Assembly (NCBI RefSeq): GCF_001543105.1
Contig: NZ_CP014159.1
Location: 558,001-622,000, forward strand
DNA from: Aerococcus christensenii
Lineage (GTDB): Bacteria; Bacillota; Bacilli; Lactobacillales; Aerococcaceae
Direction: 5' to 3'
Length of the DNA: 64,000 bases
In this document: one piece after another, positions 1 to 64,000 of the stretch
How positions within the stretch are numbered: the first letter of the stretch is position 1
How the letters are laid out: every line of letters begins with the position of its first letter
Notes under the pieces: generated by a model
Told to the model about the DNA's origin: nothing
Seen by the model: only the letters and a program-made list of their open reading frames with translations
The model's database searches: none
Position numbers and translations under genes: made by a program

Positions 1-281
1 TTTGACCGAAAAGGCCTTCCTCCTAATTCTACCGTATTAAATCCTAAATGAAGTAAGATTTGTAAGTCCTCCTTAGTCTTCATTCCGATCATATGATGGG
101 TTGGAAATACAAGAGTTATCTCTCCTGCCAAAGGAGATTTTACTCGACCGTCTAAAGGTCTTAAAGCAAAGCCATCACCTAGTACCTTTTTAGAAAATCT
201 CGGATCACTCACTTGATCAAGTGGGATAAATTCCCCAGCTACAAATGCTCTCACACTTATTCTCTTTTTGGATACACCCAT
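1..281 (-). CDS. PTS glucose-family EIIA domain protein, 3' end cut by window edge
   Basis: Reading from an ATG at 281 on the minus strand gives about 93 residues, running off the window. The protein matches the glucose-type (Crr-like) EIIA fold: an IPLDQV-x-DPxFS segment, a LGDGFAL-P-x-DG segment, SPLAGEITLVFPT, then HHMIG in the place of the active-site histidine region, and LLHLGFNTVELGG. EIIA relays phosphate from HPr to an EIIB of a sugar permease in the cytosol. A clear AAGGAG ribosome site lies 9-10 bases upstream of the start. Because the gene begins with the EIIA domain it may be a free-standing EIIA or the front of a larger protein; the sugar cannot be told. The usual HA-x-G is HHMIG here, a small variation. 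Confidence 0.85.
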   Translation of the reverse strand, partial: MGVSKKRISVRAFVAGEFIPLDQVSDPRFSKKVLGDGFALRPLDGRVKSPLAGEITLVFPTHHMIGMKTKEDLQILLHLGFNTVELGGRPFRS

Positions 282-393
282 TTTACCAATCTCCTTTTTG
301 CCTACTTGTTTGATTGATATATTCCATCACAATTCTCTACTTATATTCTACCTTAAAACTGTTTACTCCGCTTGATGAATAGAACGATTCCAA

Positions 394-438
394 TAAAAAA
401 GGATGAAGATCCCCCTAATTAGAGGATTAGCTTCATCC
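394..438 (-). terminator. Rho-independent terminator of the EET operon
   Basis: The arms GGATGAAG (401-408) and CTTCATCC (431-438) form an 8-bp stem, with a further GGAT/ATCC pairing inside. On the minus strand they are followed by a run of six T. It sits 19 bases past the eetA stop codon. Confidence 0.85.
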
Positions 439-456
439 AAATTAAAAAGAAAGCTT

Positions 457-864
457 TTATTTTTTAGGTAAGATTAATTCATCCTCTTCATGTTTCCCTT
501 GAATTTCAATAATGAGGCCGTGAGGCAAACAAACAGAAATATCTCCTGGTTCATTAATCCAGCCCGTACGCACTGCTATTTGGTAAGGTGAATTATCTTC
601 TTTGTCTCTAATGTATTCTCCGTCTTGTTCAATAATATTATACTCTCCCTCATGCGGATAATAAGTTTTTTCAATATGACCAGCATCTTCAGATAAAATA
701 AACCGATCTACTTCTTCTCCATCAATTTTTACAATAGCTACCGGTGCATCCACCTTATCCGTATAAATAAAAGTAGTGATAAATAATGGGGTGAAAGACA
801 ACACGAGTGCTATCCCTATAAACAGAAAATCCCATGGTTTAAAGGTTTTAAATAACTGCTTCAT
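457..864 (-). CDS. eetA: EetA-like membrane-anchored NusG-domain-II protein
   Basis: 135 residues. One N-terminal membrane helix (about residues 13-34) is followed by an extracytosolic domain of the NusG domain II type, recognisable from the GWINEPGDISVCLPHGL stretch near residues 100-116. In Listeria, EetA is one of two small membrane proteins thought to pass electrons from demethylmenaquinone to extracytosolic flavins. It is the last gene of the minus-strand EET operon, 15 bases after dmkA, and is followed by a terminator. EetB is not next to it but lies on the other side of the operon promoter, on the opposite strand. The family usually has more cysteines in the GWI region; only one (SVC) remains here. 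Confidence 0.8.
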   Translation of the reverse strand: MKQLFKTFKPWDFLFIGIALVLSFTPLFITTFIYTDKVDAPVAIVKIDGEEVDRFILSEDAGHIEKTYYPHEGEYNIIEQDGEYIRDKEDNSPYQIAVRTGWINEPGDISVCLPHGLIIEIQGKHEEDELILPKK

Positions 865-879
865 GTGTTTTTTCTCATC

Positions 880-1827
880 CTAACTCTTAAATAATGTCAC
901 TAACCCCATTAAAATCACATAAAATCCTGCTAAAATAATATAATTCTGAATAGTATTAAAAAATAGCTTTGGATCCTCAGAATGTTGCGTTAATTGGTAG
1001 ATCTTTTTCAATGAGAATGGTAACCCTAGAAAAGCGATTAGGCACCACCAAGGTAACCATCCAATAAATATAAAGCTTCCAAAAGATAGCCAAGCAAGCA
1101 AACCTAAAAACAAATAAAGATTTTCACTTTGCTTTCTACCTAAGTAATAGACTAGAGTATATCGCTCATTTTTAATATCTGTTTCCAAATCTCTTAAATT
1201 ATTAGCTAACATGATATTAGATGTCAAACATACTAAAGGGAAGCTCATCCAAAATATTTTGAAAAAATTCCCCCAATTAAACATTACAGATACTGCTTGT
1301 CCAGTCCATTCACTCGTTAATAAATTTTGAAAATTCGAGGCATAAATAGCCAAATACACAATACCAAATCCCATAGTTATTCCAGAAAATAATTCTCCAA
1401 ATGGCGTTCGAGAAATAGGAACAGGTCCGAAAGTATAAACAATACCAATGAAGAAGCAAACTCCTCCCATGAAAATTAACATTTTATCAGTTCTTAAAAC
1501 TAAACTAATCGAAAAAAGAAGAGAGAGCGCTAAAAGTGAAAAAATAACTAAACTTGCCCATCTTAATGATAGACCTTCTCGTCCAATAACATTTCCTTTT
1601 CTTTTATAGGTATTATCCACCGCTTTAACATAATCCATCGTATTGTTAATAGCTGTTGTACACATATCAAATAATAAAGCGGCAATGAAAAATAAAAGAC
1701 TATTTAAAAAGTTGAAATGATTAAAGTAGTACGATGCCCAAAAGAATCCAATAATCATCGGGAAAAAACTTGCTATTTTAGTTTTTAATTCCACAAATTC
1801 CAAAAATATTTTCAATTTATCATTCAT
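880..1827 (-). CDS. dmkA: UbiA-family prenyltransferase (demethylmenaquinone synthesis, EET type)
   Basis: 315 residues with about eight predicted membrane helices. Both aspartate-rich motifs of the UbiA superfamily are present: NN-x-x-DY-x(4)-D at about residues 61-71 and NNLRDLETD near 209-217. These bind the Mg-diphosphate of the prenyl donor. By family and context it is MenA-like DmkA, which joins a polyprenyl chain (made by DmkB) to 1,4-dihydroxy-2-naphthoate to make the quinone dedicated to extracellular electron transfer. The start overlaps the fmnB stop by four bases (ATGA), so the two are probably translationally coupled. The source of dihydroxynaphthoate is not in this window. Confidence 0.88.
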   Translation of the reverse strand: MNDKLKIFLEFVELKTKIASFFPMIIGFFWASYYFNHFNFLNSLLFFIAALLFDMCTTAINNTMDYVKAVDNTYKRKGNVIGREGLSLRWASLVIFSLLALSLLFSISLVLRTDKMLIFMGGVCFFIGIVYTFGPVPISRTPFGELFSGITMGFGIVYLAIYASNFQNLLTSEWTGQAVSVMFNWGNFFKIFWMSFPLVCLTSNIMLANNLRDLETDIKNERYTLVYYLGRKQSENLYLFLGLLAWLSFGSFIFIGWLPWWCLIAFLGLPFSLKKIYQLTQHSEDPKLFFNTIQNYIILAGFYVILMGLVTLFKS

Positions 1828-2903
1828 TGTAATTGATACCCCTTATGGTTCACTTTAAAATGTCCCTTTAAGCCGTCTGTAACATACACTTTATGGTCTT
1901 TTGTAATAAATACAGCTTCTACACCATCTAGCTGATTAATAAACGCCATACCGTCTTCCAACCCGTATAGAAAGGCACTAGTTGATAAAGCATCTCCGTT
2001 CACAGATGTCTTTGAAAAAATAGTCACTCCTGACAAATTATTTTCAACAGGGTACCCCGTTTGGGGATTTAAGATATGATGATACTTCGTATCTCCCACC
2101 TGTAAATATTGCTCATAGATACCAGAAGTTACGACAGAACTATCTTTTACACGTTCACTTCCAATAGTATCTCCCCGCGTTTCATCAGGATTTTGAATTC
2201 CTATTCTCCAACCTTCACTATTAGAAGGAGATTTTCCTAAAACTAAAACGTTTCCTCCCAAATTAACAATAGCCGATCGAACTCCATGACGCTGCATAAT
2301 AGCTTTTATTCCGTCTGCTATATATCCTTTAGAAATAGCTCCTAATTCAATAGCCATTCCTTTCTCTAATAACTCTACAGTATGCTCTTCTTCATTCAAT
2401 TTCACTTTTTTATAATCGATTTTTTTTAAAGCTTCTTTGATTTCCCAATCTTCCGGCTTTCTGGCATCTTCTGATCCAATACGCCACAATCGAACAACTG
2501 CACCGATTGTAATATCTAATCTGCCATTCGTTTTTTCAGCATACTCGCATCCTTTTTTAATAACATCAAAGGCTGCATCACCCACTTTAACAGGGCCCTT
2601 ACCTGCATTTTCATTGATTCTATATACATCGGACCCTTCATTATAAGTTCCTAGTTGATCTTCCATGTCTTTGATATAATCAAAAGATTCACGCATAGCT
2701 TGAATAGCTTGATCTCCATCGTGGAAAATTTGAATTTGACAAGCTGTATGCAACAAACTCTCACTTCTCTCAATAGGGGTTTTGGTCACTTTTAGTTCTC
2801 CGGTTTCTTCCCCTTTGTTGGAGAAAAAGAACCAACACCCTACCACGAGAATAACTATAAGAAATACATACCACTTACTGTGCTTCCTTAGTGAACGCTT
2901 CAT
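1824..2903 (-). CDS. fmnB: FAD:protein FMN transferase (ApbE/FmnB), lipoprotein
   Basis: 359 residues. The N-terminal hydrophobic segment ends in LVVGC (Cys23), a plausible lipobox, so the enzyme probably sits on the outer face of the membrane; a simple membrane anchor is the alternative. The ApbE fold is shown by ELGAISKGYIADGI, VNLGGNVLVLG, YHHILNPQTGYPV and the GDALSTSAFLYG segment near the C terminus, which carries metal-binding Asp and Thr/Ser residues. ApbE enzymes cleave FAD and attach FMN covalently to a Thr or Ser in a D-x-x-S/T-G-A-S/T motif of an extracytosolic protein. No FMN_bind-domain partner (PplA) is encoded nearby; the best substrate seen is the lipoprotein reductase at 6749-8278. 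Confidence 0.9.
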   Translation of the reverse strand: MKRSLRKHSKWYVFLIVILVVGCWFFFSNKGEETGELKVTKTPIERSESLLHTACQIQIFHDGDQAIQAMRESFDYIKDMEDQLGTYNEGSDVYRINENAGKGPVKVGDAAFDVIKKGCEYAEKTNGRLDITIGAVVRLWRIGSEDARKPEDWEIKEALKKIDYKKVKLNEEEHTVELLEKGMAIELGAISKGYIADGIKAIMQRHGVRSAIVNLGGNVLVLGKSPSNSEGWRIGIQNPDETRGDTIGSERVKDSSVVTSGIYEQYLQVGDTKYHHILNPQTGYPVENNLSGVTIFSKTSVNGDALSTSAFLYGLEDGMAFINQLDGVEAVFITKDHKVYVTDGLKGHFKVNHKGYQLQ

Positions 2904-2943
2904 TCATTTATCCTCTCTACATTCCGTGCTTCTTATCAAAGAA

Positions 2944-2974
2944 AGGTAGCCAATTGCTTACTAACAGGCTACCT
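2944..2974 (-). terminator. Intra-operon hairpin between dmkB and fmnB
   Basis: GGTAGCC (2945-2951) and GGCTACC (2967-2973) pair across a 15-base loop in the 104-base gap between dmkB and fmnB. On the minus strand it is followed by only a weak T-rich tract (TTTCTTTG), so it is either a leaky terminator or an mRNA processing or stability hairpin that grades expression along the operon. Confidence 0.5.
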
Positions 2975-3007
2975 CCTCCTCAAGAATAAAGTCGTATCAT
3001 TTTAAAT

Positions 3008-4039
3008 TTATTGACCAGAAAAAATTCGATCTAAGAGCGGTGCCAATTGATTAACTAAATCCTCTCCAAACGCCTTTTTTGTCCTATTTTTTGCTTTTAA
3101 GACGTATGACTTAATCAGCCGTTCCACGCGATCCAAAACTTTTTCTTCATCCATTAATGTTAGTAATTCTTTTTGTTGATCTTCTGTCCATTGCTCCCTA
3201 GATTTTGGAAGGATAGTAGCTAACCGCTCTTCTCCAATTCGGTCTCTTAAGATAAGAATAGGCGCCGTATAAATTCCATTTTTTACATCCTGTAATAAAG
3301 GTTTTCCTTGGCTTTGATTCATCGACCGAAAATCCGCTAAATCATCTAGTAATTGGAAAGCTAAACCAATTTGATTACCTACATAAAAAGCTTGTTTCAA
3401 TTCATGCAGATTGGATACTGAGAAATCTAATCCCGATGCACATGCTAACCCAAAGATAAGTGCTGTCTTTCCTTGTATTCGTTTCAAATATTGTCTAAAA
3501 GAGCCATGCAAGTTATAACGATCTAATTCTTGGCGAATTTCTCCACGTAAAATACCTTCTATTCCGTATTTCGTAGTCAAAGAGAAATCCGCTTTTACAT
3601 AATTCTTCAAAAAAAGTCTACCTGCATAGGCCAAAAGATAGTCTCCAGCATAAATCGCTATTCGATTACTTTTCTCAACTTGTAAAGTCGTAATACCTCT
3701 TCTTTCGGGAGATAAATCAATCACATCATCGTGAACTAATGTGGCTAAATGTAATATTTCAAGAGCTGCTGCTTTTTCAAAAACAGAAGATCTATCTTCG
3801 TTTTGATGGGCTGAAAAAATTAAACACAATCCACTCCGCAAGTATTTTCCACCGGCATCAATATATTGATCAATCTTTGCTTGAATATCCGGGACACTTA
3901 CTTTTAATTGGGTATGCATTAAAGATCTCACTGCAAAAAGATCTGCATTGATCTTAGGATATTCTTCCCATATAGGATGAAGAAACGCTTCTCTTTTTAC
4001 TTTTTGCTCCTGACATTCACTCAATGCTCTGCCACTCAC
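3008..4039 (-). CDS. dmkB: Polyprenyl diphosphate synthase (EET type)
   Basis: 343 residues of the trans-isoprenyl diphosphate synthase family. The first Asp-rich motif DDVID lies in LVHDDVIDLSPERRG and the second, DDLAD, in FQLLDDLADF; both bind Mg-diphosphate. It should elongate farnesyl or geranylgeranyl diphosphate to the side chain that DmkA attaches. The listed start is a GTG with a poor ribosome site (AAGAAA-like), and an in-frame TTG six codons downstream is also possible, so the N terminus is uncertain. The gene follows ndh2 by five bases, consistent with one transcript. Confidence 0.86.
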   Translation of the reverse strand: MSGRALSECQEQKVKREAFLHPIWEEYPKINADLFAVRSLMHTQLKVSVPDIQAKIDQYIDAGGKYLRSGLCLIFSAHQNEDRSSVFEKAAALEILHLATLVHDDVIDLSPERRGITTLQVEKSNRIAIYAGDYLLAYAGRLFLKNYVKADFSLTTKYGIEGILRGEIRQELDRYNLHGSFRQYLKRIQGKTALIFGLACASGLDFSVSNLHELKQAFYVGNQIGLAFQLLDDLADFRSMNQSQGKPLLQDVKNGIYTAPILILRDRIGEERLATILPKSREQWTEDQQKELLTLMDEEKVLDRVERLIKSYVLKAKNRTKKAFGEDLVNQLAPLLDRIFSGQ

Positions 4040-4044
4040 TTTCT

Positions 4045-5925
4045 TTATTCTTGCAGATCATTATATCGACATTTAATCTTACCATAAATCCAATGATCCA
4101 AATGTTTTCCTATCCATGGCTGTAGCCAATGATCCACTCCAAATGCGCGACCAGAACCACCCATTAAAGCCAAAGCTACAACAATAAACCACATATTTAC
4201 CCAATAAAACATACCTGATAAACAAAACATTCCAACAAGTACAATCGTTAAAGCACTTGTTAACCATACGAAAGCTCCGATAATTAAAGCCGCTCCAATA
4301 GCAATTTCTACTAAAGTCATGAATTTTTGCATGAATAAGGCCACATCTTGATTTGGCATCATGAATTTCATGATAGAACCAAACCATCTTGGCATTTCTT
4401 CTATGACTAATTTTGGTTGTTGTCCATAACTATAGTTAAGACTAAATATCCCTGGATCTGGTGCCGCTTGTGATGCACTACTTGTTGCCGCTTCACTTGC
4501 TCCACTGACTGCTTCCTTTAGCCACGGAAACGGAAAGACAATATCACTTCCAAACCAAGAATGCACCCCATGCCAACCAAACAATTTGGTCAAACCTTCA
4601 TAGAGCCACATCGCCCCATAAAATAAGCGCATAGGTACAGACCATAAAACATTACCTTTATGAGAAATATGCCCTCTAAATAAGTTCCTTTGGTGTCGCA
4701 TATCAAAGAATTCATGACGAACGTAAGCGCCTATGTTATAGAAGCTTCTAATAGAGAAGAAATATAATATATTACTCATGTGTTTCATAAAAGTAGCCAT
4801 AAATCCACTGACATGATACTTATCATAAACATATGCCACACTATAGCGAGAACCGATAGAAACCATAAATCCATCATATTTTCCAGTGTATTCTTCCATT
4901 TCTCCACCAGATAACAATTGGCTAATATTATATCCCACTAACTCACCAGTTTGTTCAGCGGCTTGTACAATCTGTGGGACATACGCCCCGTCTTGAGAAG
5001 CATCTTGATAAGAAACAAGATCTCCTGCAATAAAAATATCATCATGTTCCTTAGCCTGTAGATATTGATTAGTTTCTACTCTATTACCTCTAGCTGTTTT
5101 TAAGCCCCATTTTTTGGCTAACAAGTTACCTTGCACACCTGCTGTCCAAATCGTGGTATAAGAAGGAAGTTCTCGTCCTGAATTTAAAACAGCTTTGGTT
5201 GAAGTAACTTCTGCAATACCATCACTGGTAATAATCTCAATTCCTAACTTGTCCTCCATGAAGCGCCAAGCTTTAGTTTGTTCCTTTGGTGTCACCATTT
5301 TTAATATTTGATCCATAGCTTCCACCAAATATAAAGAAAATTCTTTAGGATCTAATTTATAGCGTTTAGCCAATATTGGCATCCATTCTGCTAATTCTCC
5401 CACAAGCTCTACCCCTGTAAAGCCTGCTCCTGAAACAACAAAACTTAACATTGCCCGACGTTTAGCTTCATCCGCTTCTCCAGAAGCTTTGCGAACAGTT
5501 TTTTCAATATGCTCTTTTAATTTCTCTGCAGCATCTATGCTCCATAAGCTAAAGGCATTCTCACCAACACCTTTAATTCCAAAATCATTAGACTGTCCAC
5601 CTAATGCCAAAACTAAATAATCATAAGAATAATTTTTGTCTTGACCAATTACTTGTTTTTTATCGTAATCAATATCAGTTACTTCGTCTGTAACTAAATG
5701 CACATTTTTAAGCTTACTGAAAATTCGACGCAAATCGTATTTTACAGCCTCTGGTTCGACACGATCTGCAGCTACTTCATGTAATTCTGTCATATAAGTC
5801 ATATAAGACCGTTTGTCAATCAAAGTAATTTTTACTGATAAATCTTTTTTATACTTTTTAGCTAAAGTTCTTGCCGCAGATACTCCTGCAAAGCCTGCAC
5901 CAACAATGATTATCCTTTTCTCCAA
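4045..5925 (-). CDS. ndh2: Type II NADH dehydrogenase with membrane C-terminal extension (Ndh2)
   Basis: 626 residues. The N-terminal half is a two-dinucleotide-fold flavoprotein: GAGFAG (FAD) at the start, SGAGFTGVELVGELAEW (NADH) at about 165-185, and IFIAGD (FAD) near 300. The C-terminal third (from about 430) has several membrane helices resembling DoxX, the extension that marks EET-type Ndh2 against ordinary Ndh. It passes NADH electrons to demethylmenaquinone without pumping protons. A GTG at 5934 overlaps the AGGAG ribosome site, so the TTG at 5925, eight bases from AGGAG, is the better start. It is first in the operon, behind a sigma-A promoter overlapping a cre site. Confidence 0.9.
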   Translation of the reverse strand: MEKRIIIVGAGFAGVSAARTLAKKYKKDLSVKITLIDKRSYMTYMTELHEVAADRVEPEAVKYDLRRIFSKLKNVHLVTDEVTDIDYDKKQVIGQDKNYSYDYLVLALGGQSNDFGIKGVGENAFSLWSIDAAEKLKEHIEKTVRKASGEADEAKRRAMLSFVVSGAGFTGVELVGELAEWMPILAKRYKLDPKEFSLYLVEAMDQILKMVTPKEQTKAWRFMEDKLGIEIITSDGIAEVTSTKAVLNSGRELPSYTTIWTAGVQGNLLAKKWGLKTARGNRVETNQYLQAKEHDDIFIAGDLVSYQDASQDGAYVPQIVQAAEQTGELVGYNISQLLSGGEMEEYTGKYDGFMVSIGSRYSVAYVYDKYHVSGFMATFMKHMSNILYFFSIRSFYNIGAYVRHEFFDMRHQRNLFRGHISHKGNVLWSVPMRLFYGAMWLYEGLTKLFGWHGVHSWFGSDIVFPFPWLKEAVSGASEAATSSASQAAPDPGIFSLNYSYGQQPKLVIEEMPRWFGSIMKFMMPNQDVALFMQKFMTLVEIAIGAALIIGAFVWLTSALTIVLVGMFCLSGMFYWVNMWFIVVALALMGGSGRAFGVDHWLQPWIGKHLDHWIYGKIKCRYNDLQE

Positions 5926-5972
5926 GTAAACCACTCCTAAAACAAATATTGTAGATACTTTGCCCGTTATTA

Positions 5973-6002
5973 AGTATACTCAACAATTGTGATCGATTTC
6001 AA
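5973..6002 (-). promoter_or_regulatory. Sigma-A promoter of the ndh2-dmkB-fmnB-dmkA-eetA operon
   Basis: On the minus strand TTGAAA (5997-6002) and TATACT (5973-5978) are separated by 18 bases, about 45 bases upstream of the ndh2 start. Confidence 0.75.
5988..6002 (-). promoter_or_regulatory. Catabolite-responsive element (CcpA cre) over the EET promoter
   Basis: The minus-strand sequence TTGAAATCGATCACA matches the cre consensus WTGNAANCGNWNNCW at every defined position. It covers the -35 box and spacer, the placement expected for CcpA repression. A weaker Rex-like half match (TTGTGA on the plus strand, 5988-5993) overlaps it. Confidence 0.65.
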
Positions 6003-6114
6003 TAAGCTTGTTAAAAAAATATTAATTTTTTTGTCCTTTATCTGTCCCATCGTTACCTTTCTTTTTATTTCGTAATATTATATTATTAAACCGTTGAAAG
6101 GAGCATTGATCACC

Positions 6115-6663
6115 TTGAAAATAAAATCTCTTTCTTATATCTCTATGTTAGCTGCACAAGGGATAGTTATTGGTTTAATTGAAAACACTTTTCCTTCTCC
6201 TTTTGTATTTGCGCCTGGAGCAAAGCTAGGATTAGCTAATTTAATTACTGTGATTTCTTTATTTACTCTTCCATTTCCGCAAGTGGCACTATTAACTTTT
6301 GTTCGCGTCAGTCTAACCGCTCTCTTTTCAGGATCTGCATCTTCTTTTTTCTTTAGTCTAAGTGGAGCTTTATTAAGTTTACTGGTAATGTCCCTCATTA
6401 AAAAATTAGGTCCAAATCGTGTCAGCATTATTGGAATTTCGATTATGGGAGGAATTTTTCACAATATTGGGCAATTGATTGTTGCGCGTTTTATGACATC
6501 AACGACTCTAATCTTTAATTACCTTCCTATAATGTCGCTATCCGGTATCTTAGCAGGGCTTGTTGTTGGTATTGTGGGGAACTTACTGCTCTATAAACTC
6601 AAAAAAAGCTGTAAACTCCCTCATTCACTAACCACTCCTTTAAAGAATAATCCTTGGCTATAA
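6115..6663 (+). CDS. eetB: EetB-like Gx-transporter-family membrane protein
   Basis: 182 residues with five to six hydrophobic helices, of the family annotated as Gx transporter or heptaprenyl diphosphate synthase component I. The early IENTFPSPFVFAPGAKLGLANLIT region is typical. In Listeria, EetB acts with EetA in moving electrons from demethylmenaquinone across the membrane. An AAAGGAG site at 6097-6103 rules out the TTG at 6094 and crowds the one at 6106, so the TTG at 6115 is preferred. It is transcribed away from the ndh2 operon, and the fumarate-reductase gene follows 85 bases later. Confidence 0.8.
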   Translation: MKIKSLSYISMLAAQGIVIGLIENTFPSPFVFAPGAKLGLANLITVISLFTLPFPQVALLTFVRVSLTALFSGSASSFFFSLSGALLSLLVMSLIKKLGPNRVSIIGISIMGGIFHNIGQLIVARFMTSTTLIFNYLPIMSLSGILAGLVVGIVGNLLLYKLKKSCKLPHSLTTPLKNNPWL

Positions 6664-6675
6664 ATGCGTTTACAT
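6661..6675 (-). promoter_or_regulatory. cre-like site at the fumarate reductase promoter
   Basis: The minus-strand sequence ATGTAAACGCATTTA fits the cre consensus with one mismatch (T for C at position 14). It overlaps the -35 box of the following promoter and the eetB stop codon. Confidence 0.5.
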
Positions 6676-6697
6676 CTTTTTTTTTGAATGCTATAAT
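6669..6697 (+). promoter_or_regulatory. Sigma-A promoter of the fumarate-reductase-like gene
   Basis: TTTACA (6669-6674), a 17-base spacer and a perfect TATAAT (6692-6697) lie about 50 bases before the start codon, so the reductase can be expressed apart from eetB. Confidence 0.8.
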
Positions 6698-6748
6698 AGA
6701 CATGTGGTACTTTGCACAAATTCTTTTTATTTTAGGAGGCTTTTAAAA

Positions 6749-8278
6749 ATGAAACGAGAGCATTTTAAATGGATACTTCTTCTTTTCACGTTTTTAATCG
6801 TATTAGCAGGTTGTGGATCTAGCTCTAAAGGCAATGATTCTGCGAAAAAATCCGATGCAAAAGTTGAAAAGAAGGACGATGCTAAATCTGGAGCAAGTAA
6901 AAAACAATATACCGACATTAAAGAACTAAAAGATAACTACGATATTGTTATTATTGGTGCCGGCGGAGCAGGTATGAGCGCTGCTATCGAAGCAAAAGAT
7001 GCTGGCTTAAATCCTGTTATTTTAGAAAAAATGCCAGTTGCTGGTGGGAATACTATTAAATCTTCTAGTGGTATGAACGCTTCAGGAACAGAAGTTCAAA
7101 AAGCAAACGGCATTGAAGATTCAAATGACAAATTCTTCGAAGAATCCTTAAAAGGTGGCCATGGTGCCAATGATAAAGAACTCTTAAGATACTTCGTAGA
7201 TCATTCTGCTGAAGCTATTGATTGGTTAAAGAAAAATGGCATTGTATTAGATAATCTTTCAATCACTGGCGGATCCAGCGTAAAACGTACTCACCGTCCA
7301 CATGACGGTTCAGCTGTTGGTGGTTACTTAGTAGACGGATTACTTCGCAACGTTAAAGAACGTAAAATTCCTCTCTTTGTAGATGCTAACGTTACTGAAA
7401 TTAGTGAAAAAGACGGCAAGCCAAATGGCGTTACAGTCAAAACAAAAGCAGGCGACAAAAAAATTACTGCTAAGAGTGTTATTGTAACAACCGGTGGTTT
7501 CGGTGCCAACAAAGATATGATCAAAGAACATCGTCCAGACCTTGAAGGTTACGTTTCTACTAACTCTAAAGGATCCACAGGTGACGGTATTAAAATGATC
7601 GAAAAACTCGGTGGCCAAGCTATTGATATGGATCAAATCCAAGTTCACCCTACTGTTCACCAAGAAGATGGTGCTCTTATTGGTGAAGCTTTACGTGGTG
7701 AAGGCGGTATTTTAGTAAATACAAAAGGTGACCGTTTTGTTAACGAATTAGATACACGTGATAAAGTATCCGCAGCTATTAACGATCAAGATGGCAAATT
7801 TGCTTACCTTATCATTAATAAAGATATCCGTGAACATGTAAAAGCTGTTGATTTCTATGAAAAGAAAGGCTATGTCAAGAAAGCAGACTCACTTGAAGAT
7901 CTAGCAAAAGAACTCAAACTCCCTGCTGACGAGCTCAAGAAAACTGTTGAAAAATGGAACAAGGACGTTGAAGAAAAGAAAGACTCAGATTTCGGTAGAA
8001 AAACTGGTATGGAACGCTCATTAAAATCTGGTCCATACTTCGTCATTAAGATTGGACCTGGTATCCACTACTCCATGGGTGGCGTAAAGATTAACTCAAA
8101 CACTGAAGTCCTTCATAAAGATACAAATAAACCTATTCCAGGACTATATGCAGCGGGCGAACTTATCGGAGGACTTCATGGTAAAAACCGTTTAGGTGGT
8201 AACTCTGTTGCTGATATCATCATCTTCGGTCGTCAAGCTGGTAAACAAGCTACCGAATTTGTTAAGAATAAGAAATAG
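6749..8278 (+). CDS. Secreted lipoprotein FAD-dependent fumarate-reductase-like flavoprotein
   Basis: 509 residues from the ATG behind AGGAGG; an upstream in-frame GTG has no ribosome site. Signal peptide with lipobox VLAGC (Cys22), a Lys/Asp/Ser/Ala-rich linker to about residue 60, then the flavocytochrome-c/fumarate-reductase flavin domain: GAGGAGMSAAIEA (FAD), THRPHDGS, ALRGEGGILVNTKGDRFVNE (catalytic Arg region), GIHYSMGGV (His) and NRLGGNSVADIIIFGR. The catalytic histidines and arginines of the family are all seen. Unlike Listeria FrdA it has no FMN_bind domain, but the linker holds DAKSGAS, an ApbE flavinylation motif. Probable role: extracytosolic reduction of fumarate or a similar enoate with electrons from the EET chain. 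The substrate is not proven. Confidence 0.85.
   Translation: MKREHFKWILLLFTFLIVLAGCGSSSKGNDSAKKSDAKVEKKDDAKSGASKKQYTDIKELKDNYDIVIIGAGGAGMSAAIEAKDAGLNPVILEKMPVAGGNTIKSSSGMNASGTEVQKANGIEDSNDKFFEESLKGGHGANDKELLRYFVDHSAEAIDWLKKNGIVLDNLSITGGSSVKRTHRPHDGSAVGGYLVDGLLRNVKERKIPLFVDANVTEISEKDGKPNGVTVKTKAGDKKITAKSVIVTTGGFGANKDMIKEHRPDLEGYVSTNSKGSTGDGIKMIEKLGGQAIDMDQIQVHPTVHQEDGALIGEALRGEGGILVNTKGDRFVNELDTRDKVSAAINDQDGKFAYLIINKDIREHVKAVDFYEKKGYVKKADSLEDLAKELKLPADELKKTVEKWNKDVEEKKDSDFGRKTGMERSLKSGPYFVIKIGPGIHYSMGGVKINSNTEVLHKDTNKPIPGLYAAGELIGGLHGKNRLGGNSVADIIIFGRQAGKQATEFVKNKK
6878..6898 (+). other. Putative ApbE flavinylation motif in the lipoprotein linker
   Basis: Codons 44-50 read DAKSGAS, fitting D-x-x-[ST]-[GS]-A-[ST]; the predicted acceptor is Ser50. 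It lies between the lipid-anchored Cys22 and the FAD domain, in a segment with no predicted fold, and fmnB is in the neighbouring operon. Confidence 0.6.
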
Positions 8279-8333
8279 TTTATTTATAACATTTGTGCAA
8301 AGAATTCACTTTATATCATAGATAAAACTAGAA

Positions 8334-8448
8334 ACGGGAAGAGTATCTTCGATTATTAGATGACTATCTATCTCCAAAGAAAATCTAATAAATCTTTTAA
8401 AAAAGCTTTTAAGTATTTTCTTTAATGATACTCTTTTCCCGTTTTTTA
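8334..8448 (+). terminator. Long-stem terminator after the fumarate reductase gene
   Basis: AAACGGGAA-GAGTATC (8334-8349) pairs with GATACTC-TT-TTCCCGTTT (8428-8446), a 16-bp helix with a 2-base bulge enclosing about 78 bases, followed by a T run. The enclosed part has further pairing (TTAGAT/ATCTAA and a CTTTTAAAAAAGCTTTTAAG palindrome). The large structured top is unusual for a plain terminator. Confidence 0.7.
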
Positions 8449-8470
8449 TTTTTTAGTTAGGAGTAATGGA

Positions 8471-9976
8471 ATGGAATTTTCTTTTTCACCATTAAATTTA
8501 TATACAAACTTTAAAGAAGCCTGTCAAAATCATCCCTCAACTTCAATGGTTTTTGATGAATTACTTCCTGCGTTTCCAGAAATTGGATATGAAACCACTT
8601 ACGAAGAAGTTCACCAAGCTATTCTTAAAAGAGCCTATCAATTAAATCACATGAGACTTAAGAAACATGATTTCCTAATTATTTTCAAATCTAGTCGTTT
8701 TGACACTTATCTTTTAGCAGTAGCTGCAAGTTATCTTGGAATTATCCCTGTTATGATTTCCTATCACTTTAAAGAAGATACTTTAGCTGTCTTCCAAGAA
8801 CGTCTGGATGATCCTTACATTATCTATGATGATGTAACTTCTCCTGTAATAGATAAACTTCAATCGCACAAAGCATTCTCTGTAAGAGATCTTGTCCTCG
8901 AAGATGAAGAACCTATTTCACAACAATTCCTTAAAGAAGATGAAATTTCTTATATTACCCATACTTCCGGAACAACTGGCATTCCAAAATTAATTTGTCA
9001 CTCTGCGATTTCTATGGGCTGGCGAGTTTACTGGCATTGTCTAATCTTCTCAAAAATTGATCGCATCGATCGCATCGGATTCCTTATTTCACCTGTCCAT
9101 TCCCGTTACAATATTGGGATTTCCTCACTGATGAAAATAGGTTATCCTCTCATGCCCTTATCCAATTCAAAATTATCTGTTATTAAGAGCATGCTAACTA
9201 AATATCCCGTCATTGCACTAGAAACTCATCCAAATCACTTCCTACAATGGCGTGTATTGACCCAAACCTGTCCTGAAATCTTCAAAACCGTTAAATACTA
9301 TCATTCCACCTTTGATGCCATTAACAACCAAACCATGGTGGACTTCCTATCTACTTCTGGGCATAAGGAAGCTTACTTCCTTCAAGTTTATGGTCAAAGT
9401 GAATGTGGCCCTATGATCTTAAAAGTTCATACTCTCGATTCCTTAAAAACGGATGAAGGTCGAGATATGGGACAAGGTTTAGCTCCACTAACAGATGCGC
9501 GTATTGTTGATGAAAATAAAAATTTACTTTCAAAAAATACCCCTGGTCATATTCAACTTTTATCAAGAGGTCGTGCCTTAACCTACTACAAAGAAAATGA
9601 ACGATTTAATGAAAATGTTGACGGCGATTGGTGGGACAGCGGGGATTACGGCTATATCAATGATGAAGGTCATCTCTTTTTACAAGATCGCCAAGTCGAT
9701 CTCATTAAAAATATCGAAAGTAACCTTCAGTTAGAAGATTTCTTATTAGATCATCTCTCATTTTTAGCTGAAGTCGTTATTGTTAGAGATCCAGAAGGGA
9801 AACCGCAACCTATTATCGCTATAAATGAAGGTCAAACCTTTGATGAAGATGCTTGGTGGCAAGCTGTTAGTGATCTCCCTTACCTGAACAAACCAATTAT
9901 TTGGGATTACGATCAATTCCCACGAACTGCCACAATGAAAATTCGTCGATTAACCATTGAATCCCAACTCAAATAA
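8471..9976 (+). CDS. AMP-forming acyl-CoA synthetase/ligase family enzyme
   Basis: 501 residues of the adenylate-forming superfamily. THTSGTTGIPKL (about 160-171) is the P-loop-like AMP motif, VYGQSECGP (about 310-318) the A5-type motif, WWDSGDYGYINDEGHLFLQDR the ribose-binding and hinge region, and PRTATMKIRR near the C terminus holds the catalytic lysine. It would activate a carboxylic acid with ATP and pass it to CoA or another acceptor; the substrate is not evident. It has a TAGGAG ribosome site 7 bases from the ATG and a terminator on each side, so it appears monocistronic. Its place beside the fumarate reductase is suggestive but no link can be shown. Confidence 0.8.
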   Translation: MEFSFSPLNLYTNFKEACQNHPSTSMVFDELLPAFPEIGYETTYEEVHQAILKRAYQLNHMRLKKHDFLIIFKSSRFDTYLLAVAASYLGIIPVMISYHFKEDTLAVFQERLDDPYIIYDDVTSPVIDKLQSHKAFSVRDLVLEDEEPISQQFLKEDEISYITHTSGTTGIPKLICHSAISMGWRVYWHCLIFSKIDRIDRIGFLISPVHSRYNIGISSLMKIGYPLMPLSNSKLSVIKSMLTKYPVIALETHPNHFLQWRVLTQTCPEIFKTVKYYHSTFDAINNQTMVDFLSTSGHKEAYFLQVYGQSECGPMILKVHTLDSLKTDEGRDMGQGLAPLTDARIVDENKNLLSKNTPGHIQLLSRGRALTYYKENERFNENVDGDWWDSGDYGYINDEGHLFLQDRQVDLIKNIESNLQLEDFLLDHLSFLAEVVIVRDPEGKPQPIIAINEGQTFDEDAWWQAVSDLPYLNKPIIWDYDQFPRTATMKIRRLTIESQLK

Positions 9977-9985
9977 AATCTTTTT

Positions 9986-10027
9986 AGTGTTGAGCACGTC
10001 TAAATTTTACTCAACACTATTTTTTTA
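9986..10027 (+). terminator. Terminator of the AMP-ligase gene
   Basis: AGTGTTGAG (9986-9994) pairs with CTCAACACT (10010-10018), followed by a run of T. Confidence 0.85.
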
Positions 10028-10030
10028 CAT

Positions 10031-10070
10031 AAAAAAACTCGCCTGCTCATTTTCTTTGAGCGAGCGAGTG
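10031..10070 (-). terminator. Terminator of the sirtuin gene
   Basis: ACTCGCCTGCTC (10038-10049) and GAGCGAGCGAGT (10058-10069) pair imperfectly. On the minus strand the stem ends in seven T, just past the stop codon at 10082. Confidence 0.8.
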
Positions 10071-10081
10071 AATGAAATTGT

Positions 10082-10945
10082 TTAATCTTCACTAACTTCT
10101 TTCAGTAAGGTTGCAATATCTTCTTTTAACCAAATAGTTCGTGAACGTATTGCGGAAGGAATCTTATAATTCTTTAAATTGACCGTAACATAAAGACTAT
10201 TCTCCCTTTGCTCACACCACTTCCAAAACGGATGCTTGATCACTTGTGGCGCCATGTACCCACATCCTAACTCTAATAATAATAGCTTCTTAGAAGAATT
10301 TTCTTGTAAAAAAGTTTCAAAGCGTTCACGTTCTTTCTTAAACGCTTGATCTTCTACCATCCAATCCACATGATTTCTTCGATTTAATTCCATTTCGCCT
10401 CCACATTTAGGACAACGCGGAACGAGAGAAAGCGGAACTTTTCGATTTTTCGTTTCTCGGACCATCTTTCTCATGAGCTCGTTTACAGGGTATCTCTTAG
10501 GATGACATCCCTTTCGACATTGAATGAGATTATATTTTCCTTGAACATCAAATACCCTATGAGGATCAAAATCCGCTTTTTCAAAAGCATTGTCCGCATT
10601 AGAAGTAATAATGTGATAATTCTTGCCTCCCAAAATCTTTTTTAACCGTACAAAAGAGGGTCCCAAAGGCTGATCCAGATAATTCAATGCCACAAACCGG
10701 CTAAAAAAAGCCCAGTATTCTTGGATATCTTCAAAAGGATAAACAGAAGCTTGAAACATATCTAAAAAATGGTAGGCTTTAATAAAATCCGGAAAGGCCT
10801 TTTCAAATCTTTCCCCTACATAAGTAAAACCATCCGCAGCTCCCATACCTGCTCCAACCCCAACACATATGGCCTCAGCTTCATCTAAAACATTCACTAA
10901 ACACTCTTTAGGCGAAGAAAAATTTTTCAAAGTTTCAAAAGTCAC
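10082..10945 (-). CDS. Class M-like sirtuin (SirTM-type protein ADP-ribosyltransferase candidate)
   Basis: 287 residues of the Sir2 fold. GVGAGMGAADGF (about 29-40) replaces the canonical GAGISxxSGIP, followed by TYVGERF and by YPFEDIQEYWAFFSR. TSNAD (N116, D118) and VFDVQGKY (Q135) stand where ordinary sirtuins have QNID and the catalytic HG. Zinc ligands are QCRKGC and CPKC. These are the hallmarks reported for class M sirtuins, which ADP-ribosylate a lipoylated GcvH-like protein in pathogens. The usual operon partners (macrodomain, GcvH-L, LplA2) are missing around it, so its target here is unknown. The GTG start overlaps its AGGAG, so the exact start is uncertain. Confidence 0.75.
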   Translation of the reverse strand: MTFETLKNFSSPKECLVNVLDEAEAICVGVGAGMGAADGFTYVGERFEKAFPDFIKAYHFLDMFQASVYPFEDIQEYWAFFSRFVALNYLDQPLGPSFVRLKKILGGKNYHIITSNADNAFEKADFDPHRVFDVQGKYNLIQCRKGCHPKRYPVNELMRKMVRETKNRKVPLSLVPRCPKCGGEMELNRRNHVDWMVEDQAFKKERERFETFLQENSSKKLLLLELGCGYMAPQVIKHPFWKWCEQRENSLYVTVNLKNYKIPSAIRSRTIWLKEDIATLLKEVSED

Positions 10946-11117
10946 TCCTACTGCCTACTTTCTCTTGTTATTCAAATTGTCAGTTGCGCTCTTAGTATAC
11001 TGTCCTCTTCTCCTGTATTCAAGTCAAAAACAAAAACAATTTTTTAAAATTAGTCTGAACACTCCGCCTTTTTTATGATATGATAGGACAAATAAAATTT
11101 TAGAAATGGGTTTCCTT

Positions 11118-12419
11118 ATGAAAATAAAAACATCAGATATTTTAATTGTAGGCTTCGCCTTATTCGCTATCTTTTTTGGAGCAGGAAATCTTATCTTTCC
11201 TCCTTATCTTGGGTTTACCAGTGGGGAAAGTTGGCTAACTGCTGCACTCGGCTTTCTAACTTCAGATCCTTTTTTCCCCATTTTAGGAGTCCTTGTATCG
11301 ATCATGTTAGGTGGACAAGCTAATGTCTTAGGAAAACGAATCCATCCTAAATTTGGAACATTATTAGCTGGAATTTCTATTCTATTAATCGGCCCCCTCT
11401 TCTCTGTGCCGAGAACAGGGGCAACCACACATGAAGTATTTGTCCAATCTCTCTGGCCAGGTATCCCTGCTTGGGTAACTTCTCTTCTCTTTTTTGGCTT
11501 AACAGCTTATTTATCTCTCAACCCAAGTAAAGTCATTAACCATATCGGTAAATACCTTACACCAATGATTCTTATTATCTTAGCTCTATTAGTTACAGTA
11601 GCTCTCTTTAATCCTTCAACCCCTTCTACGACTAGTCAGGTCACTCCTGTCTTCGCTTACGGATTCAAAGAAGGCTACCAAACAATGGACGCCTTAGGAG
11701 CTTCCTTATTAGCTAGTGTTGTCATGTCCGAGCTCCATCATAGAGGATACACCGATAAAAAAATGCAAATGAAGGCAGGCGCCCTCGTCGGATTAGTCGC
11801 CTTTGTATTGCTTGCTCTTGTGTATCTTTCACTTACTTATGCTGGAGCGAGTGTTTCTACTTACCTACCAAATCATTTAAATCGGACTACTGTATTTAGT
11901 GGAACTGTGTCCCTCTTACTCGGTAAGTTTGGACATCTCTTCATGGGAATCTGTGTGGCCCTAGCCTGCTTAACCACTGCTATTGGACTGACTTCAGCCT
12001 TCAGTAATTTCTTCATGAACGTTTCAAAGGGGAGACTTCCTTATCAAGGACTCACTTTGTTGGCTGTCAGTGTAGAATTTATTATTTCTCTAATCGGAAC
12101 AGAAAAAATCATTATGTTGGCCTACTTTATTCTCACCGTCATTTATCCTATCGTAATGATTCTCATTCTTTTTTCCCTTTTCGATTCATCCATTGCCCAC
12201 AGAGCGACTTATATCGGAGCGGTTCTAGGAGCCGGCTGTATTGGACTAATGGAAGCTTTTGCTCTGGCTAATCCAGCCCTAGCCAAAAGTCCAATTATTC
12301 AATTCGCCACTTCTCTTCCTCTTCATAATTACGGTTTGGAATGGTTCTTCCCTGCTTTAGGGCTCGCCCTTCTCTTTACCATAGGAAGCGTTTTGCACAA
12401 GTCTTTCTTTCAAAAATAA
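11118..12419 (+). CDS. brnQ: Branched-chain amino acid:cation symporter, BrnQ family
   Basis: 433 residues and about 12 membrane helices. The N terminus, SDILIVGFALFAIFFGAGNL followed by IFPPYLG, is the signature of the LIVCS family, which imports Leu, Ile and Val with Na+ or H+. An in-frame ATG at 11106 exists, but the second ATG gives the usual family start; neither has a good ribosome site. A TATGAT-like -10 lies about 30 bases upstream. It complements the ABC-type LIV system at 55.4-61.3 kb, giving this organism at least two branched-chain amino acid uptake routes in one window. Confidence 0.88.
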   Translation: MKIKTSDILIVGFALFAIFFGAGNLIFPPYLGFTSGESWLTAALGFLTSDPFFPILGVLVSIMLGGQANVLGKRIHPKFGTLLAGISILLIGPLFSVPRTGATTHEVFVQSLWPGIPAWVTSLLFFGLTAYLSLNPSKVINHIGKYLTPMILIILALLVTVALFNPSTPSTTSQVTPVFAYGFKEGYQTMDALGASLLASVVMSELHHRGYTDKKMQMKAGALVGLVAFVLLALVYLSLTYAGASVSTYLPNHLNRTTVFSGTVSLLLGKFGHLFMGICVALACLTTAIGLTSAFSNFFMNVSKGRLPYQGLTLLAVSVEFIISLIGTEKIIMLAYFILTVIYPIVMILILFSLFDSSIAHRATYIGAVLGAGCIGLMEAFALANPALAKSPIIQFATSLPLHNYGLEWFFPALGLALLFTIGSVLHKSFFQK

Positions 12420-12430
12420 TTTCCCTCAAA

Positions 12431-12467
12431 AAAGGAGTTAAGAAGCATTTGCCTCTTAACTCCTTTT
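12431..12467 (+). terminator. Terminator of brnQ
   Basis: AAGGAGTTAAGA and TCTTAACTCCTT form a 12-bp stem followed by a T-rich tail. Confidence 0.8.
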
Positions 12468-12522
12468 ACTTTCTTTTCCTGCATACACCTAACGTTCTAA
12501 AATTTAATATCAAATTCCTTGA

Positions 12523-13671
12523 TTAAACGAAAAATTTTTTGCTTAAGGAAGAAATCACTCCTCCTAATAAGAAAAGACCAGCAGACATTATAATAATAGG
12601 AGAAATTCCTCCTTGTTCTAAAAGCAAACCAGACACCGTAGAGCCGATCATGATAGAAAAATTAAATGAAGAAGATTGTAAAGCGTTGGCAACTGCCGTC
12701 CCTTCTGTGACCTGACGAGCCGTTGAAGATTGAAACAGACTGCTTAAAGAGCCAAAAGCCACTCCCCAAAGTAAAAAAGCCAAATGAAACAAGAGAAGCG
12801 AAGACCCCAAATAAAATAAGAACATGGTCACTAAACCCGTTCCAAACATTCCACTCACCAATAAATGTAAGCGATGGTCTAAATAGCGCATAGCTAGCCC
12901 CACAGAAATAATCGATCCCACACCAAAGAAAATCTGAGCACTAGAAATTCCTGAATACGAAATATCTGCTACTAAATTCGTAATAAAGGTATACAAGCCA
13001 TAATTAGCGGCTACCCCCAAAAAGGTTAACAGGAGTACCAACTGAACTCCGGAATTTTTCAACATGGTCAGAGGAGAATTGGCTTGACTTCTCTTTTCTC
13101 CTGGAACACTCGGTAAGAAAAGAGAACAGAGTATAGCAATACATAAAGCGAACAGGCCAATACTCAAGAATTCTACTTTAAATCCAAAAGTTAATCCAAT
13201 CCCAGTCATTATCGGTTGACCAATAGACATTCCTATAGTAGTCCCCGACATAATAATAGCAATTGCCCTTCCTTCATTCTCCTTATCAACTAAAGCCATT
13301 CCGTAAGCGGTAATCATTGGCCACAAGGTTCCCGCACACATTCCCCCCAAAACTCTCCCTGCTAAGGCCAAAGGAAAAGAAGGTGATAAACTAATAATCA
13401 CATTCGAAAGAGCAAATCCAATCAAGAGAATAGCCAAAAGTTTCTTGCGATTCCATTCTACTGTCCATGAAACCAAAGGAATTCCACAAAGAGCTGAAGC
13501 AATCGCATAAAAGCCTACTAAGCTCCCTGCTGAAGCCTTTCCTACTTGGAAATAATCCGCCATTAAAGGCAACACTCCAGATGGCATTAATTCTGATAAG
13601 ATTGCCAAGAAAGTGATACTGGCCATTAAAATCAATAGCATGAGTGAAGCATTTTGCTTATTGCTTATCAT
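12523..13671 (-). CDS. MFS transporter, DHA1/AraJ-like efflux family
   Basis: 382 residues with about 12 membrane helices. The first helix region, ILSELMPSGVLPLMADYF, is typical of the AraJ/YdhP-like drug and sugar efflux subgroup, and GRVLGGMCAGTLWPMITAY is the helix-4/5 region of that group. It probably exports a small molecule with proton exchange, but the substrate cannot be assigned. It is a single gene. The ribosome site is weak (AGAGAAAG) about 4-5 bases before the ATG. Confidence 0.8.
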   Translation of the reverse strand: MISNKQNASLMLLILMASITFLAILSELMPSGVLPLMADYFQVGKASAGSLVGFYAIASALCGIPLVSWTVEWNRKKLLAILLIGFALSNVIISLSPSFPLALAGRVLGGMCAGTLWPMITAYGMALVDKENEGRAIAIIMSGTTIGMSIGQPIMTGIGLTFGFKVEFLSIGLFALCIAILCSLFLPSVPGEKRSQANSPLTMLKNSGVQLVLLLTFLGVAANYGLYTFITNLVADISYSGISSAQIFFGVGSIISVGLAMRYLDHRLHLLVSGMFGTGLVTMFLFYLGSSLLLFHLAFLLWGVAFGSLSSLFQSSTARQVTEGTAVANALQSSSFNFSIMIGSTVSGLLLEQGGISPIIIMSAGLFLLGGVISSLSKKFFV

Positions 13672-13765
13672 AAACTTTCTCTTTTTCTAATAAATTGTCT
13701 TTTTTTAAACACCAAATTATTATAACAAAAAGGATCATTAAAAAAAATAAATTCTCTTCTTCCTT

Positions 13766-13812
13766 AAAAAATCAAAAAAGACCTTACAGAAATTTATTCG
13801 CAAGGTCTTTTC
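13766..13812 (-). terminator. Terminator of fba
   Basis: AAAGACCTT and AAGGTCTTT form the stem. On the minus strand a T run follows; the plus strand also has a T-rich tail, so it may work both ways. Confidence 0.85.
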
Positions 13813-13839
13813 CTTTTTATAGGTGTAAGCCATTAATAG

Positions 13840-14748
13840 TTATTCTTCGTTTAAGGAAGCTTCGTCAAATACAACCTTAGAAATCTTATCATCAACGGAA
13901 CGTGTGCCCATCCATGAGATCATTTCTTTCATAGAAGCAGTAATAGCATCTGTACCAGCTCTTAGAAGTTTACGAGGGTCATACCCTTTGCTTGATTTAT
14001 CTAAGTCTTTGCCAGCTTCGATATATTCACGTGTAGCTTTTTGGAAAGCAAGTTGGAATTCGGTATTGATATTAATCTTAGAAATCCCTAAAGAGATTGC
14101 TTTCTTAATTTGATCTTGAGGAATACCAGAACCACCATGTAATACTAATGGGGTATCCACAGCGTCTGCAATTTCTTTCAAACGTTCAAAGTTAAGGCCT
14201 TCCCAACCTTCTGGGTAAACCCCGTGGATATTACCAATACCACAAGCTAATTTATCAACGCCTGCTTCAGCAAAACGAATAGCATCTTCAACAGAAGCTA
14301 ACTCCCCGCCGCCTTGGTTTTCACCAATTTTACCGATTTCAGCTTCTACAGAAATTCCACGTTCATGAGCTAATTTTACGATTTCTTTTGTTTTAGCTAA
14401 GTTTTCTTCAACAGGTAAAGCATGACCATCAAACATAACAGAAGAGTAACCTAAAGCAATACATTCTTTAGCTGCTTCAAAAGTTCCGTGGTCTAAGTTC
14501 AAGATAACAGGAATATCTACATCCATGCTATCCATTTCGTTAAGAATTAAGTCTCTAACTAATTTATAGCCGCCCATATATTTAGCAGCACCTGTAGAAA
14601 CTTGAATTAACAAGGGGGTTCTTGTTTCTTTAGCCCCTGTAATTAAAGCACGTGTCCATTCAAGGTTATTCGTGTTATACGCCCCTACAGCGTAGTGGTT
14701 CTTACGAGCATCCTTAAAAATTTCATTACCATTTACTAAAAAAGCCAT
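13840..14748 (-). CDS. fba: Class II fructose-bisphosphate aldolase
   Basis: 302 residues, full length for the class II zinc-dependent aldolase of Firmicutes. Landmarks are AVGAYNTNNLEW, VILNLDHG (zinc-binding His and catalytic Asp region), EAEIGKIGENQGG, GIGNIHGVYP (zinc His) and VLHGGSGIP (zinc His and phosphate binding), then INTEFQ. It cleaves fructose 1,6-bisphosphate to glyceraldehyde 3-phosphate and dihydroxyacetone phosphate in glycolysis. It has a perfect AGGAGGT site and its own promoter and terminator, in keeping with a strongly expressed single gene. Confidence 0.95.
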   Translation of the reverse strand: MAFLVNGNEIFKDARKNHYAVGAYNTNNLEWTRALITGAKETRTPLLIQVSTGAAKYMGGYKLVRDLILNEMDSMDVDIPVILNLDHGTFEAAKECIALGYSSVMFDGHALPVEENLAKTKEIVKLAHERGISVEAEIGKIGENQGGGELASVEDAIRFAEAGVDKLACGIGNIHGVYPEGWEGLNFERLKEIADAVDTPLVLHGGSGIPQDQIKKAISLGISKININTEFQLAFQKATREYIEAGKDLDKSSKGYDPRKLLRAGTDAITASMKEMISWMGTRSVDDKISKVVFDEASLNEE

Positions 14749-14767
14749 TAAAAATACCTCCTATAAC

Positions 14768-14809
14768 TTTTAGCACCTTCATTATACCGTATTAAATAAA
14801 ATATTCACA
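14768..14809 (-). promoter_or_regulatory. fba promoter and shared 19-base start region
   Basis: On the minus strand TGTGAA (14804-14809), a 17-base spacer and TATAAT (14781-14786). The -10 box and the next 13 bases (14768-14786) are identical to a 19-base stretch at 19564-19582 upstream of the ABC exporter operon. Confidence 0.6.
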
Positions 14810-15186
14810 GTCTATTTTTTTGATAGCCCTTTCATAATTTCAATAAAATTCTAAAATATTTTTCGTTCACTCACCAAAAACCTTATTTCATCCCGTTTCG
14901 AAGACCTTCCCTCTGTATAAAAATTTTTCATAAATCTTCCTTAAAAAGTTTGTAGCCTGCCTCACTCTTTCCCATTTATTGTCACTTCATATCTACCAAA
15001 TACAAACCATAAAAGTCCTCAAAAACAACCTATTTGTTAGTCGTACCGTCCATTCATAAAAGAGTTTTATCACTTTTTATAAAAAATCACCAGACATTCA
15101 GTTGAAAAAATCTCTAATATCTATTACACTTTAGCTGAAAAACTTAAAACAACCTAAAGGCCAGCCGAACTCCCAGGAGTCTATGC
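14810..15186. other. Intergenic stretch, AT-rich, between fba and the isochorismatase-like gene
   Basis: Beyond the fba promoter no open frame or conserved RNA was recognised in most of this stretch. The last 50 bases hold GC-richer sequence with short inverted repeats (AGTCT/AGACT) leading into the mini-ORF and hairpin at 15187-15221. Confidence 0.4.
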
Positions 15187-15221
15187 ATGTGGGTCGAAGA
15201 CTAGCCAACTACGAACCACAT
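15187..15221 (+). promoter_or_regulatory. Leader hairpin with a 5-codon mini-ORF before the isochorismatase-like gene
   Basis: AGGAG (15175-15179) precedes an ATG at 15187 that opens a tiny frame MWVED-stop (15187-15204). The same DNA forms a hairpin: ATGTGG-G-TCG pairs with CGA-A-CCACAT (15213-15221). It ends just before the ribosome site of the next gene (15226-15233), so it could influence translation. Function is inferred. Confidence 0.35.
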
Positions 15222-15240
15222 AAAGAAAGGAAGTCTATTT

Positions 15241-15804
15241 ATGACCCCAATGACACTTGACAATACTTTACTACTTGTTATCGATATCCAAGAACATTTT
15301 ATTCCCGTGATGCCGAACGCCAAAGATTTTCTCACAAACGTTCACTTTCTTCTCAAGGCCTTATCTCCTCTTCCCCTAGAGACCGTTGTCACAGAACAAT
15401 ACCCTAAAGGCCTCGGAAAAACGATTGAAGAACTCCAACCTTACCTCAAAGATGCTCCCGTCTACTCCAAAACGAGTTTCAGTGCCTGCATTCCTGAAGT
15501 GCGCGCTCACTTAACAGATTCCATTAAACACGTCGCAATTGTGGGTATGGAAACGCCTATCTGTGTTGAACAAACTGTTCATCAATTACTCGCTGACTAT
15601 CCAAAAATTCAAGTTCATCTTATCCGAGATGCCATTACAGGTAGAGATCTCCAAGACCATGAATGGGCCTTACAACAACTTCAACGGGAAGGAGCTTCCA
15701 TAATTTCTATCGAAACTTTCCTCTATCGCTTATTAGGCGATGCGAAATCCCCTTACTTCAAGACGATCGCTAACCTCGTCAAAAATAGACACCACTCCCT
15801 TTAA
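15241..15804 (+). CDS. Isochorismatase-family cysteine hydrolase
   Basis: 187 residues. The catalytic triad of the family is visible: Asp in LLLVIDIQEHF, Lys in TEQYPKGLGKT, and Cys in GMETPICVEQTVHQLL, with the preceding GMETP matching the cis-peptide region. Members include nicotinamidases, isochorismatases and YcaC-like amidohydrolases; nothing here decides the substrate, and the lack of the nicotinamidase DTWH and metal-binding motif makes nicotinamidase unlikely. AAAGGAAG lies 7 bases before the ATG. A strong terminator follows, so it is monocistronic. Confidence 0.82.
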   Translation: MTPMTLDNTLLLVIDIQEHFIPVMPNAKDFLTNVHFLLKALSPLPLETVVTEQYPKGLGKTIEELQPYLKDAPVYSKTSFSACIPEVRAHLTDSIKHVAIVGMETPICVEQTVHQLLADYPKIQVHLIRDAITGRDLQDHEWALQQLQREGASIISIETFLYRLLGDAKSPYFKTIANLVKNRHHSL

Positions 15805-15833
15805 AAGAGAGTATCTCATCTAAAAATAAACAC

Positions 15834-15893
15834 AAATGAACCGATCCCAAGCGAGGGAATCCCCCTCTCACGCTTAAGATCGGTTCATTTTTT
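15834..15893 (+). terminator. Terminator of the isochorismatase-like gene
   Basis: AAATGAACCGATC (15834-15846) pairs perfectly with GATCGGTTCATTT (15878-15890), followed by a T run; an inner AAGCG/CGCTT pairing extends it. Confidence 0.9.
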
Positions 15894-15950
15894 ATAAAGC
15901 TTATCCGTCATTCAATACTTCACACCAGAAAGGACCTTTATAAGAAGACT

Positions 15951-17723
15951 TTACTCATTCTCTACAGCCAAACTTTCTCCTTCTTCTTTGGATAGCTTCC
16001 ATCTTATGGCTTCTCTACGCTCCCCAATAAAGCGTCGATAAATCCCCTCTTGCGCCATCAATTCTCTATGACTTCCTCTCTGAACAATTCGCCCATGGTC
16101 CACTACAAGAATTTGATCCGCATGTTTGACCGTTTTTAAGCGATGAGCGATCATCACCACCGTCTTTTCAGCGGTTAGCGTCTGTATGGCCCGCATAAGT
16201 TCATTTTCGTTTTCAGGATCCACATTAGCAGTAGCTTCATCTAAAAAGATAATCGGCGCATCCTTCATCATCGCACGCGCAATAGAAATCCGTTGCTTTT
16301 CTCCACCTGAGAGGCTCGCCCCGCCTTCCCCAATAACCGTTTCATAGCCGTTAGGAAGACGTGAAATAAAATCATGGCAACAGGCTTTTTTAGCAACCGA
16401 CTCCACTTCTTCCATCGTGGCATGCGGTTGACCGAAACGAATGTTATTCGCAATAGTATCGTGGAACAAATAAACAGATTGAAAAACAAAACTAAAATTA
16501 GCCATCAAACGATCCATCTCATAGGCTTTTACATTACGATCTCCCAACTTCACTGTTCCTGTCTCTACGTCCCAAAAACGAGCAAGTAAATGAATGAGCG
16601 TCGTCTTTCCACTCCCAGAAGGGCCTACAATCGCTGTCGTCGTCCCTTCCGGAATCTCCAAAGAAATCCCATCAATAATCTTCCGCTGATGATAAGCAAA
16701 ACCTATCTCTTGAGCCGATAGATCATCCCCATCAGGCGCCAGACTTTCTCCTGTCAAATCCATCTGAGGCGTTGTCAAAATTTCTTGAGCACGATCCACA
16801 CTTTGATCCACTACCCGAAGAAGGGCAGAGTATTGGCCAGCAGTTTCCAAACTCGCATAAATCATAAAGGATGCAATCACCATCACGATCGCATGTAGTC
16901 CGTCCATACTCCCCGCACAATAAAAACCACACGAACAAACGACCATCACGGTACCTATCATTTTAGCCATAAAACTTTGCAACGTGATCAGTGGGAGGAG
17001 GTTCATCTCCATGGCAATATTGGCTCTACTATTTTCACGAATGGCCGTATTCAATTCTTTACTCTTTACACCCGTTAAGTGATAGGCCTTCACTTCCGTC
17101 ATGCCTTGAAGATATTCCAGCACCTTCTCTACTAACTTTTCATCTGCTTTCATCTTTCTTTTGGCTAATTTCCCTGCCACCTTTTGCAAGTAGCTATTCG
17201 TCAACAAAAACAGAAGAAAACCTCCCAAGACAATCCCTGCCAAGCGTCCATCCAATAAAAAAAGCATACCTATAATCAAGCTAGTAGTCAATAAGCCTTC
17301 ACACACCAACATAATTACCCGGGCAGCTACAGTTTCGAGCGTTTCCATAACATTCGTTGTAACAGAAGTAATCTGGCCAAGGGTATTACGATTAAAATAG
17401 CCCATGGGGAGATAGCGTAAGTGCTCTGCAATCTCGATACGTTTGTTTGCACAGGTTCCATATCCTCCTTCTGTCTGCAAGAGAACGGCTTTTAACTGAG
17501 TAAAGCAAGCCCCTCCCATACTTACTAACATAATGCCTAAAGAAAGAAGGATATCTCTCGTTTCAACCTCTCCTTTTAGTAAAGCACTAACCATCACGGC
17601 GATCGCTGGGATCTTTAATGCTTCAAACATCGCTTGAAAAACACTCAACCAGATGGAAGTGATGAATTTGCGACGACTTTCCTCTCCACAAAAAGCCAAA
17701 AATTTTCGAATAACCCTAATCAT
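15951..17723 (-). CDS. ABC exporter half-transporter (membrane plus ATPase), second subunit
   Basis: 590 residues: six-helix membrane domain (about 1-310) and ATPase domain with Walker A GPSGSGKTT, signature LSGGEKQR, Walker B IIFLDEA and the switch His in IAHRL. Its start lies inside the end of the previous gene (8-base overlap) with GGGAGGTGAAAG as ribosome site, so the pair should form a heterodimer. Both nucleotide sites look intact. Pairs of this type export peptides, lipids or drugs, or import siderophores in the YbtPQ subgroup; no neighbouring substrate gene helps to choose. Confidence 0.85.
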   Translation of the reverse strand: MIRVIRKFLAFCGEESRRKFITSIWLSVFQAMFEALKIPAIAVMVSALLKGEVETRDILLSLGIMLVSMGGACFTQLKAVLLQTEGGYGTCANKRIEIAEHLRYLPMGYFNRNTLGQITSVTTNVMETLETVAARVIMLVCEGLLTTSLIIGMLFLLDGRLAGIVLGGFLLFLLTNSYLQKVAGKLAKRKMKADEKLVEKVLEYLQGMTEVKAYHLTGVKSKELNTAIRENSRANIAMEMNLLPLITLQSFMAKMIGTVMVVCSCGFYCAGSMDGLHAIVMVIASFMIYASLETAGQYSALLRVVDQSVDRAQEILTTPQMDLTGESLAPDGDDLSAQEIGFAYHQRKIIDGISLEIPEGTTTAIVGPSGSGKTTLIHLLARFWDVETGTVKLGDRNVKAYEMDRLMANFSFVFQSVYLFHDTIANNIRFGQPHATMEEVESVAKKACCHDFISRLPNGYETVIGEGGASLSGGEKQRISIARAMMKDAPIIFLDEATANVDPENENELMRAIQTLTAEKTVVMIAHRLKTVKHADQILVVDHGRIVQRGSHRELMAQEGIYRRFIGERREAIRWKLSKEEGESLAVENE

Positions 17724-19461
17724 GGTCTTTCACCTCCCTATGTGCTGCCCACATCTTCTCATAGAGACCATGCTGCGCTAATAGCTCATCATGGATGCCG
17801 CTCTCTTTGACACGTCCCTTCTCAATGACATAGATACAATCAGCCGCTGTCACTGTAGATAATCTGTGCGCAATCACAATGCGTGTCTTCCCCTGAGTTA
17901 ACCTCGAGAGGGAGCGTTGAATCACTGCTTCATTTTCCGGGTCCGTATAGGCGGTTGCTTCATCCAAAATAATAATTGGAGCATCCTTCAACATTGCTCG
18001 AGCAATAGCAATCCGCTGCCTTTCTCCTCCTGAAAGATGGCTTCCGGATGAACCGACTACCGTCTCATATCCCTTCTCCAACTCCATAATAAAGGGATGG
18101 CAACCACTTTGTTTAGCCACTTCTTCTACTTCAGCATCTGTTGCATGGGGACATCCCATACGGATATTTTCTCGAACTGTCTGATTAAATAAATAATTAT
18201 CCTGAGAAACAAAAGCCACCTTATCGGCATAAGCGTCGAGAGGAATGTCTCGAATATCGACATTTCCTAACAAAATCTTGCCGCGCGTCACCTCCCAAAG
18301 TGACACCATCAACCGAGCAAGGGTACTTTTCCCGCTACCCGATGGCCCTACCAAAGCCACAAAGCTCCCCTCAGGGATCACCATAGAAATTCCGTGCAAG
18401 ACTTCTTCCTCTTGATAAGCAAAATGAACGTCTTGAAGCTCAAGCGTGTTATTAGTGGGGACCTGCCCTGTCGGGGGACGTCTCATTTCTGGAGCATTTA
18501 ATAAGCCTTGAACTTCTCCTAAAATCGTCCCCATCTTCCTAAAGTCATCCGAATAACTCATCAAGGTAATAATCGGCGTAATGAGCCCTACAGAGAGAAT
18601 CATAATCGTCACAAAATCTTCAGCCGAAAGACTCCCCCCTTTCACCAACAGCCCGCCAATAGGCAAAATAAAAACCATTGTAGCTGGCATAACAACCATA
18701 GCTAAGGTAAAGGGAACAAGGCAAGACCTCATCCAATCAATATAGCTATGTGCTGCTTCATATGCATCTCGCACAAATCGTTCATAAGACCGTTTCGTTG
18801 TCCCAAACACTTTGATGACTTGAATGCCGTTAATATATTCCACAGCTGTCGCATTGAGGGCCTTTGTTGCCTCTAACGTTCGCTGGTAAAAGGGTCCACT
18901 CCCAACCATCATGAAGTAAAAACAGCCCATTCCAATCGGCAAAGTCGCCAGAGAGGCAACTCCCATCCGCCAATTCAAACTAAAAATATATCCTAAAATA
19001 AAAAGAGGGACGAGTAAATTGGCGGTCACTTCAGGCACTATATGCGCAAGAGTCGTTTCAATGCTATCGATGCGTTCAATGAGCGTATTTTTAAGCGCTC
19101 CCGAACCGTATTCAAGTACTTCCCCCAGCGGCATTCTTGTTAACTTTTCCATACATCGTTTTCTCAGTTCAGCCAGTACGGTAAATGTTGCCTTGTGGCT
19201 AGTCGCCGTACTTAAGGCATGGCATAATACGCGTCCCAACCAAAAGACAGCAATCCATCCCCCCCTCAACAGATACGTCTGAAAAATACGCTTGCCTTCC
19301 ATCAAATCATGAACAATCTCAACAATTACAAAATAAGGGGCCAAAGAAAAAGCCACCCCCACTCCCGCATAGATAACGCTTAAAAGGTATTGTCTCTTAT
19401 GATGACCCGTTTGTCCTAACAGCCACGCTATGGGAGATTGGCTGTTTTGTTTTTCATCCAT
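17716..19461 (-). CDS. ABC exporter half-transporter (membrane plus ATPase), first subunit
   Basis: 581 residues from the ATG at 19461, which is preceded by AAGGAGAG; an upstream ATG at 19479 lies in front of that site and is unlikely. Six-helix domain, then Walker A GPSGSGKST, signature LSGGERQR, Walker B IIILDEA and IAHRL. It is co-transcribed and translationally coupled with the next subunit. A 19-base element identical to the fba -10 and start region lies about 100 bases upstream. The substrate is unknown. Confidence 0.85.
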   Translation of the reverse strand: MDEKQNSQSPIAWLLGQTGHHKRQYLLSVIYAGVGVAFSLAPYFVIVEIVHDLMEGKRIFQTYLLRGGWIAVFWLGRVLCHALSTATSHKATFTVLAELRKRCMEKLTRMPLGEVLEYGSGALKNTLIERIDSIETTLAHIVPEVTANLLVPLFILGYIFSLNWRMGVASLATLPIGMGCFYFMMVGSGPFYQRTLEATKALNATAVEYINGIQVIKVFGTTKRSYERFVRDAYEAAHSYIDWMRSCLVPFTLAMVVMPATMVFILPIGGLLVKGGSLSAEDFVTIMILSVGLITPIITLMSYSDDFRKMGTILGEVQGLLNAPEMRRPPTGQVPTNNTLELQDVHFAYQEEEVLHGISMVIPEGSFVALVGPSGSGKSTLARLMVSLWEVTRGKILLGNVDIRDIPLDAYADKVAFVSQDNYLFNQTVRENIRMGCPHATDAEVEEVAKQSGCHPFIMELEKGYETVVGSSGSHLSGGERQRIAIARAMLKDAPIIILDEATAYTDPENEAVIQRSLSRLTQGKTRIVIAHRLSTVTAADCIYVIEKGRVKESGIHDELLAQHGLYEKMWAAHREVKDHD

Positions 19462-19563
19462 TCGTAACTCTCCTTGCATCGTTTAACACATTCATCCGCT
19501 TCCTTCAACAGCAACCAGACAGGGGCTAACCGTTTTTTATCTTTAAACAAATTTAAAGACGAT

Positions 19564-19582
19564 TTTTAGCACCTTCATTATA
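19564..19582 (-). promoter_or_regulatory. -10 region of the ABC exporter operon, identical to that of fba
   Basis: The plus-strand sequence TTTTAGCACCTTCATTATA contains TATAAT on the minus strand. It is the same 19 bases as 14768-14786. A convincing -35 box is not seen here. Confidence 0.5.
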
Positions 19583-19695
19583 TCAAATAAAAGACAAGTC
19601 CTTTCACCTTTTGACGGATTCGTTACAGGCAGTCTTTCAGCGATAAGAATAACGCTCAGAAAACACTCCTTCTATAAAAACCTGCTAACAAAAGT

Positions 19696-19740
19696 CAAGG
19701 AGAAAAGTAAAATTAATTTTGCTTTTCTCCTTGTTAATTA
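19696..19740. terminator. Bidirectional-looking terminator at the island's left edge
   Basis: CAAGGAGAAAAG (19696-19707) pairs with CTTTTCTCCTTG (19722-19733) across an AT-rich loop. It lies downstream of the IS110 remnant; the T tails are short on both strands. Confidence 0.6.
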
Positions 19741-19809
19741 GATTTTAAATTTGAGCACAACAAATAAACCGGTTACTATCGGCTTGTTTTAATTATTGTA
19801 TTTTTAATT

Positions 19810-20990
19810 CTAGGCTGCTTTTAACACCTTCTTTTCTTGTTTTGATGCCATGACTTTTGCATAGTAGACTCTTAGGAATTTATTTAGTCCTGCAAATTTA
19901 CATATTTTTTTATCTTTTCCATCTTTTTTTACCATATAAATATATATTTCATTTCCTGGATTTTTAGCACTCATCATACATTTCATAGCCTGGTAACCTA
20001 CTTTTCTTAGTATTGCATTGCCTTTTTTTGTTATTTTTCTCTGTTCTGCTTTGAAATTACCTGATTCATACGGTGGCGAATCTATTCCTACAAAGGATAT
20101 TAAACTTTTTTTATTTTTAAATTTTGATAAGTCGCCAAATTCTGCTGTGATTTGTACCGCTAATTTATCTGATATTCCTGAGAATTTCTTTGCTTCTTGA
20201 TATTCTTCTAAGGGCTCGGCAATTTCTATCATTTGTGATAAAATAGTATATAGAATTTGATTTATATGTTTTATCAATTCTATTCCTTCTTGTATGTTCA
20301 TTTTTATATATGAGCTACTAGAAGGTTGAGTTGAGATACTTTCCTCTGCGAGCTTGTATATGGATTTAGCTTTATCAGCATTAGGATGGTATCTCTTTTC
20401 TTTTGCCCAGTTTTTAAAATCTTCTATAAATTTATCTTCTGATTTTTCTAATACTAGGTTTTTATGCCACCATTTTTCTAAGAAATCTAATAATTTGTCT
20501 TTTGAAAAGTCTCCTGAAGCGTGGGGTATTAGTTTTTTTATTCCTGGAAATGTTTGGCTTATTGTTTGATCTATGAAGTTCATTTGATTGATTCTTAAGT
20601 CCATGTAATGCTGATATGATCTGTTTAATTCTTTTAGGACTCTGAAACTTTCTACATCTACTTTGTATTCTTGTAATTCTTTCCAATACATTAACCCATA
20701 TTCTGCTATTTGTATGGCATCTATATTATCATTTTTTGCTTTTCTAAAGTTAAGAACTCGGCAAAACTGTTTCATTTTTAAAGGATTTACTACCGTTACA
20801 AAATATCCTTTGTCTTTTATTCATAGAGGATTGGAAGATGATATTTACCTGTTGCTTCCATGACTATTTTTACTTCTTCATTTAACGTATCTAGTTTCTT
20901 TAAAAATTCTTCTACTTTTGTTTTCTTAAGACGAACATCAAAAGGCTTCCATTTGTAGTTCCTACCTGCACCATTACACTCATTTTAGCT
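19810..20990 (-). pseudogene. IS110-family transposase, frameshifted remnant
   Basis: The intact part (19810-20775, 321 residues) carries the C-terminal transposase_20 region (GISDKLAVQITAEFGD, SFVGIDSPPYESG, ITKKGNAILRKVGYQAM) and the middle FRKAKNDNIDAIQIAEYG. The N-terminal RuvC-like DEDD domain is present upstream but broken. VSRAKMSV is in one frame, NGAGRNYKWKPFDVRLKKTK in a second, ending at ATGKYHLPILYE-stop, and KDKGYFVTVVNPLK returns in the third. At least two frameshifts therefore inactivate it. No clear IS ends were seen. It marks the left part of the accessory island. Confidence 0.85.
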
Positions 20991-20999
20991 CGTGACACG

Positions 21000-21430
21000 G
21001 ACGTTTTGCCCAACCTGCTTAACCGAATATGAATAATGAAGAGGTAGATGATAGTTTTTATAACGAATATTTTAACCCTAAAAGACGATAGAGTTTTTAA
21101 TTTCTATCGCCAGTGATTATCTAATATTTATTTTTCTTTAAATTGATTTTATTGTATAGTTTAATAGTTCTATTAATCCAATTATAAAAAGTAAACTGGG
21201 ATTCATAACAAACCCCAGTTTTATAATTAGCGTGTTCTTTTAATATAATTTTGTTTTAATCTTCTCCCTCTGCCCGTATGTTTCTCTTATCTTTAAATAA
21301 CTAATATATTTCATCTTAATAATGTATTATAACACTTAGAGATATATACTTGCTATTTTACCAATCATTCAACTTACACTTCTGGAAATATGTTAACTTA
21401 CTCTTAAACTTGCAATAAAAGTTTTATACC
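21000..21430. other. Non-coding stretch between the IS110 and recombinase remnants
   Basis: AT-rich, with one hairpin (21190-21225) and a short inverted repeat around ATAGAGTTTTTAATTTCTAT (21110). No frame with recognisable content. It probably holds one end of an integrative element next to the recombinase remnant. Confidence 0.35.
21190..21225. terminator. Hairpin terminator
   Basis: AAACTGGG (21193-21200) pairs with CCCAGTTT (21214-21221); T-rich sequence follows on both strands. Confidence 0.6.
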
Positions 21431-21775
21431 TTAACCAACTTCTATATTTTTAAAATCCCCAATAAAGTTAAAATACACATGAATTTCTTGCTTTCTTTGT
21501 TCCCCTTTTCTTCCTCTTGTTGCTTCATGGACGATTATTTTTTCAATGAACTCATTAATCATTGGAGTGGTTAGTTCTTCTATATCGGTATATTTCTTTA
21601 TCATTTTTAGAAAATTATTGGTATCTATCTTGTTTTTATTATGGTTATCTATTTCTTCTCGACCGTTTTTAATTGTACTTTCTAACTCAGCCTGCTCTTC
21701 ATAATATTTTTTATATAGCCTTTCAAAGTGCTTCTCGCTGATTTTCTTTAAAGCATAATTCTCCATCGTCTCTAT
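21431..21775 (-). pseudogene. C-terminal end of a large serine recombinase (ICE integrase remnant)
   Basis: About 110 residues, ALKKISEKHFERLYKKYY onward, a coiled stretch, then YTDIEELTTPMINEFIEKII and EIHVYFNFIGDF. This is the C-terminal (DUF4368-like) part of the large serine recombinases that integrate Tn1549/CTn-type elements. The catalytic domain and zinc ribbon are absent. Its front is fused to the first codons of a dnaC-like gene (see 21723-21854), so the element's interior was deleted. A 129-residue frame can be read across the junction, but its first ~20 residues are out-of-frame dnaC DNA. Confidence 0.75.
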
Positions 21776-21854
21776 TACCACATACCTTGCAATAGATATG
21801 TCCATTTCTTTCAATATCATTTTCTCTTAATACAAAATCTTTTAAGCTTTTCAT
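21723..21854 (-). pseudogene. 5' stub of a DnaC-like ICE ATPase gene
   Basis: The frame starts at an ATG overlapping the repA stop (ATGA, 21851-21854) and reads MKSLKDFVLRENDIERNG, then HIYCKVCGNRDDGEL, before entering recombinase DNA out of frame and stopping. A DnaC-type helicase-loader ATPase with an N-terminal CxxC normally follows repA in Tn1549-like elements; only about 30 residues remain. The Walker A part is lost. Confidence 0.6.
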
Positions 21855-22621
21855 AAACTCTCTCCTATATCGTAATTCATTTTTCTTGTTGAATTGTCAT
21901 TAATATTTTTTGCCTGATCATTAAGATACCAATTGATTATCGTTGCCTTGTGATCTTGATAAACTCTGTTGTTTGCTTTCATATAAGACGAGAGCCTATC
22001 AATGTATTCACTAATTCTGCTTCCTAACTCATTTGTTAAGTCTTTGTATTCTTCAGTCAAAAATATATTTTTATATATTCCATAAGGCTTTTGCCCTTTA
22101 TTAAAATCATTCTTTCTTAACTCATTATTACTAATATTGTTATAGTTACCTTCCGATTTTCGAAAATCTTGAAGTCTGTTATTCGGAGTTCTTGAATTCC
22201 GATTATCGGAAGTCTGGACTTCTACTTTTCGGAAATCTGCATTTCTACTGTTTGGACTGGAGAAAACACTCATAAAATCTTTAACATAAATCCTATTTGG
22301 TTTTCCAAGTCTTTGTCTTTTCTTTTCTATTAATCCAATTCCTGATTTTGTATCAAGCTCATTCATAATTTTTAAGGCTTTATCATTTGCACAGTTGAAT
22401 TGTTCTTTAATAGAATCCATTGTGTAATAAATAAAAACTTTTCCATCTTCATCTATCCAGCCGTTTTTATATGAAAGGCCAATTCGATTAAGCATATATG
22501 AATACAAAACTTTAGCTTCAATGGAAATGCTCTCAGAAATTTCATCTTCCATTAATACCATAGGTAACCTAATGAAGTTATACATCTCTGATTGCCTATT
22601 ATAAAAATAATCAAAATTCAT
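21851..22621 (-). CDS. repA: Replication initiator RepA (RepA_N family) of an integrative/plasmid element
   Basis: 256 residues. The N-terminal RepA_N winged-helix domain is clear (YNFIRLPMVLMEDEISE, EAKVLYSYMLNR, KVFIYYTMDSIKEQF, IGLIEKKRQRLGKPNRIYVKDF). A low-complexity middle (about 125-165) is encoded by four 23-base iterons. A conserved C-terminal segment follows (GIYKNIFLTEEYKDLTNEL, then NWYLNDQ). RepA_N proteins start replication at an origin inside their own gene. The gene itself is full length, but its element has lost nearly everything downstream. An AAAGGAGGTAGGA site precedes the ATG. Confidence 0.85.
   Translation of the reverse strand: MNFDYFYNRQSEMYNFIRLPMVLMEDEISESISIEAKVLYSYMLNRIGLSYKNGWIDEDGKVFIYYTMDSIKEQFNCANDKALKIMNELDTKSGIGLIEKKRQRLGKPNRIYVKDFMSVFSSPNSRNADFRKVEVQTSDNRNSRTPNNRLQDFRKSEGNYNNISNNELRKNDFNKGQKPYGIYKNIFLTEEYKDLTNELGSRISEYIDRLSSYMKANNRVYQDHKATIINWYLNDQAKNINDNSTRKMNYDIGESL
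22148..22239 (-). repeat. Four 23-bp iterons inside repA (probable replication origin)
   Basis: On the minus strand, units start at 22239, 22216, 22193 and 22170, exactly 23 bases apart, with the common core AGA-x-TTCCGA-A. A degenerate fifth copy may precede them (22262-22240). The period is not a multiple of three, so the repeat is conserved as DNA and not as protein. RepA_N origins are known to lie within rep. Confidence 0.75.
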
Positions 22622-22723
22622 TCCTACCTCCTTTCTTTAAATTAAAAAAGAGCAGCCTTATTTAAGCTACCCTTATAGAAAGTATAAAATGGGTTTTATC
22701 TTATTATATTTTTTTGTGCCTCC

Positions 22724-22885
22724 TCATACCAGTTGCAAAACTACTCTTACGTTCATGTAATTTTTTTGAGTCTTTTTGACGTATCCTTCTTCATCTTTAT
22801 CAAAGACAAAATGCTTATAAAACTGCTTAAAATGCAGGATTTCTAAATTTACATCTTTTGTATCAACGCTATAGTCTCCACATGG
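22724..22885 (-). pseudogene. 3' fragment of an unrecognised element gene
   Basis: An open stretch of about 53 codons without a start, containing VDTKDVNLEILHFKQF and KHFVFDKDEEGYVKK and ending NVRVVLQLV. Composition looks coding. It begins at the attachment-like core at 22870-22885 and ends 100 bases before repA. It could be the truncated front gene of the repA element. Function unknown. Confidence 0.4.
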
Positions 22886-22947
22886 ATTGAGAGAACGGGT
22901 AGTATAGCTACACTTTTTAACGATAGGAGGGGACTATCGTTAAAAAG
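22870..22947 (-). other. Attachment-site-like copy (rlmD 3'-end core) with a 14-bp palindrome
   Basis: Minus strand: CCATGTGGAGAC-TATAGC resembles the rlmD 3'-end core at 37380 (CATGTGGAGAC). It is flanked by the arm GATTGAGAGAACGGGTAG (plus strand, from 22885) that recurs at 25862 and, with changes, at 30204. CTTTTTAACGATAG (22913-22926) and its perfect complement (22934-22947) enclose a 7-base loop. Confidence 0.6.
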
Positions 22948-23103
22948 TTTGAGAATCTATTTTCAACAAAACAATTTTTTATTCTGGTAGAAAATTAAAG
23001 CACCTTTTTGTAATGATCCCCAAAAGTTAGATTTTTGGTCCAACTTTTGGGAGCACTACATTAGTTAATTAGGTGTTTTTAATCAATAATTCGATTATAA
23101 AAC

Positions 23104-23829
23104 TTACTTGCAATAATATTCGATTGCCTTGTTGACAAATACTGATGTCCCTTCGCCTGCAAACGCATCTATATTTTTCGTAAAATCACCACCAGAAGCA
23201 TACATCTTGCCAAGTCTGGATAAAATCTCATTCGAGCACTTATAGAAATTAGCTGTAATAAAGTCCTGCAGTTTCTTTACCAAAGCCTGAACTTCAACTG
23301 AATCGCTGGGTTGTGATTTTACCTTGCCAAATTCTGCAAAAATCAGCATGAGTTGTTGATGGAGCATTTTTGTTTCCTCGCTGTTTCTCCTTTTTTCTTT
23401 AGCTTCAAATTCCCTGAATTCCGGTGTATCTCCCCAATACTCTTTTGCCTGTTTGGCATACTCATCAATTTTGCTTGTGTCAAATGCTGTAAAGTTCATA
23501 CAGTTACCTCCTAATGCTTTTAATCCCTTTGCAAAAAGAATTAAATTTTCCAAATGCTCTTTTTTCAAGATTAATAATTTGATCTGTTGTTCCAGCACTA
23601 AATCTTTGTCGAAATGCTCACTGGTTATTATTTCTTTAATTTCTTTGAGCGGAAATTCCAAAGCTTTAAACAGCAAAATGGATTGTAGTACCTTTAGATC
23701 CTCATCACCATACAACCTATATCCTGACTCCGAATAAGCGGACGGTTTTAACAAACCGATTTTGTCGTAATACTGAAGAGTACGAATACTAATTCCTGCT
23801 ATCTTGCTGACTTCATTCACTGTTTTCAC
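23104..23829 (-). CDS. MerR-family regulator with TipAS-type ligand domain
   Basis: 241 residues. N-terminal MerR winged helix (VNEVSKIAGISIRTLQYYDK, then IGLLKP and SGYRLYGDEDLKVLQ), a dimerisation helix, and a C-terminal TipAS domain (about 120-241) marked by YWGDTPEFREFEAK. TipAS domains trap thiopeptides, albicidin and other large hydrophobic compounds and activate transcription. The gene has a MerR-type promoter, so it may regulate itself; no efflux gene adjoins it. It sits between element scars as a single-gene cargo. Confidence 0.85.
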   Translation of the reverse strand: MKTVNEVSKIAGISIRTLQYYDKIGLLKPSAYSESGYRLYGDEDLKVLQSILLFKALEFPLKEIKEIITSEHFDKDLVLEQQIKLLILKKEHLENLILFAKGLKALGGNCMNFTAFDTSKIDEYAKQAKEYWGDTPEFREFEAKEKRRNSEETKMLHQQLMLIFAEFGKVKSQPSDSVEVQALVKKLQDFITANFYKCSNEILSRLGKMYASGGDFTKNIDAFAGEGTSVFVNKAIEYYCK

Positions 23830-23853
23830 TATCTCATCTCCTTCCTTATCACT

Positions 23854-23884
23854 AGAATAAAGTATTACGCAACGTCATAGTCAA
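23854..23884 (-). promoter_or_regulatory. MerR-type promoter with 19-base spacer
   Basis: Minus strand TTGACT (23879-23884) and TATTCT (23854-23859) are 19 bases apart, the long spacer typical of MerR-activated promoters. The spacer contains the dyad ACG-TTG-CGT. Confidence 0.65.
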
Positions 23885-24081
23885 GTATTTTTGCTAGCGT
23901 TGCTGTCTAATGCTCAACCTAAGACTGTTGTATTTATACAGCTTCAATCGGCAAACCATGAGTTCCGATTGACACCTGTCACATCTTTTCTGAGTTAATA
24001 GTTATGACGTAGATTTGAAATACTTAGGATTGATTCATCCTAAAATATAGGGTGTAATCTCCTTAAAAGGAGGCTATCGTT

Positions 24082-24324
24082 ATGAATGTAAATACAGATA
24101 CGCTGATTTCAATTTCTGAAGCCAATCAAAACTTCTCAAAGGTTGCTCGTCTTGTCGATAAATACGGCTCAGCTGTAATACTAAAAAACAACTCTCCGCG
24201 CTATGTGATTTTAGAGTTCCCTAAAGCCGATGAGGTTTCTGCTCCAGCTGATGATGAGGTCATGGCTTTGTCGGATATGTTCATCAAAAAGAATACAAAA
24301 GTCTATGAGGAATTAGCTAAATGA
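24082..24324 (+). CDS. Phd/YefM-family antitoxin
   Basis: 80 residues. The N-terminal Phd/YefM DNA-binding fold is seen in SISEANQNFSKVARLVDKYG, then SAVILKNNSPRYVILEF, with a short charged C-terminal toxin-binding tail. An AAAAGGAGG site precedes the ATG. The stop overlaps the start of the doc remnant (ATGA). These antitoxins repress their own operon and neutralise a Doc toxin; here the toxin is truncated, so the antitoxin is an orphan that may still protect against a related Doc elsewhere. Confidence 0.8.
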   Translation: MNVNTDTLISISEANQNFSKVARLVDKYGSAVILKNNSPRYVILEFPKADEVSAPADDEVMALSDMFIKKNTKVYEELAK

Positions 24325-24575
24325 AGTATCTAAACCAAGATCAAGTAGTTAGACTTCATCAAGCTCTGATTGAAACAAGTAGTGGCTCGTTAGGTATTCG
24401 TGATGAGGGAATGCTCAACTCTGCGCTAAAACTCCACTACAGACTTACATTTGAGAGCATTTTTAGAACTTGTCAAAGTCTACCTGACCTACAAAGCCTA
24501 CCTTTTATTTTATCTTTCGAGCTGTATTTTCCCACTTCACAGCCTGGGTGCAAAGTGGCGAATCGAAGTGCATGA
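24321..24575 (+). pseudogene. Truncated Doc (death-on-curing, Fic-fold) toxin
   Basis: The first ~40 residues match Doc (YLNQDQVVRLHQALIETSSG, GIRDEGMLNSAL). The sequence then leaves the family and enters the ICE-arm repeat beginning at about 24530. The Fic motif HPFxxGNKRT that carries catalysis is absent, so no kinase activity towards EF-Tu is expected. The break coincides with the integrative-element repeat. Confidence 0.7.
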
Positions 24576-24830
24576 GCGATTAAAACATAATTCGCTGAGC
24601 TTGCTCAAAGTTGAAAGCACAGTGTGCTTTCAACGCAAGCGAAGTACGTTAACATCCTGTTCACTCGACCCTAGAGCGTTGATATCTTCCCTCATACAGC
24701 CAAATCACGCTCAAAAACCGCGAAAACCCAGCTTAAAGCCGCTTCGCATTAAACCTTTTAACGATAGCCCTCGCAAACCCCTGCTACACAAGGACTAAAA
24801 TGCACCCATCTAATCAGCCTCCTGCATCTT
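24546..24830 (+). repeat. ICE-arm repeat, copy D, bounded by GGGTGCAAA / ATGCACCC
   Basis: The right ~185 bases (24646-24830) are a direct repeat of 37187-37360 next to rlmD, sharing CACTCGACCCTAGAGCGT, AACCCAGCTTAAAGCC, CTTCGCATTAAACC and TTTTAACGATAGCCCTCGC. The left part adds a perfect 11-bp hairpin, GTTGAAAGCAC-AGT-GTGCTTTCAAC (24610-24634), inside a wider inverted repeat (TTCGCT/AGCGAA). The rlmD core itself is lost; the copy ends at CTAATCAGCC. Confidence 0.7.
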
Positions 24831-24926
24831 ATAGCACGGTGAAGCGCCGTGACGGTGGGAAGCACCACTTATTTTTCTCGTTTGAGTTTGAACATAAAAA
24901 TAGCAGATAAAGGGAAGGAAATGAAT

Positions 24927-25563
<637 letters not shown>

Positions 25564-25679
25564 GTTTATAGCCAATCAAAATTGACTGCACACACATTGT
25601 GCCTCGGCAGTTGCCAATGGAGACATTTTAAGAAATAACTTCACAATTTTCCCACCTTTCCTTGAAATATTACTTGTGA

Positions 25680-25708
25680 ATTTTACTTAAATTATATGAT
25701 TTTGTCAA
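25680..25708 (-). promoter_or_regulatory. cadD promoter
   Basis: Minus strand TTGACA (25703-25708), 17 bases, TAAAAT (25680-25685). Confidence 0.7.
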
Positions 25709-25861
25709 ATATGCTGATAGATATCCACGCAAACTGTGAAGATTGAAAATATATAAAATTAGATAGACCAAACATTATTCATCTAAATAAAGCCATTGTT
25801 TTCAAAAGTCTTATAGTCTATTATTTTATTTTCTTGACAACAAACAAATTGATTCTAAATA

Positions 25862-25895
25862 GATTGAGAGAACGGGTAGTATAGCTACACTTTTT
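25862..25895 (+). repeat. Element-arm repeat, copy F
   Basis: Thirty-four bases identical to 22885-22918, beginning GATTGAGAGAACGGGTAG and ending CTACACTTTTT. The GTGGAGAC core seen beside the other copy is absent, so this is a half-site. Confidence 0.75.
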
Positions 25896-25970
25896 TGAGT
25901 GCCAAGCCACTAATATAATTGTAATCTTGATAATATTATGATACTTTTTTGATAAAAGGAGGTTGATACT

Positions 25971-26228
25971 ATGATTAATATTCGCCCAGTTTCTGATTTA
26001 AGAAACAAATTTCCAGAAGTAGAAGAAATAGTTATAAATTCAAATACACCAGTATTCCTTACAAAAAATGGTTATGGAACTATGGTTCTAATGAGCATCA
26101 AACAATACTCCACTCTCACTGACGACATTGAAAGAAAACTCGACGAAGCAGATACTTTTGCCGCAAACACTTCTACGCGTCTTTCTAAAGATGACGTCTT
26201 TGATAGCGCAAGGAGAAGGATTAATTAA
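25971..26228 (+). CDS. Phd/YefM-family antitoxin (second copy, unrelated in sequence detail)
   Basis: 85 residues; INIRPVSDLRNKFPEVEEIV and TPVFLTKNGYGTMVLMSI are the Phd/YefM DNA-binding half, with a helical C-terminal tail. The ribosome site AAAGGAGG is strong. A RelE-type toxin is expected next, and its 3' end is found two bases after the stop, so the toxin's front has been deleted. The antitoxin gene itself looks intact. Confidence 0.82.
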   Translation: MINIRPVSDLRNKFPEVEEIVINSNTPVFLTKNGYGTMVLMSIKQYSTLTDDIERKLDEADTFAANTSTRLSKDDVFDSARRRIN

Positions 26229-26230
26229 CA

Positions 26231-26356
26231 CGAGAACACCCCTACTACAGGATTAGCGTACGCAACTTTTCTGTTTTTTACATTGTCATCGACGACACTA
26301 TGGAAGTGCGCAGACTTCTATATTCAAAACGAAATATTGACGCACTACTGGAATAA
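26231..26356 (+). pseudogene. 3' remnant of a RelE/ParE-type toxin
   Basis: Forty-one codons without a start: REHPYYRISVRNFSVFYIV, IDDTMEVRRLLYSKRNI, DALLE-stop. This is the C-terminal half of a RelE/ParE fold (R-x-S-V/L-R-N-F-x-V-F-Y and V-x-R-L-L-Y-x-x-R-x-x). The N-terminal half is deleted. Confidence 0.7.
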
Positions 26357-26402
26357 CTATTCCTAATGACTATCATTATTATGCTAGCGAGTATTGAAAA
26401 GG

Positions 26403-26414
26403 CTATCGTTAAAA
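26403..26414 (-). repeat. TTTTAACGATAG motif copy
   Basis: Plus-strand CTATCGTTAAAA, the complement of the 12-base motif found at the other element arms (22915, 24756, 30235 and 37294). Confidence 0.6.
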
Positions 26415-26449
26415 GGTTTAAGATTGGCTTGATAGCTTGCTTTTTGAGC

Positions 26450-26482
26450 ATAAAAATAGCCTAGAGGAACTCCCCTAGGCTG
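26450..26482 (-). terminator. Terminator after a recombinase remnant
   Basis: AGCCTAG (26458-26464) and CTAGGCT (26475-26481) pair; on the minus strand ATTTTTA follows. Confidence 0.7.
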
Positions 26483-26521
26483 ACTTTTGTAACATTTCAA
26501 ACACTCACATTCTTTTGGCTT

Positions 26522-26788
26522 TTACGATGCCCTTTCAATATCCACACTAATCTCTGATTTAAAAGTTACGCTGAACCTGTCCTCGTAAACTTTTATTTTC
26601 TTGATGTACTTTCTTACCAGCTTCTCGTCATACTCACTAATATCGTGACGCTCACTTTTCAGAAAATCTTCCATTTCTCTGATTCGTCTTTTAGCATCTT
26701 CTTGACCTGCTTTTTCTATAAGAAGCTGCTGTTTCTTACCTTTCAGTTCATCAATCTCGTTGGCAGTTTTCGTATATAGTTTCATCAC
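26522..26788 (-). pseudogene. C-terminal end of a second serine recombinase
   Basis: About 85 residues: a coiled segment (YTKTANEIDELKGKKQQLLI) then YDEKLVRKYIKKIKVYEDRF and SVTFKSEISVDIE, the usual end of a large serine recombinase with its final beta strands. All catalytic parts are missing. Upstream it is joined out of frame to a KVSLYPTRDET-coding scrap that also occurs at 33.04-33.08 kb. Confidence 0.7.
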
Positions 26789-26888
26789 GTGTTGGATACA
26801 ATGAAACCTTAGCTTGGAACTCTAAAACCTTTTTAGGCATCAAAAAAGACGGTATTACTACCGCCTTAATTATTTACACATAACGCTT

Positions 26889-27779
26889 TTAAATTTCCAT
26901 TTCTTCTAAATCTTTAAGCGATTTGCCATCTTCCGTTTTCCAGTCGGTCTTACCGTTTGTTGTCATTCCTAAAACAAATGAAGCGGCATAAGATGGACTC
27001 TTAAATAAATAATTCTTGGTGAGCTCACCGTCTTTAATTTCGTTATTTTGTTTGCACCGCTGTCTTAGCTCTTTTATGGTATCTGGGATAGCATTAGAAT
27101 CTGTTTCTTCAATCTGGCTTCTTGCTAATACCACAAATCCCTCGCTCGTTCGTTTGCAATGTGCTTCTATGGTTTTATGCGATCGCTTAATCTTTCGAGA
27201 AAGACTTAATAACAGTTCATTATCGTCTTGCTCTTCAACTACAGCTGCTTGTGTTTTTATTAAAGGCACAAAAATCTTATATCCTAAAACACCAAGCATC
27301 ATCTTAAACTGCTCAACATAAACCTCTAACTCCGCTTCTTTTTCTTCCGTCACATTACCAGGGTTAGGATCATTACCATTCCTTACTTTGTAACGATTAG
27401 TATCAATAGCAAGGTTAGTAAATTTGTTTTCAAGATAACTTATTTCCGTTGGTCCCCAAGAATTGTCACTTGTCGTAAACATAACCGCTTCACTAAAGTA
27501 AAAATCGTCTTTTAGGTGTTCATTAACTCTAAAAAGAACACCTTCACCGTTTTTCCTGATACCAGCTTGACCGATGTATACTTCATCCTCATCATTATCA
27601 TTCTTGCCAAACAAAAAATAAACACCGCACTGCTTGAGTTGCGTTCTATCCTTACATTTATCTAGATAAGTTCTAGGAACTTTATAAGCTAAACCACTCC
27701 AACTAGGAAGCGTGCATTTAATACGCCCTGTAACCTCGCCGTCCATTAAAAATAGGTTAAAAGTTTTACTATTACTCAT
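26889..27779 (-). CDS. GIY-YIG nuclease-fold protein with DUF4357-type C terminus
   Basis: 296 residues from the ATG at 27779 (GGAGAG site). GVYFLFGKNDNDEDEVYIGQ (residues 52-71) is the GVY...YIG pair of the GIY-YIG fold, with RVNEHL next and a probable catalytic Glu in EISYLENKF. The C-terminal half (KRTSEGFVVLARSQIE, SYAASFVLGMTTNGKTDWK) matches the DUF4357 domain often joined to such nucleases in mobile elements. The role is unknown; DNA-damage, restriction or defence functions are possible. It is a single gene with a terminator-like hairpin upstream (27845-27885) that belongs to another remnant. Confidence 0.75.
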   Translation of the reverse strand: MSNSKTFNLFLMDGEVTGRIKCTLPSWSGLAYKVPRTYLDKCKDRTQLKQCGVYFLFGKNDNDEDEVYIGQAGIRKNGEGVLFRVNEHLKDDFYFSEAVMFTTSDNSWGPTEISYLENKFTNLAIDTNRYKVRNGNDPNPGNVTEEKEAELEVYVEQFKMMLGVLGYKIFVPLIKTQAAVVEEQDDNELLLSLSRKIKRSHKTIEAHCKRTSEGFVVLARSQIEETDSNAIPDTIKELRQRCKQNNEIKDGELTKNYLFKSPSYAASFVLGMTTNGKTDWKTEDGKSLKDLEEMEI

Positions 27780-27844
27780 AGGAAATTCTCTCCATCGATA
27801 CTCAACTAATACTATTATACTCAACATGTAACTCTTTTAACAGC

Positions 27845-27885
27845 AAAAAAGCACGTCAGCGACTTGCTGATATGCTTTTATTTTG
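27845..27885. terminator. Terminator hairpin, copy 1 of a duplicated element end
   Basis: GCA-CG-TCAGC pairs with GCTGA-TA-TGC, with T runs on both sides. It is almost identical to 36785-36825. Confidence 0.65.
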
Positions 27886-27907
27886 CCTTGTAACATTTCC
27901 TATAAGC

Positions 27908-27985
27908 TTAACACTTTAGTTCTGTTTTGCTCCCATCAAGGAAAGTAAACTCAACCTTTCCATCGTGATGCACGGTTAGATAGTC
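27908..27985 (-). pseudogene. Last 25 codons of a serine recombinase
   Basis: Reads DYLTVHHDGKVEFTFLDGSK, TELKC-stop, near-identical to the end of the fragment at 36848 (KDGKVEFTFLDGSKTELKR). Its missing preceding part lies at 29868-30042, so this recombinase 3' end is split by 1.9 kb of foreign DNA. Confidence 0.7.
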
Positions 27986-28222
27986 CAGGAAGCGTTTTGT
28001 CAAGTACCTTTTTATATTTATGGGCGCTTTTTCTATAGGATATTTTAACTTTGGGGCAAAGAAAAACAGTAAACCTATAATTTACTGTTTTCTAAAAAAT
28101 ATTTTTTATTATCTATTCTACTTTTCGTAAATATAAATTATAAATCCATGACACTATACCACTTATCAAAATAACTCCGATTATAGAAAATCCTGAAGCT
28201 TTATTTAAATATCCCATAAAAG

Positions 28223-28555
28223 TTAATAAAAAAAAACTATTCCCAATAAAACTGTTTGAATAAAATATCCTACCATATGAGCCTTAGCAGTAATTAGTAA
28301 TTCCCTTTCATCAGTTTCATTTATCCATTCTTGCTTTTTCCCAGAAATTGAAAATAAATATACCCCACTAACACATAGAATAAAAGCAACAACAGAAAAT
28401 CCAATCCAAGCAATATCCATTCTTGGAAATATCTGTAAGATATCTTTCTTAGCAAATAGTATTCCGCCAAGTAAGGCAAATAACGCACCAATACAAATAA
28501 ATAGAACAGCTACTTTCTTACCAATCTTCATTTCATATTCAATTTTATTTTTCAT
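28223..28555 (-). CDS. Small membrane protein paired with an XRE regulator
   Basis: 110 residues from the ATG at 28555, whose GAGGAGG site lies in the end of the HTH gene. Four hydrophobic segments (around VAVLFICIGALFALLGGILF, IAWIGFSVVAFILCVSGVYL and the C-terminal GYFIQTVLLGIVFFY), with the cytosolic sequence KKQEWINETDERE between. The pairing of a short XRE regulator with a small membrane protein of this type is common in Firmicutes, but the function is not known to me. Confidence 0.7.
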   Translation of the reverse strand: MKNKIEYEMKIGKKVAVLFICIGALFALLGGILFAKKDILQIFPRMDIAWIGFSVVAFILCVSGVYLFSISGKKQEWINETDERELLITAKAHMVGYFIQTVLLGIVFFY

Positions 28556-28556
28556 C

Positions 28557-28754
28557 TTATTCCTCCTCATAAATAAAAATATCTTCAATGGTCAAACCGA
28601 AATACTTAGCAATTTTAAAAGCTAAAATAATTGAAGGATTATATCTTCCATTTTCTAAAGAACCAATCGTCTGCCTTGATACCTCCAGAATAGAAGCTAA
28701 CTCCTCTTGCGTTATTCCATTTGCTTTTCTTATTTCTTCAAGTCTGTTCTTCAG
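28557..28754 (-). CDS. Short XRE/Cro-type HTH regulator, CTG start
   Basis: 65 residues: KNRLEEIRKANGITQEELA, SILEVSRQTIGSLENGRYNP, SIILAFKIAKYFGLTIEDIF. It is a minimal Cro/CI helix-turn-helix with no extra domain. No ATG, GTG or TTG is in place; a CTG at 28754 sits six bases after AAGGTGG and yields the normal family N terminus. It ends one base before the membrane-protein gene starts, so the two form an operon. Confidence 0.72.
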   Translation of the reverse strand: MKNRLEEIRKANGITQEELASILEVSRQTIGSLENGRYNPSIILAFKIAKYFGLTIEDIFIYEEE

Positions 28755-28841
28755 ATTAAACCACCTTCTTCAAATGACAAGCTAACTTTACATATAGTAT
28801 AATCATTATTTTCAAAAATGTCAAGTATACTTTCCTTTTTT

Positions 28842-29866
28842 CTAAAGTTGAAAATCTTTATTCTTGCTCTGTTTTAGTTCCTTTGAATTTTCCTGTAGCT
28901 GCTCTATACATGTTTTAACTTTTTCTGCTTGTTCTACTTCTTCCCTTATCTCTAATATTTGATTGTAAAGGCTCTTTTTCTCTTTCTTCAAAGTGGTAAC
29001 TTCTGTTTCCCATTTACTGATGGCTAAGGTCTTACTTTCTCCTAAATGTTCTTTGAGATATTTCTTAGCACTTTCAAATAAAATGATTTCTGCTGTATGC
29101 TCGTTGTAAAAATCTTCCTGTTTACTGTTCTTTAGTTTGGTATGGGCTTTGTAGGTTTCCTTGTACTTCAAATATTTTTCTGATTGGTCGATGAGTTGTG
29201 TTTTTTCATCAATCTTCTTTTCGGTATCTTTTAAGGCTCTTGTGGTCTTATAATTCTTATCTCGTAAATTAGTAATGCCCTCTTTCAGTTCAGATAATGA
29301 AGTGATGTTTTTCTCTTTGAGTAGCTGATAACTCTCAATATATTTTTCTAAGCCTGCATTATTCTTATCTGCATTTTTACGGATAAGATTTTCAAAAACG
29401 GACAGCAAATTTTCTTTGGATGGGAGGGGGGACTTTGTATTCTCGTTTTCTGTTTTTTCCTCTTTTCCTATTCCTCTTATCCAATTTAGTAAGGCTTTTA
29501 TTCTTCTTGAGATTTCTCTTAAAATCGCATTTTGATGTTTGATTTCTCGGTTGATGTTTCCTCTATCGGTGGTTATACCTTTCTTCTCCATTTGACTTGC
29601 CGATACGCCTAAATGAATGGTCGGTATTTGCTTTATGCCTTGCCTTTGAAAAGAACAGTGATCCACTTTTTCCTGTATATTATTTTCTTCCAAATATTTG
29701 TTGGTAATATCCGCCCATGCTTTTCGCCACTCTTCCGCTTTTTCTTGCTCATTCCAATCGACTGTATTGATTTTTTTGGTTTTGTAATTGCCGTTTTGGA
29801 GTTTTACTTTTTCTCCGTTTTCATCAAGGATATATTCCTTTTTTGATTTTGCTCCCCACCATGCTA
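28842..29866 (-). pseudogene. MobA/MobL-type relaxase, 5'-truncated
   Basis: Open from the junction at about 29867: KEYILDENGEKVKLQNGNYK, INTVDWNEQEKAEEWRKAW, then VDHCSFQRQGIKQIPTIHLG and TDRGNINREIKHQN, followed by a long coiled-coil tail to the stop. These are the middle and C-terminal regions of MobL relaxases that nick oriT. The N-terminal catalytic tyrosine and HxH region are missing. A frame starting at 29693 is only the distal part. Mobilisation by this copy is not possible. Confidence 0.75.
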
Positions 29867-29867
29867 A

Positions 29868-30072
29868 GCCATACGTTTTTATCGAACACTGTTAACAAGT
29901 CCTGCTTTTTCAAATCCTCGATAAAATATTCAACCTCATCACGTCTTGCTTGCTTGTCAACAATGATAGCTTTGACTTCTTTAAGTCTTGATTCTACGGT
30001 ATTAAACCTGTTCACTAGACTCGTATATTTTTTCTCCCACATATGATACAGTACATTTCCTTCTGCATAAAT
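29868..30072 (-). pseudogene. Serine recombinase C-terminal fragment, copy in element C
   Basis: AEGNVLYHMWEKKYTSLVNR, FNTVESRLKEVKAIIVDKQA, ... LLTVFDKNVWLSMV, then a switch into relaxase DNA. It is about 90% identical to the fragment at 36848-37140. Its proper end is the 25-codon piece at 27908-27985. The upstream boundary (TTCTGCATAAATTTTCCC on the plus strand) is the same as in the other copy. Confidence 0.7.
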
Positions 30073-30090
30073 TTTCCCACTTCACCAGCT

Positions 30091-30260
30091 GGGTGCAAAG
30101 TGGGTGCACCTTTTAACGTTAGCCCTCACTAAGCCTTGCTACACAAGGGCAAACTTGCACCCACTTAATCCACTTTTGACATCAAAACAGACACTCTCCA
30201 CGCGGATTGAGAGCACGGGTAATATTTCTGCCCTTTTTAACGATAGGAAAAATCCCAGTA
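30091..30260 (-). other. Attachment-like copy C next to a recombinase remnant
   Basis: Minus strand: CCGCGTGGAGAGTGTCTG resembles the rlmD core, preceded by the arm shared with 22885 (GATTGAGAG-x-ACGGGTA on the plus strand) and TTTTAACGATAGG (30235). It is followed by TTGATGTCAAA-x-G-x-x-GATTAA, like the rlmD end, CCCTTGTGTAGCAAGGCTTA and GGGTGCAAA (30091). The inner part is shorter than copies A and D. Confidence 0.65.
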
Positions 30261-30598
30261 TCAATATAGTCCTGTTTTTCTACCTGCTTTATAATCTTCT
30301 TCAAAACCGATTAGGTTATACTTTTTATAAATTTCATATCCAAATGCTGTAAATGCAATACCTCCTTGCTACCACTAAGTTAACAAATTTTACAACACTT
30401 ATAATAAGTAAAAGTGCATCTTTCTATCAGGTATGTCAACCATTCCTGAAATCGGAAAATTTCTTTAGCCTGAAGCTTTATACAGTCTTTTTGCGTTGTG
30501 TATAATAGGTCTTTAGAGATTGTGACTTACCATTTTTAAATTTTGTTGCCTTTGTTTCAACATTGAAGTATATTATCAACAATAGGAGGTACAAATTT
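30261..30598. other. Intergenic stretch with one short gene scrap
   Basis: On the minus strand, 30267-30363 reads an open frame without a proper start (AFTAFGYEIYKKYNLIGFEE, DYKAGRKTGLY-stop) after an AAGGAGG; it may be a scrap of a small element gene. The rest is AT-rich with no recognised signal. Confidence 0.3.
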
Positions 30599-30898
30599 AT
30601 GGATAAAAATGAAAATATTAATTTACCTACTAAGGTAACTATTACTTTAGATCTTGACAAATTGTACAACGAACTAAAAGAAAATGGTTGGAAACCTGAT
30701 CGTGTGGCTAAATACTACAAGCATTACATCCTTAAACATATTAGTAAAGAAGATACTATTCTTGGACCTGATGAAAGCGTGAGATATCTAATTGATCTGC
30801 TGACCACAATTTCATCCCGTCATTTCCTATCAATGATTGAACCAGGTCCTGGTAAAGACGCTCTTATAAAACGTGTTATATACGAATATGAAAAATAA
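30599..30898 (+). CDS. Hypothetical protein, 99 residues
   Basis: The ATG at 30599 follows AGGAGGT by 8 bases, which fixes the start. The protein is charged and helical, without membrane segments (VTITLDLDKLYNELKENGWK, ...YYKHYILKHISKED). I do not recognise the family. It is a single gene within the island, in the opposite direction to its neighbours, and could be cargo or a small element regulator. Confidence 0.55.
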   Translation: MDKNENINLPTKVTITLDLDKLYNELKENGWKPDRVAKYYKHYILKHISKEDTILGPDESVRYLIDLLTTISSRHFLSMIEPGPGKDALIKRVIYEYEK

Positions 30899-30991
30899 CC
30901 CCCTTATTTTTTCAAAGACAAAAGTCTAACTTTTTTGGGGGCACATCACATTTACATCTGATGACTATTTCTTAGTTCTAAGTAATATTGT

Positions 30992-31705
30992 TTATTCAGC
31001 TCCTATGGAATTTAAAAAATCAATAAGTGTTTTTCCTAATTCTTCGTTTTCTTTTACTGGTTTTATGCATTTTTTAGGAATGTAGTAGAATTTATTGTCT
31101 TCGTCTCTTAAAACTATGAAATTTTTTTCTTTGCCTTTAGGGCAATTATTTTCTCCGTATAAAACTCCGTAATGAGATTGATTTTTATAAGTATTTCTTA
31201 CTAGCATAATTTGTTTAATTTCTTTTTCTTTTATTACTCCCTTCAAAGCATCATGTGGGTGAAAATTACCCGTAGTTATATCTACGTTATAATTGTTAGA
31301 ATGTATTTTAGCTTTTTTATATTTTTCTTCTCTATTTTTCTTACTTATGATATCAAATAAGCGATCATCTCCTAAGAAATCATCTTCTTCATAATTTTTC
31401 AAATCTATTATATCCGTACTTGTATTTGTATTTAAATCATCTTCTGTAAGTCCAAAAGTATATGGCATTAAAAAAATTTTGTTATATTTAATCCCGTAAA
31501 TATCCACATTATTTTTTAGATCTATTACCCACCAATATAAATTTTTTAATAATTTTGAATTAGATGCTCCTCTACGCATGTTAATTTTATTTTGATTTGT
31601 TGCAAATTTACTTAAATCCTTATTCAACGTTTTTATCTCAGAATATGCTTTTCTAGCATTATTTATTTCAGCAGTTAACTTTTCTGTCAAATTATTGTTA
31701 CCCAT
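30992..31705 (-). CDS. Hypothetical protein, 237 residues
   Basis: Soluble, no signal peptide or membrane helix. The N-terminal third is coiled (EKLTAEINNARKAYSEIKTL), followed by LKNLYWWVIDLKNNVDIYGI, and a C-terminal beta-rich part (YGVLYGENNCPKGKEKNFIV, LRDEDNKFYYIPKKC). I do not recognise it. It is followed by no clear partner and preceded on the same strand by a YafQ/RelB pair 50 bases away. Base composition (very A-rich on the coding strand) differs from the core genes, in line with transfer. Confidence 0.55.
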   Translation of the reverse strand: MGNNNLTEKLTAEINNARKAYSEIKTLNKDLSKFATNQNKINMRRGASNSKLLKNLYWWVIDLKNNVDIYGIKYNKIFLMPYTFGLTEDDLNTNTSTDIIDLKNYEEDDFLGDDRLFDIISKKNREEKYKKAKIHSNNYNVDITTGNFHPHDALKGVIKEKEIKQIMLVRNTYKNQSHYGVLYGENNCPKGKEKNFIVLRDEDNKFYYIPKKCIKPVKENEELGKTLIDFLNSIGAE

Positions 31706-31756
31706 AATAAACTCTCTTTTCTTCTACATAAAAAGCGGGTGCAAAGTGTGTTCATT

Positions 31757-32038
31757 TTATTTCTTAAACAATTCTGAATGTGTACCCAGCCTATATAACA
31801 TCAAACCAAGAACTTCATTCTTAATTTCATAAACTAAAAGCCAATCCGGTTCATTATGACATTCTCTTGTTCCGCTATATTTTCCAGACAGACCGTGATC
31901 ACAATATTTAGCTTCTAGCACACCACCGTCAGCTAAAACATCAATTACTTTTAAAAGACTATCCGTATTTTTATTTTGTTTCTTAGCTAATTTAAGGTTT
32001 TTTTTGAACTGGTTCGTGAATTTTACTTCATATTTCAT
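31757..32038 (-). CDS. YafQ-type toxin of a type II toxin-antitoxin system
   Basis: 93 residues, RelE superfamily, YafQ branch: VKFTNQFKKNLKLAKKQNKN, LPDHxL-like DHGLSGKYSGTRECH, then EPDWLLVYEI and LMLYRLGTHSELF. The conserved His (CH-x-x-PDW), Arg and C-terminal His-x-x-LF of ribosome-dependent mRNA interferases are present, so it looks active. It overlaps its antitoxin gene by four bases. Of the three toxin-antitoxin loci in this island it is the only complete one. Confidence 0.85.
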   Translation of the reverse strand: MKYEVKFTNQFKKNLKLAKKQNKNTDSLLKVIDVLADGGVLEAKYCDHGLSGKYSGTRECHNEPDWLLVYEIKNEVLGLMLYRLGTHSELFKK

Positions 32039-32307
32039 AAATCAAGAGCTGCCTTAATATCTTCCATATTTCGATAACCCTTTACACTAGGATCAGACGC
32101 AATCCGTCTACCTTCCTCAATAGCAGCAATCGTTGTATCAGTCGGAGTCTCTAATTTAAGAGAAAAAGGAATCCCGTTCTCACGAATAGTTGTTCGCAAA
32201 AACATGTTAATCGCTGTCGTCATATTAAGCCCGAGTTCTGAGAAAATCTTATCAGCTTGTTCTTTAATTTCCTTATCTGTTCTGATATTTAAATTCGTAG
32301 TAGCCAT
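32035..32307 (-). CDS. RelB/DinJ-family antitoxin
   Basis: 90 residues. The ribbon-helix-helix start TNLNIRTDKEIKEQADKIFS and GLNMTTAINMFLRTTIRENG are the DinJ/RelB signature; the C-terminal tail binds YafQ. It should autorepress the operon. A GGGAGGTA ribosome site is present. The stop overlaps the toxin start (ATGA). Confidence 0.87.
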   Translation of the reverse strand: MATTNLNIRTDKEIKEQADKIFSELGLNMTTAINMFLRTTIRENGIPFSLKLETPTDTTIAAIEEGRRIASDPSVKGYRNMEDIKAALDL

Positions 32308-32640
32308 ATACGATACCTCCCTTTACCTCCCTTTTCTTTTATCATACTCAAATATTAGTTTATATTCAACACGTTGTCATTACAATACATACAATACATA
32401 CAATTTAGGTAAGCTAAAGTCATTCAATAATCTTTCATTTATACAATTGAATAAATTAGACTATCTTATCGATTAAGCACGTATTATGCTGTAAAATTGA
32501 TTGTTTCAAAAAAGAGAGCCCTAACAAAATCTTCAAACCAAAAAAGCATATAGGAGAAATGCACCATAGCTCAACTAAATATTACATTAAACTAATATCA
32601 CTACTCAATCCTCAGTCCCCAAAATAAAAGCTCACTCATC
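32308..32640. other. Intergenic stretch upstream of the RelB/YafQ locus
   Basis: AT-rich. It includes a short tandem repeat of TACAATACATACAATACATA type near 32383-32402. No coding content recognised. Confidence 0.35.
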
Positions 32641-32755
32641 GCTATCAGCACTTTTACGATAGCCCTCGCTAAGCCTTGCTACACAAGGGCACATTTGCAC
32701 CCGGCTAATCAGCCTTTGACATCAAGCAAACACTTTCCACGTGAGAGGTCGCTTT
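32641..32755 (-). other. Attachment-like copy B (second rlmD 3'-end copy)
   Basis: On the minus strand, CACGTGGAAAGTGTTTGC-TTGATGTCAAAGGCTGATTAG can be read in the rlmD frame as HVESVCLMSKAD-stop, against HVETVVLMSKAD-stop at the true gene end. The following GCCGGGTGCAAAT, CCCTTGTGTAGCAAGGCTTA and GCGAGGGCTATCGT match copy A. It is a displaced attachment-site half produced by an insertion at rlmD. Confidence 0.75.
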
Positions 32756-32814
32756 TTAGCCTATACATCACTCAGCTTTCGTAATAAGTCAAGTATTGAT
32801 AAACCACCTAAGGA

Positions 32815-32935
32815 CTAAAAGAACACCCCCTAAAGTAAAAGAACACCCCCTTGTATAAATCGCACACACCCCATAAAGCAAAAAAGACACCCCTAAAAAA
32901 GAAAAAATCTAGCGTCAATTCACGCTAGACTTTCA
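32815..32935. repeat. Short direct repeats (AAAAGAACACCCC) followed by a terminator hairpin
   Basis: TAAAAGAACACCCCC occurs twice 19 bases apart, with two looser relatives (CACACACCCC, AAAAGACACCCC) after it. TCTAGCGT/ACGCTAGA (about 32908-32930) then forms an 8-bp stem with a T run on the minus strand. Confidence 0.5.
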
Positions 32936-32972
32936 TTCACGTTCTTCCGTTTCGCAAGCCTACAATAAACCC

Positions 32973-33094
32973 TTATTTACAGTGTTCTTCTAAGCAACAG
33001 CCACCAAACTTTGTATCATTTCCTGTAAAGTTATCTCTAGTTTCATCACGTGTTGGATACAATGAAACCTTGCCTTTGAACTCTGAAACTATTT
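32973..33094 (-). pseudogene. 3' scrap of an unrecognised element gene
   Basis: Reads EFKGKVSLYPTRDETRDNFT, GNDTKFGGCCLEEHCK-stop, with no start. The KVSLYPTRDET-coding stretch recurs at 26785-26825. The Cys-rich tail suggests metal binding. Family unknown. Confidence 0.45.
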
Positions 33095-33196
33095 ATAGGA
33101 ATCCTGAAACTTTAACTTTCCATTCTGAGTTTTAACCTAACACTTTTAAATCTAATGCTTGGTATTCCTTCTACTATTTACGGCTTATATCTGAGA

Positions 33197-34102
33197 CTAT
33201 ACTTCCAGCAAATCATAGAAAGTCCGCTCATCTATGATTTCTATATCTTGCCCCTCAAGTTTTAACTTTTCTGCTTTCTTATGCTTTGAAGACTTCTCAC
33301 CTTTAAGAATTGCATTGTAGTCATTGTCACCAAGTATCAGATAGTTAGTCTGCTTATTCACGCTATTATCTAAGATACCGCCGAGATTCACTACAAGCTG
33401 CATAGCATCTTTTCGAAGCATTTTCTCAAGCTTACCGGTGAAAATCACATGTCGATTATAGAAAAATCCACCTTCATCAATGACCGCTTCAGTAGGCTTA
33501 ATAGCTTTGATATCTATTCCTTTGCCGCCGTGGCTTTCGCCGGTGATCCATAAATCTTCAATAGCGAGATTCTTCTCAGCCATACCGGCTTTTACGGCAT
33601 CGTATAATTCTTTTGTTGATACACAGTCTGATAAAGCACGATGTTCGTTATTATGTAAGCCTAAGTAGTTAGTTAAATCGGAGAGTCTATGATGCTTCAA
33701 CTCAGGATACAGTTTACGAGCAAATTGCATCGTATCCATATACCGGTTAGTCAGTTGTTCCTTAAAGCCTGCGTTCAAAAAACGCATATCAAAAGAAGTG
33801 TTATGACCAAGGATAATGTCATCACCTATGAACGAGAGTACATCCGTTTTAACACCGGCTATAGATGGCATGCCTTCCAGCATGTCATTAGTTATTCCTG
33901 TTAATGCTGTAATAAAACCATCTACTTCTGTACTCGGTTTAATCAACTGATCATAACGATCTACAATTTCATTATTCCTGACCCTTAAAATACCAATTTC
34001 AATAATTTCATCGTAATACGCAGATAAGCCGGTCGTTTCAGTATCTAGCACACAATAATCATCAATGAGTTGCTTAGTGTAATTTGAGTTTGAATTGGAC
34101 AT
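33197..34102 (-). CDS. DnaQ-like 3'-5' exonuclease with C-terminal BRCT domain
   Basis: 301 residues from the ATG at 34102 behind AGGAGG. Exonuclease domain (about 10-170) of the DEDDh type: VLDTETTG, LGHNTSFDMRFL, and HRALSDC with the catalytic His and Asp. The C-terminal third (FYNRHVIFTGKLEKMLRKDA, VVNLGGILDNSVNKQTNYLI) is a BRCT domain like that of NAD ligases. This combination resembles polymerase III epsilon-like proteins carried by mobile elements; a role in element DNA repair is plausible. Start codons upstream of 34102 lie before the ribosome site. Confidence 0.85.
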   Translation of the reverse strand: MSNSNSNYTKQLIDDYCVLDTETTGLSAYYDEIIEIGILRVRNNEIVDRYDQLIKPSTEVDGFITALTGITNDMLEGMPSIAGVKTDVLSFIGDDIILGHNTSFDMRFLNAGFKEQLTNRYMDTMQFARKLYPELKHHRLSDLTNYLGLHNNEHRALSDCVSTKELYDAVKAGMAEKNLAIEDLWITGESHGGKGIDIKAIKPTEAVIDEGGFFYNRHVIFTGKLEKMLRKDAMQLVVNLGGILDNSVNKQTNYLILGDNDYNAILKGEKSSKHKKAEKLKLEGQDIEIIDERTFYDLLEV

Positions 34103-34291
34103 AAAAAGCACCTCCTTCATCTATTGAAATCAGTCTAGCACTTATTATATCTTGAAAGCTAAGTGCCTTAAGCATAAAAACAGGTCGATTGTAATAATTG
34201 ACCGGCTGTTTTAACTATTTTTTATAAAGATTTTGTCAGCCTTTTTCGCGCAATTACTACCGTTAGTGTATCAGATTAACTATTAAAAAAC

Positions 34292-34849
34292 TCAAGAATT
34301 AGATGCAATTATTTGTAGCATCATTTTAGATATTTCTTTTGGAGACGGGCGATTTTCCATTTGCATCCATTCGGAAAGAAGATTCCAAAGTGCACCGGCA
34401 CTGACAAGCAGTGCAGCTTTCTTTTCAAAGATGCTATCGTACAAATTTTGATTTCCACGAACGGTGTCATAAATCACAGGTAAGGCCCGATTGAATTCTT
34501 CCAGCAGATAATAGAACAGATGATTCCGCTGCAAAAGACGCAAAAAGTTGATCTGTTTCTCCCAAAAGGTAAAAAACACTTCCACAATCTGCTCCAGTGT
34601 ATAGTGCCTGTCTTTTTGAAAATAAGTAATGTAGTCCTCACATCTTTCTAAGAAGCATTGCTGTAATACCTGCTCCTTCGAATCAAAGATCCGATAAAAA
34701 GTTCTCCTTGATAAAAGCGCATGTTCGGCGATTTCTGTTACGGTAATACGAGCGTAGTCTTTTTGGCTCATAAGATCCAACAAGGACTGCATCAACCATT
34801 GACGGGATTGCTCAGCGATGGGATTCTTTTCCTTTTCTACCAAACTCAT
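34292..34849 (-). CDS. TetR/AcrR-family regulator
   Basis: 185 residues from the ATG at 34849, which follows GGAGGACC; longer reading to 35092 would run through the divergent promoter. The N-terminal HTH is clear (LMSQKDYARITVTEIAEHAL, LSRRTFYRIFDSKEQVL), with a helical ligand domain after it. It is divergent from the HXXEE/hydrolase operon, and likely represses that operon and itself through repeats in the shared promoter. The inducer is unknown. Confidence 0.85.
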   Translation of the reverse strand: MSLVEKEKNPIAEQSRQWLMQSLLDLMSQKDYARITVTEIAEHALLSRRTFYRIFDSKEQVLQQCFLERCEDYITYFQKDRHYTLEQIVEVFFTFWEKQINFLRLLQRNHLFYYLLEEFNRALPVIYDTVRGNQNLYDSIFEKKAALLVSAGALWNLLSEWMQMENRPSPKEISKMMLQIIASNS

Positions 34850-34860
34850 TTTGGTCCTCC

Positions 34861-34970
34861 TGTCACACTTTTTCGGGATTGTAGCACTTGAACTTCTTCC
34901 ATTAACAATCATGTCTTTTTGAATATAATATAAATTAGAAAGTGACACAAGTGAGACAGATAAAGGAGGC
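34861..34970 (+). promoter_or_regulatory. Divergent promoter and operator region of the TetR cassette
   Basis: Plus strand TTAACA (34902-34907), 16 bases, TATAAT (34924-34929). TGTCACACTTTTT (34861-34873) and AAAGTGACACAAGTGAGACA (34949-34968) hold similar inverted and tandem TGACAC-type sequences flanking the two starts, as expected for TetR operators. Confidence 0.6.
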
Positions 34971-34978
34971 TCAATTTT

Positions 34979-35500
34979 ATGAATACAATAAATACGATTG
35001 TTTGGCTGTTCCCGGTTATTTTTATGCTGCATGACTTCGAGGAGATTATTTTTGTGGAGGCATGGAAACGGAAATATAAAAGAAAAATACAAACAACAAA
35101 AATGAAGAAGATTCCATTTGCCGATTTGGGAAGCACCCCGTCATTTTCCATTGGTGTATTGATTGAATTTTTCATTATTTCAGCTTTATCGCTCTCTGCT
35201 TGTATCTTTGATTGGTACTTTTTGTGGCTGGGATTATTTTTTGGATTTACCATTCACCTGATTGTGCATTGTATGTTGGCGTCGCAATTTAAAGGCTATG
35301 TACCCGGAGTGGTCACCGCAGTCCCGTTACTTCCGTTTTGCTTTTATATCCTTTGGGTCTCAAATGAATTCCTTTCTTTTACCACAGCTCAATTATGGAT
35401 CAGTTGTGTAGTAGGCGCTATTTTGATGCTCTTAATGGTGGCTGTTTTGCATAGATGTATGAAATCGTTTGAAACTTTTATCAAGAAGTGGGAAGTTTAA
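34979..35500 (+). CDS. HXXEE-domain membrane protein
   Basis: 173 residues with four to five membrane helices. HDFEE (residues 18-22) in the first helix region gives the family its name; a later LIVHCML and a C-terminal helix follow. Conserved acids and histidines suggest metal binding or membrane lipid chemistry, but the function of HXXEE proteins is not established. AAAGGAGG precedes the ATG. It is co-directional with the hydrolase 38 bases on, under the TetR-controlled promoter. Confidence 0.8.
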   Translation: MNTINTIVWLFPVIFMLHDFEEIIFVEAWKRKYKRKIQTTKMKKIPFADLGSTPSFSIGVLIEFFIISALSLSACIFDWYFLWLGLFFGFTIHLIVHCMLASQFKGYVPGVVTAVPLLPFCFYILWVSNEFLSFTTAQLWISCVVGAILMLLMVAVLHRCMKSFETFIKKWEV

Positions 35501-35538
35501 TTACCCACAAATAGCAAATTTTTAAGGAGGTCTTTTGC

Positions 35539-36720
35539 ATGGAGTTGGAATTTAAACAAGGTATGTATCACCTAAATCCTGATCCTAATTTTAACTTTCA
35601 GCTTAACCGTGTCATTCTTTGGGATGGAGGGAATTTAAACGATGTGATGCAGGCTGCCAAAAGGATTACAGACAGCACAAGCTGGAAACAGGAAATGATT
35701 TACCTTGGGGATCATGCACTCTCTCAAAACAGAATCCCTCAGGCAATTGCATATTACCAGATGAGCGAATTTTTTGATGGAAATCCTGGCAACAAGGAAT
35801 ACTATATAAAAGCCACAGGACTGTTTTATGAGTATTACCATTCTTATTTCGATGAGAGACGTGTCCAGAAAATTCAAGTTCCATATGAAGATGTTATGCT
35901 GCCAATCATGGTTGCAAAAACTCAAAAACAATGTAAGGGCACCATTCTTTTACACGGTGGTAACGATTCATGCTTTGAGGAAATGTTTTTGCCGATGTTA
36001 TATCTTTCTGAACACGGGTATGATGTATATCTATTTGAAGGTCCTGGACAAGGCAACGTTCTTCGTGTTCAAGGTAAACACTTTACATATGCTTGGGAAC
36101 GTCCGGTCAAAGCAATATTAGATTTCTTTCACTTGAATGACGTCATTATTATTGGTGTTTCTTTGGGAGCTATGCTGGCCCTGCGTGCTGCTGCACTTGA
36201 CAAGAGAATTACAAGGGCTGTATCTTGGTCTGTTTTTCCGGACTTTCTTGACGTGGTTCTCGACCAAATACCAAAAAAGGTAGCCGGTATCGTTCGGTTT
36301 ATGTTGAAACATAATCTTCGCATCGTTCTCAGCCCTATTCTTTGCATGATGAAATTGATACGGAAGAATGACCCATTATTTCAATGGGGTGTCAATCATG
36401 GAATGTACGCCTATGGAGCTGACAGCATTTATGATTATCTGAAGAAAGTGAGTAAATATCAGATTATGGATGTGGCCTCCATGATTGAACAAGATGTATT
36501 GATTCTTGGTGCCAACCAAGACCACCTCGTTGATTACCGAATGATCGGCAAAGAAATCAACGCACTTACCAATGCGAACTCTCTCACATTTCGCCTTTTT
36601 ACTGAAAAAGAAAATGCGGGAAATCATTGCAATTTAGGAAACGCCAAACTGGCTTTAGATGTGATACTGCAATGGTTGACATTTTTAAAACAGCGTGATT
36701 TAGAAGTTAGGAAGAATTGA
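35539..36720 (+). CDS. Alpha/beta hydrolase (FrsA/DUF1100-like), TetR cassette
   Basis: 393 residues. An N-terminal helical cap (about 1-125) precedes the hydrolase core: LHGGNDSCFEEMFLPM (oxyanion region), GPGQGNVLR, the nucleophile elbow GVSLGAMLALRAA (Ser at about 207), LILGANQDHLVDY (Asp) and NHCNLGN (His). The catalytic triad is complete. No signal peptide. Substrate unknown; together with TetR and HXXEE it may detoxify or modify a hydrophobic ester. Ribosome site AAGGAGG. Codon use looks less AT-extreme than the flanking scars, consistent with separate origin. Confidence 0.82.
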   Translation: MELEFKQGMYHLNPDPNFNFQLNRVILWDGGNLNDVMQAAKRITDSTSWKQEMIYLGDHALSQNRIPQAIAYYQMSEFFDGNPGNKEYYIKATGLFYEYYHSYFDERRVQKIQVPYEDVMLPIMVAKTQKQCKGTILLHGGNDSCFEEMFLPMLYLSEHGYDVYLFEGPGQGNVLRVQGKHFTYAWERPVKAILDFFHLNDVIIIGVSLGAMLALRAAALDKRITRAVSWSVFPDFLDVVLDQIPKKVAGIVRFMLKHNLRIVLSPILCMMKLIRKNDPLFQWGVNHGMYAYGADSIYDYLKKVSKYQIMDVASMIEQDVLILGANQDHLVDYRMIGKEINALTNANSLTFRLFTEKENAGNHCNLGNAKLALDVILQWLTFLKQRDLEVRKN

Positions 36721-36753
36721 ATTCATTTCAAGAATCTCATGTACATCTATCCT

Positions 36754-36845
36754 ATTATACTCAACGTGTAACTCTTTTAACAGCAAAAAAGCACGTCAGC
36801 AGCTTGCTGATATGCTTTTATTTTGCCTTCTAACATTTCCTATAA
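36754..36845. terminator. Duplicated element end with bidirectional terminator, copy 2
   Basis: GCA-CG-TCAGCAGC pairs with GCTGCTGA-TA-TGC (36787-36815), with T runs on both strands. The whole stretch is over 90% identical to 27815-27905. It terminates both the hydrolase gene and the recombinase fragment. Confidence 0.7.
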
Positions 36846-36847
36846 GC

Positions 36848-37177
36848 TTAACGCTTTAATTCTGTTTTGCTCCCATCAAGGAAAGTAAACTCAACCTTTC
36901 CATCTTTATGCACGCATAGATAGTCAACCATGCTAAGCCAGACGTTTTCATCGAAAACTGTTAACAAGTCCTGTTTTTTCAAGTCCTCGATAAAATATTC
37001 AACTTCATCATGCCTCGCTTGCTTTTCAACAATGCGAGCTTTTACTTCCTTAAGCTTTGATTCTACAGTATTGAACCTGTTCACTAGACTCGTATATTTT
37101 TTCTCCCACATATGATACAGTACATTTCCTTCTGCATAAATTTTCCCGCTTACAAGGTGGGTGCAAAGTGTGCGCAC
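36848..37177 (-). pseudogene. Serine recombinase C-terminal fragment adjoining rlmD
   Basis: 110 residues, of which about 95 are recombinase: YHMWEKKYTSLVNRFNTVES, a coiled middle (KLKEVKARIVEKQARHDEVE), FDENVWLSMVDYLCVHKDGK and VEFTFLDGSKTELKR. The catalytic and zinc-ribbon domains are missing. The first ~15 residues come from the element arm. It lies directly between arm copy A and the terminator, as expected for an integrase gene next to its attachment site. Confidence 0.75.
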
Positions 37178-37400
37178 TTTTTAACGTTAACATCCTGTGC
37201 ACTCGACCCTAGAGCGTCGATATCTTCCCCCAAACAGCCAAACTGTGCTCAAAGACCGCGAGAACCCAGCTTAAAGCCACTTCGCATTAAACCTTTTAAC
37301 GATAGCCCTCGCTAAGCCCTGCTGCACAAGGGCTCATTTGCACCCGGCTAATCAGCCTTTGACATCAATACAACGGTCTCCACATGCGAAGTTTGTGGGA
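37159..37400 (-). other. Attachment site copy A at the rlmD 3' end plus 187-bp element arm
   Basis: GGGTGCAAA (37159-37167) and TTTGCACCC (37337-37345) bound a 187-bp arm repeated at 24546-24830 (copy D). Next come CGGCTAATCAGCC-TTTGACATCAAT and the core CATGTGGAGAC on the minus strand (about 37377-37387), inside the rlmD coding sequence. The last codons of rlmD (LMSKAD-stop) therefore lie on the element side of the core. Confidence 0.7.
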
Positions 37401-38739
37401 AGAGATCCACGGGCTGAACGTCTCCCATTTCATACCCTGCTTCCACAAATTTGGCACAATCTCTCGCCAACGTTGCAGGATTACAGCTCACATAGATAAT
37501 TTTTTGAGGACCTACTTCCAACACTTGCTCTTTAAATTCATCACTTAATCCTTTCCTTGGAGGATCAACGACCAATACATCCGCTTGAATGCCCTGACTC
37601 ACCCATTGCTTCATCACTTGACCGGCATCTCCCGCCTCAAAATGCGTATGGGTTAAGCCGTTCCTCTCCGCGTTCTCCTTCGCCATGCGGATGGCATCTT
37701 CTACAATTTCGACCCCATAAACAGCCTTAGCTTGTCGAGCGAGCGCTAAAGAAATGGTTCCAATGCCGCAGTAAGCATCGATGACGGTTTCTTTTCCTGT
37801 TAGTTCTGCCCGCTTTAAAGCTTCTTGATAAAGGCGTTCCGCTTGTGGGGTATTCACTTGAAAGAAGCTTCGACTAGATATTGAAAAAGTCAATCCCAGC
37901 ATTTGATCTTCATAGACATCTTGCCCATAGAATACTCTTTGTTTGTCACCTAGAATCACATTGGTTTTCTTTTCGTTTTGATTTAAAATAATGCTCTTGA
38001 CTTGAGGAACGACCGCTGTTAAGTCTTCGACAATTTTCTTTTCCTGAGGCAATTGTGTCCCATTAACCACCAAAATAATCATCAGTTGACCGGTATAATA
38101 ACCCTGACGTACAACAACATAACGCAATAAGCCTTGGTGGTTGGTCTCCTTATAAGAAGAGATCGGATAATGATTTAAAACATCCATTACTTTCTGTAAA
38201 CAATCATCAATCTCTTGACTTTGAATATGATAATTCTGAATAGGGAGAATGACATGAGAACGTTGCCGATAAAAACCTGTATAAAGCGCCCCTTCATCTC
38301 CAGCAATAGGGACTTGGGCTTTATTCCGGTACGCCCACGGATTCTCCATCCCTATCGTTTCTAAAACTTCTCTTCCTTGATCCAAACCAAACTTATGCAA
38401 GGCATTAATGACTTGCTGCCGCTTAAAAGTCAGTTGAGCAGGATAAGCAAGATGTTGCAGCGGCATCGTTCCTGTCCGCAAACCGTCCTCATCACGTAAA
38501 GGAACTCGGCATGGCGCATCATTGTAGCGCTTCTCCACTTTTGCAAAGCCGTAACGCTTTAAGGCCTTTAATACCTTCACTTGACATTTTTCAGAAGGAA
38601 GAGCATTGGCAATAAATAAAGAATAATGATCTACTTTCGCAACACCTAATCCTTCATAGGTCAAATCTTCAATCTCTACTTCATAGCTTTTATTTTTTTC
38701 TACTGGAATTTTTTGATCAACGATGTCCTTTCGTGTCAT
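37348..38739 (-). CDS. rlmD: 23S rRNA (uracil-C5)-methyltransferase RlmD/RumA family
   Basis: 463 residues. An N-terminal TRAM domain (EIEDLTYEGLGVAKVDHYSL), RNA-binding middle, then SAM-binding VIDAYCGIGTISLALA, VVDPPRKGLS and the catalytic cysteine in YVSCNPATLARDC. It methylates a uridine in 23S rRNA with S-adenosylmethionine. AAGGAG precedes the ATG. The gene's 3' end is a known integration hotspot for streptococcal ICEs, and here the element supplies the final residues after HVETV, so the gene stays functional. It forms the right border of the island. Confidence 0.92.
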   Translation of the reverse strand: MTRKDIVDQKIPVEKNKSYEVEIEDLTYEGLGVAKVDHYSLFIANALPSEKCQVKVLKALKRYGFAKVEKRYNDAPCRVPLRDEDGLRTGTMPLQHLAYPAQLTFKRQQVINALHKFGLDQGREVLETIGMENPWAYRNKAQVPIAGDEGALYTGFYRQRSHVILPIQNYHIQSQEIDDCLQKVMDVLNHYPISSYKETNHQGLLRYVVVRQGYYTGQLMIILVVNGTQLPQEKKIVEDLTAVVPQVKSIILNQNEKKTNVILGDKQRVFYGQDVYEDQMLGLTFSISSRSFFQVNTPQAERLYQEALKRAELTGKETVIDAYCGIGTISLALARQAKAVYGVEIVEDAIRMAKENAERNGLTHTHFEAGDAGQVMKQWVSQGIQADVLVVDPPRKGLSDEFKEQVLEVGPQKIIYVSCNPATLARDCAKFVEAGYEMGDVQPVDLFPQTSHVETVVLMSKAD

Positions 38740-38826
38740 TCATTCTTCTCCTTATCTTTGCTTACTTCTTACAAAAAAGTCTCTGCTTTTAAGTATCCTC
38801 TTTTCTAAAAACAGAGCGTCTCGTTT

Positions 38827-39312
38827 CTAATCTTGAGTCACGTGAACAAGCTTTCTCTCAAAAGGATCTTTCGAAAAGCCTTGCTCCAAAATACATTTTG
38901 CCCATTCTTTTGCTCCAAATAAAGAGTGATCTCGGTAATTTCCGCAAGAATCTCTTCGAACGCCTTGGACGTCTTCAAAGTTACTCTTTAGGATCTTTCT
39001 GAGGACCTTCGTATAGGCAATTGCCACTGTTTCAGGACTAACTTCTCCCCATATAATTAAGTAAAACCCTGTCCGACACCCCATCGGAGAAATATCGATC
39101 ACCCCTTCTAGATAATCCCGAATATAGGCAGCTGACATATGTTCAATCGTATGTAAGGCAGCTGTTGGAATCGTTACTTGATTCGGCATGGTTAAACGAA
39201 TATCCAATTTTGTAATTTTATCTCCATTTTTGCCTTCTTCTCTCCCAGCCACACGCACATAGGGGGGCTTTACTAAATCGTGGTTCAACTCAAAGCTTTC
39301 AACTTTAGTCAT
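38827..39312 (-). CDS. luxS: S-ribosylhomocysteine lyase (autoinducer-2 synthesis)
   Basis: 161 residues from the ATG at 39312; the GTG three codons earlier is too close to AAGGAG. The metal site HTIEH and the cysteine in RDSCGNY are present, as is the catalytic [10 protein letters not shown]. LuxS splits S-ribosylhomocysteine into homocysteine and DPD, the precursor of AI-2, in the activated methyl cycle. It lies upstream of rlmD on the same strand with 88 bases between; its own -10 (TATGAT) is about 30 bases before the start. Confidence 0.93.
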
Positions 39313-39388
39313 TTTTTTCACTCTCCTTCAATGCTTTCAGTGCTATCATATCATATTCTTCACTTGGATAAAAAAACTATTTATGCCA

Positions 39389-39424
39389 CAAAAAAAGCAC
39401 CTATCCCATTCTCAGATAGGTGCT
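39389..39424 (-). terminator. Terminator of the gatCAB operon
   Basis: GCACCTATC (39397-39405) pairs with GATAGGTGC (39415-39423); seven T follow on the minus strand. Confidence 0.88.
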
Positions 39425-39440
39425 TCAATGAGCCACTTTC

Positions 39441-40871
39441 TTAACGTTTGTCTAATTCTTGTTTCAATAATTGATTCAAGACTTGCGGGTTGGCTTTACC
39501 CTTCGTTTGTTTCATTAATTGGCCAACCAAGAAGCCCATTGCTTTCTTCTTACCTGCTTGGTAATCTTCCAAGGACTGTGGATTAGCATCAATGATGGCA
39601 TTGATCATTGGCACTAATTGGCTAGGATCAGAAATTTGAACTAATCCTTCTGCTTCCACAAATTCTTTCGCACTACCGCCATTATCAGCTAAGTGTTTGA
39701 AGACTCGTTTAGCAATCTTAGAAGAAATTGTTCCATCTGCAATTAATTGAATCATTTCTGCTAAATTTTCAGGCGTTAAGCCCAATTGATCTAACGTTTT
39801 TTCGTTATCGTTCATATAAGCAGAAACTTCACCCATTAACCAGTTAGAAGCTTGTTTAGGATCTGCTCCTAAACGAACACATTCGTCAAAGAAATCAGAC
39901 ATGACTAAAGTTTGAGTTAGGACCATAGCGTCATAAGCTGGTAAATCAAATTCTTCCACATAACGTTTCCGACGTTCTGCTGGCATTTCTGGAATATCTT
40001 TGCGGATGGTTTCAAGCCATTCTTCACTCACCGTAAATTCAGGCATATCTGGTTCTGGGAAGTAACGATAGTCTGCTTCGCCTTCCTTCACACGCATCAA
40101 TACCGTTCGTTGATTGTCTTTGTCCCAACGAAGTGAAGATTGGACCACACGATCCCCACGGTTCAACACTTGCGCTTGACGTTTTTGTTCATAAGCTAAT
40201 CCACGGCGAACATTAGAGAAGGAGTTGAGGTTCTTGATTTCGGTTTTGGTTCCGAATTTTTCTTGACCATATGGGCGTAAAGAAATATTCGCATCACACC
40301 GCATAGAACCTTCTTCCATCTTCACATCGGACACATCAATAAACATCATAGTTTCACGAATTTTTTCTAGGTAAGCATAAGCTTCTTCTGGAGAGCGCAT
40401 ATCTGCTTCAGAAACGATTTCAACTAATGGGGTCCCTTGACGGTTGAGGTCCACATGAGATTCTCCATTTTCGTGAATGGACTTCCCAGCATCTTCTTCC
40501 AAGTGAATACGTTCGATACGGATTCGTTTGGTTTCCCCATTTTCTAATTCAATATCAACGTAACCATGTTCCCCTAAAGGACGATCTAATTGAGTAATTT
40601 GATAAGCTTTTGGGTTATCTGGATAGAAATAGTTCTTCCGGTCAAAGGCTTGGACAGGATTGACTTGACAATGTAATGCCATAGCTGCACGCAAGCCAAA
40701 TTCAATCGCATGCTTATTCACAACAGGTAAAACCCCTGGATAGCCCCAGTCAATCACATTCGTTTGTGTATTTGGTTCTGCCCCAAAACTTGTTGGCGTT
40801 GGGGAGAAAACTTTTGATCTTGTTTTTAATTCAACGTGGATTTCTAATCCAATCACTGATTCATAATTCAT
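39441..40871 (-). CDS. gatB: Aspartyl/glutamyl-tRNA amidotransferase subunit B
   Basis: 476 residues, full length. [35 protein letters not shown], and EDAGKSIH are the kinase-like N-terminal core; the C-terminal YqeY-like tail ([20 protein letters not shown]) binds tRNA. GatCAB converts Glu-tRNA-Gln (and Asp-tRNA-Asn) to the amidated forms in the cytosol. It is last in gatC-gatA-gatB, 14 bases after gatA. Confidence 0.96.
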
Positions 40872-40885
40872 CGTGTATCCTCCCT

Positions 40886-42337
40886 CTATTCTGGATGTTT
40901 GGTATGGTAGTCAGTAGCTTGTTCATAAGCATAGGCTGCTTGATATAAAGTTGATTCATCGAAGTAATTACCGATTAACTGTAACCCGATTGGTAAGTTT
41001 TCATCATCAAACCCACAAGGAACTGAAATACTTGGTAAACCTGCTAAGTTCACTGGAACAGTTAATAAGTCTGCCATATACATTTCGATTGGATCGGCAC
41101 TCTTTTCACCAAAAGCAAACGCTGTAGAGGTAGTAACAGGCCCTGCGACAATGTCATAGTTAACAAATAATTCTTCAAATTGACGACGAATTAAGGTACG
41201 AACACGTCCAGCTTTTTTGTAATAAGCGTCAAAATATCCTGAAGAAAGTGAGAAGGTCCCAAGCATAATTCGCATCTTCACTTCATTCCCAAAGCCTTCT
41301 GAACGACTACGTACGTAAAGATCTTCCAAATCTTCAAATTCTTTGGCACGATATCCGTAACGAACCCCATCAAAACGTTGCAAGTTAGAAGAAGCTTCAG
41401 AAGAAGCAATAATGTAATAAACAGGAATCCCATATTTTAAGAGTGGGAAGTGAACACGGTCCACACTAGCTCCTAATTCTTCTAATTGTTTAATCGCTGC
41501 TTCCACTTTTTCTTTGACAACTGGGGCTACCCCTTCATCCATAAATTCTTCAGGAACAGCGATACGCAAACCTTTGACACCATTTTTTAATTTTGCGGTG
41601 AAGTCAGGGACTTCAATATCTGCCGTCGTGGAATCCCGTTCATCAAGCCCAGAAATTGCTTGTAATAGGATAGCGTTATCTTCTACGGTCCGTGTCATTG
41701 GCCCAATCTGATCAAGAGAAGATCCAAAGGCAATAAGCCCCCAACGAGATACACGTCCATAGGTAGGTTTCATCCCCACAATTCCGTTATAAGATGCAGG
41801 TTGACGAATAGAGCCACCGGTATCACTCCCTAAAGAAGCCACCACTTCTCCTCCAGCAACAGCTGCTGCAGAACCACCAGAAGATCCACCAGGAACACGT
41901 TCTAAGTTCCAAGGATTCCGACTTGGTCCAAAATAAGAGGTTTCTGTTGAAGACCCCATAGCGAATTCATCAAGGTTCAACTTACCGATCATAATTGCAC
42001 CAGCAGCTTCCAATTTTTCCATGACTGCTGATTGATAGACTGGGATAAAGCCCTCTAAGATATGGGAAGAAGCTGTAGTTTCTACGCCTTCTGTAATAAT
42101 ATTGTCCTTAATCCCTACTGGAATTCCTTGCAAAGGACGATCCGTAGAATACCCTTTTTGATCAGATTTTTCAGCAGCCTTTAAGGCGCCTTCTTCATCT
42201 AAAGTCAAAAAAGCATGATAATCTGTATCTAAATCTTTAATTCGTTGAATCGTTTGTTTTACCAAGTCAACCGCGGTAATCTCTCCGTTGACGAGTTGTT
42301 GATTCAAGCTAACAATTGTTTCATCAAAACGCCCCAT
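40886..42337 (-). CDS. gatA: Aspartyl/glutamyl-tRNA amidotransferase subunit A
   Basis: 483 residues of the amidase-signature family. The Ser-cisSer-Lys catalytic machinery is visible: Lys in [10 protein letters not shown], the glycine/serine-rich [17 protein letters not shown], and [19 protein letters not shown]. It releases ammonia from glutamine for transamidation by GatB. It is five bases after gatC. Confidence 0.96.
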
Positions 42338-42342
42338 GCGAA

Positions 42343-42642
42343 TTAATCCCCACTTTCATCAAAACTATCCGGTACCACAATCATCCCCTCTTGATGACTT
42401 GGTACGTTCTTCATTATTAAATCACGATCGATTCCCTGAGAAGGGATATCTTCACGCATCACATTTTGTAATTTAATTCCATGTGTCATAACCGGCACAT
42501 CTTCCGTTTCTACTTCTGATAGTTGGTCAACCATATCAAGAATTTCAGTAAAACGTTGATTCATTGGGCCGACTTGTTCTTCAGAAAAAGATAACTTTGC
42601 TAATTGCGCAACATGTTTAAATTCTTTTTCACTGATAGACAT
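42343..42642 (-). CDS. gatC: Aspartyl/glutamyl-tRNA amidotransferase subunit C
   Basis: 99 residues: [17 protein letters not shown] at the start and the C-terminal [11 protein letters not shown], as in all GatC. It stabilises GatA and helps it bind GatB. First gene of the gat operon, with AAAGGAGGC before the ATG. It is separated from camS by 126 bases. Confidence 0.93.
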
Positions 42643-42768
42643 AATTGCCTCCTTTTAAATTCTTTCCTACCAATAGAAATTGGATTACTTTACTAGTTTA
42701 ACATAACTTGAAGCGCCTTTTCACTCTGATGTGAAATTTTCTCACCTTCTTCAAAAATTACCATTTCT

Positions 42769-43899
42769 CTAATATACGACATATTGGAATTGTCCTTGGC
42801 CGGCTCCTCTACTAATCGTCGCCGCTAAATGACCAGCACTTTTGACTTTGATACTCATTTGAAGATCTTTCGGATAGATCGCCTCCAAACTCGCAATCGT
42901 ATGTTGAACTAGCGCAATATTTTCTGTATATCCCGCAAAAGGGACGTTAATCGTAAAGTCTATCCCAATTAACCGCTTATTATCATACAAGCCCACACCT
43001 ACTAAACCACTTAATTGTGGGAAAAAGGACTCAATCTCACTCCTAAATCGAGTAAAGGAAGCATTATCCTCTTCTTTGGGTGGAGTATCTACCCCATAGA
43101 CGATAGATTGACGATTATAGTCTACCCAATTGCCAAGTGAGTTACCGGCATTTGCAACCGACTCTGCCATAAAATTTCCCCCTGCCATACTGTCACTCTT
43201 TCGATTATAAAAGAGCGCAATTTGAACCGGTACTTTTTTGTATTCTTCTTGCTGGCGAATGCGCTTCACTACTTCCTCAGCTAAGTTTTTCCCTGATTGG
43301 AGGGCATCTTCTCTTGAAATCGCTACTTTTTCTTCTTTTCCATCTGAACGGAAGGTATCCTCACAATTCATCGCTAGGGCAATCGTAATGGCTTTTAACT
43401 GATACTGATCGTTATCCTTTTGCAACAAATTATATTCCAAAATACTATTCAGTGGACGTGGCTTAAATTGGTTGCGTTCCTTAGCGTTACTTGCTTCTGG
43501 ATTCAACCCTTCTGGATTTTCCTCACTTTTCGGCTTCAACCATTTAGAAAGGGTATCTTCGGACAAAAGCGTCCCTTCCCTTAAAGTGTATTGCTCACTC
43601 GAGTAAGTGTTTTTCATCAGTTCATACAATCCACGTTCTAAATTTTCAATATTGGCCTGAGTGGTTCGACTGGCTAACATACCACGACTTTCACTCAATG
43701 GATATTTCCCATCTGATAAAGCAGCCGGATAATAAGAAGCAGATAAGGTACTTTTATTGGTTTTCATTTTACTATTACTTTCATTTGTCGTCTGTGACTG
43801 CCCCGCTACACTTTTCGAGAGAGAAGCTGATTGACAAGCGCTTAATAAACATAACATCGAGAGTGCAAGTCCTGTGATCACTTGTTTTCGTTTTTTCAC
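42769..43899 (-). CDS. camS: CamS family lipoprotein (sex pheromone cAM373-precursor homologue)
   Basis: 376 residues. Signal peptide with lipobox LLSAC (Cys22). The mature protein has the CamS landmarks: SASYYPAALSDGKYPLSESR, IALFYNRKSDSMAGGNFMAE, and the closing CamS repeats. In enterococci and staphylococci, processing of the CamS signal peptide yields the heptapeptide pheromone cAM373; the corresponding stretch here would be close to MLCLLSA, which differs from AIFILAS. The protein's own function is unclear. It lies between ligA and gatC, the usual Firmicutes order. Confidence 0.9.
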   Translation of the reverse strand: MKKRKQVITGLALSMLCLLSACQSASLSKSVAGQSQTTNESNSKMKTNKSTLSASYYPAALSDGKYPLSESRGMLASRTTQANIENLERGLYELMKNTYSSEQYTLREGTLLSEDTLSKWLKPKSEENPEGLNPEASNAKERNQFKPRPLNSILEYNLLQKDNDQYQLKAITIALAMNCEDTFRSDGKEEKVAISREDALQSGKNLAEEVVKRIRQQEEYKKVPVQIALFYNRKSDSMAGGNFMAESVANAGNSLGNWVDYNRQSIVYGVDTPPKEEDNASFTRFRSEIESFFPQLSGLVGVGLYDNKRLIGIDFTINVPFAGYTENIALVQHTIASLEAIYPKDLQMSIKVKSAGHLAATISRGAGQGQFQYVVY

Positions 43900-43946
43900 C
43901 GTTATACTCCTTCATTCCTTAATTTGCTACTAATTGTACCACGAAT

Positions 43947-45983
<2,037 letters not shown>

Positions 45984-48425
45984 CTACTTCCAGATTGGAG
46001 CATAAGCAGCTAATAAACGTTTAATGCCTTGCCCCTTAAAGGCAATATCTAATTCTTGATTATTTCCTTCTCCGTTTACCTTGACGACTGTCCCTTCTCC
46101 AAACTTCTTATGCTGAATCTTATCTCCAACAGCAAAGACTAATCTTTCATCCTTACCTGCTTTGGATGTAGAGGGAACTTTTTGTTGAAAGATAGACCGC
46201 TTAGGCTCTTTGCCCTTTCGTTTATGGTTAAGATAGTCTTGTGTCGTTTTAGCTTGTCGATCTTTGAAAGCATACTCTCTTTTTCCAAAGGAATAGCTGA
46301 TCGCTTTCTTTGGAATCATGGCATTGGGATGATCGAGCAGATCACTTGAAATCTCTGACAGGAAGCGTGAGGCAGGATTCATTTGTGTCCGCCCATAAAG
46401 CACCCGTGTAAAACTATTACTCAAGTACAATTTTTTCCCTGCCCGCGTAATCCCCACATAAGCTAATCGACGTTCTTCTTCTAAATCATCTGGATTTTCT
46501 GAAGCACGAGAGAGAGGGAACAAGCCTTCTTCCATCCCAATAATAAAGACCACGGGAAATTCCAATCCTTTGGCTGAATGAAGGGTCATTAAGGTCACTT
46601 CTCCCAAGTCATCTGTGAGATTTTCTTGCATATCCAAATCCGAAACCAAAGCTAAGTCGGTAATAAAAGCAAGCAATACATCTTGATCTACAGATACAGA
46701 AGAGGAGGGGAGTGAGACTTTTTGTAATTCTTCCGAAGTAAACAAGGAATCTTCCTCTTGATGAGCGATTAAAGAGACTGGCTCGACTACTAATGGCGCA
46801 CGACCTTCTTCATCTAAAAGAATATTTCCAATCATCCCTTCATCCTCTTTGAAGCGCTGATCGAACTCTCGCGTGACGGAAAGAAATTCCTCAATATTTT
46901 CAATACGTGTTTCTGATTCTAAAGTATGTTGCTTTTTAAGATCGTCTAAATAGCCACTCTTATCTAAGACTTCTTTCGTTAATTCTGTAATAGAGAGGTC
47001 TGCCCTTTTCTGATTTATAGCTTGCATAAATTCTGCAAATTCTCTCAATGAGCGAGCCGCTTTTCCACTAAAAGGCAGAGGTTCTTTTAGACTTGAGGCT
47101 TGAAACAGACTCACCCCCCTTTCAGCGGCATATTGACTTAATTTATTAAGAGAGGTGGCCCCAATCCCTCGCTTAGGGACGTTAATAATCCGATTAAAAC
47201 TGAGGTCATCTAATGGATTGGTCAATAAGCGGAGATAGGCTAAGATGTCTTTGATTTCTTTACGGTCATAGAATTTTAACCCGCCTACCATCCGATAAGG
47301 AATATTCGCTTTCACTAAATTTTCTTCCATGACACGCGATTGAGCATTGGTACGATAAAGAATCGCCATATCGCTGTATCTCTGATGGTTTACCTTAACT
47401 TCTGACTGAATCTTTTCAAGGACAAAGTGACTCTCATCTTGTTCATTCTGTGCACGATAATAAGTGATCTTATCACCTAGGGGGTTATCCGTCCACAAAG
47501 TTTTATCTTGCCGATTGCTATTGTTCACAATTACCTCATTAGCAGCTTGTAGAATACGTTTCGTCGACCGATAATTTTGTTCCAAACGAATCACAGTGGC
47601 TGTGGGATAATCCTTTTCAAAGGATAAAATATTTTCCATGTTCGCTCCCCGCCAACCATAAATACTTTGATCGGCATCCCCAACCACACATACATTTTCA
47701 AAGTATCCGCTTAAAGCTTTGACCAATCGATATTGTGCTTCATTGGTATCTTGATACTCATCGACATGAATATATCGAAATTTCTCTTGATAATACCGCA
47801 AAATTTCAGGTTGCTCTTCAAATAAACGTACAGTATAGAGAATCAGATCATCAAAATCTAAAGATTGAGCTTCCATCAACCCCTTTTGGTAAGCTTCATA
47901 TACTTGGCCTACCATTTCTTCTATATATCCTGTTCTTTCCTCTTGGTAGTCCTTAACAGAAAGGAGGTTATTTTTAGCATCAGAAATCTGAGAAAGAAAC
48001 ATCTTAGGTTTGAATTGCGTACTGTCGATATTTAAATCTTTCAAAATTCGCTTAATTAAATTTAATTGTTCTGCTGGATCCGCAATGGTAAAAGACCGTA
48101 TTAATCCAATAGCTTCCGCTTCTCTTCTTAGAATGCGCACACACATGGCATGGAAGGTAGATACCCACATGCCTTCAGCCATATCTCCCACGAGCTGATC
48201 TACCCGTTCTTTCATTTCTTTTGCAGCTTTATTCGTAAAAGTGATTGCCAAGATATTCCACGGATTAACTTCTTTCTCTGCCAAAATATACGCCATTCGG
48301 TGAGTAATAACCCGTGTTTTTCCACTGCCGGCACCTGCCATAATTAATAAAGGACCTTCCGTATGCTGGACGGCCTCTTTCTGCTGAGCATTCAATCCCT
48401 TTAATAAATTTTCGCTAGCCAACAT
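45984..48425 (-). CDS. pcrA: UvrD/PcrA superfamily I DNA helicase
   Basis: 813 residues from the ATG at 48425, six bases behind CGGAGG; an upstream in-frame start lies before that site. Motifs: AGAGSGKTRVI (Walker A), ITFTNKAAKEMKER, HVDEYQDTNEAQ, VGDADQSIYGWRGA, VTLMTLHSAKGLEFPVVFI, and AYVGITRA. The C terminus has the RNA-polymerase-binding Tudor-like end (KIQHKKFGEGTVVKVNGEG). A 3'-5' helicase needed for rolling-circle plasmid replication, repair and removal of transcription blocks. Leads the pcrA-ligA-camS cluster. Confidence 0.96.
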   Translation of the reverse strand: MLASENLLKGLNAQQKEAVQHTEGPLLIMAGAGSGKTRVITHRMAYILAEKEVNPWNILAITFTNKAAKEMKERVDQLVGDMAEGMWVSTFHAMCVRILRREAEAIGLIRSFTIADPAEQLNLIKRILKDLNIDSTQFKPKMFLSQISDAKNNLLSVKDYQEERTGYIEEMVGQVYEAYQKGLMEAQSLDFDDLILYTVRLFEEQPEILRYYQEKFRYIHVDEYQDTNEAQYRLVKALSGYFENVCVVGDADQSIYGWRGANMENILSFEKDYPTATVIRLEQNYRSTKRILQAANEVIVNNSNRQDKTLWTDNPLGDKITYYRAQNEQDESHFVLEKIQSEVKVNHQRYSDMAILYRTNAQSRVMEENLVKANIPYRMVGGLKFYDRKEIKDILAYLRLLTNPLDDLSFNRIINVPKRGIGATSLNKLSQYAAERGVSLFQASSLKEPLPFSGKAARSLREFAEFMQAINQKRADLSITELTKEVLDKSGYLDDLKKQHTLESETRIENIEEFLSVTREFDQRFKEDEGMIGNILLDEEGRAPLVVEPVSLIAHQEEDSLFTSEELQKVSLPSSSVSVDQDVLLAFITDLALVSDLDMQENLTDDLGEVTLMTLHSAKGLEFPVVFIIGMEEGLFPLSRASENPDDLEEERRLAYVGITRAGKKLYLSNSFTRVLYGRTQMNPASRFLSEISSDLLDHPNAMIPKKAISYSFGKREYAFKDRQAKTTQDYLNHKRKGKEPKRSIFQQKVPSTSKAGKDERLVFAVGDKIQHKKFGEGTVVKVNGEGNNQELDIAFKGQGIKRLLAAYAPIWK

Positions 48426-48455
48426 GGCAAACCTCCGTTCTTTTAGTACCATACT

Positions 48456-48484
48456 AGTCTATCACGTCTCTTTTATCGGTTCAA
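48456..48484 (-). promoter_or_regulatory. pcrA promoter
   Basis: Minus strand TTGAAC (48479-48484), 17 bases, TAGACT (48456-48461), about 25 bases before the start. Confidence 0.7.
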
Positions 48485-48729
48485 ACCTTACTATGTGCTT
48501 TAGAACTTCCACTTTATTCCTCATTTAAAAAATAAAAAACTTCCTTTTTTTTAAGACGTTTCTTGCTTAAAAACACTCCGCAAAAAGCACTCATTCCTGT
48601 TTTGTCGAATCGCCCGTTTGGATCTTAAAAATAACCTGATAGAGATTCTATTCTTTATGTTTCTTTTTTGACAAAAGGTGGTACGATAGAACAAGTAAAG
48701 ATGCAAATTCCAAAAAAGGAGTGAGGAAC

Positions 48730-51555
48730 GTGAGCATCAAGAAATTGGAGACTAACATCACCCAATCTACCATACCAGAGGAAATTGAAGTCTTAAAAAG
48801 CTTACTTGATGAAACTACCCATAAAATGGTGGGGGATCAAATTTTCAAAAAAATTCAAACCCTCGTCACCCTATCTCAAGAAGCGAACTACACCCAACTT
48901 GAAAAAGAGGTCACTCAATTATCCAATGACGAAATGGTGTTCGTCTCTCGTTATTTTTCCATTTTGCCACTTTTAATTAATATTTCAGAAGACGTTAACT
49001 TTGCTTATGAAATTAATTACCAAAATAATAAAAGTGAAGACTATCTAGGCAAGCTTTCTCTAAGTATTGATAAAGCTTCTCAAAGTAAAAAAGCTCAAGA
49101 AATTCTTGAACACATTAACGTGGTTCCTGTCTTAACAGCGCATCCCACACAAGTTCAACGAAAAACAATTCTAGAGCTAACCAGTCATATCCATAAACTG
49201 TTAAGAAAATACCACGATGTCAAAGCTGGTGTTGTTAACCGTAAAAAATGGATTACTGATTTGCACCGTTACATTGAAATCATTATGCAAACCGATATTA
49301 TTCGTGAGAAAAAATTAAAAGTTAAAAACGAAATCGAAAACGTAATGGTTTATTACAACAACTCTTTGATCCCTGCTATTACGAAACTAACGTCAGAATA
49401 TAAACGTTTAGCAACAGAAAAGGGACTCTCCTTAACCAATCCCAAACCTATTACGATGGGAATGTGGATCGGGGGAGACCGGGACGGGAACCCTTACGTG
49501 ACAGCAGAAACCTTACGCTTATCAGCTTCTGTTCAAAGCGAACTCATTCTGAACTACTATATCGAAAAACTATCCAAACTTTATCGGACTTTTTCTCTCT
49601 CTACTAATTTGAGTAAAATCAGTCCAGAAGTAGAAAAATTAGCAGAGTTATCCTCCGATACTTCTGTCTTTCGTGAAAATGAACCTTATCGAAAAGCCTT
49701 TAATTACATTCAATCTAAACTTATTCAAACCTTAATTGAATTAAAAACAGGCTCTTCACTTTCTCAACGAATTTTAGAAAACAGCCAAATTCTCAATGCG
49801 AATACTTTTGCTAGTTCTAAAAATGCAAGCGTCATTTCGAAGTATCTTCAAACGAAATTTTCAAAAGTTTCTACGACTCTCCAAGTAGAAAAACCAAGCT
49901 ATAAAACTGCTCAAGAATTCAAAAACGACCTTTTAACTATTAAGCAGTCCTTGCTCGACAATGGTGATTCTGCTTTATTAACAGGCGATTTTAGTGAATT
50001 ACTCCAAGCAGTAGATGTCTTCGGATTCTTCTTGGCAACAATTGATATGCGTCAAGATTCCAGCGTCAATGAAGCCTGTGTCGCTGAATTATTAAAATCA
50101 GCCAATATCGTAGAGAATTATAGTGAGTTACCTGAAAGAGAAAAAATTAAAGTTCTTCTTAAAGAATTAACGGAAGATCCTCGTACCCTCTCTTCCACAC
50201 ATGCTGAAAAATCTGAACTCCTTAAAAAGGAATTGGCTATTTTCCAAACAGCCCGCTATCTCAAAGATAAATTGGGCGATGAAGTCATTAAACAACATAT
50301 CATTTCTCACACAGAAAGTGTTTCTGATATGTTCGAATTGGCCATTATGCTTAAGGAAGTCGGCTTACTCGACAATCAAACGGCTCGTATTCAAATTGTT
50401 CCTCTCTTTGAAACGATTAAAGACCTTGAAAACTCAACCGCAATTTTAGCAGAATACCTCGATTACGATATCGTTAAGAAATGGGTAAGTGCTAATAAGG
50501 ACTACCAAGAAGTCATGCTCGGTTACTCAGATAGTAACAAAGACGGTGGCTATCTCTCCTCTGTATGGTCTCTTTATAAAGCTCAAAATCAATTAACGGC
50601 TATTGGAGCAGACCGAGGAATAAAAGTCACCTTTATTCACGGTCGTGGGGGCACTGTTGGACGTGGGGGTGGTCCATCTTATGAAGCAATCACCTCTCAA
50701 CCTTTCGGCTCCATCAAAGACCGCATCCGCTTAACCGAACAAGGCGAAATTATTGAAAATAAATATGGGAACCGAGATGTTGCCTACTACAATTTGGAAA
50801 TGTTAGTTTCAGCTACCATCAACCGTATTGTTCCACATAAGGCTACAGATTCTGATGAAATCGAAGCCTTTGATGAAATCATGGAAGATGTGGTTACTTA
50901 TTCAAACAAAGTGTACTGCGATTTAGTCTTTAATAATCCTTACTTCTATGACTATTTCTTTGAAGCTAGTCCGATTAAAGAAGTTTCCAGTTTAAATATT
51001 GGGTCTCGACCTGCTGCTCGCAAAACCATTACAGAAATTACTGGACTTCGTGCCATTCCTTGGGTATTTTCTTGGTCCCAAAGTCGGATCATGTTCCCAG
51101 GATGGTATGGCGTTGGTTCTGCCTTCAAACACTTCATCGAAGAAAAAGACGGGAACTTAGAAAAACTCCAAAAAATGTATGCCAAATGGCCATTCTTCCA
51201 CTCTCTTCTCTCCAACGTGGATATGGTTCTCTCTAAATCTAACATGAATATCGCTGCTCAATATGCTAAATTAGCCAAAACACAAGAAGTTCGTGATATT
51301 TTTACCATCATTCAAAAAGAATGGCAAACAACAAAAGAAGTCATCCTAGCTATTGAAAAACATGATGATTTCCTAGAAGAGATTCCTTCTCTTCACGCCA
51401 GCTTAGAATATCGACTTCCTTACTTCGATGTTTTAAATTATATTCAAATTGAATTAATCAAACGTCTACGTCATGATGAATTAGACGAAGGATATGAAAA
51501 ACTGATTCATACCACGATTAATGGGATTGCAACAGGGCTTCGCAACTCTGGTTGA
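48730..51555 (+). CDS. ppc: Phosphoenolpyruvate carboxylase
   Basis: 941 residues from the GTG at 48730 (AAAGGAG is nine bases upstream; the GTG at 48721 touches it). Catalytic landmarks: [11 protein letters not shown] (catalytic His), [47 protein letters not shown] and [14 protein letters not shown]. The C-terminal tetrapeptide is RNSG in place of the very conserved QNTG/RNTG, a mild change. It carboxylates PEP to oxaloacetate. That C4 supply could end in fumarate for the extracytosolic reductase at 6.7 kb, but malate dehydrogenase and fumarase are not in view. Single gene. Confidence 0.95.
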
Positions 51556-51582
51556 TGCTTATATAAACTTCAAAAATTCAAT

Positions 51583-51641
51583 AAAAAGACCTCCGATAGT
51601 CCTTCAACCGTTCAGGTTGAAAGGCCTCGGAGGTCTTTTTT
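51583..51641. terminator. Bidirectional terminator between ppc and the M20 hydrolase
   Basis: AAAAAGACCTCCGA (51583-51596) pairs with TCGGAGGTCTTTTT (51627-51640); an inner TTCAACC/GGTTGAA arm extends it. T runs on both strands. Confidence 0.92.
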
Positions 51642-51656
51642 ATGATGTAAAACTTT

Positions 51657-52862
51657 TTATTTCAACTCTTGTAATTCTTCCACCGCTTGACGATGTTCTT
51701 CTTTAATCGCTTGTAACGTTTCTGGTTGAGTTAACAAATCTAACCCCGTCAAAGCTAAAAGAGTTGCAGCAATTCGGATTGAATCCAATCCTTTTTCACT
51801 TTTAGCTGCTTCTACAAAGGCTTCAGAATGCCCCGGTACCTCCTTATCTGAAATGGATAAGAAAGGTTGAATGGTTGGAACAGCATAAGATACATTCCCC
51901 ACATCAGAAGAGCCGTGTGCTTTTTCATCAGGTTCTTCGACTTCATTCCCTCTTATTCCTACTTCCTCACAATGACTAAAGAATAAGTCATCAAAAGATG
52001 AGGTAAGAACCATATCATCCACTTTATTCTGGAAGAGTCCAAATTTGAACTCTGCTCCAAACGAATGTGCTGCCCCTTCAGCCACACGTTTCACTTTTTC
52101 ACGCACTTCATCTAAATTCTTGCGATTATCTGCCCGAACATAGAATCGCCCTCTTGCATAATCAGGAATGACGTTAGCCGCTTTTCCGCCATCTAAAATC
52201 ACCCCATGAATACTGATATTGTCGTGACAATGTAACCTTAAGGCATTGATCCCATTAAAAGTCTCAATTAAAGGAGAGAGAGCACTAATCCCATCTTCCG
52301 GTGCTGCCGTAGCGTGAGAAGATTTCCCAAAGAACTCAATATCGACCGGATCATTAGCAAGTAACCGACTAGATTTCCCGGTTGTTGCACTTGGATGAAC
52401 ACAAAGCGCCGCATCTACATCCTCAAAATATCCCTTTTTAACAAAACTTTCTTTTGCTGAGCCGTTCTCTCCGCCTTCTTCCCCAGGAGTCCCATAGACT
52501 CTAATTTCGCCACCGACTTGATCCACTACTTGCTTTAAAGCAGCAGCTGCCAAGCAAGAATAATTGCCGAGGAGATTGTGACCACAACCATGTCCAACCC
52601 CTTCCAAAGCATCATATTCTGCTAAAAAGGCAAGAACTGGTCCGGGCTTCTTTCCCTGATAACGGGCATCAAATCCTGTAGGGTGTCCAGCCACATCTTT
52701 CTTTACTTGAAAACCTTCTTTTTCCAATTGATCAGCCAAAATGCCTTGAGCGTAGTATTCATGGTTACTGGTTTCTGGATGAGCATGAATTAATAAAGCA
52801 TTTTTTTGATAAATAGGAAATTGCTGTTCTATATATTTCTTAATAATAGTATCGTTTGTCAT
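51657..52862 (-). CDS. M20-family amidohydrolase (AbgB/IAA-amino-acid-hydrolase-like)
   Basis: 401 residues. Metal and catalytic motifs: LAEYDALEGVGHGCGHNLLG, YGTPGEEGGENGSAK with the Glu-Glu pair, ALCVHPSATTGK, and FFGKSSHATAAPEDGISAL in the dimerisation domain. Family members remove acyl groups from amino acids or cleave short peptides and aminobenzoyl-glutamate. It follows metQ by 31 bases in an operon under a methionine T-box, so its product is probably methionine from an N-acylated or dipeptide form; that is inference from context. Confidence 0.85.
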   Translation of the reverse strand: MTNDTIIKKYIEQQFPIYQKNALLIHAHPETSNHEYYAQGILADQLEKEGFQVKKDVAGHPTGFDARYQGKKPGPVLAFLAEYDALEGVGHGCGHNLLGNYSCLAAAALKQVVDQVGGEIRVYGTPGEEGGENGSAKESFVKKGYFEDVDAALCVHPSATTGKSSRLLANDPVDIEFFGKSSHATAAPEDGISALSPLIETFNGINALRLHCHDNISIHGVILDGGKAANVIPDYARGRFYVRADNRKNLDEVREKVKRVAEGAAHSFGAEFKFGLFQNKVDDMVLTSSFDDLFFSHCEEVGIRGNEVEEPDEKAHGSSDVGNVSYAVPTIQPFLSISDKEVPGHSEAFVEAAKSEKGLDSIRIAATLLALTGLDLLTQPETLQAIKEEHRQAVEELQELK

Positions 52863-52893
52863 GACCTTTCATCCTTTCCTCGCATTGATGGGC

Positions 52894-53715
52894 TTATTTT
52901 CTTCCGAATTGTTCCCAAGCAGCAATACTTGCCCCTTTAGAAGTTTCTTCAATGACTTTCTTGGTAGACTCTTGTTGGTAGGCAGTGACAATTTTAGCAA
53001 AAATAGGATTATCTTTATCTTCTTTCTTAGCAACAATAATATTCACATAAGGTTTGGAACGTTCGTCTACTGGTTCTAAAAAGAGAGCATCTGATGTTGG
53101 ATTTAAACCAGAATCTACCGCATAGCCACTGTTAATCACTGCAATATCGGTATCTTCTAAGGAACGGGCTGTTTGAGAAGCATTCATTTCTTTAATTTTT
53201 AATGGCTTATGATAAGCAGTAATGTCATTTATAGTAGGGGTAATTCCTGCTTTATCATCGACTTCAATAAAACCTGCAGATTCTAATAGAATCAAAGCAC
53301 GACCACCGTTCGTCACATCATTAGGGATAGCAACTGTTGCGTTATCTGGAATATCTTTAATATCTTTATATTTATTGGAATAGATTCCTAAAGGGGCCAC
53401 AACGGTATTCCCAATAGAGACAAGATCTGTTTTAAATTGATCATTATATTTATCCAAGAAAACTTGGTGTTGGAAAGCATTTAAATCAATTTCCCCTTGT
53501 GCTAAAGCTTGGTTGGGTTGGTTATAATCTGTAAATTTGACATACTCTAATTGAATCCCTTCTTTATCTAAAGAATCCTTAAGACTATCAAATACTCGTG
53601 TATCATCTCCTACGACACCCAGTTTAACTTTATGGGTATCCGTTTTAGATTGTCCGCATCCCGCTAAAGCCACCAAACCTAAAATACTTACTACTACCTT
53701 TTTCCATGTCTTCAT
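52894..53715 (-). CDS. metQ: MetQ/NlpA-family methionine-binding lipoprotein
   Basis: 273 residues. Signal peptide with lipobox ALAGC. The NlpA/MetQ fold is plain: VKLGVVGDDTRVFDSLKDSL, NQALAQGEIDLNAFQHQVFL, VAIPNDVTNGGRALILLESA, and INSGYAVDSGL. It captures methionine or Met-peptides outside the membrane for a MetNI ABC transporter. The metN and metI genes are not adjacent, so it must serve a transporter encoded elsewhere. The upstream T-box supports a methionine role. Ribosome site AAGGAGG. Confidence 0.9.
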   Translation of the reverse strand: MKTWKKVVVSILGLVALAGCGQSKTDTHKVKLGVVGDDTRVFDSLKDSLDKEGIQLEYVKFTDYNQPNQALAQGEIDLNAFQHQVFLDKYNDQFKTDLVSIGNTVVAPLGIYSNKYKDIKDIPDNATVAIPNDVTNGGRALILLESAGFIEVDDKAGITPTINDITAYHKPLKIKEMNASQTARSLEDTDIAVINSGYAVDSGLNPTSDALFLEPVDERSKPYVNIIVAKKEDKDNPIFAKIVTAYQQESTKKVIEETSKGASIAAWEQFGRK

Positions 53716-53750
53716 ATTTTTTCCTCCTTAAATTCCTATCCATTTTTGAT

Positions 53751-54050
53751 AAAAAAAGGCCCTCTACTGCTTACACAGTAAAGGACGACGAATCGTGTTA
53801 CCACCTTTTATTCGGAGTTCAAAACTCCCTCACTCCAACAGCAAAAGTTTGCGATTGGTGCTCAGGTTATCGGTTGAGCTCACCGAGATAGTCTACTTAT
53901 CGACTCGTCTTTCCTCAAAGGCCATCTTCAATGCTGGTTTTCTTGGCCCTTTTCACCCTAACAGGCCTCTCTACAAAGAATCCACACATTTACTTTCCTC
54001 ATCAATGGACAAGTTATCTTTAAATGTTGAAACTAGTTTATCATCCTCTC
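53751..54050 (-). promoter_or_regulatory. T-box riboswitch (methionine specifier) upstream of metQ
   Basis: On the minus strand: a structured leader with AGAGAGGCC near its 5' part, a specifier-loop-like GAAGATGGCC (ATG = Met) at about 53921-53930, and the T-box sequence AAAGGTGGTAACACG at 53808-53794. A terminator follows (GTCCTTTACTG pairing with CAGTAGAGGGC, then seven T, 53786-53751). Uncharged tRNA-Met should favour the antiterminator and switch on metQ and the M20 gene. Confidence 0.85.
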
Positions 54051-54121
54051 TACTCTTAGACAAGCCTTCTCCTGATACCAAGTATTCATCATAACCTATC
54101 GGAAAAATTGATCACACCTTT

Positions 54122-55255
54122 TTATATAATATCTAAGTAAAATTGATTTCCCACATCCAATCCTAACTGTGTAAACTTCAGCCGCCCATCTTGAAGCTGA
54201 AGGAGTCCCGTTTTAAGGTGTTTTTGAACGGCATAGTCGTACTTCTTGAGAAAATCAATTCCAAATTTTCTATTTACTTCTTCAATCGACAACCCTTCAA
54301 TCAAGCGCATATTTAGAATGATATACTCTTGTTCTTTTTCTTCTAGACTCAATTCCATGACAGAATCTGTAGCTATCGGGAGCTGTCCAGCATCAATAGC
54401 TTGAAAATAAGTAATAAAATTATCAACATTATCGAATCGCTTCAATCCAATATTCGAAGAAGCCCCTAAACCTAGACCAAGATAATCTTTTTGTGTCCAA
54501 TATTTTTTATTGTGCTTCCCCTCATAGTGTGGCAAAGCAAAAGAAGAAATCTCATACTGATGATAGCCGGCTTTTTGAAGTTCCTTTTGAAGCAAATGAT
54601 ACATCTTTCGATCGGTTTCATCATCCACCATAGTGATTTTTCCAGATTCTCGCCACTTATAAAAATTTGTATGAGGTTTATACATCAAAGAGTAACAAGA
54701 AAGATGTTTAGGTTTTAAGGCAATGACGTTAGCAATATCCTTTTTCCAAACATCCATACTTTGATAAGGATTAGAGAACATCAAATCCAAGCTAAAATTG
54801 TGACATCCCATCTCTTTCATCAAAGCCACTTTTTCAAAAACAGTTTGCTTATTATGCAACCGTCCCATCATTTTTAAAACTTGATCATCAAAAGACTGAA
54901 CCCCCATGGAGAAGCGATTAATTCCAGATTTTAAATAAGCCTCTAAGTGTTCCCTAGTCACAGATTCTGGATTCATTTCAATCGTAATTTCTGCATCTTC
55001 TGCCACTGTAAAGCAGCGCTTCACACTATCCATGAGCTCTGTCACTTGTTGGGCACTCAAATAAGAAGGGGTACCTCCCCCAAAATAAACCGTATCCACT
55101 AAACGCTTTTCGTCCTGATGGAGTGCTATTTCTCTTTTAAGATAATCGACATAACGTTGACGTAATTTGTCCTGATTATCAAAGGTTAAGAAAGCACAAT
55201 AATTACATCGCTTTTCACAAAAAGGGATATGCAGATATAAACCGAGTGTTTGCAC
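54122..55255 (-). CDS. hemW: HemW-family radical SAM protein (heme chaperone)
   Basis: 377 residues. The N-terminal radical-SAM cluster motif CEKRCNYCAF is followed by VYFGGGTPSYLS, IEMNPES and RFSMGVQSFDD. The HNKKYW motif (about residue 252) distinguishes HemW from coproporphyrinogen oxidase HemN. The C-terminal HemN_C winged domain is present. HemW binds heme and delivers it to respiratory proteins. It is a single gene, ending just before the T-box leader of metQ. Confidence 0.88.
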   Translation of the reverse strand: MQTLGLYLHIPFCEKRCNYCAFLTFDNQDKLRQRYVDYLKREIALHQDEKRLVDTVYFGGGTPSYLSAQQVTELMDSVKRCFTVAEDAEITIEMNPESVTREHLEAYLKSGINRFSMGVQSFDDQVLKMMGRLHNKQTVFEKVALMKEMGCHNFSLDLMFSNPYQSMDVWKKDIANVIALKPKHLSCYSLMYKPHTNFYKWRESGKITMVDDETDRKMYHLLQKELQKAGYHQYEISSFALPHYEGKHNKKYWTQKDYLGLGLGASSNIGLKRFDNVDNFITYFQAIDAGQLPIATDSVMELSLEEKEQEYIILNMRLIEGLSIEEVNRKFGIDFLKKYDYAVQKHLKTGLLQLQDGRLKFTQLGLDVGNQFYLDII

Positions 55256-55315
55256 GTGTTATCCCCTCACTTTTCCGCTAACATTCTAGCATACTTTGTC
55301 TTCTTTCTGATATAA

Positions 55316-55358
55316 GAAAACACCGCAAATTGCCTTATAACAATTCACGGTGTCCACT
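55316..55358 (-). terminator. Terminator of the LIV operon
   Basis: ACACCG...AAATTG pairs with CAATT...CGGTGT; on the minus strand GTTTTCTT follows. Six bases past the livF stop. Confidence 0.75.
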
Positions 55359-55363
55359 TTTCA

Positions 55364-56071
55364 TTAACCCCCAAGATAAGCCTTTTGAACTTCTGGAGAG
55401 GCCAATAATTCTTCTCCTGTCCCAGAAACAGTAATTCGTCCCAATTCTAAAACATGCGCCCGATCAGAAATTTCAAGAGCCGCCTTGGCATTTTGTTCAA
55501 TTAATAAAACCGTTGTTCCTAGTTTTTTATTAATCGTTTGAATCATTTCAAAAATTTGTTGAATATAAATAGGTGCCAGTCCCATAGAAGGTTCATCCAA
55601 CAACAAAAGTTTTGGTCGAGCCATTAAAGCTCGTGCCATCGCTAACATTTGCTGTTCTCCACCCGATAAAGTGGCTGCATCTTGCGACAGCCTTTCTTTT
55701 AAAATGGGAAAAAATTCAAAATATTTTTCCATATCTTCTGCGATTTGATCGCGATCTTTACGCGTATAAGCTCCCATTAATAAATTCTCTTTCACCGTCA
55801 TTCCACTAAAAACATGGCGCCCTTCTGGAACTTGAGAAATTCCGAGTTTTACAATTTGAGCAGAAGTCATGGTCTGAAGAGAATGCGAATCATATAATAA
55901 TTCTCCTTGAGTAGGCCGAATTAAACCAGAAATCGTTTTTAAAATCGTAGACTTTCCAGCGCCATTCGCCCCAATTAAAGACACAATTTCTCCTTCATGA
56001 ACAGTAAATGAAATCCCCTTAATCGCCTGAATCATGCCATAAGAAACCTTCATATCTTTAATTTCTAACAT
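55364..56071 (-). CDS. livF: Branched-chain amino acid ABC transporter ATPase LivF
   Basis: 235 residues from the ATG at 56071 (GGGAGGT seven bases upstream, inside the end of livG). Walker A GANGAGKST, signature LSGGEQQ, Walker B LLLLDEPSMGL, and the LivF-type IKGISFTVHEGEIVSLIGAN. It powers uptake of Leu, Ile and Val with LivG through the LivH/LivM pore. It starts one base after livG stops, so it is tightly coupled. Last gene of the operon. Confidence 0.93.
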   Translation of the reverse strand: MLEIKDMKVSYGMIQAIKGISFTVHEGEIVSLIGANGAGKSTILKTISGLIRPTQGELLYDSHSLQTMTSAQIVKLGISQVPEGRHVFSGMTVKENLLMGAYTRKDRDQIAEDMEKYFEFFPILKERLSQDAATLSGGEQQMLAMARALMARPKLLLLDEPSMGLAPIYIQQIFEMIQTINKKLGTTVLLIEQNAKAALEISDRAHVLELGRITVSGTGEELLASPEVQKAYLGG

Positions 56072-56072
56072 A

Positions 56073-56846
56073 CTAAACACCTCCCAAATAGGCTTGAATA
56101 ACCTTTGGATTTTGTTGAACCTCTTTTGGAGTTCCTTCAGCTATAACCTTTCCGTACTCTAATACATAGATCCGTTCGCAAATATCCATAACTAAAGACA
56201 TATCATGTTCAATTAAAACCACACTAATTTGAAACTCTTTTTGAATCATTCGGATTAATTTTTTTAAATCTGAGGTTTCATTAGGGTTCATTCCTGCAGC
56301 TGGTTCATCTAAAAAGAGAACCTTGGGATGAGTGGCTAAAGCCCGCACAATTTCCAAACAACGTTGTTGACCATACGGCAAATTCTTAGCTTTTTCATTT
56401 TTGTAGTCTTCTAAAGAAAAGAGAGCCAATAACTTCACAGCTTCTTCTTCTAACGCCCGTTGGTTACGATAGAACTGAGGTGTCCGTAATAGAGAATGAA
56501 CGATTCCTACTCCTTGTTTAGAGTGCATGGCCATTAACACATTATCTAAAACCGTTCGATTAGCAAAGAGGCGAATATTTTGAAAGGTTCTAGCAATGCC
56601 TAAATCTGAAATTTTATAAGGTTTCATTCCTGAAATTTCGGTAGTCCCACCATCAGAAGCTAATAAAATTTTCCCACTTGTTGGCGTATATACCCCCGTA
56701 ATCAAGTTAAACAAAGTCGTCTTCCCTGCACCATTAGGTCCAATTAATCCCACTAATTCCTTTGAATTCACATGAAGAGAAACATCCGATACAGCGGTCA
56801 ATCCTCCGAAAGCTTTGGAGACTTTATCCAGTGTTAAAATTGACAT
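56073..56846 (-). CDS. livG: Branched-chain amino acid ABC transporter ATPase LivG
   Basis: 257 residues from the ATG at 56846, behind GGGGAGGGAG within livM; the longer frame overlapping livM is not the gene. GPNGAGKTT, LGIARTFQNIRLF (LivG-specific), LPYGQQRCLEI in place of LSGGQ, and LFLDEPAAGMNPNE. The change of the signature to YGQQR is normal for this family. Partner of LivF. Confidence 0.93.
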   Translation of the reverse strand: MSILTLDKVSKAFGGLTAVSDVSLHVNSKELVGLIGPNGAGKTTLFNLITGVYTPTSGKILLASDGGTTEISGMKPYKISDLGIARTFQNIRLFANRTVLDNVLMAMHSKQGVGIVHSLLRTPQFYRNQRALEEEAVKLLALFSLEDYKNEKAKNLPYGQQRCLEIVRALATHPKVLFLDEPAAGMNPNETSDLKKLIRMIQKEFQISVVLIEHDMSLVMDICERIYVLEYGKVIAEGTPKEVQQNPKVIQAYLGGV

Positions 56847-56847
56847 G

Positions 56848-57852
56848 CTATTCTCCCTCCCCTTCTTTAACTTTTTCTTTTGAAAATATTTTAGGCTGAT
56901 TAAAAAATTGCCCGAATCGTACTTCAAACTCTCCCATTAATCCCGAAGGCTTAAAGATCATAATCAATACCAAAGCTAGGGCGTAAATAATCGTTCGTAA
57001 TTGCCCAAACGGTGCCAAAAAAGTATTTAAAAGTCCCAATAGAATAGAAGCTACAAAACTTCCTGAAATAGAACCGATACCTCCAAAGACCACAATCACT
57101 AAAATATCGATGGATTTTTGGAAGGTGAACTGTGTAGGATTAATTACCCCAAAATAACAAGCATATAGAGTCCCTGCAATACTTGCAGTCACTGCTCCTA
57201 AAACAAAAGCAATCGTTTTGTAGCGGGTTGTATGAATGCCTACTGATTCTGCCGCAATTTCATCTTCCCGAATAGCAATCGTCGCACGTCCCGGACTGGA
57301 ATAAATATAATTAACCACCAAGAGAGTCGTTAAAACCACAAAAACATACATCGTAATCCAGGTCACACTTCTTGGAATTCCAGAAATTCCAGCCGCTCCA
57401 TTTGTTATATCGAGGTTCATAATCGTAATTCGAATAATTTCTGATACACCAAGAGTGGCAATCGCCAGGTAATCTCCACGCAACCGTAAAGTCGGAAGTC
57501 CAACAATCAAAGCGATCACAGCCGTTAAAAGAATCCCCACTAATAAACCTGCCCAAAATCCCATAGGGTCAGTAACTTTTTGAGTCACAATTGCTGCTGA
57601 ATAAGCTCCAATCGCCATAAATCCTGCATGCCCTAGAGAGAATTGACCAGCATAACCGACCACTAAATTTAATCCTACAGATAAAATAATATTAATAGCG
57701 ATATTCATCATAATGTTTTGTGTATAGGCCGTTACCAAACCCGCTAAATAAGTGATCATCACGCCTATAAAAACAGCAACAATTACGCCTATCCAAGAAA
57801 GTGTCGGTTTCGTAAAAAAGGCCTTGCTCCAAGAATTTTCACTTTTAAACAT
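56848..57852 (-). CDS. livM: Branched-chain amino acid ABC transporter permease LivM
   Basis: 334 residues, about nine membrane helices. NIILSVGLNLVVGYAGQFSL with GHAGFMAIGAY, GLPTLRLRGDYLAIATLG, and EDEIAAESVGI are the LivM landmarks. Forms the membrane channel with LivH. The start follows TAGGTGA and is 9 bases after livH. Confidence 0.93.
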   Translation of the reverse strand: MFKSENSWSKAFFTKPTLSWIGVIVAVFIGVMITYLAGLVTAYTQNIMMNIAINIILSVGLNLVVGYAGQFSLGHAGFMAIGAYSAAIVTQKVTDPMGFWAGLLVGILLTAVIALIVGLPTLRLRGDYLAIATLGVSEIIRITIMNLDITNGAAGISGIPRSVTWITMYVFVVLTTLLVVNYIYSSPGRATIAIREDEIAAESVGIHTTRYKTIAFVLGAVTASIAGTLYACYFGVINPTQFTFQKSIDILVIVVFGGIGSISGSFVASILLGLLNTFLAPFGQLRTIIYALALVLIMIFKPSGLMGEFEVRFGQFFNQPKIFSKEKVKEGEGE

Positions 57853-57861
57853 TCATTTCAC

Positions 57862-58740
57862 CTACACTTTCTCTACTTGATTCTTGCCCAACAAGCCGGT
57901 GGGTTTGACTAATAAAATAACAATTAAAATGGCGTATACCACGGCATCTTTCCAAGTAGATAATCCGATCATTGCCACAAAAGTTTCAACTAACCCAATA
58001 ATAAGGCCCCCACACATCGCCCCAGGGATAGATCCAATTCCACCAACCACTGCGGCCACAAAGGCCTTCGTCCCGATATTCACCCCCATTAAGGGAGACA
58101 ATGAATTATAATAAATACCGACTAACACACCAGCTGCTCCAGCTAAAGCAGAACCAATTAAAAAGGTAAAAGAAATAATCGTATTCGCATTAATCCCCAT
58201 TAATTGAGCTGCTTGATCATCTACTGACACCGCTCGCATCGCTTGCCCTAATTTCGTTTTTTGAACAATCACTTGCAGAGCTATCATTAAAACAATAGTG
58301 ACCACTAAAATTAATAATTGTTGAGAGTTAATAGAAAAAGATCCAAAATTAAGCGAAAGAGCAGGTAAATCAGCTGGAAAAGCTCTGACTTCTGGCCCTT
58401 TTAAAGCAATCATTACATTTTGAAGAAGCATAGATACCCCAATAGCCGTAATCAAAGCAGCAATCCGTGTAGACCCGCGCAAAGGTTTATAAGCAATCCG
58501 CTCAATAATCACTCCTAACAGGGCTGTAAAAATCATAGAAATAATCAGTGCAGAAAAAACACCTACCCCTGCGGTCGTTACTAAGGAAAAGCCCACAAAG
58601 GCCCCTACCATATAAATATCTCCATGAGCAAAGTTAATTAGCCCTATGATTCCATATACCATGGTATAACCCAAAGCCATTAAAGCATAAATGGATCCTA
58701 AAGCAACGCCGTTCACTAGCTGCTGTATTAAATTACTCAA
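57862..58740 (-). CDS. livH: Branched-chain amino acid ABC transporter permease LivH
   Basis: 292 residues from the TTG at 58740, eight bases after AAGGAG; the GTG at 58749 overlaps that site. YALMALGYTMVYGIIGLINF-AHGD is the LivH signature, with AFVAAVVGGIGSIPGAMCGG near the C terminus. Pairs with LivM. The 160-base gap to the binding protein upstream contains a small hairpin. Confidence 0.92.
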   Translation of the reverse strand: MSNLIQQLVNGVALGSIYALMALGYTMVYGIIGLINFAHGDIYMVGAFVGFSLVTTAGVGVFSALIISMIFTALLGVIIERIAYKPLRGSTRIAALITAIGVSMLLQNVMIALKGPEVRAFPADLPALSLNFGSFSINSQQLLILVVTIVLMIALQVIVQKTKLGQAMRAVSVDDQAAQLMGINANTIISFTFLIGSALAGAAGVLVGIYYNSLSPLMGVNIGTKAFVAAVVGGIGSIPGAMCGGLIIGLVETFVAMIGLSTWKDAVVYAILIVILLVKPTGLLGKNQVEKV

Positions 58741-58855
58741 CGCTCTCACTCCTTCAAATGATTACTTTTACAATCATGAATATAACCATAATCGTCTTAT
58801 GTCCTCTTGTCAATGTCCTTCAACATTTTTAAATATCTTGCAATAAATAATAGAT

Positions 58856-58882
58856 AAAAGGAGTAAATAAAACTCCTTAAAT
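58856..58882 (-). terminator. Small hairpin between the second livK and livH
   Basis: AAGGAGT and ACTCCTT form a 7-bp stem with a T-rich tail on the minus strand (TTTTATC). It could cause partial termination, so that binding proteins are made in excess over the membrane parts. Confidence 0.45.
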
Positions 58883-58903
58883 CAATTACTTTGCTCCCTC
58901 TTA

Positions 58904-60076
58904 TTATTTAGGGTCAATGGCTGTTGACTCCACGACTTTGCCTCCTTTTACTTCTTGAATAAACACTGTTTTCGATGGGTTATGCCATTCATCCATAGAA
59001 AAAGTTCCAGTTACTCCTTTAAAATCTTTTGTTTGAGCCAAAGCTTCTCTAATCGCGTCTTTTTCTGTCGAACCTGCTCGCTTCATCGCATCCATCGCTA
59101 AGTGAGCTGCATCATAGGCTAAAGCAGCAAACATATCAGGAGCATTTCCATACGTTTCTTTATATTTTTTAACAAATTGTTTCACTTCGTCTGATGCATG
59201 CTCATTTTCAACAAAGTGAGCTGCGTAATAGATATTATCCCAATTCTCTATCCCCGCTAATTCTATGATACCTTTATTTCCAAATCCATCTGGTCCTAGA
59301 ATAGGTACTGTAAGCCCCATCTCACGCGCTTGCTTAATCAAAGGTCCCGCGTTTTCATAATACCCAGCAATAAAAATCATTTCTGCTCCTGCTTTTTTTA
59401 CATTTTGAAGAATCGCTTGAAAATCTTTTTCTTCGGATACATAGCTCTCTTCCTGAATCACTTGTCCTTTAAAATACTTCTTAAATTGATCGGTTAAATT
59501 TTGACCATAATCAGAAGAATTATCTTTAATTACTGCAGCTGTTTGATAGCCTTTCTTGTTGGCAAATTCCGCTAAAGATCCACCCTGTAAAGAGTCTTTA
59601 AAACAAATTCTAAAAATGTAATCCAGTACCTTACCAGACTTATCTTGAGTAATATTGTCGGCTGTTGCTGTCGCCGAAATCAAAGGGATTTTTTCTCGTT
59701 GAGTCACAGGAATTTCTGCCAAAGTATTATTGGTAGTAGAAGGCCCTATGATAAGATTGACGCCATCACTGACCAATTTTTCTGCACCAGCAACTGTCTC
59801 TTCTGTCGTTGACTTATTATCATAAGAAATATACTTCACTTGCCTCCCATTCACTCCACCTTGCTGATTCTTCTCTTCGATAGCCAGTTTCACAGCACGA
59901 TCTTGAACCACACCATAAGCAGATATTGGTCCAGATAATTCCCAATTTCCTCCGATAACAATCTCATCAGATTGCTTTTTTGACAAACTTTCTGACGTTT
60001 GGGTTAATGATCCACAGCCCGATAAAGTCATAAAAATACCTACCATCATGACTAGACTTTGCCACTTTTTCTCCAT
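58904..60076 (-). CDS. livK: LIV-type branched-chain amino acid-binding lipoprotein (second copy)
   Basis: 390 residues. Lipobox TLSGC (Cys21). Periplasmic-binding-protein type 1 fold as in LivJ/LivK: IVIGGNWELSGPISAYG, GGVNGRQVKYISYDNKST, KDNSSDYGQNL, GPDGFGN, FAALAYDAAHLAMDAMKRAG, and GVTGTFSMDEW. It delivers Leu, Ile or Val to LivHM on the outer face. It is a close paralogue of the protein upstream, 71 bases away; the two may differ in ligand preference. Confidence 0.92.
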   Translation of the reverse strand: MEKKWQSLVMMVGIFMTLSGCGSLTQTSESLSKKQSDEIVIGGNWELSGPISAYGVVQDRAVKLAIEEKNQQGGVNGRQVKYISYDNKSTTEETVAGAEKLVSDGVNLIIGPSTTNNTLAEIPVTQREKIPLISATATADNITQDKSGKVLDYIFRICFKDSLQGGSLAEFANKKGYQTAAVIKDNSSDYGQNLTDQFKKYFKGQVIQEESYVSEEKDFQAILQNVKKAGAEMIFIAGYYENAGPLIKQAREMGLTVPILGPDGFGNKGIIELAGIENWDNIYYAAHFVENEHASDEVKQFVKKYKETYGNAPDMFAALAYDAAHLAMDAMKRAGSTEKDAIREALAQTKDFKGVTGTFSMDEWHNPSKTVFIQEVKGGKVVESTAIDPK

Positions 60077-60147
60077 AAAAATACCTCCTTAAAAGATGAT
60101 ATTTTATAGTTTATAATAGTCTGTCAATTCTGTCAACCGCGCCCACT

Positions 60148-61326
60148 TTATCCTTTTTGGACAACTTCTGTTTTCGCTACTTTTCCATTTTGTAATTCTT
60201 GGATATAAACTTCTTTAACTGGATTATGCTCTTTATCGAAGGAAAATTGTCCGGTCACTCCTTTAAAATCTTTAGTTTCAGCTAATGCTTTTTGAACCTC
60301 TTCTCCTTTTGTAGAATTAGCACGTTTCATCGCATCAATAACTAAATAAGTGGCATCATACGCTAACGCTGAAAAATGATCAGGAACATTTCCGTAAGTT
60401 TCTTGATATTTTTTCACAAAATTTTTAACCACTTGTGGAGAATTTTCATCATGTAAAAAATGTGTAACAAAGAAAACATTATTAGCATTTTCTTTTCCTG
60501 CCAAATTGACTAATTCTTGATTACCAAATCCATCTGGTCCTAAAACAGCTGTATTCATTCCCATTTCACGCAGTTGTTTGACAATTAATCCTCCTTCTTG
60601 ATAATAGCCAGCTACAAATACCACATCCGGTTCTTGTTTTTTCAAATTGGTGAGTAGCGCTCTAAAATCAGAATCCCCAGAAGTATAGGCTTCTTCCCCG
60701 ACTACTTCTCCTCCATTTTCTTGAAAAGTTTTTTTGAAATCTTCCGCTACATTTTGTCCGTAATCAGAGGAGTTATCTTTTAAGATAGCAGCTTTTTTCC
60801 AGCCTTTTTGCACAGCATATCGCCCTAAAGCTTGACTTTGATAAGAGTCTTGAAAACACGTTCTAAAGACATAATCGAATAAATTTCCATTTTTATCTAA
60901 GGTTAACCCATTACCGGTAGCTGCAGGAGCAACCATTGGAACTTTAAAGGATTGAGCCACAGAAATCTGAGCTTGGCAATTTCCCGTCGTATCTGAACCC
61001 ACTAGCGCATCTACATCTTCTTTTTCTACTAAACGGGTTGCTTGAGCAGTTGATTCTGCATTTTCAGATTTGTTATCCGCTGACAAATATTCTATTTTTT
61101 TGCCTAGAACACCGCCCTGATCATTTAATTCCTTGACAGCCAACTTCACCCCATTGTCATGTGGAATACCATAAGCAGAATATTGTCCAGATAAGGCCCA
61201 ATTCCCACCAATTTTTACGACATCTTTATTACTTCCTTTATTGGAAGACGTTTGCGTAATAGATCCACATGCCCCTAACATTAAAACAGAGCTGACAATG
61301 ACAACTACTTTCTTAAAACCTTTCAT
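60148..61326 (-). CDS. livJ: LIV-type branched-chain amino acid-binding lipoprotein (first copy)
   Basis: 392 residues. Lipobox MLGAC (Cys20). VVKIGGNWALSGQYSAYGIP, GGVLGKKIEYLSADNKSE, KDNSSDYGQNVAEDF, GPDGFGNQEL, and FSALAYDATYLVIDAMKRAN are shared with its paralogue. It is the first gene of the LIV operon, directly downstream of an isoleucine attenuator, which supports Ile (and so Leu/Val) as ligand. The symbol is by position only. Confidence 0.92.
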   Translation of the reverse strand: MKGFKKVVVIVSSVLMLGACGSITQTSSNKGSNKDVVKIGGNWALSGQYSAYGIPHDNGVKLAVKELNDQGGVLGKKIEYLSADNKSENAESTAQATRLVEKEDVDALVGSDTTGNCQAQISVAQSFKVPMVAPAATGNGLTLDKNGNLFDYVFRTCFQDSYQSQALGRYAVQKGWKKAAILKDNSSDYGQNVAEDFKKTFQENGGEVVGEEAYTSGDSDFRALLTNLKKQEPDVVFVAGYYQEGGLIVKQLREMGMNTAVLGPDGFGNQELVNLAGKENANNVFFVTHFLHDENSPQVVKNFVKKYQETYGNVPDHFSALAYDATYLVIDAMKRANSTKGEEVQKALAETKDFKGVTGQFSFDKEHNPVKEVYIQELQNGKVAKTEVVQKG

Positions 61327-61424
61327 AACAAATCATCCTTTCTCTTAACATGACTTCATAAGATATCTCATCAATAGCTTAGGTGTTGGCCAACATTTAA
61401 GCAAATCAATTACATCGAATAGCA

Positions 61425-61465
61425 AAGAAAAAAGCCACCCATTCTCTTAAAGAATGGGTGGCTTT
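61425..61465 (-). terminator. Attenuator terminator (stem 3:4) of the LIV operon leader
   Basis: AAAGCCACCCATTCT and AGAATGGGTGGCTTT (61451-61465 and 61431-61445) form a perfect 15-bp stem with a 5-base loop, then T-rich sequence on the minus strand. It lies about 100 bases before the livJ start codon and downstream of the operon promoter, so it must be read through for expression. Confidence 0.9.
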
Positions 61466-61476
61466 CTGTTTTATCC

Positions 61477-61510
61477 AAGTCCCATTCTTTTTCAAACACG
61501 AATAGGACTT
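61477..61510 (-). promoter_or_regulatory. Alternative stems 1:2 and 2:3 of the attenuator
   Basis: Segment 1 AAGTCCTATTC (61510-61500) pairs with segment 2 GAATGGGACTT (61487-61477) over 11 bp. Segment 2 AAAGAATGGG (61490-61481) pairs instead with segment 3 CCCATTCTTT (61458-61449) over a perfect 10 bp. The two pairings exclude each other, and 2:3 prevents the terminator. Confidence 0.8.
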
Positions 61511-61534
61511 AGACTGTTTAATTTTCAAACAGCG

Positions 61535-61585
61535 TTAAGCCCTGGATTTAATAATAATAATAATGTTTTGACTGAGACTGAACAT
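61535..61585 (-). CDS. LIV operon leader peptide with five consecutive Ile codons
   Basis: Sixteen residues, MFSLSQNIIIIIKSRA, then TAA. AAAAGGAAG lies eight bases before the ATG, a good ribosome site. Residues 8-12 are encoded by ATT ATT ATT ATT ATT. The peptide is placed between the promoter (61621-61649) and the attenuator stems (61431-61510). When charged isoleucyl-tRNA is scarce the ribosome should stall on these codons and change which stems form. The peptide probably has no function of its own. This is the leader-peptide type of control known from ilv and trp operons, unlike the T-box used by metQ in the same window. Confidence 0.85.
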   Translation of the reverse strand: MFSLSQNIIIIIKSRA

Positions 61586-61620
61586 GGATAAAACTTCCTT
61601 TTCGAAATAATCTTATGTTT

Positions 61621-61649
61621 ATACTAGCAACTTATTTTCTTAATTGCAA
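61621..61649 (-). promoter_or_regulatory. Promoter of the LIV operon and its leader
   Basis: Minus strand TTGCAA (61644-61649), 17 bases, TAGTAT (61621-61626), about 36 bases before the leader-peptide start. Confidence 0.65.
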
Positions 61650-61770
61650 GACTTTTTTGAGATTATTTGCTTGATTTTCCTCAAAAAAGAAAAGACTCTC
61701 TCAATCGAAGCCTTCTCTTCTTACAAAAATCAACGAATCATATACCAATCTAAAAAAATTAAAATTAGCC

Positions 61771-64000
61771 TTATTCCACGCCTTTTAGGGCTTCCACCAT
61801 ATCAATTTGTTTCAGTTTGATATGCATAATTCCTATCACGATTTCCGTAAAAGTAAACGTTAATACAGTCGCTATCAAATAGGAAATGCCGTGAATGCGG
61901 TGAGGAAAAATCATGGTATCAATTTCTACAGTCTCTAAAATATATACCGTTAACCGCAAGCCTCCGCAAAGACCTAACATAATTCCAATGCCTGTCATAA
62001 TCAGTAATTCTTTGAAAATATAGAGGGTCATTTCATGAGAAAATGCACCTAATACCTTGATAGTGGACAACTCTAACAGACGTTCAGAAACATTAATATT
62101 GGTCAAGCTGTACAAGACAATAAAATCTAGAACGGCCGCAGCAACAATCAATATTAAAGTGACGGTATTTAAGGCCTCTAAAGTATCCTTAAAAGCTTTT
62201 TGGAAGGTTTGCGTATTGCCTACCCCTACAATGCGATTATCACTTTTTAAAGTTTCTGCCACTTGATTAAAAGCTTCAAGTTGTTTTAACTGAATCACAG
62301 CACTGTTTGCTAGAGCTTCTTTCCCTAATTTTTCCTGATAATAATCTTTAGACATGATACAAGAATGCCCAATGTAGGCTTCTACAATTCCCTTAATCGG
62401 TAAATTCACCACTTCTTCTTTATCATTCATAAGTGGCAACTCATCCCCTACTTTTAAATCGAACAATTTAGCTAATTTTTGTGTCACCAAAACTCCATCT
62501 TTAGGTAAATTCAAAGGACTTTGATTGTTACTATCCGACAAAGCGTAATAATCTCGGTAATTAGAAGAAGCGTCGAGAACTTTTAATTGCACATTTTGTT
62601 GGGCAATTTGGCCGGCTGGCGTGTGCCAAGTCTCTATTCGTAGAGGTAGAACATCTGCTACATTTTTCGTTTGATGAATAAACGTATTAACTTGATCGAC
62701 ATCCTCAGCCTGAAGGTCACTCGCATATTGTACTAAACCATCATAAGATTCTACGACATTAAATTGCCGATAAGCCAAACCAGAAATAGAGTCTCCAATA
62801 CCTAATCCTGTAATAACCAAAGCTGTGCATCCCATCACGCCTAGCACCATCATCAGATTTCTTCCCTTGTAACGAAAGAGATTTCGTAAAGTAATTTTGT
62901 TTAAAAAACTAAGTTTGTTCCATAAGAAACGGCATTTTTCAATCCAAATGTGCCCCCCTACTTTCGGAGCTTTTGGTCTCATTAATTCTGCTGTCTTTTC
63001 TAGTAAAAGCGAATGTATCGTCACAAAAACAGGCCCTATTGTCGTTCCTAGTCCAATAGCTAAAGAGAGAAAAACATCCTTCCAGTAAACCCCATAAACA
63101 ATCTCTGGCAAAGGATACATCATCGCATACGATTTACAAATAATCCATGGAAAAAGAAAATTTCCGATGCTTCCTCCCACAAGAGCCCCAAAACATGTTG
63201 CTGTTGACGCATAAATGAAAAATTCCATCGCTATATCCACTTGACTATAGCCCAAAGCTTTTAAAGTTCCCACTTGGAGACGTTTTTCATCAACCATTCG
63301 CGTCATGGTTGTGTAAGACACCAAAATAGCAACTAAAAAAAATAACCATGGAAATACTTGAGCTATGGCTGCTATTCTATCTGCATTTTGTCCATATTCT
63401 TTCACACCGGGTAGATGAGAACGATCGTTGATAAAATACTTGGGCTCTGAAAGGGTTTGTAATTGTTTTTCTTTTTCATCTATTTGCGCTTCTTGCCGAT
63501 TCAATGCTTCTTTCGCTTTATCTTTTTCTTTCAAAGCAGCCTTTAAAGTGTCCTCTTGCCCTTGTATAGCTAATTGCTCCTGTGCTGCATTTAAAAAGGC
63601 TTCTTTTTGCCGAAGCTGCTCTTTCGCTTGACAAATGGTCTGTTTGGCTTGATCCAAAGGTTCTTGGGCTTGTCGCTTTGTTTCTTTTAAGACTTCTGGA
63701 CCTCTATCCTTAAAAGCCTCCTCTAGTTGAGATTGACTCGCTTTAATTTTCTCCTTATAGGATTCGCTATAAGCCTTCTCACCTTGAGCAGCTTGTACCC
63801 GAATAGCAAAAGCGGAATCATATTCCCCCACTAAGTCCTCAGGATAAACAACCGCAAAAGCGTTTAAGTGGCCATTTCCTATCTGAGTATATCCTCTTTC
63901 TAAACGATCCATATACAAAGGGGAGTAAAGAATTCCAACAATTACAAATTGATCCTCTTTAAGCTGAGGAGCTTTGGGATCATCTTTCACACCCATTGGG
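61771..64000 (-). CDS. Large FtsX-type ABC transporter permease, 5' end beyond the window
   Basis: At least 741 residues; the frame runs to the window edge, so the start is unknown. An extracytosolic region with a long coiled coil (about 95-185 of the visible part: KETKRQAQEPLDQAKQTICQ, EKDKAKEALNRQEAQIDEKE) precedes a FtsX domain (MTRMVDEKRLQVGTLKALGY), a central helix bundle, a second extracytosolic domain and a second FtsX domain at the C terminus (NINVSERLLELSTIKVLGAF). Two FtsX domains plus coiled coil fit permeases that work with a MacB-like ATPase in peptide resistance or envelope stress. The ATPase gene should lie upstream, outside the window. Confidence 0.85.
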   Translation of the reverse strand, partial: PMGVKDDPKAPQLKEDQFVIVGILYSPLYMDRLERGYTQIGNGHLNAFAVVYPEDLVGEYDSAFAIRVQAAQGEKAYSESYKEKIKASQSQLEEAFKDRGPEVLKETKRQAQEPLDQAKQTICQAKEQLRQKEAFLNAAQEQLAIQGQEDTLKAALKEKDKAKEALNRQEAQIDEKEKQLQTLSEPKYFINDRSHLPGVKEYGQNADRIAAIAQVFPWLFFLVAILVSYTTMTRMVDEKRLQVGTLKALGYSQVDIAMEFFIYASTATCFGALVGGSIGNFLFPWIICKSYAMMYPLPEIVYGVYWKDVFLSLAIGLGTTIGPVFVTIHSLLLEKTAELMRPKAPKVGGHIWIEKCRFLWNKLSFLNKITLRNLFRYKGRNLMMVLGVMGCTALVITGLGIGDSISGLAYRQFNVVESYDGLVQYASDLQAEDVDQVNTFIHQTKNVADVLPLRIETWHTPAGQIAQQNVQLKVLDASSNYRDYYALSDSNNQSPLNLPKDGVLVTQKLAKLFDLKVGDELPLMNDKEEVVNLPIKGIVEAYIGHSCIMSKDYYQEKLGKEALANSAVIQLKQLEAFNQVAETLKSDNRIVGVGNTQTFQKAFKDTLEALNTVTLILIVAAAVLDFIVLYSLTNINVSERLLELSTIKVLGAFSHEMTLYIFKELLIMTGIGIMLGLCGGLRLTVYILETVEIDTMIFPHRIHGISYLIATVLTFTFTEIVIGIMHIKLKQIDMVEALKGVE

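Follow-up and report, generated by a model that had tools for sequence, protein, structure and literature searches.

How could electrons reach a fumarate reductase outside the membrane from a locus for flavin-based electron transfer that lacks the gene for the carrier PplA? This question is raised by a 64,000-nucleotide stretch of the Aerococcus christensenii genome (contig NZ_CP014159.1, positions 558,001 to 622,000; hereafter the window), in which frdA, encoding a lipoprotein of the fumarate reductase type, adjoins such a locus. A preliminary description of the window had proposed that FrdA holds covalent FMN on a flexible tether near the membrane and acts as electron carrier and terminal reductase in one protein. 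We compared FrdA, its linker and the proteins encoded beside it with their relatives; the features concerned are listed in Table 1.

Table 1. Features of the locus and of FrdA and Ndh2, with positions counted from the first letter of the window
Feature	Positions	Strand	Basis
EetA, NusG_II-domain protein	457..864	-	PF07009
DmkA, DHNA polyprenyltransferase (UbiA family)	880..1827	-	PF01040
FmnB, FAD:protein FMN transferase of the ApbE family; N-terminus judged lipoprotein-like by eye	1824..2903	-	PF02424, 6.6e-85
104-bp fmnB-dmkB gap, the place of pplA in G010, G011, G012 and G075	2904..3007	-	synteny
DmkB, polyprenyl diphosphate synthase	3008..4039	-	PF00348
Ndh2 (629 aa), type II NADH dehydrogenase whose C-terminal membrane domain is DoxX-like and has four helices	4045..5934	-	Pyr_redox_2; DoxX weak; hydropathy, charge
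Second flavinylation-type motif EAVSGAS, Ndh2 residues 474-480, in predicted outer TM1-TM2 loop	4495..4515	-	sequence
EetB, FAD-export ECF-S-like protein, directly upstream of frdA	6094..6663	+	PF07456
FrdA, lipoprotein fumarate-reductase-type flavoprotein, 509 aa	6749..8278	+	NF005064; Listeria orthologue
Signal peptide with lipobox L-A-G-C, Cys22	6749..6814	+	by eye from sequence
Flavinylation motif DAKSGAS, FrdA residues 44-50; FMN predicted on Ser50	6878..6898	+	sequence, orthologue comparison
Conserved 14-residue segment KKQYTDIKELKDNY, residues 51-64, from motif to FAD domain	6899..6940	+	orthologue alignment
FAD_binding_2 catalytic domain, residues 65-487	6941..8209	+	Pfam
AMP-binding ligase, after frdA	8471..9976	+	Pfam

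The locus without PplA and the FrdA protein

The genes of the locus were named from Pfam domains and from similarity to the annotated Listeria locus (L276). The whole FLEET/EET set is present, namely ndh2 (with its membrane domain), dmkA, dmkB, fmnB, eetA and eetB, the last encoding a protein whose role as FAD exporter is taken from PMC9973259; the window differs from the FLEET locus in having no pplA and in having frdA attached. Three relatives in the genus (G010, G011 and G012) and a fourth in the family (G075) share this gene run, with pplA between fmnB and dmkB and with eetA on the opposite strand relative to its orientation in the window. The preliminary description had reported an ApbE gene in the adjoining operon and no PplA in the locus, and both observations held: the transferase gene is fmnB, only a short gap separates it from dmkB, and a Listeria-type PplA query gave no match in the genome. 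The same query matched 4 of the 15 genomes of the genus, three clearly and G014 weakly (3.7e-4). The genome gave only two matches to PF04205 (FMN_bind), one to a 637-aa reductase that lacks a signal and the other to an interrupted reductase of that kind. Among the 72 Ndh2 loci examined, a PplA match was missing from three: the window, G154 and G084. Next to FrdA genes, EET genes were found at a single locus, that of the window, out of 144 FrdA loci above 450 bits among the matches listed, a number that includes a few near-duplicates (same species twice); the flanks searched were about 1.5 kb or 4 kb, and 3-9 kb for named records.

frdA starts with the ATG at 6749, with AGGAGG upstream at 6734-6739. 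Residues 1-50 of its product read MKREHFKWILLLFTFLIVLAGCGSSSKGNDSAKKSDAKVEKKDDAKSGAS, with Cys22 inside the lipobox LAGC. Against the NF005064 flavocytochrome c equivalog model, FrdA scored 824.8 bits (cut-off 542) over residues 1-507 and is a full-length member. Pfam found FAD_binding_2 in it, and PF04205 gave no match at E values up to 0.001, in agreement with the preliminary description; on this result and the same search of the Listeria FrdA at E values up to 1, we rejected an undetected FMN_bind domain.

The solved structures closest to FrdA are flavocytochrome c3 fumarate reductases (1d4c and others). H300, E313, R316, R337, H440 and R481 of FrdA align with 1d4c, are invariant in five orthologues and match what we take to be, in Fcc3 numbering, the catalytic positions. 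At the hinge, His is characteristic of the fumarate type and Tyr of the urocanate type (PMC7921117). Because the hinge residue of FrdA is H300 in place of Tyr, its sequence argues for fumarate, not urocanate, as the substrate. From these features we infer that FrdA is a lipid-anchored extracytosolic fumarate reductase acting on fumarate.

FrdA is 61% identical to the Listeria monocytogenes flavocytochrome c WP_003723206, the Listeria FrdA, which is likewise a lipoprotein; where FrdA of the window has DAKSGAS, the Listeria protein reads EVTSGAS, with Glu instead of Asp at motif position 1. No FMN_bind domain was found in it in the Pfam search mentioned above. Its gene is reported to lie away from the EET locus (PMC9973259), whereas frdA of the window adjoins a locus without PplA. 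According to the same report, flavinylation of the Listeria FrdA requires FmnB; PplA and FrdA are described as catalysing the final steps, and fumarate as giving an fmnB mutant no stimulation (PMC9094743). The Listeria FrdA is also reported as shown to be flavinylated, at a site called an FMN-binding domain (PMC8238504), a label for which the Pfam result gives no backing. The mechanism put forward in the preliminary description is therefore not new: the Listeria FrdA has such a motif at the corresponding place, shows no FMN_bind domain and is reported in these three papers as flavinylated. The flavinylated-tail mechanism is essentially published, and the Aerococcus protein is a further member from a new lineage.

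Other relatives share parts of this arrangement. The urocanate reductase UrdA of Shewanella oneidensis is also extracytosolic, has the same fold and carries ApbE-linked FMN, but there the FMN is described as lying in an N-terminal domain and Tyr373 stands where FrdA has His300 (PMC7921117). The Shewanella flavocytochrome c3 Fcc3/FccA has the catalytic fold and residues found in FrdA, with an N-terminal multi-haem cytochrome domain where FrdA has the putative flavinylated tail (PMC8238504). In the trypanosomatid glycosomal FRDg, a covalent flavin on such a motif is reported at the extreme N-terminus, outside FMN_bind; that enzyme, however, is intracellular and is a fusion that also includes an ApbE-like domain and a cytochrome b5 reductase domain (PMC8065229). 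The Klebsiella fumarate reductase also has a covalent flavin on such a motif but is cytosolic (PMC12052999).

The flavinylation motif in the FrdA linker

The preliminary description had placed DAKSGAS between Cys22 and the FAD domain exactly, in bases as well as in residues. The sequence agrees with D-x-x-[ST]-G-A-[ST], the motif of substrates of extracytosolic ApbE (FmnB), and FrdA is predicted to face the same compartment as the secreted FmnB (Cys22 of the lipobox and the lipoprotein-like start of FmnB, both judged by eye). When the 41-residue linker was shuffled 200,000 times, the strict motif arose in 0.42% of the shuffles and a loose motif, with any first residue, in 2.6%; for a single linker, this is weak evidence beyond chance.

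From 133 genomes belonging to the order, we assembled 141 FrdA-like proteins with scores above 450 bits, among the matches listed and with per-genome duplicates removed. Left out were 22 shorter forms above the cut-off, 20 of which begin at profile positions 52-56 and so have no linker; the other short forms begin at position 30 (G225) and position 37 (G146). The threshold for an N-terminal hydrophobic segment, our measure of a signal, was lowered from 1.9 to 1.75 because five clear motif-bearing lipoproteins had fallen below it. With this change, the counts of proteins having [ST][GS]A[ST] ahead of the FAD domain moved from 121/126 (signal-bearing) and 5/15 (signal-less) to 126/132 and 0/9, all among the matches listed. 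Orthologues in the same setting with a motif-free linker were what the preliminary description had said would count against it, and on this point the comparison was mostly favourable. In 116 of the 126 motif-bearing orthologues among the matches listed, 14 residues separate the acceptor Ser/Thr from the FAD domain. This recurrence of position across orthologues clearly points to a motif that is not there by chance, and its fixed position and spacing led us to reject a merely compositional origin.

To assess conservation, we took 104 different N-termini of 45 residues from the proteins with spacing 14; since these were picked for having the motif, the motif columns are conserved by construction. 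Outside those columns, Y54, T55, L60 and Y64 are strongly conserved, within a pattern Y-T-D-P-x-E-L-K-D-x-Y that follows the motif, whereas upstream of the motif no such conservation is seen. The expectation that the motif would be the only conserved part of the linker was not borne out. At motif position 1, Glu occurs in 68 of the 104 and Asp in 31, and the FrdA of the window has the rarer Asp. In 13 of 121 motif-bearing proteins the lipobox was not matched by the pattern, and most of these seem to be plain secreted or anchored forms; the lipid is hence not universal although the motif is.

These comparisons bear on the tether. An ApbE-type site does lie in the linker of a lipoprotein, with the transferase encoded in the locus, and to that extent the proposal of FMN on a flexible tether stands. 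But because the post-motif segment is conserved and of fixed 14-residue spacing, the part of the tether that looks free is limited to the residues from the lipid to the FMN. An FMN held at a fixed sequence distance from the FAD domain suggests a defined docking position, one that would replace the haem domain of Fcc3.

How closely the motif follows secretion was examined on a tree of catalytic domains built with FastTree, on which the motif changes four times and the signal twice. A Fisher value of 1e-10 for the link between motif and secretion was rejected as a measure in view of these 4 and 2 changes. The coupling would rest on separate events that are few in number. One deep clade on the tree consists of signal-less, linker-less FrdA-like proteins. 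The A. christensenii genome has a second FrdA-like copy, without signal and without linker, which belongs to this clade.

In G143, one of two tandem paralogues has lost its signal and reads KKVTSAK, and the adjoining copy keeps both its signal and DAVTSAT. The six motif-less signal-bearing exceptions comprise three proteins that are also without the lipobox Cys and three in which Ser/Thr at position 4 is replaced by Ala. The former are from genus g41, with Tyr at the place of the lipobox Cys (aligned by eye) and the motif gone; G153 has an intact copy as well. The latter are from genus g13, with an intact lipobox and EAVASAS. An ApbE match was present in two of the three g41 genomes, with none in G133, and ApbE was present in the g13 genomes; these presences were read by eye from match lists in which secreted and cytosolic ApbE are lumped. 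The same position-4 change occurs in PplA, itself of an established type of FmnB substrate, in two g13 genomes (EVVAGAT in G040 and G043), though not in that of G042 (EVVSGAT). For this reason we did not take the g13 FrdA proteins as plain counter-examples: the change in FrdA and PplA reads as a shared drift of the recognition sequence, not as a loss. Two cases count against coupling of the motif to ApbE, namely G166, in which FrdA keeps ETLSGAS with no ApbE match in the genome, and G063 (63% complete), in which the motif is likewise kept without an ApbE match. The FrdA of Enterococcus sp. JM4C departs from the motif, with DVTSAAS; this and the g13 departures, the latter in genomes with ApbE, also weigh against a flavin on the tail.

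On this basis we propose that FmnB would move FMN from exported FAD onto Ser50 of FrdA, in the tail that joins the lipid anchor to the catalytic domain. Through Ndh2, electrons from NADH would enter demethylmenaquinone in the membrane; they would next reach the FMN at Ser50, which precedes the FAD domain by 14 residues, and then move within FrdA to FAD and to fumarate. FrdA would be its own last carrier, and PplA would not be needed. Reasoning from the Listeria work, we put the probability of FMN on Ser50, together with this flow from NADH to fumarate, at roughly 0.88.

A second candidate site in Ndh2

The idea that one protein is both carrier and reductase appears broadly right, but FrdA is perhaps not the only outer flavin carrier, because Ndh2 bears the same type of motif on a loop predicted to be outside. 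A search of the whole genome at the DNA level gave 31 motif matches, against 21 with the reversed pattern. Of the 31, 30 were examined in frame, and six frames of at least 100 aa truly read [DE]xx[ST]GA[ST]: FrdA, Ndh2 (EAVSGAS), two FMN_bind reductases (one interrupted) and two that seem unrelated. Judged by eye, the last two look like a cysteinyl-tRNA synthetase and an MltG-like protein.

The membrane domain of Ndh2 matched DoxX weakly, at the cut-off, and in relatives DoxD matched very weakly; a search of solved structures with this domain gave no match. Hydropathy suggests four helices, with the motif between helix 1 and helix 2. Lys and Arg together average 4.5 before helix 1 and 4.8 after helix 4, and the loop has 2.2 of them against 7.5 Asp and Glu. 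Given four helices, an acid-rich loop poor in Lys/Arg and flanks rich in them, the TM1-TM2 loop should face outside, where FmnB works.

The loop motif recurs among relatives. A first set, drawn from 69 FmnB loci (16 without Ndh2 in the stretch), held 53 Ndh2 proteins including that of the window. [ST]GA[ST] was present in the loop of 43 of them, and in 42 it was placed 4-8 residues after a conserved WL; shuffling the variable parts of the loop gave expectations of 2.75 in the loop and 0.43 at that offset. Among representatives less than 70% identical to one another, 13 of 17 had the loop motif. The motif was changed in 10 of the 53, for example to DVTSAAS or DAVAGAS, and with Ala allowed at position 5 the count rose to 51/53; after a Gly to Ala change, flavinylation is reported to persist at roughly half its level (PMC12052999). 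For a second set of 20 further loci, we then predicted in writing a share of at least 75%; Ndh2 was encoded at 19 of them (once as a fragment), and all 19 proteins had the motif at that offset. The members of this set share 76-99% identity with proteins of the first and are not strictly independent of it. In the two sets together, [ST]GA[ST] occurred in the loop of 62 of 72 Ndh2 proteins, all found through FmnB loci, and only three times outside it. Two NDH-2 proteins from outside FmnB loci are without the whole membrane domain. In a clostridial Ndh2 homologue, which is 32% identical and likewise encoded at a locus with FmnB, the loop contains DAVSAAT and DAVTAAT.

From this pattern we consider it an even chance that FmnB also flavinylates the TM1-TM2 loop of Ndh2, with the DoxX/DoxD-like domain oxidising quinol and passing electrons outward to FrdA. 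The identity of the carrier from DMKH2 to the extracytosolic side is stated as unknown in a paper on Enterococcus faecalis (PMC9864754), and a flavin on the Ndh2 loop would fit there. Several points weigh on the other side. The loop is rich in Ala/Ser/Thr, the comparison set comes wholly from FmnB loci, and in the clostridial locus no motif of this kind occurs in the lipoprotein adjoining FmnB. In addition, the published Listeria work names PplA and FrdA as FmnB targets, although the tryptic peptide over the Ndh2 site would there be 60 residues long (measured in G163, Listeria-type), compared with 35 in the Ndh2 of the window and 67 in G318 (E. faecalis-type). We take G163 and G318 for L. monocytogenes and E. 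faecalis, the N-termini of their FrdA proteins being identical to those in the named records L001 and L003. Peptides of such length, awkward for routine proteomics, are perhaps the reason that the site was missed. A literature search, which did not cover two key papers of Light et al., found no report of a flavinylated Ndh2.

This proposal extends the explanation given above for FrdA and is no alternative to the site on Ser50. FMN on the outer loop of Ndh2, at Ser480, is the preferred candidate donor to the FMN on Ser50, a role for which we see the case as evenly balanced. Ndh2 would oxidise NADH inside and reduce its covalent outer FMN through quinol bound in the same domain, and this FMN would then reduce that of FrdA or PplA; such a course of events may hold with the odds at about one to one. 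A flavinylated Ndh2 is a bold suggestion, and a testable one.

Other readings of the locus and its significance

FrdA might instead have replaced PplA as a general outlet, to ferric iron and free flavins, with fumarate as one acceptor among several. It is exactly between fmnB and dmkB that PplA is missing, and the window is the one FrdA locus among the matches listed at which the reductase gene adjoins the operon, as a replacement would have it. However, FrdA has kept the full set of fumarate-reductase-type catalytic residues, no sign of iron reduction was seen in its sequence, and Lactococcus without pplA is reported still to produce current (PMC8837199). We regard a general outlet as unlikely. 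It is very improbable that DAKSGAS is a chance match in a spacer rich in Lys/Ser/Ala/Asp, with no flavin attached and FrdA fed directly by free flavins or quinol: the linker is of low complexity and the loose motif does turn up in shuffles of it, but against this stand the recurrence at fixed spacing in signal-bearing proteins of the set and its absence from signal-less ones, among the matches listed, and the reported flavinylation of the Listeria orthologue (PMC9973259, PMC9094743).

With FMN on Ser50 as the preferred reading, the locus is a natural experiment in which flavin-based electron transfer has to do without the carrier PplA and a reductase adjoins the operon. If the proposals for FrdA and Ndh2 are both true, it would constitute a minimal chain from NADH to fumarate with two outer flavins only, one on Ndh2 and one on FrdA. 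The outer-loop site of Ndh2 would also be a concrete candidate for the step from quinol to the outside in Listeria, Enterococcus and their relatives.

Flavinylation-type motifs in FrdA and Ndh2

The section of PMC8238504 on modular flavinylation and cytochrome usage describes Listeria FrdA, a lipid-anchored fumarate-reductase-type flavoprotein, as using an FMN-binding domain. Contrary to that section, no such domain was detected in Listeria FrdA by Pfam; the flavinylation site is a bare linker motif. In the type II NADH dehydrogenase Ndh2, a flavinylation-type motif lies on the predicted outer loop and was traced across 72 proteins from FmnB loci. In some of these it is repeated within the loop, with three copies each in genomes G011 and G001.

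Neighbours and relatives of FrdA

An AMP-binding, acyl-CoA-synthetase-like gene lies beside FrdA, in differing orientations, in the genus Listeria, two further lineages and the window (22 of the 144 loci holding FrdA above 450 bits). Against the MenE profile, the window gene scored far under the cut-off. The reductase at L011 carries the motif DTISGAT and probably forms a cytosolic flavinylation pair with the second ApbE. Beside the FrdA paralogue is a gene that, judged by eye, resembles a dicarboxylate-type transporter.

Coordinates of features in the window, in its genome (G000) and in compared loci
Feature	Location	Strand	Remarks
Ndh2 outer-loop flavinylation-type motif	window 4495-4515	-	also L176, L226
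AMP-binding acyl-CoA-synthetase-like gene	window 8471-9976	+	adjoins FrdA
Same, compared loci	L001 1238-2764		beside FrdA in L001 (Listeria monocytogenes), L104, L106, L152 and L154
Second ApbE	L009 1474-2397		G000, outside window; no evident signal peptide
637-aa FMN_bind + FAD_binding_2 reductase	L011 3287-5197		G000, outside window; no evident signal peptide
FMN_bind reductase resembling the 637-aa one	L007, ~986-988 kb		G000; interrupted reading frame
FrdA paralogue	L014 1441-2808		G000; without signal and linker

Motif change in genus g13

In genus g13 (L181, L182 and L230), position 4 of the FrdA motif is Ala, as it is in the FMN_bind protein PplA of two of the three genomes. These substitutions suggest that the specificity of the FMN transferase FmnB has shifted in this genus.
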